Positions 1-64,000 of a DNA stretch of 64,000 bases are shown here, in pieces. A program made the position numbers and the translations under genes. The stretch is from NCBI RefSeq assembly GCF_020085105.1, contig NC_058042.1, forward strand, positions 21,232,001-21,296,000. The letters run 5' to 3'. Below the pieces are notes generated by a model. The model ran no database searches. It had not been told where the DNA came from and was given only the letters and a program-made list of their open reading frames with translations. The stretch's first letter is position 1, and the number at the start of each line of letters is the position of its first letter. The DNA comes from Siniperca chuatsi. Its lineage: Eukaryota; Chordata; Actinopteri; Centrarchiformes; Sinipercidae.

Positions 1-38
1 TCTCATTTTTCTCTCTCGTTTTCTTACGCCTTTTCCAG

Positions 39-3000
39 GTTCATCCAGACATCCTGCCATACACAGAGGAAAGTATGAGGAAGAATGGAGTTCACACTCT
101 GTCAGAGTTGGAGCAGCTTTATAACAAGGAGGTGAGGTGTTAGTTTGTGGAATATTGTAATCGCAACTTCCAACTTTGACTGATTTATATACACTGAAAT
201 CAGCATTGCCTCTTTTAGAATATTTGACATCTGATGGCAATGTTTTTCCTGCTTCAAGACATTTCACATGTAGATATTGTAACTTACAACATTTAAATAA
301 AATTTGTAAACATCTTACCATTCAATACCAATCCTCTCTCTCTTTCTAGCTGGTAGTGGGAACAACCTGTATGGGCATCAAGCATCCTATTTTCACACGT
401 CGGCGGTTTGATTTCTGCATCGTAGATGAAGCTTCACAGATCAGTCAGCCTATCTGTGTGGGACCCCTGTTCTATGCCAAGAGATTTGTCCTGGTTGGAG
501 ATCACCAACAACTGCCTCCAATAGTACAAAATCAGGAAGCTAGGTAAGTGTGTGTGTGTGTGTGTGTGTGAATGAGGTGTGTGTTGAGGAGAAAATAAAA
601 AATTATTGCCTTAATTACACTTATTGTAGTTGTTTGTCTTCATGAGGGTAAAACATGAACACTGTCAGTTTTCACATAAATTTATGGTTAAGGTCAAGGT
701 TCAACATGTTGGGAATCTGACAGGTAATTAATGCTAATAAAGTTAAATAATGTACATAGAAATATCAGTTATCAGGTTGTTGTTTTTTTCGGGGTTTTTT
801 TCCCTCCAGGTCATTTGGGATGGACGAAAGTCTATTTAAGCGACTAGAGCTCCATAGTGAAGCAGTGGTCCAGCTCAATGTACAGTACCGGATGAATAGG
901 TAAACCTCCACACACAGACAACACTTTATGCTTCTGTAATCTTTTCTTGTTTATTATGAGCTCATCTTTAGACCATTCAAATGGCACTTGAACTCTTAAC
1001 CGCTAATAATACGTTAGCATCTTAATGGAGCTTAGACATAATATGAATACAATAAACTAATAGCCGCTCTGTTTTGCTTTAGCATTGCAGAGAAAACATT
1101 TTCCGTTTACAAGACAACAATAAAACAACATGGCAAGAGTCAAAATGATTCCCACTCCATGATAAAATAGTATGTGCTCTGTGTTTTTAGGCAGATAATG
1201 TCTCTCAGTAACTCCCTGATGTATGAGGGCCGGCTGGAGTGTGGATCAGAGAGGACGGCCACGGCCCTGCTCACCCTGCCATTCCTGCTTTCTGTCCAGT
1301 CGGAGCTTGGTTCCTACTCTAAGACTGATCCCCAGCATGACCTGGCTTGGATACAGTCCACATTGTTGCCTAGCAACCCTGTTTGCTTCCTAGATTGCTC
1401 AATGGTTGGTAGACTATACAGTGCACTTCAAGCAGAAAAGATGTTGATATTTGACTGGTGAAAGGTCAAGGAATTTAGTCACCTGCTTCACCTGTTGAAG
1501 AAAGTGACTTATGTGAAATGAGAAAAAAAAATTGTGTGAGTAACACAATGGAGGTCACCTGGTCTACATCTTGTTTCTCTCCGCTGCTTCTTTTAGGTGC
1601 CAGCACTGGAGTCTGTGGAGCAGGGAGGCATAAGCAATCACACTGAGGCTGCTCTAATACATAAGCTGCTTTCACTGCTGATAAAGGTACATCAATCACT
1701 TGCCCAATTGATGCTGAAGTATTTATAGAATAATACAGTTGGTTTTTAAAGTCCTGGCTTAATTTTTTGGGTCATTAGGTTGTTTTTAATACAGTGAATG
1801 AAAATGAAAAAAGTGTAAAAAAAAAAAAATAAATAAATAAATAAAAAATAATAGAGAAATAATCAGCGTAGCTAGTCATCTCACTAACCCCTGCTTATTT
1901 GTCTTTCTTTAGGCAGGGTGTAAGCCCGGTGATATAGGTGTTATCGCCCCCTACAGACAGCAGTTAAAGAGTATCTCTGCTCTGCTGCAGTCCTCGGCTT
2001 TCACCGGTGTGGAGGTGAATACAGTGGACAGATACCAAGGACGGGACAAAAGTCTGATAATTTTTTCTTTTGTCAGGAGCACGGCAGAGGAAGGAAACGT
2101 AAGTGTTTCTCTTCCTGTCTCCCCCTTTTGACTCTTCTTTCTCTTCTCTTCTCTATGCCTCAATCTCTGCATGAATGAACAAGCAAATGAACAGGTGAGT
2201 AGGAAACTGACCCAATTCTCTCCATTCTGCTTCTCCATTCATAGTTAGGGGAGCTGTTGAAGGACTGGCGTCGCCTGAACGTAGCCATTACCAGGGCTAA
2301 ACACAAGCTGCTTATGGTGGGCTCTGCCACAACACTACGACGCTATGCACCTGTGGAGAAACTACTCAACCATCTCCAGCAAGAGAACATGATATCCTTT
2401 AAATTACATGTTAAAACTTGTTGCTACCACTAAACATTTCTTCATTTGCAATACAAAATCTGATTCTCTTTAATGAGTACTGGTAGCATTCACTCATTCA
2501 TTTATTGCAAATCTGGTGTTAATAAACTGGTTACTGCATGAGTTTCTTTCTTCAGTGCTGTACAACAGAATTAAGTGTTAATGTAATGAAAAGTCAAAAT
2601 TGAACAGCAAGTCACCAATGTTCCCAACAAGAGGCAATAAGACTGCTTCAATGCAGTTTTTGAATTACTTGAAGGCATACTATGCAGGATTTGTTGGTTG
2701 CTGTTAAACACACCATTCAAAGTTGGCCCCTCCTCCCTGACTTGAGCAAGCCAGAGAGCAGCAGTGGTCGAGTGAGCTAGAGAGTGAATGAAGAGAGGGA
2801 GTGGCGTCAGTGAGAACAAAACTGTGAATCCTAGAAATAAAACGTTATTTTCTGATTGTTTCACAGTGTCACAGACCTGCAGCTCGTTATGCATCTATGA
2901 CACAGACAGAGAGCAGAGGAGACAGCGATGTAACCGGGGGAGATACGGTGATACGTTTTTATAGAGTCCCGGCCTCACACCCTGCACCACTGCCCAAATA

Positions 3001-3304
3001 CCCAGAAATGTCCCGAACACAGCGAAATAATAAGAAACTACAGGCAGAGGGCATCGTCTGCAGATACAGGCACCGCCACACACTTCTAGTGGGTCATAAG
3101 TGATGATTGAGAGGGATTATTTTTATGAGTCTATACATTGTTTTTTAGAAAAATCCTGCATAGTATGCCTTTAACCTTTGTTCTGTCGTCTTTGTTTTTT
3201 CTTTCATGTATTCTGTGTCTACAAAGTGTTTTCCTGAACCCTTACTTCACATTATCCAGCTCCCGCCAGCTGCCCACAAGGCTTTACCAAGCATGCCCCT
3301 GTGA
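39..3304 (+). CDS. dna2: DNA replication ATP-dependent helicase/nuclease DNA2, C-terminal part (5' end outside window)
   Basis: Eight exons code for the last 355 residues: 39-131, 350-543, 810-899, 1191-1404, 1597-1686, 1913-2098, 2245-2391 and 3251-3304 (stop TGA). Phases agree at every junction. DNA2 processes Okazaki flaps and resects DNA breaks in nucleus and mitochondria; this part is the superfamily 1B helicase core. Visible motifs in order: CMGIKHPIF, motif II VDEASQ, motif [11 protein letters not shown], motif IV QYRMN, motif [12 protein letters not shown] and motif [15 protein letters not shown]. The nuclease domain and Walker A lie upstream, outside the window. The reading is nearly collinear with human DNA2, including the tail (IIQLPP here, IIDLPS in human). 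The last intron (2392-3250) is not GT-AG but fits an AT-AC minor-class intron. Reading through it instead gives a short unrelated tail, which I reject. The final ~10 residues are shorter and different from the human end. Confidence 0.96.
2392..3250 (+). other. dna2: Probable U12-type AT-AC intron of dna2 (last intron)
   Basis: The intron begins ATATCCTTT (2392-2400), the exact minor-spliceosome AT-AC donor consensus. It ends TTCAC (3246-3250). TTCCTGAAC at 3231-3239 is one base from the TTCCTTAAC branch consensus and sits about 12 bases from the acceptor, as U12 introns require. Joining 2391 to 3251 gives ENM-IIQLPP, matching the human EKL-IIDLPS. No GT-AG alternative that I could find restores this match. 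The intron also houses a MITE at 2672-3172. Confidence 0.88.
2672..3172. mobile_element. MITE-like DNA transposon inside the dna2 AT-AC intron
   Basis: Terminal inverted repeats of about 20 bases: AAGGCATACTATGCAGGATT at the left end and its complement at 3153-3172. Flanks read TTGA (left) and TTAA (right), possibly a mutated TTAA target duplication of the piggyBac type; this assignment is tentative. The short open frames on both strands inside it are not coding. Nothing like a transposase is present, so it is non-autonomous. Confidence 0.7.
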
Positions 3305-4800
3305 TGGAAGTCTGTGAAGCCATGATGGTGTTTCAGGTCACAGGTCTGTCTCACAGTGGAGCAGCTAGTGGCTGATGATCACCTCAACAGGGCAGAGATT
3401 AAAGCACAAGCACTGAATGATCTATTAGGAGGCTGTGATCAAACATATGAGCAGCAAATACTTGAGTGAAGTGTCAGTGGCATTTGCAGCCTACTGTCAC
3501 CTCATGTACAGCTCCACCTGTGATTATTTTGTCCCTCCCAACAAACACTTGGTGGAGTGTAACTGAAGATACAGATTACACTAATCAACACACTAGGACT
3601 GACATCTGAAGAACATGTGGGCTTTCAAGGGGACACTGCCTCAGATTTGTACCACACTGAGTAAACACTGTTTTATAAGAATTTTTAAAAGAATTCTTTC
3701 TAAGAATTCATACCGACAGAAGTGGAGTGGAGTGTCAAGACCTCATAAACGTAATCTCCATACTGAACCTCAACAAGCGTAAGCCAAAGACCTTTAGACA
3801 ACAGATCCAATTGTTAATGTTGATCACAATTAAAGGCAACACACTTGAAGCACTCCAGTTTTATATTTATCAGTAATTAATGTCTATGCTGTGAAACAAG
3901 GTACTGAGATGATGAACAGCTAAAATAGTTGCTTACAAAATTTTGTACTGAATCCATAAAATGGACTTACAGTTAAAATGTGTGACACTGGTGTATTATG
4001 GTACTGAGCATCAAACCAACTAGGACTGGTCACTATTCATAAACTGATATTTTGGATCAAATACCACTATTGATACACTGTGACAATATGTTATACTTGA
4101 TTATTGGTACTTTTCACTAAGCTTTTAAACACACAACACAGAAAATCAGTAGTAATGTGAATACGGAGCTCAAACTGGTAGTTATAGTTCATGTCACTCA
4201 GCTACAACAGTCAGATGTTGTATAAAGGATAAGGTGATTGCTGTAGTGTATGATTTCTGATTTAGTGGATCATCAAATGTTATTTAGTACATCACTGGAC
4301 TTCATACTTCAGACATACTTGATATTGCATCAGTAGTACAGATTTTAATCTGTGAATGGACTACACTGGCCAATAACAAACTGGTATATAAATAATTTGT
4401 TTCTCTATAAAAACATCTGTTTACATTACGCTGTCGGTAACAGCTAAAACTAATGTAAAACCAGGTTTTTGAGTCAGTTTCTTTGCGTATGGCAGATTAG
4501 ATGAGTAGATCTGAGGCTGTACAGAGACGGAAAGATTACAAAGCAAACTACCTGGTATCATAGTAACCAGTTAAAACTCTAGGAATTTGTGGGAAACCAC
4601 AATTCAGAAAATAATATTCTGCTTTAACCATTTTGCCAATGTAACCTAATGCTAATGAACTGTGACAACGTCCTGATAACTGTGATTCTACCTTTGCCCT
4701 CAAGCTCTGATTTTACATGTTTTGTTTCTGTACGTTATGTTTTAAAACTTTTTTAATATTGTGATTTTTGTCTTTGTGTCATGTGAATAAATAATACAAA
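3305..4800 (+). other. dna2: dna2 3' UTR with poly(A) signal
   Basis: About 1.5 kb without an open frame follows the dna2 stop. AATAAA at 4786-4791 is the best poly(A) signal. The extent is inferred; no transcript evidence is available. Confidence 0.55.
4786..4791 (+). terminator. Poly(A) signal AATAAA, dna2
   Basis: Canonical hexamer about 1.48 kb after the dna2 stop, followed by an A-rich then T-rich stretch. It lies about 110 bases from the pbld signal on the other strand. Confidence 0.5.
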
Positions 4801-4904
4801 TACTAACAAAGAGTGAGCTGTTCTTTCCATCTTGTAGTATGTTTGCATGCTTAGTGATGTTTCAATGTTAGATTGACTGGTCTTGACAAAAGTCTGTTTT
4901 GCTT

Positions 4905-4910
4905 TTTATT
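4905..4910 (-). terminator. Poly(A) signal AATAAA, pbld
   Basis: TTTATT on the + strand, i.e. AATAAA on the - strand, about 110 bases past the pbld stop codon. This would give pbld a very short 3' UTR. Confidence 0.5.
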
Positions 4911-5022
4911 TAAACCATCAAAAAAAAAATTTTTTTTAAATCACGTGGTACAAAGCTTGTGTCAGCTTCTCTGTGCAGGTACATAATGATCCACAACCCT
5001 CTTTGCTTGTATGTGTCTGTGG

Positions 5023-8000
5023 CTACAGTGTGATTGTTCCCTGCAGGACAGTGACCGTCTGTCCAGCTATGTTGATTCTTCCGTCGTCTCTCACTTCTAG
5101 TTCAAGCTCCCCGCCTTGACTGGAGCACTGGTAAGCTACGCAAACACATTCAGAGGATAATATGAGTGTCAGTCTGCTTCAGTTCAGTAGTAATGGAGTA
5201 TTTGTTGTTAGAGACAACAACTGTCACATCAAATGTTAATGATTAGTTAACCTTAGTTAAATTAATTACCCAACATTTTCTTCTTTCCTAGTTTCTTACA
5301 CCAGTAGCTACCTAGCACAGTGTGGGCAGAACCTGCAAGGACAGAAAAGACACAAGACCAGAAGATGGTTACAGAATTTTACAGATACATTTCACAAGAC
5401 ACATTGAACGTTTGCCAACTTTACTGCATGAGTGCTAGACATGTAGATGTTTTAGTATGTTTGCCAATACATGTTGCTTGTATGCTAATGTGTAGGATTA
5501 CATAATTATCAGAAAGTACTTTACACAACTTTACAATTCAAGCCATTTGCATGCTAATATGATCACACACACACTGTAACCCAACAAAGACCGTGTCTGT
5601 GTGTAGTAGTAGTATTAGTGGTCTACCAGTGACAGGATCCTCAGGGATGCCATTCCACGGAGCAAAGTATCTGGAGTAGAAATCGTATCCTGGCTGACAG
5701 TCTGGGGATCCTATTGGCAGATATAGAAGGGCATTTTGATTGACCATGGCTTATTGTTTTCTTACAGTGCTGGTCTCAACAGTGTTCTGTTATCATGTCA
5801 TATTTGTCGGCCAATGGGCAGAAACCTTTGGAACTTGACATGCAACATAGAGGGCATTTTGAGGCAACAAACAAATGTTTCTTAAAAGACTTATCTTTGT
5901 TACCACTGTAAACTTGAAATGACTGCATGTGGTCCGGCCCATTAAGTCTTAAAGCTGTCCAACAATATGATCTAGCTAAAGGATCTAATTTTTTAGCTCT
6001 GGTTACCTTTTATGGTGAGGATTAGTCCTTTGACTCTTCCACTCCTCTCACTGCGCTGAAGAGCAACAGGGTCAACTTTCAGACTGGTTAGCACTGACCT
6101 GGAGAAAACGCACACATGCAGCACATAAACAGAGTCACAAACAAACCTGGCAAGACAAAAGTGAGGGATTTAGGAAACTGGGCATGACCTAGAGACAGAC
6201 AGGCGTGTGTTTGAGAGATTAGTGGTTTGAATTTCTGGCTAGCTGTGTGTAGTTTTATGGGGATGTGAATGAGTGACCGGCTCCCCAGCGAGACACTTTA
6301 TCCCTTTTGCTCAGCTGCTCAAGGGCCAACAGTTAAAGACTCAACACTGCCCAAGTGTGGATATGAATAACTATTATACTCTATACTTCTGTCTCTTAGT
6401 CGGTGTGTGTGCTTTGATTTTTAACCTGTCACAGCTGTCAGCCAGTCGAACCATCAGTTTCTCAGTGTTGGAGCTCATATAAACATCCTGGATTGGGTGG
6501 TTTCCAACTGCAGCCTGTATCACAAATGCAGTTAAGCATGCACACACAAAAACACCAGAATGTAACCACACTGGCACCTACTATACATATAGAGGGGTTC
6601 ATGTAGACAGTGAAGCAGGAGTCATTACTGTAAAACATGCACATGCAGAGACAAAACCTGTCTTACTGACCTTGATGATGTCTCTGAACTCATTGGGATC
6701 CTGAGAAAGGGGATTTAGAACAAAAAACTGTTACAGTAAGGGCATTTTGTAGTGTTACCTTGCAAAGTTACTGGAAAACTTTCTTTTGGAAAATCTTGCA
6801 GTGCTAATGCAGAAGTTCTGCTAATCCAGCTACAGCTGTATGTTACACTATTGTGGGATGGTTACAGAGTTTCTGGATCTCACAAAAGCTGTTTTCTTAA
6901 TAGTGATACTGAGTTACATGATTGTGTTGTGGGCAATGAAACATGAATAGTATAGACTGACAAGGAAAGGACTGACTGTGTGTTTTATTGGATGTTCGTC
7001 ACTATATTGTTTTCTAGCACTCAGCTGCATATTGATATGTTTTCATACCTTTGTAGAGAGAAATAATTGAACCTGAAATAGCAGATGTCTGCCCTGCGAC
7101 ATTGTCCTGATGTGTTTATCTGACAATATACTGTACCTCCTGGGTGGGTGGGTTGAGAGGAAAGTCCATGACGTAACCTTCCCCCTGCTGGGCGACAGCC
7201 AGATCTCCACTGCTGGTCTCAAACACCAGTGTGGGATTAACATTCTCTAACAGACGTAACATATATACATAGAATATTATGCTCACAGGCTTGCTGATGA
7301 ACTAGGTTTACTGAAGGTTTACATGTAACTGACTAACCATAACACGTATTTGAAAATGCCTCCCAGTGAAACTTTTCTGTGCATGCCTGTGTCCCAAATC
7401 AAGCCAATGCATTAACTGGAAATGTGTGTGTCTATGTGTGTGTTTTGTATTTTACTCTGATGCTGAAACAGCACTGCTGCAGAGGCCAGAGTGGCATGAC
7501 CACACAGATTCACTTCAGTGGTAGGTGTAAACCATCGAAGGCGGAACCTTGATCCTGTTAATCACATTGTCAGACAGGTGCTTTAACACACATACAACTT
7601 CAACATGTAGTCTACACACAACTGTCCAGAGTCTGCCAGTGAAAACCACAATTATCTGAAACAGTTGGCAAAAAATGGTTTGTTTCAAATTAGGCAAGAT
7701 TTCATCAGATAAAGGGAGGTTTATACATTATTTAACATGTGAACCTAAAACACAGATGTGTTGTGTTAATGTATACAATAAGTAATTACTTAGCTGCAAG
7801 CAAATTGTATACCCAAGAGGACCGAGTTATGTTTACTTAAGGCTATATAATACTTATTCTGGAATGAGATTAGTATTTTGGTATAAAGGCAAAATAATCC
7901 TGTTCATTAAGATCAATACAGTTTATCTAGTTCAATTACTTTAAACACAACTAATGTAAAATTGATGGTTCTTAACAAGCATGAGTAAATGTGCCTAATA

Positions 8001-9535
8001 ACAGGGTTATTAGCAGGATTATTGCATGTAAACTGTTAGATAGCCGGTGACCGTAGTGTGCTTGAGGTGCGCATACAGAATGACTTTAATTTCTTCTTCA
8101 AATAATGTGAAGCCTGAGCCCTTTTTTAAGCTCTGTAGTTATATATGATGACTTTAGCTGAATTTTGTTTTGTTTTTTTTACATACATTCAAATGATGAC
8201 TAAATGTAAATGACACTGACATTCCTCTCTGTGCATTTATTGAAACACTGAGTGACTACACACTGCATTTTTAACTGTGACAGCTCATTGCATTGTTCTT
8301 GCCATTCCCAACAATGCTAGTCTTAGCTGTATGTTTAACATTGTTACCTGTCACTGAGGACAGGTGTTTTTTTTCAGTTTGTGCCACTTTATTACCTTCA
8401 ATGATTTACATGTGTATTATGACTTTATAAAAACAACTGCTTAAGTCAGTGGTATCAATTTAATCTGTTTGTTTCTCATCAGGGTGCCTGGATTTTCCAA
8501 ACAGATCCTACAGTGAAGGAGGTAAGTGAGGGTTGACCAGACTTGCAGATACATCCTGCACTTTCCTCTGAAGGTAAAATTGTTTGTGTTGTTTTATTCC
8601 ACGAGTCCTGTGTCTGCTGTGCTTTATGTACTGTACTCGCTGCTACGCCATATGTACAGTTGTGCCCGTTTAGCATATTTTATACAGAATAATTAAGTGA
8701 AGCCAGTTGGAAGGAGTACATTACCATAAAATTAACTGTGCACATTGGATTCTGCATACCCAAACTGCCAAATGTCTGCAAATTACCATGAAAAAAAACT
8801 TTTGAAATCTCACCTTAATAAAATCTTTAGATATAGTGTTTTTATGGCTTCTTCTATATCCATTGTGAAGACAAATTTAACATTTTAGCCCCATTACTGT
8901 TAAGACTCTAGCCATAGCAAAATCACTATGTTCTTTGTTCCAGCAAACATTTTAATAATTTAAGATATACTCAATTTCACAACTTCCGTTGGCCACTAGC
9001 AGGAACTTAAGTTTTTTTAAAAGTCTATTTGTGTCTTTATAGTTACCAAGATCCACTGAATTGCGTGCAACACTTACATCACCATACAAACAACCTCAAT
9101 AACAACACATGGGTAGTAAAGGAATGTAAAAACATTGGGGTTAATTCTTGTAATGACATGCTAACCTGTCTCAGAAAGGTGCATTTCTGTTGAATCCATC
9201 TAACAAATATATTGAACCCTATATGGTCTGACCTGTAGTAAAATTGTCAGAAGGGTTGATCCTGGTGATGAAAGCTGTTTCTGACAGATTCATCACTGCT
9301 GCTATCTTCTGATACAAGTCATCAGTCAGCTCCTGTTAGAAACGCATACCATACAAATATAAGTCTTTTGTTGTGAGATGTAATCATTTTACAACACATT
9401 GTGTAACCATGTGACACATTACTGTACTTTAACCTAAATATTCTTACTCACATGCATGAGTGGACAAATTGCAGCGGGGTTTCCCTTGAACGGTAAATTA
9501 GTGAAAGCATGTATCGTAAATACTGGAATCTCCAT
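5023..9535 (-). CDS. pbld: Phenazine biosynthesis-like domain-containing protein (PBLD), complete
   Basis: Ten exons read from high to low coordinate: 9535-9452, 9332-9233, 7554-7456, 7246-7137, 6700-6671, 6514-6426, 6098-6007, 5710-5627, 5332-5270 and 5135-5023 (stop TAG). They sum to 864 bases, 287 residues, against 288 in human PBLD. All junctions are GT-AG and in phase. The protein has the two-lobed PhzF isomerase fold. GNPAA is at residues 19-23, NLSETAF at 43-49 (E46 is the position of the catalytic glutamate in bacterial PhzF), [12 protein letters not shown] at the end of lobe one, and [18 protein letters not shown] in lobe two. The physiological substrate of the animal protein is not settled. 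The MEIPVF start matches the family. The frame, however, stays open through a splice acceptor at 9569-9570, so longer N termini are possible (exon candidates at 9666-9758 and 10364-10459). It is convergent with dna2 and divergent from hnrnph3. Confidence 0.95.
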
Positions 9536-9665
9536 TATGGTTAAGCGTAATATGGAAATGGCTTGAAACTGAAAAAGTCTCCAGTGAGGACGGCGGTGAC
9601 AGTCGACCTACTGCTGTCGGTGGACTTTACACCCTGTCTGTTTGGTTTCAGCAGGCGCCCCTCAC

Positions 9666-9758
9666 CTTCTCAATGTCAGGGCTGCCAGATTTCCAGCGTA
9701 TGTCTTCAACCGCATGATTATAGTGTTCATCTATAGATGTCGGAAACGAGTTTGTCAT
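9666..9758 (-). other. Candidate upstream coding exon of pbld (unproven)
   Basis: An ATG in a fair context (A at -3) opens 31 codons, MTNSFPTSIDEHYNHAVEDI and on to ...GSPDIEK, ending at a GTGAGG donor in phase 0. A 97-base intron would join it to the acceptor at 9569-9570, after which 11 open codons lead into the pbld ATG. Without splicing it stops six codons later. I do not recognise the peptide. It may be an alternative pbld start, a 5' UTR exon or chance. Confidence 0.3.
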
Positions 9759-10363
9759 TGTCCATGTGGAATATAGGCCTACACTATAAACTCTGCTCCC
9801 TCATTAAAACTGTGAATTTATTAACTGTTCCTGACAGTTAAAAGTGCCTTGTTTTTGTAAGTGTCATAAGTGTCAAATCTACATTTTGAGGTTTGACAAT
9901 GGATATAGCCAGGATTTCTGCTTATTACATATGCATGACTAATAAACTAATACCAGAGGGATCCATTTTTCATTTCATTACAATTTCCAAACCAGTTTTT
10001 GGTCTTAGTTCATTCACAGTGCATTATAGCCTGTGTAGCATTCAAAGTAGTCTGCCGCAAGTGAATGCAAGTCTTTAGAAGTATCAATACATTAATTAGC
10101 TGAACGGGTATAGAAAGAATGATTTGAATTAATACATTTCATTATACACTCAGGAAGTCCCTCGGGCGTTATAAACGCACGCAACCTATGAATAAGCAAT
10201 CGTCAATGTAATGTCAATAGTCTTCATTACAGTTCAGTAAAATATTTGTTTTCATAAAAAAACAAGTTTCATTATTATTATTATTACGATGATTATTATT
10301 AAAAACACAAAAGGCCCGAACGTCATCTTTTTTTAAATGTGTCCAAGTCTCGCGACAACATAC

Positions 10364-10459
10364 CTGAGCGGGTTTGCTGGCAGTGACACCTGAGGCTCGG
10401 GACAGGAGCAGACCGGGTACAAGAGGCGACTGTAAGATAATTTCATCGTTTTCAGACAT
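10364..10459 (-). other. Candidate first exon of pbld transcript, with open in-frame ATG
   Basis: The reading MSENDEIILQSPLVPGLLLS continues to ...ASKPAQ (32 codons) and ends at a strong donor CAG|GTATGT in phase 0. Splicing to the acceptor at 9569-9570 would run open into pbld and add 43 residues. Earlier ATGs in another frame (10524 and 10479) could act as upstream starts. The position, just before hnrnph3, fits the first exon of a divergent transcript. Whether it is translated is uncertain. Confidence 0.4.
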
Positions 10460-11388
10460 TTGTGACAGACGTCTGACATATTTCTATCTGGGGATATATT
10501 TTGATATGCAGTGACAGCGTACAACAGTTGGATATTGAACTAGTTTGCCTTGTACGTTTGACCGCTGTCAGTGTCCTACAGTTAGCCTTAGCTGTTAGCC
10601 GGCTAACTGCTAATGTTATCAAGCTAATATTAGCACGTCAGCCTGACCGTAGAGAAGCGTTAGCATCATTAGCTAACCCAGAATCCAGGCTAACAAATAT
10701 TCTCCTGTGGCGAACTTCAAAGAAGTAACTTTACTAAAGAATTAATAACGTCTTGTTAGGATAACGTTATGTCTGGAAAGGTCTTAGTGAGTTGAAGTTG
10801 AACTGTAGATACGTTAGCTAGTAAGCTTCTTGGTTTTACCAACACTTTGAGACACAGTTGGAAGGAGGAAGTAACAAACGTTAACGTTAGCTTATTTAAC
10901 TGTTGTGACAGCTGCAGTAACTCGCATTATAGTACTGAGTTATTAGATATGTCTTACTGCGGTTTTGTTATTGCATAACGTTACTGTTTAAAATTCCGTG
11001 TACAATGTTTTCGTATCTGGCAATTGTTTAGTTTCCAACAGGCTGCAAAACTGTTGCTTATAACACCAATATAAGCTTCCTGCAGAAATCATGTTGTGGC
11101 ATGTATTATTACACTGAGGGTATCTGTGAATGATATGCATGTTTCATAGTTGAATGCTCCTGCTGTGTTTAAGATGATAACTGTACATATAGAAGAAACG
11201 CAAATAAATAATCTGTCACCATTAATACTCAATGCACACATAAGCCAAATAAAAATGGCAGACAGAAAATTAGAAGAGCAGTAAGCTACCTAATGCAAGA
11301 CTATAAAGACATTTATAGTGTAGTCAAGTACTATTGGCACAGTAGGTTAATGTGTTGCTGCTGTGTTGTGCTCTCTGAGGCAGTGAGG
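10460..11388. promoter_or_regulatory. Probable bidirectional promoter and 5' region of pbld (-) and hnrnph3 (+)
   Basis: Head-to-head start region with no long conserved ORF. It carries repeated GTTAGC/GCTAAC and AACGTTA motifs (10585-10640, 10759-10766, 10811-10820, 10877-10892, 10975-10982). No clear TATA box is seen. An hnrnph3 5' UTR exon presumably lies at about 10500-10750; an acceptor (CTCTGAG or GAGGCAG, 11374-11385) just before the hnrnph3 ATG supports a spliced leader. The exact start sites cannot be read. Confidence 0.45.
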
Positions 11389-14300
11389 ATGTCTTTGAAC
11401 GAGGAGGGTTATGTGGTTCGGATCAGGGGACTACCCTGGTCCTGCACGCAGGAGGAGGTGGCCAGTTTCTTCTCTGGTGAGAATATACACACATCTATAC
11501 AGCTTGAGGCATCAACAGTATTAATAAGTGTAAGACTGAAATTACATCTAAAACAATAAACTCAACAATTTTTCGTAGTGTTGACATTTGTGATTATATT
11601 TCACAGCTGTTCGTCCACTTTAGTGAATATTATAGATTTAATGCTAGTAAACATAAATAAATAAACATAAATTCACAGAAAACTGTCTTCACACAGAGAA
11701 TCTAAAATCTTTATTATTTGCATTTTAGTCACCTCAGGGCTCCACTGCAACACCATTCTGCTCAGCTGTACAATAGAAATCTGCCATTAAACTCTTTTTT
11801 TTTTTTTTCTCTCTCTTTATCGGTTGCATGATTGTAAGTGGAATCTAGCTGGCCTCATTGACATTTGATTTGTGACTCTGTCTCCCTCCTACAACATGTC
11901 TTGTTACACACAGAAACCATCTGGGTTTCTCAACCTTTTATGAGCTGTTACCTCATCATAACATTTCAAATTTCACTTTACTCCAGCCATTATAGCGCTG
12001 TCAGGATCTCAGGTGATTCAGAGAATGAATGGTATATTGTTGGATTCTACTTTCTGGAGCTCCAAACAGCTCAAATTAGATGGGATGCAGTTATTCCCTC
12101 TATCGTGTGTTTTTCTTTTATGCCTGGCATCCTTTCAAGGAAATCTCAATCAATCTTACTTATTTACAGACTGTGACATCGTTGGGAAAGTAAACGGAGT
12201 GTGTTTCACCTACTCTAAAGAAGGCCGTCCCAGTGGAGAGGCATTTATTGAGCTGAAAACAGCAGAGGATTTTAAAAATGCCCTTGCCAAGGACCGTAAA
12301 TACATGGGACACCGATACATAGAGGGTAAGCAATATAAACAGTCATAACAGACTGATGGACAGTGAGTGTTTAATAATTGCTGCATTATATGAAACTACT
12401 GTTACAAACAAGTGCACCTTACTCTCTTGCTGACATCTCATCAGTTTACTTTTGAGATCTTGTTTCCTGTGTTTGCCACACACGTAATAGTTGGCTCAAA
12501 GTTGGCTATATTGATTTCCCTGTACAGACGGTGTAGTCCCTCATTCGTCCAGGAGTGTTCTATCGTAGAAAAGGTTTCAGTCGTAGTCATCTGGACACTG
12601 TTTTCAGAATCAAGACGTTTCGGCTCCCATCCGGAAGTCATTCTCAATTGTGAAAAAATGGGACGGGAACTGAAACTGACCTAATAGTTTCAAGATGGCC
12701 CAGTAAAGTCAATAGGCCTGATTACTGGGCCATCTTGAAACTATTAGGTCAGTTTCAGGTGAAACTAGCTATTTACAGATACTCAGGCAGATTCCTTCCT
12801 GAGGGCAGGGCTTATGTAACTCAGAGTAGTTTAAATTTCCAGTTCCCGTCCAATTTTTTCACAATTGAGAATGACTTCCGGATGGGAGCCGAAACGTCTT
12901 GATTCTGAAAACAGTGTCCAGATGACTACGACTGAAACCTTTTCTACGATTTCCCTGTACAATTAGACATTTCCCAGCTTCAGTGTGAGCTTTAAATCAA
13001 ACTCTAATGGAAAAAAAGTATTATTCTAACTTTAATTGTCCTTTCAGATCTTCACATGTGACATGTGTGTGTGTCCATCTGTCTGTGTGTCTGAATCAGT
13101 GTTCAAGTCCAACTGTAGCGAGATGGACTGGGTGCTGAAACGTAGTGGTCCTGCTGATTATGACAGCTGCAGTGGCTGCATGCTGAGACTTAGAGGCCTT
13201 CCCTTTGGCTGCAGCAAGGAGGAGATTGTTCAGTTCTTCTCAGGTATATGGACATTTAAACTTTCGTCTAATTACTCTGTTGAATTTTACTGATATTACA
13301 ACATTGATGTTAATCTTGACTATAGTTTTTACAGACACGCTGTTTACTTGTAGTTTGTTTTACTGTCGACAGTGTAAGGGTGCTGACAGAACTGAAACTA
13401 GCTTTTAAATGTGCAAAAGAGCATCTTAGCTTGCCATAAGCGTCATTAAATAATGTCAAGAAATAGTTCCAATGAAATGAGTTGAAAAAGTCCACTATCA
13501 GTTCCTTACATTGGTCCAAATCTAAAGGCTCAGGTAGAACTTGAAGCCACAATATGTAGACTGTCTGATTATGAAATCTGATTATAGCGTCTTACATTAT
13601 TCTGATGGCAGGATTATGTTTGTGCAAAAGTGGAACAACAGCCAGCTTTACATTTTCAGGCTCTTTCTTAAGCAGTACCATGATATAAGAAAATGTGACT
13701 TTGATTGTATTGTGAAAAATCCAACATACTGCCAGCTGCACTTTGAACGGTGCTTTGCACTTTGCTGATCAACCCCACAACAACACACCACAACATGAGC
13801 ATACACTAACATTCAAAGTAGATTGACAGATTTGCCAATACTTAACACTATCTTTTCATATTTTGGATTTCACTAATATTAGAGAGTGGTATTCATTTGA
13901 CTTATAGTCAGTCAACATGTCTGTGTGTCATGGCCCAAAGGCCTAATGTATGTTTGTTCTTGTAGTATAGACATAATGTGTTGACTAATATGTCCTTGTT
14001 ATGAATTGTTAGTATGCCTCTTAACATGTTACTGTTATGTTAACACTTTAATTAGCATGCTTATGCTATATGGCATTGATATCATGCCTCCTTAAGGGGG
14101 GTTAAAAGATAGGATGGGCTGGGCTGGTTTGACTGAGGGGAGACAGTCCCATGACACTGATCTGGGGTCAGTACTGTGATTCTGCTTACTGGCAGCCTTT
14201 TATCTAGTATAATCAACACTTGATAATTATTATGGGCCAGTGTTACTCAACACTAATAAATAATAATTCTGCCAGTGACCTAAATTTGGTTGTGTATCAG

Positions 14301-17300
14301 AGAAAATGTTTCGTCTGAATCCACTTAAATTTTATAGCTGCTGACTCCAGGCCAGTATTTGTTTCATTCCCCCGCTGGGCACCTTACAAGTGTAACTTCA
14401 GTCCACTGACATGCCCCTTTTTAATGCAGTCTTATCAGATACTACAGCTGATATTTATTTGCTGTCATGACATATATTAATCCTGAAAGCTCCAGTGATG
14501 CAGTGGGTGTTGTTCTATCTCTTCTATATATCTATCAGTCTACCTACCGACCTATGTATTTATGTGTGCTTGGGTTGAAGGGTTGAGAATCGTGCCAAAT
14601 GGGATTACTCTGCCAGTGGACTACCAGGGGAGGAGCACAGGGGAAGCCTTCGTGCAGTTTGCCTCAAAGGAGATAGCAGAAAAGGCTCTGGGGAAACACA
14701 AGGAAAGAATAGGGCACAGGTGGGACAGACGGGAAAGGGACGGGCTGGACTGGGTTGGGCTTCTATTGTAGTATTTAATGACTGGAAATATTAGAGTAAT
14801 AATAATATTCATGGGATGGGTTCTGTTATAGTTGAATGATAAGCATGGGTTAGTGTGCTAGAATAATTATGGCAAAACAAAGATAAAGTGGGTAAATTAA
14901 TTGGGCGGGTCATGTAATATTTGTTAAAATGCTAATGGGATGGGTTTATGTATTGTAACTATGGTGACATGTTTAATAATGGGATGAAAGGTCATGTATC
15001 TAATCTGTAAGTTAAAGGTGGTGTGAGTATTGTATACAATAGAAAGTTTTACTGTTGGTCATCTAAGACCTGGGAGCTCTATTTAATTGTGTTAGAGCAA
15101 CATTTGGCACTTCATTTATATCCTTTAATACATATGTATCTCATAGATAATTTACTGTGGAAGAGGGGATTAAGCCTAGAATTATCAAATTTCTTTCTGC
15201 AGTTCTAAATCATTAAAATGTAGGGATGCCCAGATCAATCGGACTCTATCAGTAGAAATATGCGATCAGGATTAATGTTTTCTAGTCGCCGTTCACGAAA
15301 ACCAATCATTGTGTTTGTTTACTAGCGGATCTTGACCTCTCCCAATATGGCGACCGCACATACTCATAACGGGTACCGCGGGTTACAGCTTTAATGTCAA
15401 ACAGCTTTTTCATTTAATTTTAATATAGTCATAGAACGCCCGTACAAGTATGTGAAAATGAAAATTGGATTATTGCTTTTAATTTTTACTCAAATAGCAC
15501 ACGTGTAAAATTATAATGCTATTGTGTAATTACATTTTTATTTTCAAGTTTACAGTATCATTTGAAGACAGTCCCCTATACGCTTCCATAGTTTTCGGTA
15601 ACTCATCAAAGCGAGGGAGAGACGGTGACAAGAGGCAGAGATGGTGGCGTCAGAATTAAAAAGAATAAAAAGTTGAACGATTTCTGATTCTGAGCAGTTT
15701 GTTTATTATGACTTGATGAACAAAACTTTGGTCAACATATAAGACAGCGTTATGTGGTTCATTTGAATTTCAAGGACTTTTTAAGCACTTTGTAAAAAAG
15801 GGGGGGTATTTCCAAGGTATTCCTGTACTTGGATTTTTTAATACTGCTATACCAGCTGCTATTAAAAGAAGAAAAAAAAACAAACAATCAGTATCAGCCG
15901 ATATGGCTCATAGATGATCGGCAGTCGGTATCGGCAGCAAAAAACGGGATCGGGGCATCTCTATTAAAATGATCAATGCAACACCTAAAAGCCCTGTTAG
16001 GATTTTCTGTACTGTAAGTAACAAGAGGTGAGGTTGGCGTAGAAGTCCTTTACTACAGCCCTAAGCCCAGCTAATGATGGGACTGTGTTGAGGTTGTTCA
16101 GTCATTCAGACACTCAGCTCCAGGTTAAAGCTATGTAGACCACTATTTAGAATATTTGTCTTTTGTGTGTTTATCTTCTCTCTGTGTGAATCATATCTAT
16201 GTATGTAACCCGAGCTAAGCCATTTCTACACCTTAACCCTCTCCTCTGCCACCCTCCACCCCATCGGCCTCTCATATTGCAGGTATATAGAGATTTTTAA
16301 GAGCAGTCGTAACGAGATCAGAGCCTATTATGAGCTGCCCCGGCGGGGGTTGGGAGGCCAGAGACCAGGGCCCTACGACAGACCCATGATGGGGGGCCCC
16401 AGAGGAGGGTTTTTTGGGCCCGGGCTTGGCCGCGGTGTGGCTCTGATGGACACCATGAGGAGCGGAGGGGGCTATGGAGGAGGTAAGCAGAGTTTTCTAG
16501 CTCTGTTAGTTTTCACAAACCAGAAGAATATCTTGAACTATTTGAAATATTGTAGAAAAGGTTTCAGTCGTAGTCATCCGGATTTGAAATATTATCATAC
16601 AATTCATCAACAAAAACAGTCAAATCAATAACATACAGTCAGATGTATAAAGTTATCAGGATATTAGACGTTTCTGATATTGTATCAACCTTTTTTGACT
16701 TAAAAACTTAAGTTAGCCCTTACACTTTATGGTTCACTGGCCCACACTAAGTGCTATTATCTCCCTTTTCTGAGTAAAACTATCCTGCTGGTCTGTTATT
16801 CAGTCCTGTCTTCAGCGTTGTGGAGTAGTTGGTGATGTGAAAGAATGAGCCCTACTTCAATTGTGTTTTGTTATCTATTTGTTAAATTACAGTTTGACTT
16901 TTCCTTTCTTTCTCTGTGTTGTGGTTTGTATCCAGGTTACAGTGGCTTTGACAGCTACAATGGTTTCAACAACTACTGTTTTGACAATGGCATGTTTGAT
17001 GAACGAGTGAGAGGAGAGAGGGGAGGAAGAGGTAAAGTCCAAACTTAATTTACCCTCTAGAGGGTGGCATTTAGATGCACTGAGTTAATGTTTGAAAGCC
17101 TCAGTTTATACTTATAGTTTAGCAACCCTGCTGAAAGGCTCAGTGTTTTCCAATATTAGATTTTGTTTACATTTTTATCAGTGTTTGTTAAAAAAATAAT
17201 TTTAAAAACCTTTCTAAAAATGTCTATACCTAAACATTTTTTGGTTTAGTTTTACATTGTATTGATATGAAAAAATAGAATTAGGATTGGGTTTTGTAAA

Positions 17301-19890
17301 TCAGTAGATTTTGAGGCTTTATGAGGATTTCACACATTTAACAAGAAATGTTAATGACTTAAACATAACTACAGTATGTTTTTATTCTTATCCGTTGGTT
17401 TTTGTTTAATTATCATTAAGTAAATGAAAATTAGGTAGATATCAGATGACTTGTCTCTTCTGCATTACTAAAGGTAGTATTGGTAATCTGTGGATATTTG
17501 TGTGTTTCGGGTCAGGGATGGGAGGCCACAGTTACAGTGGTCAAAGTGATGGGTGTTCAGGCTTCCACAATGGCCATTTTGTCCATATGAGGGGTTTACC
17601 TTTCCGTGCCACAGACGGAGACATCGCTAAAGTAAGAACACACTGGACAATGGGGCTTTATGCAGGGTGTCTGTGAGTGTTGTTTTTATAAGCACTGAAT
17701 ACACTTTCCTCAAAAGACCTTAGGGGGGAAAAAAAGCCTTTGGGCTGAACAATTCAATTCAGGTTATCTCAATGCACTTTTCCTATAAAGCAGGTCTAGA
17801 CTAGATATTTTGTCAAAATCAACCCTACTTAAATTTAATTTACAAATGTCTTAAATATTTTCTCTTGCCTGCCGTAGGAAGTGATGTTAGTTCTAAAATG
17901 TTTTTGTATCTAATTGCCAGCTGTCGGGAGACGTTATACACTTATAAACTAAAAGCAGGATTGTTGTGAGGTTGTGTGGATTATGTGCGCAGGGGCTGTT
18001 CAATCCTTTGTTGTGGCGTTTCAGTCGGCACCATCAGACTGTAGCAAACACTGTCACTACTACTTGCTACAGCAGCTAGGAAGCTCATCAACTCATAATG
18101 GGCAAGTGTTGATTTTAGCAAAAACTTAACTGAACTTAATTAATAATTTTTAATAGGTTAATCCATCCATCAATTTTCTGACGCTTATCTGGGTCCAGCA
18201 CATTTAATTATTTATCTTATTAGAAATTATTGATGTATACGTGCGGGGAAGTACCAAAAAATGTCATATAATAGCCCATTCCAGCCCCTACTGGTTTTCG
18301 ATCATACTTTAATACTATAGATGGCATGAATGTAAGACAGTATTCATTTGAATTATGTGTGGTATTAAAAAGGTCTTAAAGTCTCAAATTTCACTTGGGT
18401 GAACACTGCAGAAACCCTGTCTGTGGAGCCAGAGACCTGACCATTAATGTAGATCCATGATGTCTCTGTGGCTGTGTTTCCTGTTTATGTTGTGTTCGTA
18501 CTGTATAATGGTGTTAGTCAGGAAGCCCAATAAATTACTGCAATTGAATAAACACTGAATGTTGATAGTCATGAAAAAAACATTGTGACAGATTGACCTG
18601 ATCTGTCTGTGTCTCCCTGTACATATGTATGTGTGTATTTGTCTTTTTTCCTCTTCTTGGTGTAGTTCTTCTCTCCTTTGAATCCACTGAGGGTCCATAT
18701 TGATGTGGCTCCCAACGGCAAATCGACTGGAGAAGCAGATGTGGAGTTTCGCTCCCATGAAGACGCTGTGGCAGCCATGTCCAAAGACAAGAACCACATG
18801 CGTACGTCCTCTCTTTTGCCTCTGCAGCTTCAGCCTCTGTCCTCGTGACACCACTTTTTCACGCCACATTACACTATGTTCATGACACAAAACTACTTGA
18901 TGACTAACAGCAAAGGAGTGGATCGGTTTTATCTACAGAAGCAGAATAATAGCACAAATTCACAAGCTCAACAAAAAGCTGCCAGGGTTTTGGATGGTTG
19001 ACTCTCAGTGGGACAGGTTTAAATGTTGGAATTTTTTTCTAAAGACCATTAAGAAAACATAATCCTGGTATTAAGCCTAAAACAAATAGAACCATTTGCT
19101 CAGGAAATACCCTTTTTAAAGCAAATCAGAACACTGAAATAAAAAGGCATTAGTATTTTTCATGAGTATTTGAGAGATTTCACATTATACTTAAACTAGT
19201 TGGGAAAGTAACTGGATGGATTTCATTTACATTAAACAGCAGAAGAAACAGTTTCTTCAGTAATATAATGATGGACTGATGTTTTCTCCACAGAGCATCG
19301 CTATATTGAGCTGTTTCTTAACTCAACAGCCAGTGGAGCAGCTGAAATGAGTGAGTTTTAATTCACTTTTATGATAAATAAAGTTTGATTTTAAGCATGC
19401 TGTGGCACAGCCTCTTATTAAAAAGCCAAACATGGATCCCATAGTTCTCTCTCATTTAAGACCAATTTCTAAATTGCCTATTCACTAAATTATGGAACAG
19501 CCTACCCCTCCACATCAGGACCTCACCTACAGTGGATACTTTTAAAACTCATTTGAAAACCCATTTGTAATTCTTTGGCATTTAAATCTCACTGCATTTT
19601 GCCATTTTGGATTCTATTTGTATTGTTTTTTATATTTATTTTGTGTTTTAAATATATTTTATTGTTATTGTTTTATATATTTTGTCCCAGCTGTCAGATG
19701 ACTGTGATAAAGACTTGGGTGCAGTTATTGGTGAATGTCTGGATGTTCCTTATCTTACAGTTTAACTCACACTGTCCTTTTTACACTGACCTGTCTTTTC
19801 AAAACCCTTTCAGGTCGTGGCGGTGGTTACTACGGTAACTCAGGAGGGGGTGGAGGCTCACGGAGCAGCGGGCTGCGAGGTGCATACTGA
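11389..19890 (+). CDS. hnrnph3: Heterogeneous nuclear ribonucleoprotein H3-like, three qRRM domains, complete
   Basis: Ten exons: 11389-11476, 12170-12325, 13100-13243, 14581-14719, 16283-16482, 16936-17031, 17516-17631, 18666-18801, 19294-19350 and 19814-19890 (stop TGA). They total 1209 bases, 402 residues, with all phases consistent. It is a nuclear RNA-binding protein of the hnRNP H/F family, which binds G-runs and regulates splicing. qRRM1 (about 8-82) carries [14 protein letters not shown] and [11 protein letters not shown]. qRRM2 (about 108-185) carries [19 protein letters not shown] and [12 protein letters not shown] Gly/Tyr/Arg-rich stretch covers 190-290. qRRM3 (about 295-368) carries [13 protein letters not shown] and [10 protein letters not shown] short Gly-rich tail ends GAY. 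Human HNRNPH3 lacks the first qRRM, so this copy looks like the fuller ancestral form. The neighbours pbld and rufy2 support H3 rather than H1/H2/F. The MSLNEEG start follows a plausible acceptor. Confidence 0.93.
12513..12961. mobile_element. Fold-back (long inverted repeat) element in hnrnph3 intron 2
   Basis: Outer arms of 110 bases (12562-12671 and 12841-12950) are complementary with only one mismatch that I can see. An inner pair of 35-base arms (12671-12705 and 12723-12757) is perfect. The element is flanked by a 14-base direct repeat, GATTTCCCTGTACA, at 12513-12526 and 12948-12961, which looks like a target-site duplication. Codeless. A fragment of the same family lies near 16552-16581. 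Confidence 0.75.
15221..15963. mobile_element. Non-autonomous hAT-type element in hnrnph3 intron 4
   Basis: The ends TAGGGATGCCC and GGGGCATCTCTA form imperfect terminal inverted repeats. The flanks carry a perfect 8-base duplication TTAAAATG (15213-15220 and 15964-15971), the hAT signature length. The 743-base interior has no transposase frame. Confidence 0.8.
16552..16581 (+). repeat. Fragment related to the fold-back element
   Basis: About 27 bases (GAAAAGGTTTCAGTCGTAGT followed by CATC.GGA) match the outer arm of the element at 12562-12671. It lies just after hnrnph3 exon 5. Confidence 0.6.
18163..18205 (+). repeat. Short LINE-like end fragment
   Basis: CCATCCATCAATTTTCTGAC followed by GCTTATCTGGGTCC resembles the end of abundant fish non-LTR elements. 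It is too short to classify. Confidence 0.35.
19490..19570 (+). mobile_element. Non-LTR retrotransposon ORF2 C-terminal remnant
   Basis: An open frame reads [18 protein letters not shown] then KTHLKTHL and a stop. This is the typical end of L2/Rex-type LINE reverse transcriptase proteins. It lies in the last hnrnph3 intron, on the gene's strand. The rest of the element is missing or decayed. Confidence 0.65.
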
Positions 19891-20492
19891 TGATGTCATC
19901 CCACTCTTCCAATCCATCCAGACGTTTGTCTCGCGTCTCTATAGGCCACATTTACTCGATTATCGTTTCTAAGCAGGGGAGCTGATGTGAAGTCACTAAT
20001 TTGTTCTTTTTATTGTGGGGTTGTACTGAAACTTCACTTCAGATACTAGAACAGACCAGATATGACCTTAACAGGAACTATTATTATTATTCCTAAAAGC
20101 ATATGAACTTGTCAGTATTAAAATGTTGGAGCTGTTGTAGGTGCTGAACATGGTTGATGGGCCATATTGAAGATTTCTTGTTTCTCTTCTATTTTTTTTT
20201 TAACAAATGGAGATTTTTCATGGTTCACATGAAAAGTACTTTTTCACCTGTGATCTGATTAAGAGAAATCAAACACCTTGTTTTGAATGGCATTGAAAGG
20301 GCAGTAACTGAATATGTAACTGTTTTTAGTGACTTGATTGGGAAGCACTTTGTTTCACAGGTCACAGTTAGCAGGAGATGTAAGTCTGCGCAGATGCAGC
20401 AGGGAGACAGAACTTCATAGGACACAGATCAACAGCTGTGGGATTTGTTTGATACATGAGAAAATAATCATTTTGATTGGCACTGTCAGACA

Positions 20493-20524
20493 ATAGACTG
20501 TATATATCATTATATACAGTCTAT
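20493..20524. repeat. Perfect short hairpin in hnrnph3 3' UTR
   Basis: ATAGACTGTATATA, a TCAT loop, then the exact complement. It may be a MITE end remnant or an RNA hairpin. Confidence 0.6.
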
Positions 20525-20929
20525 GCTCAGGACCGAACATGGTCACTTTGAATCTAATCACTTGATGACTCTGCTTTGACTAGGGTGACATGTTGAGGTG
20601 AGTGATGCTCTTTAGGAGGTTGAGCAGTGAGAAGCAACATCAAAACATTACTTTGTAAGAAGTTCTGAATTTAAATTTTATTCTGGTTTAAACTTATTTT
20701 CAGCAGAATGTTAGACCATCCTGTAATACACTGATTCAAACTGGATTTCAGATTAGCTTTCCTGCTTTGAAATGTTGTGAGCCAGTGTGTTTTTTATGAA
20801 TGTTTTTACAGTTCATTACAGAATTTAAAACTAAGTTGAATATTATATTCCACTCTCAAAGAGTGGAAACAAAATAAACTCTATATTTGAGCTGTAAAAT
20901 AGCTTATGCAGCTGTTGTACATTTTGCCG

Positions 20930-20935
20930 AATAAA
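20930..20935 (+). terminator. Poly(A) signal AATAAA, hnrnph3
   Basis: Canonical hexamer about 1.04 kb past the stop codon. Confidence 0.55.
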
Positions 20936-20950
20936 TTTTATATTTAATTC

Positions 20951-23755
20951 TCTTTCTGTGTCTCTGACATCACTTTTGAAGAGGTATTTGTGTCATGGTT
21001 GCGAAAACATCTTAATTAACAAAAGAAATAAAATGAATCCTCTGGTTTAGTTTGTTTCTCAATAACACACCTCATAAGCAGAGTTAGCGGATTTCAGCTG
21101 GACACAGGAAAAAGACCTAACAGTGCAACAGTAAATGTTAACAGGAGACATTTCAGTGACCAACATTAAAAAGACAGTAGACAACATGAAGGATTCTGTT
21201 TGTAACTTGATTTAATCAGAAACTGCTACACAGTTAAGGCAACATACTGTTGGCAACAGAGTTAATATTAAACTGGCAGGATTTAGTAAGCTAAAGGGCC
21301 ACAGTGATTATCAACATTATGTATTTACAACATATAGCAACTGTACAAGTCCCATTGAAAGCTGGGCGATATATAAGAGCGACACTGTACAAAAACGCTT
21401 CAGGCCTGGGTGCAGTTCAAAAACATTTGCCTACTTAATGGTATGATAAATTGGTGAGTTTTTAAATATTTGAAACAAGAAAAACATTTCTTGAACTGAA
21501 CCCAGGTCTGTTTTATCTCTTTATGGGAATGAATACTTCCAGTTCTTGAAAAGTCACAGGTTGTAAACATTGTATACAAGTACAAAACCAGAATGTGCAG
21601 TGAAACTCATATCATAACCCATCACCGAAGACCACGTACTTCAGTACAGTCATCAGCATTAGCACACACACCTCTAAATGTTGATTTATTTTTTTTTAGA
21701 ACAAAACTGGTTTAGAGTTTCAAACTTTACCTCAGGAATGCAGCAGCAGTAAAATGTGGTTCTTCCATAATGTCAGATAACAACTAACTCAAACAAGTTC
21801 CCTTGACTTCAGAAAGTAAAAATGAATGTGCATAACACAAAATCAAATATAAATACTCAAATTAATCTGTATTACAGGCAATATATGATTGGCAAGTGTT
21901 CAAACATACTTTGTGGCTATGTTGTAAGAAGTGTGTAACACTAAAGTCTGTTCTTAACCACTAACTAGTCAGTGAAGTGGTCATGTTGTAAGCTAGCTGT
22001 CAGTGGTCTGTCAACATAAGAGCCAGTTAAGACAGACTGACACTGATTTAAATCAGTTACCAGAAATGACAGCATCTGTCTCTCTTCTTGGTCCTTGAAG
22101 CAGCATCCACTACATTAGTGTCTCCAACAAACAGTGACATGGCCTTAAATCTAGGCTGCTTGCTTGTAGTATAGGCTAGTGTTGCTGAATTATGTTATCT
22201 TCGATTCTCTACAGATCTCTGTAGTAATATAGGGCTCATTTTGGCAACATGAGAAGCACAAGTAGGTAATATTCATTGCATTTACACAAGCACAAATGGC
22301 ACCAACACTGTTTCAACGAAACTAAAAACAGATTTTCAGTACCTTTTGAAAGCCACAGCCCCATGGGGAACTAGTCTAGTCTAGTGTCTGCAGAGCAAAA
22401 TCTGCTTGGAGCAGTGAACGTTCCTGGAATTAGTTTGCAGAAAAGTCTTTGTCACATTGCACATCAAATATTCTGAGGAGGGCAGATCTGACCAGCAGGC
22501 CCTTTTTCATTCTGTACTGATTCTTGTCTGAACAGATGATGGCAGGTACAAAATATTCCCATGTTGCTCCTGTGAAATGACTGCAATTAAAACAGCAACA
22601 GAAATAAATGAGCCCTCTTTTATTTTATGACACAGTTCTGATCTCCTCCCAGCCAACTAAACAGAAATATATCAGTTTACTAAATACTAACCTCAAATAT
22701 AAAGTTGGATTCAACCTGTCAACTTGATCTTTTGTGCCTGTGTAAATGCAGCCTAAGAGTTTGTGCTGATTTCACTCCACCTCTAAGGAGGGTGCTTTGG
22801 AGTCAGAAACAACAACAACAGTAACAAGGCCACTGTACTGTATGTGTAAATGACATAATCTCATCTGTTTGGCTATACACTTACTGTATACAGTTTGAGG
22901 CTTGACACATACATTGTTATATAATGATGCAGTATTACATACGACTGGAGGTTTGCTTCAGAAAAAAACATCTGCATTTAGCTGCAGCAGTGCTCATCAC
23001 AGTGAAGTTTCACTTTCAGTTCATAGTAAAGTTGTTCCTCCTTTCTTAACCAAATTTTCTCTTCCCCCTAAACTTTATAGGGGAATATACCAAAACCTGA
23101 CCTGCTGATCTGATCAGTATCAGTTTGTGCAGGCAACACAGCAGCATGGCTGCAGGTTCACCTCGATATATTCATACCTGTTATAGCTTTTAGAGTCTGT
23201 TTGGTGCTCTCAAAGCCTGGCCAGTGCAGCACTTGGATTGACTCATATACAGAAAAGACAGTTACGCTTTGCATGACTTCCTCTGTCAAGGTCACTGACA
23301 TCTAGAGTTACTGGAAATAACTGTTTCATCTGTATAACTGTATAAAATAAAGCAAACCAAGGATTCTCACTCCTTCAATTTCCAACTTGTCTGTTATCAA
23401 GACATTTTGGCCCATGTTATAGTGGACTGATTGCCTCCTCCTCTCTGTCTGATTACAAAAGAAGATGTTTAAATGTTTTACACTGCAGAGCATCTGCAAA
23501 GGAAGTAGTGACATCAAATAAAAATGTGTCACAATGATGCAGACGTCCCTCATTTTGTCTGTGAGGGACTTTTTAAAACTGTAAATTAAGACAAATCAAA
23601 TGTACTAAATGTTCATGCACACGGTCCATTTCTAGCAGCAAACACTGTGTTGAGATAAGTCGGGAGACAGATCTTACAGAGGACCGGAGGGTGGGGGATT
23701 AACGGGTCTGATCTCAGATTGTTTGAAGCAGTCACTACAGCAGTGTGGGGCTCCT
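20951..23755 (-). other. Gene-less stretch between hnrnph3 and rufy2; probable rufy2 3' UTR in part
   Basis: No supported coding sequence on either strand. It probably contains the rufy2 3' UTR, since AATAAA on the - strand occurs at 21685-21690. The true end is not decidable from sequence. Confidence 0.4.
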
Positions 23756-26700
23756 TCACGTTGGATTGGAGGAGCATCGTTGGAGGAGGAGGGCGTGGCA
23801 GGTGTCACAGACTCTGACTGGTTTTGGTGAGGCGGGCAGAGGGAGCTCATTGTCAGAGCAGCTGTTACAGAAAATCTCCCCACAGTTCCTACAGTGGTGC
23901 TGGAGAGGGAGAGAGTTAGAACCACAATAACTAAATATTATTGTGTAGCGTTGGGATTACAGGTGCAAATTAGTCAGTCCTCTTTTTATTTCTCCTCATT
24001 TAAGGACTGACCTTTCGTCTTGAGATGGAGAACTCCTTCTCACACAGCTTGCAATGGCTGGCGTCCTTGTCCTTCAACCAAACCTGACCCCCCTGCAACA
24101 ACATGTTACTCTGTAATTTTACATTATAGACATTACAAAACAACACAACATCCCTAAACCACAACCCACCTTGTTAATGACAGTATGCAGTACTAGATTT
24201 TTTTTTACTAATGTCTTAGCTAACTAAATACCTTAGTGATCGAGAGGGTTTAGATGCTATCTTTATCTCTGAAACTTACTGTTACTTTACCTGAAGAGCT
24301 TTGTTGGCTTCTTTGATGTCCTCAATCTTCATTTTGGATCTGATGACAAAAAGAATAAGACTAGGTTAAGGAAATCAGTACACTCAACCGCCACAGGTCA
24401 TCAATCTTTTTTTGTTATCTTTCCTTCTGAGGTTCTCGGTTTCATTTCGGAGGGTTTCAGAAGCTTGTCTGACTTTCTGTAGAACTGTTAACTCTACTTG
24501 TCTGCACGAATGTAAATTATGTGATTTGATGTAAATGAGCTAAAACATGCAAAAACACTGGTATGATCCTCCATGATCTTAAGAATTTAAACATATTTTT
24601 TCCTGAAATTCATATGATGATGCAAACAACTGTACTCCTATTATAAACGTGTTTTAAAAGGGTTTTCTTTCCAAAAAAAACACACATACAAAGATTCCAA
24701 CATTTAAAAATTACTTTTCAAATCTTACATTAGACATTTCATTTGGGTTTAGAGCCTATTCTCGGTCTCCATGTACTGCCTGTAAAAGCAGCTTCAATAT
24801 GGTGCAGACATTTTTAATTAAAGCATACATACTCGCTTAGTTTGGAGCCTAATTCCTCGAGAGCTTGTTCTTGGTCCTCACAGATGGTCTTCAGCTGAAT
24901 GTTTTCATCCTGGAGACGATGGAACTCCTGGAACAATAATAAAAAACACAAACACACACAACAGAGGACATGCATCAGATCAAATTAGATGATATTCTGC
25001 AAATGCTGGGTCACACACACACAAAGCCATACACATGTAACAAAACACACTGTACAGTATCATACACACGGTACATTTCTTTCTCTCCGTCTTTTTACCT
25101 TCTTTAGTCCGTTGATCTGCAGCGCCTCTGTGCTGAGCTGAGCCACTGTGTCCCTCTCTCTGTCTAGATCATTTTGTAACGTCTGCCTCCACTCCCTCTC
25201 TATCTTCAGGTCCGTCTCCAGCTGCTGGCTACAGACATGTACATACAACACCAGTAACAAGAATAAAGATGACAAACAGAGACAGAAAGGGATATACTGA
25301 GTAACACGTTATATTAGAACACACTGGTTTGTATACGTTTTAAATTTTTGTCTTGCTTTTTCAAGTCATAATCAACAAGAACTGTGTACTGAAGTCTGGT
25401 GTCTCCTAGCCAATTAAGTAAACTGCTGGCTTACCATGCTACACAGCTTATAGTGTAAATACTATGTTGTGTCTCTCTCTGAGCTCCACAGCTTCTCTAG
25501 ATTAAGTGTTTGTATGTGCATGAATCAGTCAGTCTGTCTTTGGAGAGGTTTTGCTTACAGTTGCTTTTCTCTGTGTTCGATCTGTCGCTGCAGGCTGTCG
25601 GCCTTGTTGGCAAAGTCCAACTTGAAGCGCCTGGTTCCCTCCTCGGCTGACGTGCGGTGCCTCTCTGCCTCCTGTAATCTGCACCATTATAACCAGGGAC
25701 AAACTCAGGACCATGGAGAGAAAAACTGGGGGGTGGGGGAAGAGGGAGAAAAGAACAGAGGAAGACGGGAAGGAGGATGCCGAGTAAGGGGGGAGGTTAG
25801 GGACTGAGGTTTCTGGGTGGAACCATGAAGGAGGGATGGCTGAGGATGGAGAAATGAAGAAGTTTGGGGTGAAGGATAGCGTTGTAATTTGCACTGTTAC
25901 AACACCAGAGTAAAACTGAAAAGAGTTCAGTGAGAGTTGAATTGTGGGGTTCAAAACAGAAGGAATACAAAGGGGGGTGATGAGTCAAAATAAAGACGCA
26001 TTACAAAACAATGAGGAAAAACTGAAAAAAAAAAAAGAGCTAACTGAATGCAGAGACAGAGTGAACTGGAGAGCAGCATCACCATGTTGCCTTTTCCATT
26101 GATACCTTACGTATTCACAACATTTTGAGATTGAAAAATGTGCCAATTTCATTGTTTTCCACCCATTATTGTACAGGGAGGAAACTTTCATGGCATGTCT
26201 TCGCGATATGAGGATTTTAATAAAGTTTTTGAACTTGTTGACCTCAGATACTCGGACAATGAGGAGGATAATCCCACAACACCCTGATTTACAGTAACTG
26301 TTGACTTAGAGCTTTATTACTCCTTAGAATCACATATTAAATGTTCCAGTGTCTATAAGTTAACAGCACTCTGAACATGGCCAAAAACTCAAACCACACC
26401 CAACACTTTCAAAACATCTAATTTTATTGATCACGGTGGTAAAAGACAGTAGTTGTGTTTTCAACAGCTGTACTGAGTGATTATTCTTCTACAAATTGAG
26501 AGGAGTTACAGTACTATGAACATGGAGTTAGAATAGGTAGAATGATTACTTCCTGATCTATCACAAAAGTCAATAAATATGCCAAGAAACACAACAACAC
26601 ATTCAAGTTCCCTTGACAGAAGCGCCAGAGGTTTACAGCTGTTCTTTACACTTGGCTCAGTTCTATCTGTTCTGCAGAAACAAAGCACATGTATTGAGCT

Positions 26701-29700
26701 AAAGCTGCTGGTCACACTGAGCTGTTTACATCTCCAGTTTAGGTGTATCTTCAGGAGGATAAAGAGCAAGAAAGAGGCAGTCTGTGTCCAAAATCACTCC
26801 CTTTTTACTGCAGAGTACACTATGTTTACTCTCCGCCATTTTATTTGAGTGTCCGAATTCTGAGTGTGAATGTATCCTCTATATGGTGCCCTCAAAAATG
26901 TCAACAATGGAACGAAAAAAATAGTGTCCCAATATTTTATGTCACCTATCAGTGACGATGCAAAATGACGATGGTTCATAAGTGTCAATTTACTGCTCAC
27001 TATAGAGCAAACTACTGAGTATTATCAAGGGCCTGTCACGATAACTGTTTTTGTTGGACGATATATTGTCCCAGAAACACATGCGATAAATGATATTTGT
27101 AAATAATCATAATTTGATATAAGACCAATTTATGCCACTGATTATAAGCATAATCATGCAAGTACACCATTTCAATTAACTTATAATTCTTAAGAGTATT
27201 CAGACATTGGAATTGGGATGTGAAAAACAAAAAATAAAAACGTGTAGAATATATATAAATAAAAATCACACAACCAAAACAATAAATAAAATGGACTCTC
27301 GGGCCCTGTAAATAAAAATTGCACATATTAAATACACAGGGCTATAGAGAGTCATTCATTCTTTAACAGGCAATATAGTTATTGTAGGGAAAAACCTGCT
27401 GTATATTCTGGCATCATGTTGGGATAAAATGTTGGTGACATTCTTATGTAAAAAAAAAAAAAAAAAACACGCATGTAAACACAATGGGCAATATCGAGGT
27501 CAGCAACGATAAGTCGATTTCGTGACAGGCGATAATTACATATCGTATATTTCATATGATAACTCGATAACGGAATTATTGTGACAGGCCTAAAGGCAGT
27601 AGTGAGAGAGTGAGTAAGGGACTGATTTCAGACACAGCGAGGGTCATCACAGCCAGTCAGAAGCAGGTCAGGGGTGCAACACATGCAGAGCAAACTGGCA
27701 ACAAATTAAAAGCAGGAGGCTGCACAAGCAAACTCCTGTCTGCTAAAACATCTGCAGTGAACACCACTGACTGACTGTGATGAAATGCAGGCAGCTGTAG
27801 AGACAAACATTTTCATGTTACTGCTCCTGCTTTATACCTAAACTGTGTCGGCTGCAATAAAGTAAAAAGACAGCCCAGCACAGAAACACAAGTTACTCAA
27901 TAATCTCTGCAGAGCCAACATGGATGTCACTAAAGGACTGTATGAAAATTATTAGGGGGAGGGGAGTTCAGAAAAGGGGGAGGGTTACGCATTTTTTTCT
28001 TTTTGCTGAGGGGACAGTAGTCAAAATCTTTTCGGAGAGTGGCTACAGTGTCTTTAGTTATTTAGATATACATTATTCTGCATCTTAACAGAGAGCAGAA
28101 CTACAGTAAAGTAAAATGTGTCAAACAAATGTGTCATATAAAGTGACAGTAAAAAATAAAGAATATCCAGAATATTCGGTAAACAAGACGCATCATTTTG
28201 CTATGTTTTCCATAATGTTGTTTATTTGTCTGAACTGTTAATTCCACTTATATTGCGCAATTTGGTAGCTATGTGAAAATTGTTATCCCATTAACATATT
28301 AAGGTTTAAATTGGAGTATACCATCTTACATTCTTTGTGCACTTTTCAGTTATTAATGGCAAAATGAATCAGACTAATCAAATATTACTAGATATTGTGG
28401 GAAGGGTTTTGTAGTTTTTCTCTTGATCAAGGGAAGGGTACAAAAAAAATATTAATAACGCTGTAAAGGGTCTTGCTTTTTAAAAAAGTGAAACAGAATG
28501 TTTAGCCCTTCCTCCCCACCCCAATAATCTTCATACAGTCCCTAAATACTACAGTGACTCAACTCCATTAACTAGTGGCTCTGGGTGTTGCCAGATAAAA
28601 CCACTCAGTAGTTGTGATATGAGCGGAAAAGCCCACTATACTCATTCTAACTCAATGTGAACAATAACAACGACCCTATGATTACATCTGAGAGCCCAAA
28701 CAGTCAAATATCTTACTTGACAGTGTTACTGCATATAAACGGACTACTGGAGACAGGAAGAATGTGTACCATATGTATGTGTTTGTCTGTGTGTGTGAGC
28801 ACAGCTGAGCAAGTGAGTGAATAGATAAAGTAGTGTATGATTAATGCAAAATGTTTCTTCAGCATCTATTAAAGTATAACTGATATAATACTCAGGCAGT
28901 TCTCTGACCAGCGAAACCAGAACATTTAAAGGAAACTTGTGTTCGTTTAGCACAAACCCAACAAAGTTATCTGAGGGGGATTTAATTAAAGATCATGAAA
29001 CATGTTGCAGTGGTCTCTATGAATCCCAGCACTCTGCTGATGATGATAATGTTTCAGTGACTTAAGCACCAAACCACGCAGTCTAGTTTCACCTGATTCT
29101 GTGGCTGCTCTCAGGCCATAAAACCATCTGAATATTGTGTGCAAAAAAACAGGAATGTTCCTTTAAGTTAAGTCCATTTATTCTGTCAGTCATAAGCAAT
29201 CGTGTGTCTGCATGTGCAAGCATATGTGTGTGTTTGTCCTCAGAAGGAGATGTCCTTGACTAGCTTGTACTGGTGCTCTGTGTCTGTGCTGGCACACTTA
29301 ACAAATGACATAGCAAGCGTTCTGGTCTGACTTAGCAGATCCTTATCACTGCACAGAGGAGCAGGGATTAAATCAGGGGGGAAAAATCGACACGTGGAGG
29401 TTTCAAGGGAGCAAAATGGATGGATGGATGATTGGATGGATGGTATAAAAGAGACGGGGAGAAGGAAAGAAAGAAAGGAAGGAAGAAAGGATGTCAATAC
29501 ATCAGTATTCTAAGTGTCCCCGGTTACACTGAACACTTTAAGTGACTTTTAACATCACAGGCAGAGCAGTAAGAATAAATAAAAGGCATCAAAACACAGA
29601 AATCTGATTTCAGGCTGCCAGGTTCCCACTGTAATGATTTATTCAGTCTGGAAATATTTCACTCCACAGTAAGTGAATGAGTAATGAGAAGAGGTGGGGA

Positions 29701-32119
29701 GGAGAAGCAGGGAAAGGTAATGTCAACAGATGAATACAGCTAGAGCAGACAAAAACTGGAATTTTCAGGTGAAGTGTGCACAGAACTATACTATCAACAC
29801 AAGGGATTTAAGCCTGGAAAGCACCTACAGTAGTCATCACTATTTTGATCTCTCTAAAGTAGACAACATGTTAAATGTTACGGGGGAGACCGATCTCTTA
29901 TTAGCTGGTAAATCATTTGATTTTAAACAGTAGCTCTGATCAGAACATGTTTAACTTTTCATAAGATTTTTCATCTACAACAACACAAAACTCCCATTGA
30001 AAATAACAAGTGTAACCGGGGTTTGCATGCTACCAGGCTACATAAACCTTCAGAGCAGCAAAAAACATTCACAACCAATCACAAATAGGATGGAACAGAT
30101 TTAAACCAATGGGAGAGGGGAGGGGAGGGATGGACCATGTTGACTGGTAAACGATGGGTTGAGGAAGGATCGTAAGGCATCGATGAACCAATACACAGAT
30201 TGTGGTACATTTTACTAGGAGGACTTAGCATGCGTGAAAATATCAGCAGTTTAATTTATTGGACATGATACATTTAGGATTGCAGGGTTTCCCCAAGGAA
30301 ACTGTTTAGCAAATCCGGACGTATCTCGTCTTGTAATCGATTTATTTAGTAGGTGATGGCCTAAACAATAACAATAAATATACAGTATGGCATGTGAAAT
30401 AGTGCCTCTGCTCTTTTCCCCTGAAGGTTAATGTTTTATTTCATGGACATATACAATTTTTATGATGTAAGTGGAGGTGGTCTGTATTCAGGCATTGGGA
30501 AAGTGACTTAAAGCATATTTTTGATAAATTTAGTAGAATTTATAAAATTTAACCTGTAGGGCAAATGCAAACCCATATCGTCTCTATCAAGTAAAAGCTT
30601 TATATCTTAAATTCTTAAAAGAAGCCTTTTGGAATAATGCAAAAAATTACAACTAAAACTTGAAAGGTTTTCACTGGACAATAACAATGTGCTATTTTGC
30701 TTCTACTTTGGACAGTGTGTTTATAATGTTAGATTTAACATGCAGTCACTTTTTAGTGTATCTATTTAAAAAGCTGCGGGCCACTGCCAACATGAAAAGG
30801 AATGAACGCACTTTTATTAAACAAAACCTTAGAAATCTTCAGGAAAAATATAAGAGGGAGCTATTTCACATAACAAAGGCCATGTATTTGATGACTGCGG
30901 CTATTGTTTAGACTGCCGTCTATTAACTAAACAGATCACAAAAATGGGACTCAGCTCAGCCGATGACAGAGACATCACACGTTGCAATGTCAGGTAAAAA
31001 CTTTAATCATATCACTTCCATTTATAAGGTTTTATACTGTGGAACATTTTGTGTTTGCAGACACACAGAAGAAATAAGCTAGGATTAGACGACTAACCAA
31101 TTTCCTGAAACTGTGATGAGGAAGAAGACTCAAATCATTTTTCACCATGCTTTCCCTCAGTTGTCTTCTGCATAGATTCACACTAGACCACCCAGAACTC
31201 TTAATAAATATGTACTTTTAAGTAATTATTAAAAATAACATAAAATAGTATCCATCTCTTATAGATCACCTGGTCTAGAAAACATGACGTTTGGTAATTT
31301 TGGGCTGACAACTCGTCCTTTTTTGTGATTCCTTATATCATTTTGGTTCAATGTCACAGTCAAAGCTGTTAAAAGGGTCTCAGGGACGTTCAACTTACAT
31401 TGCCAAAGGGGGATTATTTATGTTTCGGTAAATCAAAGAAAGACTGTAGCTCAAAGATTTTAATAGAACAACGGAGAACCTGGTTTAGATTGAAGGAAGG
31501 ACTGAGGAGACACATGGGACAAAGTGATTTTCCTGTTCTGGTTAGTGTGTGCTGTGCCTTTACAGGCAATCTATCTCACCTTTGCTCCAGCTGCTTCATG
31601 GTGGCAGTGATCTGATTGGTCTTCTCCTCCAGACGACTGATCATATTGTTCTTCTTCTTCATCTCGTCATCGGACGACTAACAAATGAGAATTACTGGCT
31701 GTCACAAGTAGTAGTAATAATTACTGTATATGTACTGTATGTGATAACAGAATGAGTGCAACCGGGTAAGGATGTGTGTGTTTGTACCTGCATCTTCTGG
31801 TACATTTCTACATTGATGGCTTTGACTTCATCCAGTTGGTGTCTCAGTCCGATCAGCGTGTCCTGGTGATAAAAAACAAAGATCAATCCTGTATTGCCTG
31901 TCGTGTTCACACTGTTTCTAGTTTCACTGTAATTTAGCATGCTCTTCTTTCATACATTTTTTATTAATCCGATCATTATTAATTCACTCATTTAACGACA
32001 ATTTTTATTTTTTTGTGTATCTATTTGTCCACTCAATCATTTATTCACTGGGGGCCTGTACAAGTTTAAACACAGGACTACATACACACAGATAATTACT
32101 GGCCAGTTTTGGGGCTTAG

Positions 32120-32187
<68 letters not shown>

Positions 32188-35100
32188 CTAAGAGCTAAGA
32201 GCTAGCTAAGAGCTACCTGAAATATTGAAATATATTCAGGACAAACTGTATGTCGCAATGCATGATAACAATATTCCCATGTCACACGCCCAATGGTCCT
32301 GTGCAATAATGATGCTGACATTACTCTGACTGCTGATTCACCTGATGTTGTGGGTAATGATCCCAGCAGCCTCCTTACAAAGCTGTGATGATGCTGCTGC
32401 CATGGCAGCTGCTATATCTCAGAGCTTGGCAACAAATGTCAGCTGGTGGTGTTTATGTAGCAGAGTTCACATGTTGGTGGTGAGAGGCTTGATACCGGCA
32501 GGGAGACGGGCACAGGAGCTGGCAGGGCATTACTGCTCCATGTGAGCAAGTACAGGCTGGTGCTATATTTTTAATTTGTGGCCCCCAAAGGGCTTGTTAT
32601 CACGTTGCTCCCTTGTTGTGACGACACTATGCCTGAAGAGCAACCGCATCATTCTTTGGATCTTCATTTTAACTATGTGTGTTGAAATATATCTCTCACA
32701 AATTACTGATTGGGCCTTTTTTTAAATCAATTTCCAGTGTCTGCATTGATTGAGCCTCACCATAAACAATCCTTATCATGCAATATATTAACCTGTGTCT
32801 CTATGAACATCGTTGATCTTCATGTTTTGTGATTTCAGCGCTTTTGTAAGTAGTCAAAAAGGAAGGCAGTGAAAATGACCTGTTTTTCATGAATATCTTT
32901 CTCCAGAAGTTTCATGGCCAGCTCCATTTCCTGTTTCATCGACACCTGGACTACCAACTCATTCTCCACATCCTAAAAATAAACATACATACATGCATAA
33001 AATCTGTTATTACACTGTCGCCATGTATACGTTACACACATTTTCTACACACAGACACACACACAAGGAGTCACAGTCTGACCTGTCTGAGCTGACACTC
33101 CTCCTTCAGTTGCCTTCGAGCTTCATTGTACATCTCATCCAAACCCTGACGAGACTGTTTGTATGTATCTCTCTCCACTGACACATCGCCTTGAGTTACC
33201 TGGATAAATAACATCAACAGGAAGAACATGTCAGCCACACCATGCATCAGTTTTATCCACTAGTAGACAGAGCTGGTAGAAATTGTTGGAATATTAAGGA
33301 CTAGATCTACAGTCTTGGTTTGAGTTTTACCAAAACAGCCGATATAAAGACACCGATTCATGTTTCTGTGTGATTTCAGACAGCGATATATTTTTTAGTT
33401 TTGTGTTTGCACATGTGTGACTGTGTACCTCTAATTGTTGTTGTGTCTTCAGCAGAATAAGGCTGTTTTCACTCCTCAGCTGCTGGTTTTCTTCCTGCAG
33501 TTTGATGATGTTGTTCTTGGCTATGGCTAACTGCACACACAAACACAGAATAATCAGTAATAATCACTGGGAACAGTTTGACAGTAATGCATACACTGAC
33601 TCTGTGATTTCAGTCATGATGTAGAGATGTGCTGACTTTCATGTTTAGCTTAAATCTAACATGCGGATATTTTGAGTGTGGGTCTCACCTCCTCTATGAG
33701 TTTAGAGTTGGACTTCTCTAGAGAGTCCACTCTGCCCTGAAGACCATGAACTGTGGAGCTAGACATACAATCACAGACAAACACAGAAGTTATAATCAAC
33801 TTCTCTTCATTTTGAGTCTCACTGAATGTATTGTGCCAACATTTTTTTTCAGAATATGGGAATGGGATTGTGGTAGTTGTGTCACAATTTCACAGCTGAA
33901 GTGACGTGTAGGTTTTCCTTCATTTGATTAGATACTGCTGTTATCGTGTTTATGAGGTTTAATGGCATTCACAGGTTTAGAAGACTGAACTGTCGCACCA
34001 GAGACTGACATGCTTTTAATAACCACAGCACCAATAAGGTAGTGCCATGGTTAACTTAGCTTATGTTCAGAGACAGCTCATCAAGGATATTAACTGACAT
34101 GTAATTTAAGGTCATGTCACATATTTGAGGTTTGTTCACAATAACCTTCCTAATTCATGGCTTTTAGCTCTATCGCAGCTGCAAAATGTAAAGAAAGATT
34201 CACTAAACTTATAATTCCATTTAAGGCAGCAGATCTATCCATGTTCATTTAAATGGTTTGTAAGAAAATAAAAAATTGAAAGAAGAAATGTGACTAACAG
34301 TCTGTGCTTTAATGAAACTGTCTGTATGGACAGATGGTGCAGAGTTGCACTTGTCAAACTACCAGACTGTTTCAAACCTCAACTGACTGATCATGTATTT
34401 TAACGTGCAATCAGCCTTCTGCCTTTGATTCAAGGCATCATAACACTACTCAAACATCAGACAGTCGACACATGTAAAGCAAAATGTAAAGTAGAATGAC
34501 TGCCTGTCTCAATCAGCCACTGTTTATGTAAAAAATACACAACATTTTAAACACAGGACTTCCATTCCCTGAAATTTCCTTGAACTTCCTCGAAGTACAC
34601 AACACCATCATCTCCAGGAATTCTGGGGAAAATTCTGCAAACAGGTCTGTTTCCACTAAAAAACAAACATCTTACTTCAGCTGTCGGTTCAGTTCCTCTA
34701 CATAGTTCTTCTGATCCAAGATGGATGCTATCTGGCTATTCCTGTTGCAATGGAAACAGACATAAAACAGAGCATAACATGTAGGGGGCCTAAGAGACCC
34801 AGTGTATTAAATAAAGTGGAGAGACAATAAAAGATCATACCTCTCTTCACTCCTGTAATCATCAATGTCATTCTTCAAGTACATGGAGAAGTCGATCACC
34901 CCAACCTCAAATGAAAAAAACAAGATAAACTAATATCACTCAAAAGGAAGCATATTCTAAAGAGCAATGATTGCACAACCATTGATTTAATGAAATGAGT
35001 CATGCATTAAGTAGCAACCCACCACAACATTCACAAGAGTTGGTTACGCAAATTAAAACTCACGCAAAACAAACAAAACGCTTACTGTAAAGGTGACAGT

Positions 35101-38100
35101 ATACAATTAATATCCAATGCTGTCCAATGTGTGTCTGCATAACTAATAGCACTAATCTGTCTGTTAACCACACACATGGGTAGAAACTACCACAGTCCAC
35201 CATGGAGTTACAGTCCAAAAAATAGTCGATTAATCAATTAGTCGATAGACAGAAAAATAAGTGGCAACCATTTGATAATCAATTCATTGTTTCTATAATT
35301 TTTCAAGTTAAAAAAGTCAAATATTCTCTGGTTCCAGCCTCTCAAAAGTGAGGAATTTCTGCTGTTCTCTGTTGTAACGTGAATATATTTGGGTTTTGGA
35401 CTTTTGGTCGAACAAAACACTCACAGACAACTGAGAATGTCACCTTGGGCTCTGGGAAGTTGCGCTGGATATTTTTTCCACTATTTTTTGACATTTTATA
35501 GTCTAACAATTTATCGGGAAAAAAATTATAGATTAATCGTTAGTTGCAGGCCTAAAAAGTAGTAACCAAATATGATAGGTTATTCCAAATTCTTAATTCC
35601 TGAATTATTTATCTAAAACACTATATAGGAATCCCAAATGTTTTGTGGCACTGTTTTTATTTTATTTCATAATCGTGTCTTCAGGGATGGAATCAGACCT
35701 CATTTACACCTGCCATTAAAGGTAAAGTGTGGGTGGTAAGCTGCATAATGGCTCATCTTGTGATCAGAGAATGGCGGGATCTAAACAAAGACAATTCCAC
35801 ATTGCTTCACATTACAAGTACAAGTATCAGTCTGTGCAGGGCGTTTCCATTGGTGAGAAAATGTGTTTGCACTCAGGACAAAGTCTACACGCATGGAGTA
35901 GAAACATGACACAACAGCGTCTGCTCTCCATCTGTCTGATGCCAAGATATAGTGACGAAACAGACAAAACTGGTTCATGTCAACTAAGTAGGCACAGGAA
36001 GTGGACATAAGTCAGACATTTATTTTTCTACTTAATATGGTGCAATCCAATCATAGAGAGAACAGAATGGAGAGTATAATGCAAACCAGCTGTACACCGG
36101 CTGTAATGCAACCACATCATCAGATTTGTTAGACAGCATACCCACATTAAGCCCACATTTTAATGTCTGGTCTAAATGTGTTTCGTTTAGTCAAATGGTC
36201 TAAATACTGTCTCAGAGCAGTGGTTACCTGAGAGTCCAGGTCCTCGCCTTTGACACAAAGATTAGCATCAATGACGTTCAGGCCCACCAACAGGCCCACT
36301 ATCACTGCTCCCTCCTCCTCCAGCATCAGCGCCGAATTCTCATAGAAATCACTGTGGTGGAAGATAAAGCACATTCTCAAACACTGAAGGGAGCTCTAGT
36401 AAAAGAAAAAGGGAGTGGCTTTATTTTAATGTTTTAGCTCTGTAGTGTTGTTCCTGTGCATGTGTTAGTACAAGCTTTAATTTACGACATCAAATTACGT
36501 TCTGGGTACTATCAATTACTATTATTACTACTATTAACTGCTGGATTTGTGCACAGACTTCTCATTAAAATACTGAATTTAATTTATTTATCTATTTATT
36601 TAAATACTATTTTATTTCATCATTATTATAAATTAATAAAAAAATTTTGTTGATATCTCAAACTTGTAAACATGACTAACTTAATGGAATTAGTTGACAA
36701 TAAGAAAAATGTAGAATATCAAGGGCCTGATTTATCAATGAAGAATTGTTACAATTTCACTTTCATAGCTAAAGTTAAATTAGTTATCTAAAGGTAAATA
36801 TTAAAGGTATAATTTTCTAAACAAGTCAGATTTACCTATTGTACATCATACATCTTCTTTGTGTGTGCCGCCATGTGTACATACAGTATGTGTATGTGTG
36901 TACCTGAGCAGGTCTTTTCTGGTGATGAGGAGTCGTAGGTAATCGGCCAGCCGCTTCTGCATGAGAGCCAGACGCAGCCAAGCTCTTGCCCTGCCTAATG
37001 GAGTCCTAGAAAACACACACACACAGGTGATTAGATTAGATTATAGGAGGTTTTGAGGGTGTAAGACTGGTGGCACTGGGGCATCTTTAGATTGGTCTTT
37101 GTTTTGTTTTCTTGTTTAGATGTAGTTAGGTTCTCATTTGTGTTCCTTAATGTTTATTGCAGTCAATGGTTACATGGGCTTATCTAATTAACTGCTCCTT
37201 CTTTTCAAGACTTCAATCCGAATGTTTCATTTTGCCTCTGTGGCATCTCAGCAACTAAAACTGTGTTATCTAACCTACTATCTAACTAAAACTAGCTACC
37301 TCTTGGGTCTGTACTTATGTTGCAAAAACGCTGCTCTGCTACATGTCTGTTGGTCTGACTCAGCACCACCAAAGGAAACAGACTCTGTTCTCTATCTAAA
37401 ACAACACATCTGTTCCCCATTTTTCTGCATCAGACAAGACCTGAATATTACTCACTTGATTCCCTGCCTGGAAGCTCTACTATGTAGTGACTGATAACAA
37501 AGTAAAGCATGACATGGAAATCATGTACATGAATGAGAGTGAGCAGGAGCCTGCTTGCAAATTACTGTAAAACTTTAACTAAAAGCCGAGCCCTGATTAA
37601 ATGCTGAGTCCCTTTTACTGGCTGGGTGTGGCTACACGTTTTGTTAGTCCACACAGAAGGGGTCTCACTCCCAGAAGGAACAATAGCAGACATTGAGGAT
37701 GGTTACAAGTACCTTGGAATACCACAGGCAAATGGCACCACTACTGATTTTGCTTTTAAAAAGGTGCCTATTGCCCACAACTGACGTAGTCTTAACCCTG
37801 AGTCTTTCTAACTCTTAAGTGCTTGTCACATCTTTGGAAAATGTGTCTATACTGGCTCTAAGAGTTACAAAGAGAATAATAACAATAATAATAATAAAGA
37901 AGTAGAGAAATAGTGACAAGGGAGAAGTGAGGCAGCAGCAAGAGGAAAGGTGAAGTGAAAGTAAATCACACTCAGGTATTTCCCTGCTCTGGCTCAGGTC
38001 ACAGTCTCATGTTTCTGGTGTGTGTGGTAGTGCTGTGGCTCATGTTCCTCCAGCATGATGTTAGGTTAAGTTGTGTGTAAGCACACACGTGTGTGTGTGT

Positions 38101-40394
38101 ACATAAATGTAGTCCTTACTTAAGTCCAGGCAGGTCTCGTACAGAGGCTGAGATCTCTGCGGCTTCAGGACACAGTTTCTCCACCAGCTCCAGAGGACCC
38201 CAGAGAGATTTGTTAAAGCCCAGAAAGGACTTCTTCACTGGAGAGAGAAAGAGGAAGGGAGACTTCTGTCAGACACACACACACACACACACACACACTG
38301 CTGTATGAAAATCTAGCAATTACATCTTTTATGAAGGAAGCAAACACAAATACAATTGTGCAGCTTAGACACAGAATTTTAAAAAGTTGGGAGGTTGCAG
38401 ATATATCAGCACCCATACCTGACACCATTTAAAACAGTCTCTCATTCTTACCTCTGAGGCCATGTTTGAGGCAGTGCTCCATGACAACAAAGAACTGCTG
38501 GAGAGGTGGGTAGTCAGAGTCCAGTGTTCGTCCAAAGCTCAGAGCCGACTCGATCAGCCCTTTAATACTCAACTTGGCCATGTTCAGCAGGTTGGCTCGT
38601 TCCATCGCCATGGGGTCTCGCAGGGCTGCAGGACAAAAGCCACACATAAACACCTTACTTAAAATATGCTTAAAATACCCATGTGGTGTGGTCACACAAC
38701 GATATAAACGATCATCATCTATAAATGATCATTATTTATGCATGGTATGAAAGCTTTTTATTATACAAAAATTTTGACTTTGATTGAAATTAATATTGAA
38801 TCAATTACATTTTTCAAATTAGTGACATGTAATAAATTCATCATCTCAAGAAAACCATGATGAGTTGAATTTGGGTACTTTGATGGTACAAAACTACACA
38901 GGTTGTGTACAAACAGTGTAAAACGATTGCTATTCAGTGGCAATACCCCAGCATGGGCTGCATAATAAAAAAGACAATATTTAATAAAATTCAATATATT
39001 ATTACTTATTTACATATAGAATGCAGATACAAATTAAAGCCTAGTCCTCTGTCTCACAACTGCTAAGGACTTCATTTGATGAATAATTATATCCAGTCAT
39101 TTCTATCTGAGGGAAAAACAACTGAGTCAGCCAAGTTAATGTCTTACAACTGGTCATTATCAGAAACATGCTTACTATAGGGAGGTACAGTAAATGTCAG
39201 TGCAGTCACACACAGCAATAGATAGTATGTAAAAAGTGCCACAATCCAAGAGGGAAACCCTAACAGATCAGAATTTCTATGATAAATCAGAATTACATTA
39301 CATTTCACTGAGATGGTGCTTTATATGATTACATGTACAAATAAACTTGATTGATTGAAATCTGTGAACAAAGTATAATCACTCTCCCAAAGATGGAAAT
39401 TATAAATTAGCTTCGAAATAACTGTGTAGACACTCAGTAGCTACATTTTTCTAACTTTGATAGATATTTGTCTTGTTTGCTGCTGTTTAGATAATATAAC
39501 TGTGCCTTACAGTAGCAAGTCCAGAGTGCCAATGCTGCTGCATCTGCACATCCCACAGAGGCATGCTTTTAAATGCTCTACACATGGACCCTCTGGGTTA
39601 ATGTGTAGCCAAACACCAGAACAGGACAGAACAATGTCAAGTGAACACGTACAGATGTTGCCTAGCAATGTAGGAGACATTTAATTGCCCCAGCAGGTTG
39701 GCCCGGAGACAGAGACACTGACAAATCAACAGATGATTTCTTGGGATCAGCATGACTGTTGGATGCTTAGGGCAGTGAGCCCTGAGGGTCACCATGTGAC
39801 TTCTACTAAAGTACATCAAGCACTAAGGTGTCTGGATGTTTCAATAGTGATTTGAGTTTTATGCAAGTATGGGGATTTTAAATTGTCCTTAAAAAGGTCA
39901 TTGTCCTAAATTGTTTTCCTGTGTTCTTGTTAAAAGATCAGGACTGAATGCCTGAAACAATTGTCAGTTGTTTAAATGATTCAGATTTTACATAATTCAA
40001 ATGCAAGTCTGTGATGGACACCTGAAATCTGTCTGAAACTAAATATAGTTGTGAATGTGTGGGGATTTCTACAGACAGACAGACAGACACTGGCTGATGG
40101 GCACACTGACGGAGAAAAAATAGAGCCAAGTGCTCTGCTGAAACGACAGGAGATGATTATCGACCAGAAAATTAACCAGCGACTATTATGATAACTGATT
40201 AATAGATATAATATGATTCATTTGTCAAGCAAAAAATGCCAAACCTGTGCAACCTCTTAAATGTGAGTATTTGCTGCTTTTCTCTGTTTTATAAAACTGT
40301 CAAAATTTAACATATTTGGGTTTTGAACTGTGAGTCGGACAAAACAAGACATTTGAAGGCATCTCCTTGGGCTCTAGACAATCATTAGTGATGG

Positions 40395-40454
<60 letters not shown>

Positions 40455-41461
40455 TACAATTTTCTGACATTTTATGGACAAAAAGATTAATCGATTAATC
40501 AAGAAAATAATCAACAGATTAATCGATGATGAAAAACTTGTTAGTTGCAGCCGCACTTGCATATAATACAAAGTTACTGACTTTGTAGTATTATCAAGGC
40601 AGCAAACACATACAGACAACACCAAATCAACACAGTGCACAAAACACGGTGATAACTTTCAAGGAAAAAAGAAAGACAGAACATTTTTTCCATTTGCATC
40701 AGTGCAGCATGTGATGCTCCAGGCAGTCAAGTTGTGTGGTGGTATAAAACAACAGCAGCACAGCTACAGTACCACTGCTAACAGTAACAGAAGAAGATGT
40801 ACCATAAAAGCAAGAGAACAGCACTGATCCGTGAAAAATCAATTGGCCACACACAGTGGGTGGTGAGGTAATGTTAGCTATGAAAGAGAGAGGAGGAGAT
40901 GCACCATGTTAGATAACACTGGTACATCTACACACACCAGCTGAAACTATTAACTGTGCTTCAATTAATTGGCAACTGACTGAAGGATTGATTGTTCCTG
41001 AACATCTCAGGGGGAAATTGTTTTGTGTAAATAAAGTGATAAGCACAGTGTTAGGTCACACTCCTTCATGTGTCCCTGAAATAATCAGTTATTATTATCA
41101 CACACACACACCTCCACTCCGCTCCCTTCAGGAACCCCACGCCCCCTGATGCTGATAATACTCTACCTTGGACGGTCCAGTCCCCGGGCAGAGAAGTCCT
41201 GTGCTCCGACACTTTGGGCAGGACGTGAATGCTCCCTGAAATGGTCTCGGATGCTTTCCTGGCCAAAGCGAAGATAGGAGCCTGCCATCGCCCGTCTCCA
41301 CCACCACCTCCTCCTCTCACTGTGCTGCTACTGATAGCTTTATCCCCAACACCAGATTTCTCCTCCTGCAGCCTCAAAATCCCAAACACCTGAGCTTTCT
41401 CCTTGCTGCTGTCTGCTTCAGACAGAGCCAGGTCGTGCTCTGCGGGCGATGCCATGTTCAT
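23756..41461 (-). CDS. rufy2: RUN and FYVE domain-containing protein 2 (RUFY2), long isoform, complete
   Basis: Nineteen exons, high to low: 41461-41167, 38625-38452, 38237-38120, 37005-36904, 36351-36228, 34905-34841, 34741-34676, 33758-33689, 33530-33429, 33199-33083, 32972-32880, 31862-31788, 31677-31580, 25678-25559, 25228-25099, 24927-24833, 24339-24291, 24092-24012 and 23899-23756 (stop TGA). They total 2118 bases, 705 residues, with all phases consistent. It is an endosomal effector protein. The RUN domain (about 120-275) contains [33 protein letters not shown] and [20 protein letters not shown]. Coiled coil follows to about 630 ([35 protein letters not shown]). The FYVE finger (632-705) has WLKD, RKHHCRNCG and RVC, with zinc cysteines C645, C648, C661, C664, C669, C672, C689 and C692. 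The internal match is closer to RUFY2 than RUFY1. A second ATG at 41455 (MASP) has a better context and may be the real start. Exon 13 can also splice to an alternative last exon. Confidence 0.95.
27029..27591. mobile_element. hAT-like MITE in rufy2 intron 13
   Basis: Ends GGCCTGTCACGATAA and its near complement (TTATTGTGACAGGCC). The interior is AT-rich, with GATAA/ATCG repeats near the ends and a poly-A run at about 27449-27467. No clear target duplication and no coding frame. Confidence 0.55.
29240..29348 (-). CDS. rufy2: Alternative terminal exon of rufy2 (short, FYVE-less isoform)
   Basis: Acceptor CTCTGTGCAG precedes an exon that exactly continues exon 13 (phase 2). It reads [20 protein letters not shown] and on to LVKDISF, stop: 35 whole codons after the split serine. 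Short human RUFY3 ends EQ-SEKDLVKQAKTL at the same junction, so this is a homologous alternative ending. The resulting protein would be 535 residues, with RUN and coiled coil but no FYVE finger. It sits in the 5.9 kb intron between exons 13 and 14. Confidence 0.75.
32122..32186. repeat. (AT)n microsatellite
   Basis: About 65 bases of uninterrupted AT repeat in a rufy2 intron. Confidence 0.95.
35215..35554 (-). mobile_element. hAT-type MITE, copy A
   Basis: Copy in a rufy2 intron. The right end TTAGTTGCAGGCC is the complement of GGCCTGCAACTAA. The interior phrase 'tttgggttttggac...gacaaaac' is shared with the copies at about 40145 and 42721. Confidence 0.6.
37650..37769 (+). mobile_element. 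LINE reverse-transcriptase fragment
   Basis: An open frame with [20 protein letters not shown] followed by [10 protein letters not shown] is a recognisable piece of a fish non-LTR reverse transcriptase. It lies antisense to rufy2 in an intron. The clade is not assigned. Confidence 0.7.
38272..38298. repeat. (AC)n microsatellite
   Basis: About 27 bases of AC repeat in a rufy2 intron, just upstream of exon 3. Confidence 0.9.
38626..41166 (-). other. rufy2 intron 1
   Basis: 2.5 kb intron without a supported exon. It contains the MITE copy at about 40145-40553 and its internal (TA)n run. Confidence 0.5.
40145..40553 (-). mobile_element. hAT-type MITE, copy B, with (TA)n run
   Basis: Same family as copy A. 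The end is TTAGTTGCAGCC and the interior has repeated GATTAATCGATTAATC. A pure TA repeat at 40398-40451 has grown inside it. Confidence 0.6.
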
Positions 41462-41800
41462 GTACCTCTGAAATGATTATAGCTAGTGTTGATCGGAGCG
41501 AAAACAGCCAGATTCATACGGTTTGCTAACCGTTAGCGAGCTAGCTTTGATGTACAATTCACCCGGTGACCATTATGACAACCGTAGCATAAAAATACCT
41601 GTGATACCACCGGCCACAGAAATGACAGGACTAGCTAGAGTCAAAAACCAACCGTCGTAACGTCCCCGGACTGTCAAACGTAGGCGTCGGTCTACATGGT
41701 GGACGTTAGCAGCGGCGGCGCGGACAGCTGCTCCTCGGGATACAAGTATTTCCGTACATCGCGGTGTTATAAAGATTTGTTTACACCCAGCAGACCTAAC
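41462..41800 (-). promoter_or_regulatory. rufy2 5' UTR and promoter region
   Basis: CpG-containing, GC-richer stretch (for example 41651-41760) upstream of the rufy2 start, with GTTAGC motifs at 41531-41537 and 41704-41710. Transcription starts are not resolved. Confidence 0.4.
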
Positions 41801-42099
41801 CGATAGTTGATTTCTGACAGTGCCGCTGCACCCTCTGGAGGGGCGGTGTCAAAAGGCTCACAAGACGCACAAAAGGCAGCACTACGTAATGATTTTAGTG
41901 TCTGCTGTGTTGTGGACGTGCCGCCCCCTGCTGCTGGAAGTGAGAACTGCACGGCCGCCTCCAGGTAGAGGATGTTACTGTGTGTGCGCGTGTCCGTGTA
42001 GGGGGACATAGAGGCTCGGTGACAGACGGCCAAGCCAAATATTCAGATGTGTGACTAAAGAATAGAGTCTGAGGCCACTGAGGTCAGTAATATTTCTGC

Positions 42100-42310
42100 A
42101 GTGGTGGAATGTAACTAAGTACATTTACTCAAGTACTGTACTTAAGTACACATTTGAGGTACTTGTACTTTACTTGAGTACTTACATTTTATTCTGCTTT
42201 ATACTTCTACTTCACAACTATTCAGAGGGAAATATTGTAGTTTTTACTCCACTACATTATTTTGACAGTTATAGTTACAAATTAAGACATATGATCATCT
42301 TATAAAATAT
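42100..42310 (+). repeat. Dispersed fish repeat (GTAACTAAGTACATTTACTC family)
   Basis: The characteristic GTAACTAAGTACATTTACTC and 'ctgtacttaagtac' phrases recur widely in teleost genomes. It has no coding content; MITE origin is likely. Confidence 0.55.
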
Positions 42311-42720
42311 GATGCATTGTTACAGATTAAACTACCAAACAGTATAGAAAACAGCTCATATTAGCTCCAACAATTAAAACAGTAAAAATTCTACTTAAAT
42401 GCTGTGATTTCTTTAAAAGCTCAAAACATATTTACAGTGTTTGGTTGGTGGCTTGTCCATTATTTCTTAGGTGGGTGGGGTTCTGCTGGGGGAATTTGGA
42501 CTCATGACCCCAGTATTTACAACGTCCTGGCTACAGCCCTACTGTTAAACCCACAGTGGAAACTTCTTAAACAGAGAATTCAGTAGAATTTAGAAGCATA
42601 TCAGTGGAAACAATAAACACCCACACAGCCACCAGTAAAGAGGAGGAAGAAGCAGATGAAGAGAATAAGGGTAGGCTTGATTAAGGTTTCAAGTGACACA
42701 AGCATACTACATGAAATGTA

Positions 42721-43022
42721 TGGCTGCAACTAATGATTATTTTAATTATCATTTAATCTGTTGATTATTTCCTCCATTATTCACCTTATTATTTTAGTCT
42801 ATAAAATGTCATAAAATTGTGAAAATTGTCCATCACCAGAGGCCAATGTGACGTCTTTAAAGGCTTGTTTTGCTTGACCAGCAGTCTAAAACCCAAAGAT
42901 ATTCAGTTTACTATTATAGGGACTAAAAAAAACAGCAAATATTCACATTTGTCAAAGCTGGAACCAATGAATTTGCTTAAAAACTGACTTAAATTATTAA
43001 TCCATTATCCAAATAATCGTGG
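42721..43022 (+). mobile_element. hAT-type MITE, copy C
   Basis: Begins TGGCTGCAACTAATGATTAT and ends near ATAATCG. Relative to copies A and B it is inverted, and it shares their interior phrase. Confidence 0.6.
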
Positions 43023-46000
43023 AATACTATTAGAGTATCAAGAACTGTCATTTTCTTAACCAAGTTTTAGCAATACATGAATAATTCACAACCTTTAATG
43101 TTGTCGTGGATTATGCTAAAGCTTGTCAGAATATAAAGGAACCCGCACTGTCCTGATTGATTAGTGACTTGTTTAAATGTGATGGGTTATTGTAAGAGTC
43201 AGCTTCAAAGGTGCTCTTTATTAACTTTCACTGACATTAGTCCGAAGGAAAACATATACATTACTGTATATCTATATTGTATTTCTATAAGGGTTAAACT
43301 GGATTTTTCAGCTTTAATGTTTTACAACAGACAGGAGTGAACTGCAGACAGGAGGGATGCTTTTGGCTGCTAATGCATTTACGTTTACTTCTGGGGGCTC
43401 ATTCTTGACTCATGGAAAGTAAAGGTATTGGTAAAGGTATTATCTGTTGTGAAGTGAGTTGGCATTGTAAGTGGGTGGTTTTCCTAAACCTTAATCAAGT
43501 TGTTTTAGTCACTCTTGCAGAACTTCACCAGTCATATTCTAAACCTTATTTGTTTTAGTGCAGTGATATGAATCTACTGATTGATATGGAACTGTTGTTC
43601 GTAAGTCATTACAAGAACATTGTATGAGACCAGATTTGATGGGAGTTGTAATAGATAAGGTCATTCATTCAAACTGCACTTGCCAACCTACCTTGGCTGT
43701 AGGCTAACCGCTCCATACTCTCACTGTGAGTGATGCCCCAGCGGTGGAGGCTCTGAGGGGAATACATGGTAAGTGGCACTCTCCTCTGCCCACTGCCTTG
43801 TTGCAAAGAAGATGGTAAATTAAGCAGATCCCTGAGTCCTGAAGTGGCTTGCTCTGGTCTGGTTTCTGTTGAGCTGGTACCACACGGTCAAGTTTCCTTG
43901 GATTTTCTGATTCCCTGGAACCAGACGACCCTCCCTCCTCAACTACAGTGGACTGTTTTGGCTGTAATATGGTGTGTTCGCGTTTGGTCAGGTTAGGTCA
44001 CAGTCTCAGGATGTGCTGGGCCTCTGCTGAGCTGAGCAGGACAGACTGGGACAGTGGAGACAGACCTAAGAGCGTAAAAACAAAAGTCATCATCAGCACA
44101 CAGGGAATGCAAATGTTTTTGGTATATATGCTCTTGTCCTCTGTACACAAAACAAGGATAACTTCAAGGATTACATTGCTAGACATCCCAGCTTTGTTAA
44201 ATGGCACAACATCCCTGGCTGGACACAAGCCAGGTTCAGGTGGTACGCAACCGCTGGCCCACCAGGATGCCCAGATGCACACAATTTTGAGATGGACAAG
44301 AATTTTGAAAAACAACTAACCATTATTTTATTTCAAGCCTGGTTCCAGACGTAGAATGAATGAATAAAATAAAACTAAATGGCTACCCAGTCTGATTATC
44401 AGGCTACTGCATTGCCTCAAAATGTACTTGTGTAATATAGACTCAAAGTTTAGTCGCTGTCTGTAGTCTCAAACCGTTACATCTTCCTCCCATTCCGCCT
44501 CACTGATTCAAACAAACAACACTCACACTTGTGCCACAGGGTGAGACCTTTCATTGTCATAAATAATATATGCCAAAAGGTTCTTCCCTCAGATATTCTA
44601 CTCAATTCTAATAAATCTTGATTTAATTTTAAAATAGTACAGTTACCACCAAAACTGACTCATTTTTTTACCGCATAGAAGGAGTTACCTTTTCTTTGAT
44701 TAGTAGCTTATGAAAAAAGCATCCAGTGGGCTTCCACCTCACCATAGTATGGATATAAAAGCCTCCAACCACAACAACGGAAGAATGTTAGATCAATTAC
44801 AACACACAGCAAGAAAAACTGTTGCAGCATGGAGGCTACAGTAAACTGCATTACAAAGTCCACTGGTATTTTTCCTCTCTTGTTCTTCTTCTCTTTCTCT
44901 GTTTGCCATACTCTCTCTCTCTCTCTCTAATAGCTCAGGGCTGACCAGGGATCATATGACCGGTTTCTTGCAGATCCGTACACTCCTTAGCTGATTGAAT
45001 ACTGCCTGTGTTGATTTTCTGAATGGCTGCTTCTCAGTCCAGTCAGCAGAAAATTCATAATCATTCTGCTGCTGCCTTGATGTTGATGTCCTTTTATTTC
45101 TTGTTTCTTTCTCTGTTGACCTGACTGCCTCGCATGCGATTTCTCTGTATCTGTATGCCTTTATATCCCCGACTGTTTGACTTGACTTCTTGTTTTACTC
45201 TGCTACCTGTTTGCATCCCTATCAACATCACAAGAGTCACTATCAAAAAATGTGTACGCCTGTTAATCTTTTTGTCTTTCTGCAGGTTTGATAGCCTGTG
45301 CTTTTGTGAGGCAGCTCATACAGTTTGCCAACAAACAACTATGCGTCAGAATTTGATTTAATGAGAAAAAGAAAAAAAAATGCATAACCATGTATATATC
45401 TAGCATTCAGAATCTGATACATGCAGTCTTCATAGGAGTTCATTCTGATTTCACATCAGAAGTAAACATGACACAGGCTGTTTTTCAGTCATCTCTTTCC
45501 TTCCGCCCTCCATCCTCGTCTCTCTGCTCTCCCATCATCTCTGAACCACACCTAAACAAACACACCACTGAACACCACTTCCAGAGTGGTATGTTTATAC
45601 CATATGACCATGTTAATCACTGTAGGAACACACCCTTCCACATGACAGCAGGAGCAACCAATCAGCAGTCTTCAGTGGCACCTCTTCCCACCAACAGGGG
45701 TTGGCCAGCCTTTCATTCTGCAGCAGTGCTATGCTCACAGATTCTGATACAGTGATTTATTAATCATTTTGATTAGCAGGAAACAACAACAGTGCTTATA
45801 CTGTCCTATAATAGCAGAAGAGATGAGGAGTACATTTTACAAAGTAGAAGACAAAAATTATCATCAGAACAGTAACATTAATTATACCAACTATATGTTT
45901 CACACCATCATCCCTTATGAACAGTATGTTATCATGTGATTATTGCATCTCACCTCAGGCAGTAGAAAGAAGAGAGTTGATCCTTTCTTTCTGCAGCTTC

Positions 46001-47893
46001 TCAATACTCAGTAGTCTGGTCCGAAAAAGGATAAGTGTATGTTCTGGTCCAATATGCAGAGTCTGAAGCAATGACTCGGGGGAAACAGTTCAAGATATCA
46101 AATCTAGAGGTGCTGCGAGGTTGTTAAATCAAAATAATCTTCTGTCGTTCTGAAGCAGAAAGCCGGTACACGCTCTGGAGACATCACTGACAGAAACCAC
46201 AACCATCACCCCACACAGCACCCAATGACAAGAGAGCAGGGTGGCCTGGCAGAGGGGGAGGGGTTTGGGGGTAACACAGCAAAGAGAGGAAAGGGAAGTA
46301 AGAGGAGGGAGGAGACTCGTAGGGGGATAAACACGGTGAGGGAGGAGAGGAGAGAGATAATGGGGGGAGCAGAGTGTTGATAGAGAAAATACAAACACAG
46401 CAGGAAGAGAGTAAAGCAAGACTGCACCCCACCCACACATCTGCATAATACACTGGTCATATGAATGGAAACATACAAATGTTGCTGAACAGTGCTTTCT
46501 GCAACAGAGGAGGGTCAAGCCTGCAGTTACCAACCAATCCCTGACTGGGGATTGAACAGAGAAGGAGGTCCTTGTTGAGACGGACCAGCGATTGGTGTGT
46601 GTGTGGAAGTGAATGACTTTGCAGCTAAGAGAATGAAATAATATCACTGCAGCTAGAAAGTACTCTCAGACTCTCAATGAAATATAAGATGAGGCTAATT
46701 CTGCTAAACCTTTCCTGGAAACCAACAGGGAACAAAGAATGAGCAAAAGAGATTCTTGTACACTTGGGTGGATTATAAAAACTAATACTTAATGGCCCAA
46801 TCAGAAATTTATACCAGAAAATATGTACAATCATATACTCTGTATAAATGTAGAGTATGCACTATAGATTAGAAAATGAAGATGTGTGTTTCTCCACTGA
46901 AATACCAGCAGCTGTGATAAGAATTTTGGACATATGGCGACCATTTGTGTACATCTGGACCACAGACTATGACTTTAATGTTAAACACCAATGTATTTTA
47001 GTAGCAGCTACTCTTGAATGTAGAGTGCCTTTTTTGATCTATAACAGGAAATAACAGGAAGCGAGAAGGTTTTCAATAGCAAGAAAATATTTATTTGTAA
47101 AAAATATATGGTAGAAATGACTCCTTTCACGAAGATAAAGGAGAGGTCTTTATGTACAGTCAGCGAGCTCTGTCTAATCTACAAAAATCGTTTGAAATGA
47201 AGCAGGCAGCTTTGATAAGCAGAATCATTACTGGAACTAACTTGGATGGAATTTACTGTTTCCTAACTTCCCCAATCTGTAGCTACAAAGTTAAAGAAAA
47301 CAACTGTATTTATATTTGCAGTTATCTCAATTCTGACTTGACTATTAATGTGAGTTGGTACTGTGCTGTCAAACAGTCATCATGGGACAAAAATAACACC
47401 CTGCGCAGTGCTAGACAGAGTTTAAAGGGTTTACATGTTAAGTAGTTATGATATTGTGTAATTGTGGCATTTGTACGTTCCATCTGTAAAGTTAATCAAC
47501 CAATGGTGTTACCAGGTTATCAGGTACACATGCACAGCTTTAAAAAAGGAGGGAGTTATTATGGGGCTTTTGTATCGGATTTTACTGCATGTGTACCTAA
47601 TTAACTAAGAACTCTATGTTGACTCTAATTACTAGTAACAAAAGGGTGACTCCAACACCTACATTCAAAATGAGAGACACTTTTCTCTGTTTTTAAACCA
47701 AGAGATAAAGCTCTTGATACATGAACAACACTGAATAATAAAGATCTACATATTGATTTTTTGGTATTTTGATGGTGGTGATCCAAAAATAAATATTAAC
47801 AAGTTATAATGGTTAAAAAAAATCTATTTACAGGTCGAGAGCTTGAAGAATCATAATTGTACGATAACAAGCCCTGCCACTGATCATGCAGTT

Positions 47894-47899
47894 TTTATT
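47894..47899 (-). terminator. Poly(A) signal AATAAA of the MADF-BESS gene
   Basis: On the - strand the stop TAA is followed after AAGGC by AATAAA. If used, the 3' UTR would be only about 20-30 bases. A second AATAAA lies near 47087-47092, if transcription continues. Confidence 0.5.
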
Positions 47900-47904
47900 G
47901 CCTT

Positions 47905-49381
47905 TTAGTCCTCAAACTCTGCAGCATAAAGCACTTGCTGGAATTTCATCCGCACCTCCATTCTTTTTTTAATGGTAAGCCTCTTCAGTGAGGGCAGAAG
48001 GCTGAGCAGAAACAGTTCATCTTCATCTCTGAGGTTGGTGAGGGCATCTGCAGAACTTATCTCAGTTTCTGTGGTGGTTTGCCTTTTACGTTTAAGAGAG
48101 ACGCCCATCTCCTGGTGGTTGTTTGAACAGGCCTCCACAAGAGAAAAGCTAGTACTAACGACAGGCAGGGGACCATGCTGCTCCTTGTCGTCTTTATCTT
48201 GCTCTTTCTCCAGGTCATCACCACTTCCAGCTCCCTGCGTGGCATGAAAACAGCATGTAGCATTACGGGTTAGCACAGACAACAACATTGATAACAAGTT
48301 TCAGTTTCTTTGGCAATCACAGCCAGCCAAATCAAAGTCCCCTATACAACCTATACCTCCTACTGGGAACACAACAGGTTGACAGGTTTGACAGGGTTTC
48401 TACTTTCCTTCAAGTCTACAGATGAAAATAACTATTTAACTATTAAAAATAAGCAATTTGGTATTATTTTTGTGCTATTCTGTAGAGCCTTACTGATTAA
48501 TTGGCAGGCAGATATTATGGGCCAATATTAGCTTTTCACAGATATATCGTATTGGCTAAAATATAACAAGAAGTTGCAGTACAGAAATGCCAAAAATATG
48601 TTTGAGGTAATTTAGTTTGTCCACCAGAGAACACTGACAACTACACTTCTGCATTTGTAAATTGTCCAGCTCAGTACATATCTTATTACAACTCTTTAAT
48701 AACGACATTGAAAGGCCATGCACACCCCCAAAGGTGTTTTCAGTTATGCTTGCTCAAGACCAGTCAGATCACACCCACACGTTCCTCAGGGGGTTTAATA
48801 AGCCAAATAAATGAAATCACCTGTGTGGGTGTAGTCTGGATGTGCAGGGCCTTTAAGAAAAAAAATTACTATGAAATATTAATATCTCTTTCAGCCTCAA
48901 AACTCCAGTAACTGTCAGGCTCTACTTCTTCTTTTCCTTTCGGCTGTTACCTTTCAGGGGTCGCCACAGCGAATCATGTGCCTCCATCTAACCCTGTCCT
49001 CTGCATCCTCTTCACTCCAATTAACTTCATGTCCTCTCTCACTACATCCATAAATCTCCTTCATTTCCTCTCTCACTCTACTACTTTGCCTATTATTCTG
49101 TGAAGGCAAACTTACTAGTATTAAACATACTTAAAGTGTTTTGAAGTTCTGCTTTGATACACACATACAGTGGCATTGCAGTCAGTTTTGTCATGTTTTA
49201 GTTGTGAACTATGGGTTTTTCACCAAGTGCTTTAATTTTGAAAACTAAACCCGGATGTTCTGAGAGGCAGATGTAAATAATAATGTAGCTTTGCTCCCTG
49301 GATGTTTTTATGCGTTTAGCTTGTAAAAAAATCAATGAAGTTAGCATAGGGATACAAAGCTATGTATATATCGTTATACTA

Positions 49382-49448
<67 letters not shown>

Positions 49449-49987
49449 CTATGTATAGATTAATCAAAGAGTAAGTATGATTACAGTTGGCCTATTGTTA
49501 GCAGTGGCTATGTTTCCATAGGCCACGTTCAATATAGTTAGCTAAAAACTGCTAAGTTACGTTAATTAGCTAGCTAGCAGTTCAAAATCAAAGCCGTGAA
49601 AACCTTTTAAATGAATGAATGAATGAATGAATGGCGGACACACACCTCGTCGGTCTCCCCCATGCCAGCTCCTGGTCTGGGTTTGACATAGGCGCTGAGC
49701 CAGGCCAGCTGGTTGTACAGCACCGGGACGGGCCTCTCCACCGGGTTCTCGTCGTCTGTTAGCACAGGGACGTTTCTCTTGGCCATTCGCTTCTTCGCTT
49801 TACAGAACTTGTCGCGTAGATTTTTCCATTTTAGCTTCACCTCTTCCTCCGACTTTCCCATGTTGTCTGCGATCTCTTTCCACGACAAATGCCCCTTCAG
49901 ATTGTCCTTGTAGTCCCGCCGTGATTGATCGTACAGATTCGGGTGCTCACGGATCAAGTCCGCGAGCTTCTTTTCTAAAGTGTTCAT
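47905..49987 (-). CDS. MADF-BESS domain protein (Adf-1-like), two exons
   Basis: Exons 49987-49646 and 48234-47905 (stop TAA) join in phase 0 through a GT-AG intron: 672 bases, 223 residues. Residues about 5-100 form a MADF (SANT/Myb-like) DNA-binding domain: LADLIREHPNLYDQSRRDYK, SWKEIADNMGKSEEEVKLKW and KNLRDKF. An acidic linker and a basic KRKR patch (163-166, a possible nuclear signal) follow. A BESS motif closes the protein at 184-222: DEDELFLLSLLPSLKRL and RMEVRMKFQQVLYA. MADF-BESS proteins are often DNA-binding transcriptional regulators and BESS mediates protein contacts; the role of this one is unknown. AATAAA lies six bases after the stop. It may be one of the many fish MADF genes, perhaps domesticated from a PIF/Harbinger-type element. 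Confidence 0.85.
48920..49085 (+). repeat. Dispersed fish repeat ('gggtcgccacagcgaatc' type)
   Basis: The phrases GGGGTCGCCACAGCGAATCA and 'ctccatctaaccctgtcctctgc' are very frequent in teleost genomes. Family not assigned; probably LINE or SINE 3' sequence. Confidence 0.55.
49385..49444. repeat. (AT)n microsatellite
   Basis: About 60 bases of AT repeat in the MADF-BESS intron. Confidence 0.95.
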
Positions 49988-50466
49988 TTTGTGTTCAGTT
50001 TATTTACTTCATCGCGAAGTCCTTTCGTCGGCAGACAACGATCTTCCTTCGTCTTCATCGCCAGGTTGAAGTTGGCAGAAGGAAATACAAAGCTTCATTA
50101 ATTCAAAATAAAAGTATAGTCTTTTTTTTGCAGTAACGTTAGGCTATCCTTGAATAAAAGATCACATTTTGTTAGGAAATGTGAATGAATGAATGATTTT
50201 CCTTATATCACATTCTCCTATATTAAATTAAAATAGATAGGACGTCCATATATATATTCCATAGATTTCTATTTTATATTTAAGATTCTTGACTTGCAGT
50301 ACTTTTCTTTCTTTTCTCTTACTATGTTTATTGTGACCATTATGTGCCAAAATACCACAGTTTGGTATTAAGGCAAATACCTTGTATGTTGACAACCTAC
50401 TTGGCAACAAACCTGATTCTGATATTGAATGATTACAGCTCCAGCAGATATCGATTCAATTCAAAC

Positions 50467-50657
50467 TAGGGCTACACGATATGGTAAAAAAAAATCATAT
50501 TGCGATAATTTAGAAAGATATTACAATTGCGATATGATTCACAATTAGTGGGAATGATCATTTTTGCATCACAATTTTCATTTTCACTGAAAAAACTATT
50601 AAAATCACAATGACGTGACATCTGTTGGGGTCTGTACCAAACAATTGTGCAGCCCTA
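50467..50657. mobile_element. Short hAT-type MITE
   Basis: 191 bases with ends TAGGGCTACACGAT and its near complement (ATTGTGCAGCCCTA), flanked by a perfect 8-base duplication ATTCAAAC (50459-50466 and 50658-50665). No coding sequence. Confidence 0.85.
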
Positions 50658-53600
50658 ATTCAAACAGAAAACATGGTGAAACTATAAAGGCCTGCAATAA
50701 TTACAGTACTCAAACATGGGGATACTAGTGGCACAGTTAAGCAAATAAACATTCCTTATGGCCACATAGCCACAAATAAGAGCATACACCTGAAAATGCA
50801 ATTGTAAAAAATCAAACAGAAACAGCTACTTGTTCCACTTTTTCTACATGGCCTATGTAAACACTCGATATCTGATATCTCTGTTTGAAAATATTTAATT
50901 AAAAATAATATCAATCTCTGTCAAAATAGTCAAAGTATGAATAGAGGCAGTAATCTAATTTACAGATTTAGACCTATGATTCTTGGCACTTTGACTTTTA
51001 GTCAGCAGTGTACTGTGCGTCCTGCCTGCCTGCACTAGATGGCGCACTACTTCCTCTTTTATATGTCACTGTGTTGACACTCAACAGCTGAGATGGTTCA
51101 ATAAACATGATCCCTTGGTTCTGGGGTCACTTTAAGGACACACAATACTGTCCTAGACATAAAAATAATTCTCCTTTGAAGACAGTAAAGGGACCAGAAA
51201 TGATGCATGTGGCTGAGTGTGTTGGGTTGTCATTGTCCATAATGTTTTGGGATTATAGTATTTTATTCTTTCTTTTCCTCCCTATGAGTGTCTTTTTGGT
51301 TTAAAAATATTTTTATCTATGCTACTGAAACATAGTCGTGGTCGACACACACCAGAAGTGCTGGTTATGGTACAAACTTCATAATTAACATAATTGCTAT
51401 CAGTTGGTGGATGGCTTTTTAAGTGCATGTTTTGTATACATAAAGAAAATATCCTTGAAAAATCCAATTGTTTGCCAAAACATCATAATAAATCATTAGA
51501 GTGCGGTGTGCAGTTTTATGGTTTATTCTGAGTGCAAGCTGCTGTCAAGAGCGTCCCTCTTATGAAAAATATAAACGGACTTGATTTGATGTCATTACTT
51601 ATTTTATGTAGACTTATATTTGTGTTTTTAAAAAGCCACAGTTATGAAAAAAATCATGTTAACACTTTCTGTACAAACCCATAGTTTTATATATATTTAG
51701 ATACTTTTGCAGACCATTACACTGAGGTTTGGATCTTTTGGTTTGGGATAACATATGATTATCAAAGGCCAGAATTTAAATGAAGGCTAGTTTGAATAGT
51801 TTTTAAATGGTAAGCACATGAAGACTCCAGGCAGGTGTCATGAATACTTATATCACTGCATCAAATTTCATTTACATGTGAGTTGTGACAGATCAAACTT
51901 CATCTCTGTTGGAGACAGTTTAAGTGTCACCTGGAAGGTCAGTACAGATTATAGGGACAGCACCATGGATAACACCAATTATGAGGACATCAGCTATCAT
52001 CACAGGGATGTCACAAGTGATGGCACACCCAGTTACACTGACAATTACAGTACAACTGACTAGACTACTTCCATAGGGTCTACAAGAGGTGGCAACCTGT
52101 TATTTACTGGAATCCAGAAAGTCAAGACACCTTTTAAAGAGAAAACACAAATTATATGGACAGCATGAGTGATAAACATGGAGAGTTGTCATTCATGTTG
52201 ACGTAGAAACGACTCGAGAAAAACAGCCTTTGTTTAAAAAATATTTAGATGGGCTGCAGGTCAAATACACATCAAGGTTCATCGTAGCTTACCATTTTCA
52301 TGCCGTATGTGTACACACCATCATGAGCGATCTCAGTTGATGTATTTATATTTGTTTGACTTGTTTTAATACCAGTATAGTTCTTTGAGGCTCCTTCTTT
52401 GTTCAACATATTACTTCACATGACAAAATGACAGCTGTCTAACTGCAGGGGTCACAAGTATTTTGAGAATTAAAAACGTGAGTGTTAAGAAACACTGCAA
52501 TGAAACATTCACAAAACCTTTATTAGAAAGTTTGGGAAAAGAGGGATGAAAACTGGAACCTTCTCCAAAAAGCTGCTCTGTGAGAACATAACGTGCTTTT
52601 CCTCTTTGATTTAGACTTTTGGCATATTAGGCAACTAAACTCACTAATACTTGAACATTTTCAGCAGACCAGCATCTCTCTCCTGCAGTGATCGTGGCAG
52701 ACTGCCTGTCAGCAGACAGTGGAGAACCACAAGAGAGCAGCGGAGCCTTTATCCTCCTTCATGAGCCGCAGCAGCTTGTTTTCCCACTTCGTGTGAGTTG
52801 AGAGCTCATCAGAGAAGCCTCATGATTTCTGTTTGTCAGGTGAATAGAAACAAATCTTGTAGAGATAAAATACCAGTTTGGGAATAATATACTACTGTGT
52901 GTTAGAAATGATGGCTGCAAGTAGTGACACAATACATAAGTTCAGAAAGCACAAGATGATCCATATTTACTAGAGATTCGATGTTTGCCTTGGAAGAGAT
53001 TCAAGAGGTATGCAAAACCTCACATAAAAGACACAGTATATCCTAATGTAATATAATAACTGAGGTTGTTTTGGATGTCTAATAGAAAAACAGAGATTAA
53101 ACGGTTGTAGCAATTGTTTTTGAGACAATACAGACATTCACAAAGAAAGAAACTGTGACATACCATGTGAACTTGTCATGTCATATTTTGCTTCTGTGCT
53201 AACATGTGTGCAAACTATTTGCCTTGAGGGAGCCACGGAGACTCAACCAGACAGCACAGCAAAACAATGAGCAGACATGATCCGCAGCGCAGAGCAGCAG
53301 AGCCATCAGTGGGGTCGACAGTAATGGTAACACTTTGACATTATAGGTGCTCACTTGATTAAGTGTGACTACGAAGATATTGTTTTATACAATTTTAATC
53401 TCAATATGTGGCCATTTTGCAACTTTTATTTTATGTCAATCTACAATATGTAAGCTGTTTCACAATGATTATCTGATTATCAAGTTGTGAAATTTATACA
53501 GAAGACACACCTTATTTCCACGGACACAGTTTAAGCAAGTAGCAGAGACACATCTGGCAGCTGCCAAGTACAGTATAAACCACAGTTTGCCACTGATGTT

Positions 53601-54593
53601 AACTGATGAGTGTTGGGTACCTTGCTCTAGAGTGTTTTGATGGTAGTTGTGTCTCAGCCACTTTCCAGACGGTCCAGAAATTTGAACCACTGACCCTCTG
53701 AACATAAGGTCACTTCTGCAACCATTTGGCTACTGTCCTCCACAAATGTTTATATTCTGTACTCATGTTTGTCCTCTACGTCCTGTTGAAGTATTATGTT
53801 GCATGGTCAACCCTGTACGACTACAACAAAGTTGCTATTGAGTTATAATAACAAAGTGTAACTGTAAATTTAGTGTGTATTTATCAAGTCTGCCATGAAT
53901 TTGACAAAATGTTTTGGGTTCTTAATGCTGATGCATTTGTCTGCGTACTGTGTTATCTGCCATTAGTGGGTGATGCAACATCCCAAATCGTCTCCACACA
54001 CACTCTCGGCTGTGTGAGTGACATGTTTATCTTCAGAGGAAAGGAGGAGGGAGAACAGAGCAAGATACATGGCCTAAAAACAGACACCAGGCAGGTAGTC
54101 ATGGATAAATCTGTGAGTGAGTGAGTCGGTGTTAGTATTTCAGACGACGCCCAACATGCTGAGCCAGCTAGCGAGCCAGATAATGTAGATCAGTGACCAA
54201 AATCTTTGAAAAGGCAGTTTAAAAGACAGACTTGAGACAGTTGGAAGACCTAAAAGACGATGTCTTGCCCTCATGGTTGCCAAGGTTCTGCGTCGTCAAG
54301 TAAACACAGTCATTTTATCATTCTTGTCTAGACCTGATAATCTATAGACCTTAATATCTGGCGAGAAGGAGAGACAGTTTCCAACCCAGGTCATCCTCTG
54401 GTATCTGAGTGTCTGTGTGTCTTTTGTGTGTGTGTTGTTGCAGAGCAGCTCTTTCCCAGACCAGTGATAAGTGTCACCTCAGTGGGGGCTTTGGCACCTG
54501 GGCTGGTGTAAAGGTGGGGGGTGGGGGGACGTGAGAACTATGGGGTTCACACCTCATTGACGGTAGGAGATGATCCTGTAACTAACCTCCTAA

Positions 54594-54620
54594 TACACAC
54601 ACACACACACACACACACAC
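54594..54620. repeat. (AC)n microsatellite
   Basis: About 27 bases of AC repeat. Confidence 0.9.
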
Positions 54621-55866
54621 TCATACTAGAAAGTTTTCGGATCTGCAGCAACTAGTTTTCCATTTATTGGTGCTCTTGAGATACAGACAACTTTATTTAA
54701 CCTTTATTGGATATACACAGAAATGCAGTTGGAAGCAGGGACTGTTTTTTAAAACTCTCCTTTGGTGAAGCATTCATGGAAGCTCCAACATCTGAAATCT
54801 ACCGACTGCCAAAAAACGTTGCACAAGCTATGTTGACAGCAAATCAAACCTGGAGGACAAACAAAAACAAACATGTTTTGTTTTGTTGTTTTCAAGAATA
54901 ATGTCAATTTGATCCTTTTTTGCATTAAAAAGGTTGCTCTTTGACAGTACACTCACCTATCTTGGACGTCAGAGTGTCCTTAAATGCACCGGCAAAGAAA
55001 AAGAAAACAGTCCCGCTTGCAACTGCATCACCATGCCATGATAATGTAAGTTTTACAAATAAATAAATAAAAGTAATAAACGGGACAAAATACTTTCTGT
55101 GATGGATTAACCATGTCAAGCAGGTTTCAAATATCTGAACTGAATGGAAACTAACGACTGCCTGGAGGATAGGAAATCAGTCTGAAACTTATGGTATGCT
55201 TTGGAAAATGTTTGGCACTCATGCAAATTACAAGAGCTTCATAGCTAAAACATTAAAAACCACAGGAATGATCCTTTCACTGTCATGACAGCCATTATTT
55301 TGTCAAACTGGATTCCTGCTGTGGAAATGTGACCTTCTCTCACAAACACGTTAAACGGTTATTTTACAGTGATGTAAAAAAATGTGGCCCTGTTTTCAAT
55401 GGAGTGGTTTACTGTCACATTGTTTCAATCCTATATGAGACATCTTTCCAGTCCATTGAGGACCCTTTCTGTGGAAAAGGCTTGATCACACACCAATGCA
55501 CGCACACACACACACATATGCCCTCTGAGACAGCTAATGGCAGCATCATCAGAGTAGGATATGCTGCTGTGTGCACCAGGTTAGAGGAGTTGATGTGTAG
55601 GCCTATGTTCTTATGGTTTTCTAAAGCTAAACTCACACTGGACAGTGTTTTGTTGTGGAACATCTCACATTACATATTAATTTCAGTCTTAAAATTGGCC
55701 AACATGACAAGTGACTTGTTCGAACACTAACACTACTAAATATTAGACATGTGTGATAATGATGTGAACATCTTGGAAGAGGTCAGAACCTCGGGAAGCC
55801 CGTTAAACTACCGACACTCTCACAGTAGACATATACTGCCAATCTGCCCTGTAAACTCTCTCTCTG

Positions 55867-55897
<31 letters not shown>

Positions 55898-56479
55898 TCC
55901 TGTTCCTTTTAACGGACACATGCTTTTAGAGCGACTGGGACTCATTTGTACTATTTAAGGCTTCTGTGAGAGTTCTTTCTTCCTTTCCTGTGCCTTGCTC
56001 AGCATCTTACTCGTCCTCTGGGTGTGAGCACAGTGTGCCATTTTCCATCTCATTCACTCATTTTTGTGTCAGTCTATATGACCCTAGGTCACTAAACTGG
56101 ACATTGGATCATTAACATCACTGCAATACTTGAAATAATTGCGCAATATTCTCTGTTTAATACTCCTGTGCAATATACTCTGTTTTCAGTTTAAAATTCC
56201 CTATTTATTGATATTTATTCATACTTCTATTACTGCTGTGCAACATCCACCGTCTCATAATCATCTTAATAAGCTACACTTAACTTGACAGTACTCATTA
56301 TTACACTATTACTTATTACTTATATTATTACATTGTATTATACCGTACTATACTTATCAACCTGTAAATCCACTTTGGTATTTACACTTATTTTAGCTTT
56401 TATACTTATGTCCACTTTGTACTTAATTTATCTTTATCCTGTTTTATAGTGTATTATATTTTGATTTGCTTAGTACTTC

Positions 56480-56582
56480 TATTCCTTCTATTCTCAAGTG
56501 TGCATTGATGTGATAGTGAGCAGCTGTAACGAAAGAGTTTCCCCTCGGGGATCAATAAAGTATTTCTGATTCTGATTCAGAT
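56480..56582 (+). mobile_element. LINE 3' tail
   Basis: 'TTTCCCCTCGGGGATCAATA' then AAGTATTTCTGATTCTGATTC, ending in a short tandem tail, is the typical 3' end of a teleost non-LTR element. The body is not recognisable. Confidence 0.6.
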
Positions 56583-57101
56583 TCACTCTTGATATCTTCA
56601 TCTCTTTCACACACTCTTTCTCTCTTGCACACATGCATAATCATGCAGATAAGGCAGAGACAAAGGCTATGCTATGCTAAGGTATCTGAAAAAGTTGTTG
56701 ACATGTGAAAATGACTTGCATCTACTGTTTTCAGGTTGTGTTTGAAAAGTTTGCCATCCACACTGAAACATCTGAACAATAGGAAAACAGCAGAATCTCG
56801 TCATCTTCCTCCTCTTTGAGTCGGCAAACAACAGAAGCGTGCGTCACAGCCTGCATCTGTTAATGAATTGATCAGAAACAGCTCTGCTACTTTTCTGTAG
56901 TTCTGCTGCTCTCTCTGCTTTTGAGAGTTTGAGGCAATAGAAAGCTGGAGAGCACCTCCTGAAATGCTTCATGTTTTGTGTGTGAAAAACACCAGCTATA
57001 TGTGGGCTGAAGAACAAAATGATGCATTTTCAAAATTGCCAGCTTGGTTTGGACACAGCCACAAAGGATAACTGCATAACGGGAGGGTGGTCGAGTGAGT
57101 G

Positions 57102-57103
<2 letters not shown>

Positions 57104-57158
<55 letters not shown>
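57104..57158. repeat. (GT)n microsatellite
   Basis: About 55 bases of GT repeat. Confidence 0.95.
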
Positions 57159-57161
<3 letters not shown>

Positions 57162-60100
57162 TCAGTCCCATGTTAAAGGGAAGTGTCTGTGCTTATCAAA
57201 GAGCAGGATGAGGTGGCATGTACCTGCTGAAGAGCTATCAGCTTTTTTACTGTGCTGTTTCCCCCAGCCACACAGACACAGTATGTGTGGTGTTGTTTGT
57301 GTGTGTGTGTTGGGGGACAGTTATCAGACCCTGCAGCAATATTTTTCCAAATTAAAAAATTGTATAAAATTGTATAAAATGATGGGTTTGCAACCAATAA
57401 GTGGCTCTTCTGTTGTCTTTGTCTTTGAGGTTTCCAGAGGTTTGTTTAAATCTCACACCATCGCCTGTAAGCTGGTTATCTGTATTGTCTTACATCAAGT
57501 TACACACGTTTTAATATGTCTCCATGTTTGCTTTTTATTTTCCCACCATGGCTGGGAGCCCCTTTACCTGGCATGGATGCCTTAAACCTGGAGTACAATG
57601 TACTACAAAGTGTTGTAGTACTACTCATAGTGTACTAAGTATTCAGTCTGCAGTGTAATTTGATCTGTGTGATAACTCTTTGACACACACTGTTGTGTTC
57701 TTCCAAAGGTTCCCATGTGTCCAGTTGGAAAAAGATGACCTGGTAACACCTGGGGTGCACCTCAACAGTGAAATGTACACCTCTCTCCCTCTCTTCTCTG
57801 ATTTGTTTTTCACTGTGATCAAAGAGTTTCCAGTCAGGCATTTACAGCCATGACTGGGATTTACACGGAGGAAGACGCCACCGCGGTGTGACAGACTTTA
57901 AAAGGTCAGTTAAACTGCTGCTTCTCCATTTTCTTTCACCGACAGTGATGCATTTTCGATCATGCACATTTTGTTTTAAATAGTACAGTCTTCACTTCAC
58001 AACCCAGCTAGCCTGAATTGCTGCCACGTGGACAGACTGGCAACAGAAATTAGACAGCACTGTGATCAGATAATGGATTTTAAAACACATGTACACAAAA
58101 AAACAGACAGGAGAGTTGTACAGACAGCTAGACCAAGAGAAAGTCAATATTACAAAACAATACATAAAAATCTGTCTAAATTCTGTGTGTTATGGATTGT
58201 ATTATGTGTGGTCTTCTATTCATACATTCTGCTTGTATCTACAATACATAGACATTTGTGTATTAAAAGCAAGGCATGCCTCAAGTCGTTCCTGTTGTGT
58301 AGAAAACCACCTGTTGCTCACAGTGCGATACAAACCGGATGGAAACTGGTCATGTGATGTATATGTTGTTGTCGCAAATAGTGTAATTCTAAGTTAAAAA
58401 GAAATTATCACCAGCAGACAATCCTTTGTCACCTGGTGAAGAAGAAGCACTGTGGATGAGCTGCAGATCAAAGCAGATTTCTGAAGTAATCATCCCGCAG
58501 GAGGATGAGTGGCCCTGAATTGAGCTCTGGGATTTCCCTGTTATCCTGACCTTTGACCATGACCCCCTATCCCCACCTCCCAAACCTGCCTGCTTGTTAA
58601 CCTGGTCGTCATGCGTGTGATCCATCAGCACTTCATAGGAAGTCCCCACACAAAGTCATCTGTGGAGGGTTAAACCGTTACCGAGCGAAAGAGAGAGTGA
58701 GAGAGGTAGAACGATATGGATAAAAGAGAGAGGGAAGGAAAGGAAGAAAGAGAAGCGCATAGTCAAAGTGTCATGATTCATGCATTAACATAGGAATGCC
58801 AGCAACGGGGGGGGGGGTTCAGCAAGAGCATGCAACTGATGAACTGGTTAAAGGGAGAATCCGCAGCTAAACAGAATCCATGTGTGTTGTTGTTCCTCTG
58901 ATCTTGTAGGCTTCAGAAAAACTAAAATTAATACAACCATATCGATGTACTTCAACAAAACTACTAATACTAATAAAGATTCAATACTGAAAACATTCAT
59001 CACTACAGTGTTTTTACATATTGTGTGTTACTTAAGGGTATAAAATATTAAGCATAACATCTTTATATTATAAATCAAATATGGGATTTCATGGATTTTT
59101 GTAAAATCTCAGTTTATTGGCACAATGATAAATTATTAAGGAAAGATTAAGGGGCATGGACATTGGCTGAGCAAGTACTCAGATTTATTCCTTTTATTGA
59201 ACAATACAGACTCATATTATTTGTTTGGATCCAATGGGGACCATCGATGACTGCAGTAATTCACTTGTGGAAACTAAAGTTCATGTTATGTGGTGCTATA
59301 GTAGAGTTGAGGACATTTTTGGATGCACAGTATTCCTTGACCATGCTTCGCAGGGTGGGAATATTTGATGAAGCCCAAGTCAGACATTTACTGTCACTGT
59401 TCACTGTCACTGGGAACAATGAGCAGAGGTGGAAAACATTTAATGTAATTGCTATTTTGTGGTATTGGTGCTTATGGGTATTTGTAGGACTGGATATTTC
59501 TATGACATTTCAAATATAGTACATTTCATTTTACATAATTTATCTGAAAGTTGTGAGTTACTTGGCAGGATAATGATTTACATGAAAGTCATACAATAAG
59601 CCCATTAAACAATGCTACATTGTTGCAGTACAAACTGCACTATATGTAGTGGATAGACCTACAAGCACCATGGACATGATACATTCTTATTACGTGTTAA
59701 AGTAACAATGATTTAAACATTAAACATTAACTTTTTCTCTGCCACCTGTCACACACACAAAGTCACTTGATCCATTGTTTATATAAAAATATTGATTATA
59801 GCAGTATACTCTTCCTTTTGATACTTACACACATTTCCTGCTAATACTCACTGCTATACTGCTACTTACTGTTACTGTAGGTAAACATATGTTACATTCA
59901 AGACTTGATATTAGATATTGAGTCACACATTTGAGTTTTTCCACCATTGTCAAAAGACACTACCCACCACCCTCACTCACATATATTGTGGATTACAATT
60001 GTGGGAGCAAAAACCCACAGACATCTGTGAAGATGACTGTCTCACAGTAAGAGACAAAACAATGGGTGTTTTTTCTTTCATCATTAGGATGAACACAAAA

Positions 60101-60329
60101 TAGCTGCAGATGGAAGCAGTCACTGTGTCAACACACACTGCACGCACACTGTGGCTCACTGTTTAAAGCATTTCTAAAATACAAAGTCAACACAGGTAGA
60201 ACTGCAGACCTAAAATTAAGTGTGTGTAAAGAATCAGGATCAGACTGCACCCACTAACCCATGGGGACTTGTGTCACCTCGGGGACAAAAATTGAGGTCC
60301 CCACAGATAGAGACTGCTTTTTGTGGGTT

Positions 60330-60445
60330 AAGACTTGGTTTTAGGGTTCAGGTTATAATGAGGTTAAGGTTAGGGTGAGGGTAAGGGTTAAAGTTAGGTA
60401 TTTAGTTGTGATGGTTAAGGTTAGGGTAAGGGGCTAGGGCAAGTA
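60330..60445 (+). repeat. Degenerate telomere-like (TTAGGG)-related repeat
   Basis: Multiple GGTTAGGG/GGTTAAGG/GGGTAAGG units in a row, beside GTCCCCA-rich sequence (60260-60310 and 60461-60475) and followed by (GT)n at 60486-60512. This combination occurs as a dispersed repeat in fish. Confidence 0.6.
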
Positions 60446-60485
60446 TTATGTCAATGAGTGTCCCCCATGGGGATAGTGAAATAAA

Positions 60486-60512
60486 CGTGTGTGTGTGTGT
60501 GTGTGTGTGTGC
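60486..60512. repeat. (GT)n microsatellite
   Basis: About 27 bases of GT repeat, next to the telomere-like repeat. Confidence 0.9.
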
Positions 60513-61581
60513 AGGGTTTGAATGTTATAACATGTGTGTCTAAGACCTCATGGGTTGTTGTGGATGTCCAACCAATAATATACTGACAGACGGACAGGTA
60601 CACATAGACAAACATTCCTTTCTTGACCCAGCGGAGAATAAACTATCTAAACCTCTTTGCTCTAAGCAGAATGAAAGACCTATATTTTTAGTTGTAGGGA
60701 GGAAGGACAGATGTCTCTGCACAGTTGTCAGGACTGTACAACTGCACTAAATTCCACAAAACCCAACACAGATCTGCTTAATAAAGACAGAAGAGAAAAA
60801 AGTACAAAGAAGATTTAAAAAAGAGAGAAAGTGGTGAGACTGGTCTCAGAAAAGCGCTAACAATACAAAGGAAGAACTCAAGAGAAAAAGAAAGAAATAA
60901 ACAACAATGTCGGAAAAAGTGGTCTGAGGCTACAAGAGTTTGCAGCTAAAACGCTCACGAACACACACACAACCAGATGTGATACAGTTTGCTCACATTC
61001 AGAATGCAGACATCTTGGTTAACCATAACTAGTTGACAATACTGTGGTCAGTAATGCTGTGTTTGCAATATTTTCTATGATTCAATTGTTGTTGCACAAT
61101 ATTACACCCCCCGCATACACAGAGATATATTGTGTTCATCGTCATCATCTGTCAACCAAGATAACTTTACAACTGCTCAAGACAGAGTCAAGAAACAAAA
61201 AGCAGAAGCTTCAGAATCAGACCCGTGGGATAAAAATGAATCTGTGACTCTGGAGAGGCTGCGGTCAATAGGAGGCACAGTGAATATGAAAATAGTTTCT
61301 CCATTACTTCTTGATTTGTCTTAAAAGTATCATTCCAGTTCATTACAATTTGGGTCTTATTTTTTTAGTTTTTGACACTATTTCTCTCAGTTATAATAAC
61401 ATTGTACTTACCAAAGTAACTGGGAACAAATTAAATATTCAAACTGTAATGTGTACCTGTTTAAATTCAAAAGTTACAGTCCACAAGCACAACAGACCAT
61501 TTGAATTAGTTTGCCTTGTGGTCCAGCTTGACCTATTGCATGTCCTATTGACCTATCAGTAAACTAAGCTAATCAATAAAA

Positions 61582-61869
61582 ATGGAGGACACTAGCGAGC
61601 AAAGCTGTGCTGATCAGATAATTACGACACCAAATCATCTGAGAAGCAGTGTGTGGAAGTATTTTGGGTTCTACACCGGCAAAATGACATTTTTGTACAA
61701 AGCAGCTGCCTTACTCTACAATGAAAACAAATCTCATTCACCTGCTAGCTGCTACCCAAGTGAGGCAGCGGAGGCGCCAGAAACAAGTGGAGGAACGTCA
61801 ACTGTCCGACTGGGATTGTGGTGCGACTTGGAGTTTCATACTGTGGCTTCAGTTCTGTCATTATCCTGA
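61582..61869 (+). pseudogene. Possible BED-finger/hAT-derived fragment
   Basis: A 95-codon frame with LRSSVWKYFGFYTG resembles the 'SxVWxFFGF' start of BED zinc fingers in hAT transposases and ZBED proteins. The CxxC and HxxxH that should follow are not seen. It is either a decayed insert or chance. Confidence 0.3.
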
Positions 61870-63439
61870 AAACCTCCCGAAACAATGCCATATGGGCTGC
61901 ATATACTTCATATAAATCTTGCTATCTTGTAAACTAACACATGGTGTTAGTTTAAATTGGTTCAAACTCCACTTTTTGAAAAAAATGAGAGCCCCAGATC
62001 AGGTTGTAAAAAAGAAAACAGTTTAGATAGATTATCTAAACCACTTTATTTGGAGGTAAAACCGCAAGAGAGCACACCCGTATCATAATAATCCCTCACT
62101 GCACAGGCTAACTGTGCATGTTTACCACTACTGTAAGTACAGTAGGTCAAAGTTGAACCAGGAAGCGAGTCTGTGAACTGTAATGGATCTTTACACCAGA
62201 CAGCTTGAGTGATAAACTTTCTGTTTGCCTTTGTTTTTTCTTACAAATAAGTTTGACTAATGTGGGGGTTTGTGGAGTGAGTTCAGGTGTTTTACCATCG
62301 CTCTAGTTAAAAATGTGGATCTCACTGAGACCTCGTGTCAGAGTGCTTGTGCATGATGTTACAGTTAGTGGAAGGTTGATGCTGACCCTGATACACTTAG
62401 AGATCACATTCATACCTGAAGATATTGCACGTCCTGAATTTTACAGGAACTACGTTCTACCGAAAAAAATGTCCCTATTAAAACAGTTGACAGAGAGGTC
62501 TGTTAATTATCCAAAGACTTTTGTGGCTTTTGTGGTGGGTCTGAAGACTACAAGTCTGAAAATGAAAAAAATCTGTGGTTCAAAATCAGCCTTGTCTTTT
62601 GTGAATTATCCCTTTACTGCAACTGATTTTCTGGTGATCGCATATAAAGTTTGTACAAGCTGAGTTAAACCTGTTTCACACACACGTACACACACTCACA
62701 TCCAAACACCCATACTGAAGGAAGATGATCAACTGGAGGTTTTACTGCTGCCTTCTTCAGGTCTCCTTCACACACTTACATACAGTCACATACCAACAAA
62801 ACAGGCGCACAACTGTCAAACAGACTAAAACACACAGGCATTAAACGTGTCTTTTTGTTTTTCTCTGTTGTTGACGAGCGAAACAAGACTGTAAGTCTCA
62901 TAAGTTAGGAAACAATTGTCTCTTGTCCTGTGGGATGAGCAATACATGGCATGGCTCTTCTCAAGGACAACCAATCAGCATTAACACTAATAACAACAAA
63001 AGTATTACTTATGGAAAATATAACAGCATATTTAAGGCATGTCTGATAGTGGAGACAGTGGTGAGAGACCAACAGAATGGGAAAGAATTTAGGTGGTTGA
63101 CACTGAACCAAGATCATAATTTGGGCTCAAACACAAAACACCACAACATGGAATGAGTCTCAGCTGCCAAACAACCAGGATGCTCCAGTTAGTCCCATAC
63201 TGTTTCATTAGAGGGAGATCCCTGTGTGTTTTATTTATGCTGTACTACCAATAAACTGTTATACACACACAGTTTTTATGCTTTAAAATGTCTGTAACAC
63301 ATCTCCTGACAGCATTAAAAATGACATAAAGACATGTTTGCAGTGAGCCTGTAACTTCATACTATCACCATGATAATCTTGATATATTAAACATGAATTA
63401 CACCCATTGATTTGTGTTCATCTACTGAGCTAATGTATG

Positions 63440-63730
63440 TATTATCCATCCATCCATTTAACACGTGGTCTTACTATCCAGATCTGGGTCGCAGTGGCAG
63501 CAGGCTAAGGTAGCCCAGATGGCCTTCTCTTTAGCCACATTCTGCAACTCTTTGTAAAGGATGCAGAGGAGTTCCCAGGCCAGATGGGATATGTAATCCC
63601 TCTAACATGCCCTGGGTCAGCCTCTTCTTTCACATGCACAGAATACCTTCACATGGAGGCATCCTACTCAGATGCCCGAACCTCCTCAACTAACGCCTTT
63701 TGACATGAAGACGCAGCAATTCTACTCCAG
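63440..63730 (+). repeat. Dispersed LINE-type repeat
   Basis: Starts TCCATCCATCCAT and contains GGGTCGCAGTGGCAGCAGGC, CCCAGGCCAGATGGGATAT and AGATGCCCGAACCTCCTCAA. These phrases are common to an abundant teleost non-LTR 3' region. It is diverged. Confidence 0.6.
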
Positions 63731-64000
63731 ATGTCTGAACTCCCCACAACAGCAAACTGTTGCAATACAGCACAATCGTTCAACAATTTAGTGAGCGTCA
63801 TTCTGGATGAGAATGGGCCATTCTGCTATGTTCACTACTTTCTTATAAGGTAAATAATACCTTAAATTTAAAGTAAAATGTCTACAGTAGCATTTACAGG
63901 CACACTTTCTTTGTGATGCAAGATGGCATTTTTATGAATTTGCTAATTACAAAGAACAACTAGTTGTCCAAAAACAGAGTGATGGAGTTAATAATTTCCT

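Follow-up and report, generated by a model that had tools for sequence, protein, structure and literature searches.

The last intron of the DNA2 gene of Siniperca chuatsi carries the signals of a U12-type AT-AC intron

Where does the DNA2 gene of Siniperca chuatsi end, and by which kind of splicing is its last coding exon reached? The 3' part of the gene occupies the first 3.3 kb, on the + strand, of the 64-kb stretch of DNA analysed here (the window, C1:21232001-21296000, from a genome of 718.8 Mb in 65 contigs). A preliminary description had proposed that the gene closes with an AT-AC intron of the minor spliceosome. The three splice signals (donor, branch site and acceptor), the reading frame and the homology of the C-terminus all agree with this proposal, and we put at about 95% the probability that positions 2392-3250 are the last DNA2 intron, removed by the minor (U12-dependent) spliceosome. 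The signals, the frame and the homology are observed, while the splicing event itself and its snRNP contacts would follow from the known properties of this intron class. The features are collected in Table 1.

Table 1. Features at the 3' end of DNA2, in window coordinates.
Feature	Position	Strand	Basis or remark
Penultimate DNA2 exon	2245..2391	+	phase 0 end; gene model
Last DNA2 intron, 859 nt, AT-AC, predicted U12-type	2392..3250	+	signals, gene model, homology
5' splice site ATATCCTTT, C at +5	2392..2400	+	exact match to U12 AT-AC consensus
TAA reached on intron retention, after 13 foreign residues	2431..2433	+	translation
Multi-copy inverted-repeat element	2673..3170	+	flanks TTGA / TTAA; probably non-autonomous DNA transposon-like
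U12-type branch site TTCCTGAAC; likely branch A = 3237 or 3238	3231..3239	+	8/9 positions
3' splice site CAC	3248..3250	+	sequence
Last DNA2 exon, coding part: 17 residues + TGA	3251..3304	+	homology, splice join
AATAAA, candidate DNA2 poly(A) signal	4786..4791	+	motif only

The identity of the gene is established by similarity over its length. The gene model, built by hand from the window and 16 kb upstream of it, comprises 22 exons and 21 introns, the 5'-most exons, recognised by eye in the upstream sequence, being left out, and gives a single reading frame of 1079 residues in which the first exons are missing. The alignment of residues 33-1075 of the model to residues 32-1056 of 5ean_A scores 1154 bits, against 167 bits for UPF1, the family that comes next; this places the protein among the DNA2 helicase/nucleases. 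The count of 1079 includes 14 residues at one junction that have no counterpart in DNA2 in the alignment to 5ean_A, and moving the exon start concerned 42 bases downstream removes them and gives DRRELLKLRN against DKRELLKLRN in DNA2. The DNA2 structures used for comparison here (5ean, 5eaw and 5eax) are of a protein that we take to be from mouse. Besides the candidate poly(A) signal of Table 1, AATAAA/ATTAAA motifs are found downstream of the DNA2 stop at 3398 and 3829, and the region upstream of DNA2 holds a stretch that, by eye, resembles a decayed reverse transcriptase of a non-LTR retrotransposon.

Joining position 2391 to 3251 keeps the frame in phase 0, so that ENM is followed by IIQLPP, the C-terminal stretch that the preliminary description had anticipated, and the last exon contributes 17 residues. 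Residues 1-62 of the 66 joined residues align to DNA2 ...LNAEQLILDLPSREHESLS of 5ean/5eaw/5eax, with no gap at the junction. The placement of the last exon was assessed by scoring all 127,924 peptides of 13 residues that the six frames of the window give against the C-terminal 13-mer of DNA2. The peptide at 3251 scores 27, which is the best of the 10,000 found in the 10 kb downstream on the + strand (runner-up 20) and joint first in the entire window, tied with an unrelated peptide at 37255 on the - strand. The last exon can thus be placed by homology, with no recourse to splice signals, and its edge coincides exactly with these signals.

The signals at this edge are those of the minor spliceosome. 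The consensus of U12 AT-AC donors is ATATCCTT (T), and that of the branch site is TCCTTAAC-like (PMC2831892). The extended 5' splice site ATATCCTT(T) is present in full at 2392-2400, where ATATCCTTT had been said to be an exact match and is one. A branch site of the type TTCCTTRAC lies near the 3' splice site, as had also been described: TTCCTGAAC, at 3231-3239, differs from TTCCTTAAC by a single mismatch, a G for T at position 6, and therefore agrees at 8 of 9 positions. Its second A (3238) stands 12 nt before the final intron base, and either A of such a site is usable as the branch adenosine (PMC3584512). The intron closes with CAC (3248-3250), an AC 3' end directly before the exon start defined by homology. 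A short distance from branch site to acceptor is usual for U12-type introns, and that of the DNA2 intron lies in the same range. Under the proposed mechanism, the U11 snRNP would recognise ATATCCTTT at the 5' splice site, the U12 snRNP would pair with TTCCTGAAC so that the branch adenosine is left out of the duplex, and CAC, 12 nt further on, would serve as acceptor, the product being a DNA2 that ends in the 17 residues of the last exon.

The donor 9-mer is present twice on the + strand of the window and not on the - strand, the second exact ATATCCTTT being at 15118 (+), inside a region resembling HNRNPH3. Genome-wide it occurs 7722 times (3850+3872) in 718.8 Mb, or about 5 times per million positions per strand. 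The reversed pattern is commoner (7069+6840 = 13,909), so the donor motif is not enriched in the genome and is informative solely in its place. When no more than one mismatch is allowed, the branch motif stands at a distance of 9-20 before 24 of the 8117 AC dinucleotides of the window (both strands, DNA2 site included); when YAC and a distance of 9-14 are imposed, three sites are found on the + strand of the 64 kb, again with that of DNA2, and five on the - strand. The presence of both motifs at the two ends of a junction defined by homology would thus be far beyond chance.

The remaining introns of the gene offer a comparison within the same model. Twenty of the 21 introns are GT-AG, and a full U12 donor with a U12 branch site is found solely in the last one; the exon edges of the other 20 were picked by GT/AG and an open frame, which partly builds in their GT-AG state and keeps the comparison from being fully independent. 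The donors of these 20 introns show 2-7 mismatches to RTATCCTTT and their best branch sites 2-6, against 0 and 1 in the last intron. The nearest of them are intron 8 (donor GTAAACTTT with 2 mismatches, branch with 3), intron 7, which is GT-AG with 2 mismatches in its branch and 4 in its donor, and intron 9, with 2 in its branch and 5 in its donor.

Could the same region be spliced otherwise, or not at all? A conventional U2-type GT-AG (or GC-AG) intron nearby, next to which the AT-AC signals would be coincidental, finds GT dinucleotides at 2353, 2410 and 2420 and AG ends that keep the frame at 3226, 3259 and 3269, but the donors read CCT/GTGGAG, CAT/GTTAAA and CTT/GTTGCT, and we regard this possibility as very improbable. 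Among 112 listed donor-acceptor pairs (GT/GC-AG and AT-AC/AG, with donors in 2330-2434 and acceptors in 3180-3299), 28 keep the frame (12 AT-AC, 7 AT-AG, 5 GT-AG and 4 GC-AG). With each of the five GT-AG pairs, either residues ahead of the junction are lost or ISFKLH... is inserted, none of the nine GT-AG or GC-AG pairs joins ENM to IIQLPP, and this join is given by 2392/3250 alone among the 112. The terminal dinucleotides by themselves are insufficient to define the spliceosome, and some sodium-channel genes have AT-AC introns that are spliced by the major (U2) machinery; all of these carry a G at +5 (PMC2831892). The DNA2 intron shares their AT and AC ends but has a C at +5, together with U12 signals at the donor (all 9 nt) and at the branch site, which makes removal by the major spliceosome the least probable of the readings considered.

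It might also be supposed that the last exon is no longer used and that the gene normally ends by read-through at 2431-2433. The frame does stay open for 13 residues past 2391, and AATAAA/ATTAAA motifs lie within the intron at 2521 and 2836. The false tail announced by the preliminary description would run to the TAA named, its length being 13 residues instead of about 14. This tail is nevertheless unlike DNA2, scoring -18 against the C-terminal 13-mer where the downstream exon scores 27, and that exon is open, matches DNA2 and has splice signals. An abandoned last exon accordingly appears as improbable as a nearby GT-AG intron, and splicing of 2392-3250 by the minor spliceosome is the reading that we retain.

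The machinery that this splicing would require is at least partly recognisable in the genome. One match each is found for the U12 snRNA (contig C21, 131.1 bits, Rfam cut-off 53) and the U11 snRNA (contig C17, 115.9 bits, cut-off 39), with 44 and 40 candidates scored among about 46,000 at first look in the U12 and U11 searches, respectively, and none of 14 control genomes matched. TCCTTT in the donor is a possible pairing partner for AAAAAGGGCTTC in U11, and TTTCCT in the branch region for GAGTAAGGAAAA in U12. The U12/branch duplex is predicted at -6.6 kcal/mol vs -8.6 for a consensus sequence, and the G at position 6 of the branch site should break the U12 pairing beside the bulge. Such energies are a weak test: 284 of 9141 background 14-mers pair with U12 as well as the branch site does, and for the donor they are useless because the motif is A/T-rich, 1678 of 9141 background 13-mers pairing as strongly with U11. 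CHHC zinc fingers of the U11-48K type (PF05253) are observed three times in the genome, two of them about 2.1 kb apart (C10:25351368-25353535) and one at C9:2473206-2473280. As this finger occurs in other proteins too, the matches prove little as candidates for SNRNP48, and PF05253 as a U11-48K marker also matched one of the 14 control genomes, an archaeon.

Much of the length of the intron is due to a repeat element, which is a new detail of the DNA2 intron. Its inverted arms (2669-2692 and 3151-3174, 24 nt each) are 96% complementary, and the 506-base stretch that they delimit (2669-3174) has, at E of 0.001 or less and counting itself, at least 68 matching pieces in the genome, a lower bound since 40 of 926 candidates were scored. 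Among the 20 loci listed, that of the window included, the left end is recognisable (at most 5 mismatches) in 11, one second, weak left-end match being left out; it is preceded by TTA in 10 of the 11 (TTAA/AGGC), the exception being the copy of the window, with TTGA. The right end is recognisable in 12 of the 20 and followed by TAA in 9 of these 12 (GCCT/TTAA), and neither end is recognisable in four loci. To judge from these flanks, the element was probably inserted at a TTAA target site, and such a target together with inverted ends would fit a piggyBac-like non-autonomous element. Without the element (498 nt), the intron would measure about 361 nt. Folded whole, the intron is not unusually stable (z 0.48; as good a fold is reached by 11 of 20 shuffles), though the inverted repeats do pair.

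Other features of the window can be described more briefly. A PBLD-like gene lies at 5023-9535 on the - strand, tail-to-tail with DNA2; its first two coding exons match the PhzC-PhzF domain (5e-15), the remaining exons having been read by eye. The exons at 11212-16631 (+) we take to be HNRNPH3-like: Pfam gives no family for two open reading frames there, and a piece of 30 residues matches RRM_1 at 0.016, below the cut-off. The order DNA2-PBLD-HNRNPH3 presumably resembles that of human chromosome 10. At 47905-49999 (-), adjoining open reading frames match a MADF DNA-binding domain (7.1e-16) and a BESS motif (3e-13), and may perhaps form one MADF-BESS gene. Neither an Rfam match at the gathering score nor, with ARAGORN, a tRNA is found in the 64-kb window.

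With respect to what is known, the DNA2 intron has the donor, the type of branch site and the AC end of the U12-type AT-AC introns gathered in U12DB, SpliceRack and IAOD; it differs from the typical ones by the G in its branch site and by the repeat element, in nothing essential. The rarity of AT-AC introns, invoked in the preliminary description, holds among introns as a whole but not within the U12 class, where their share is 26% in human, 22% in zebrafish and 12% in both fugu and Tetraodon (PMC7367187 Table 2). Although U12 introns that are conserved reportedly cluster in the 5' portions of genes (PMC2426677), 122 of the 722 minor introns of mouse occupy the first or the last place in their gene (PMC6717393), so that the last position is not odd for that of DNA2. 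A quick search of U12DB reported in a review found a U12-type intron in DNA2, the same gene and the same class, the passage giving neither intron number, subtype, species nor position (PMC10676203). The literature search, which reached its sources in part, yielded no published position for this intron, and DNA2 is not mentioned in the accessible main texts of PMC9501576 (on zebrafish zrsr2) and PMC6717393. Since both the U12-type AT-AC class and the U12DB listing for DNA2 exist, neither this kind of intron nor its occurrence in DNA2 is new; the intron's position in Siniperca chuatsi is the one read here from the DNA.

What would retention of the intron entail? In DNA2, 13 other residues would take the place of the last 17 and, as no exon junction follows the stop at 2431, decay of the transcript by a junction-dependent route is not expected. 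A speculative and unlikely extension is that such a transcript could escape nonsense-mediated decay and that the activity of the minor spliceosome, perhaps altered by the repeat, would decide in what proportion two DNA2 C-termini are made. DNA2 is listed among the genes upregulated in cancer cells transfected with U12 or U6atac snRNA (PMC11187153), and a published suggestion on Rothmund-Thomson syndrome links both DNA2 and CRIPT to the minor spliceosome (PMC10676203). For Siniperca chuatsi, our reading would yield the correct C-terminus of DNA2 where gene finders restricted to GT-AG introns would fail, and through this gene it would connect DNA repair with the minor spliceosome, with a modest importance beyond annotation.
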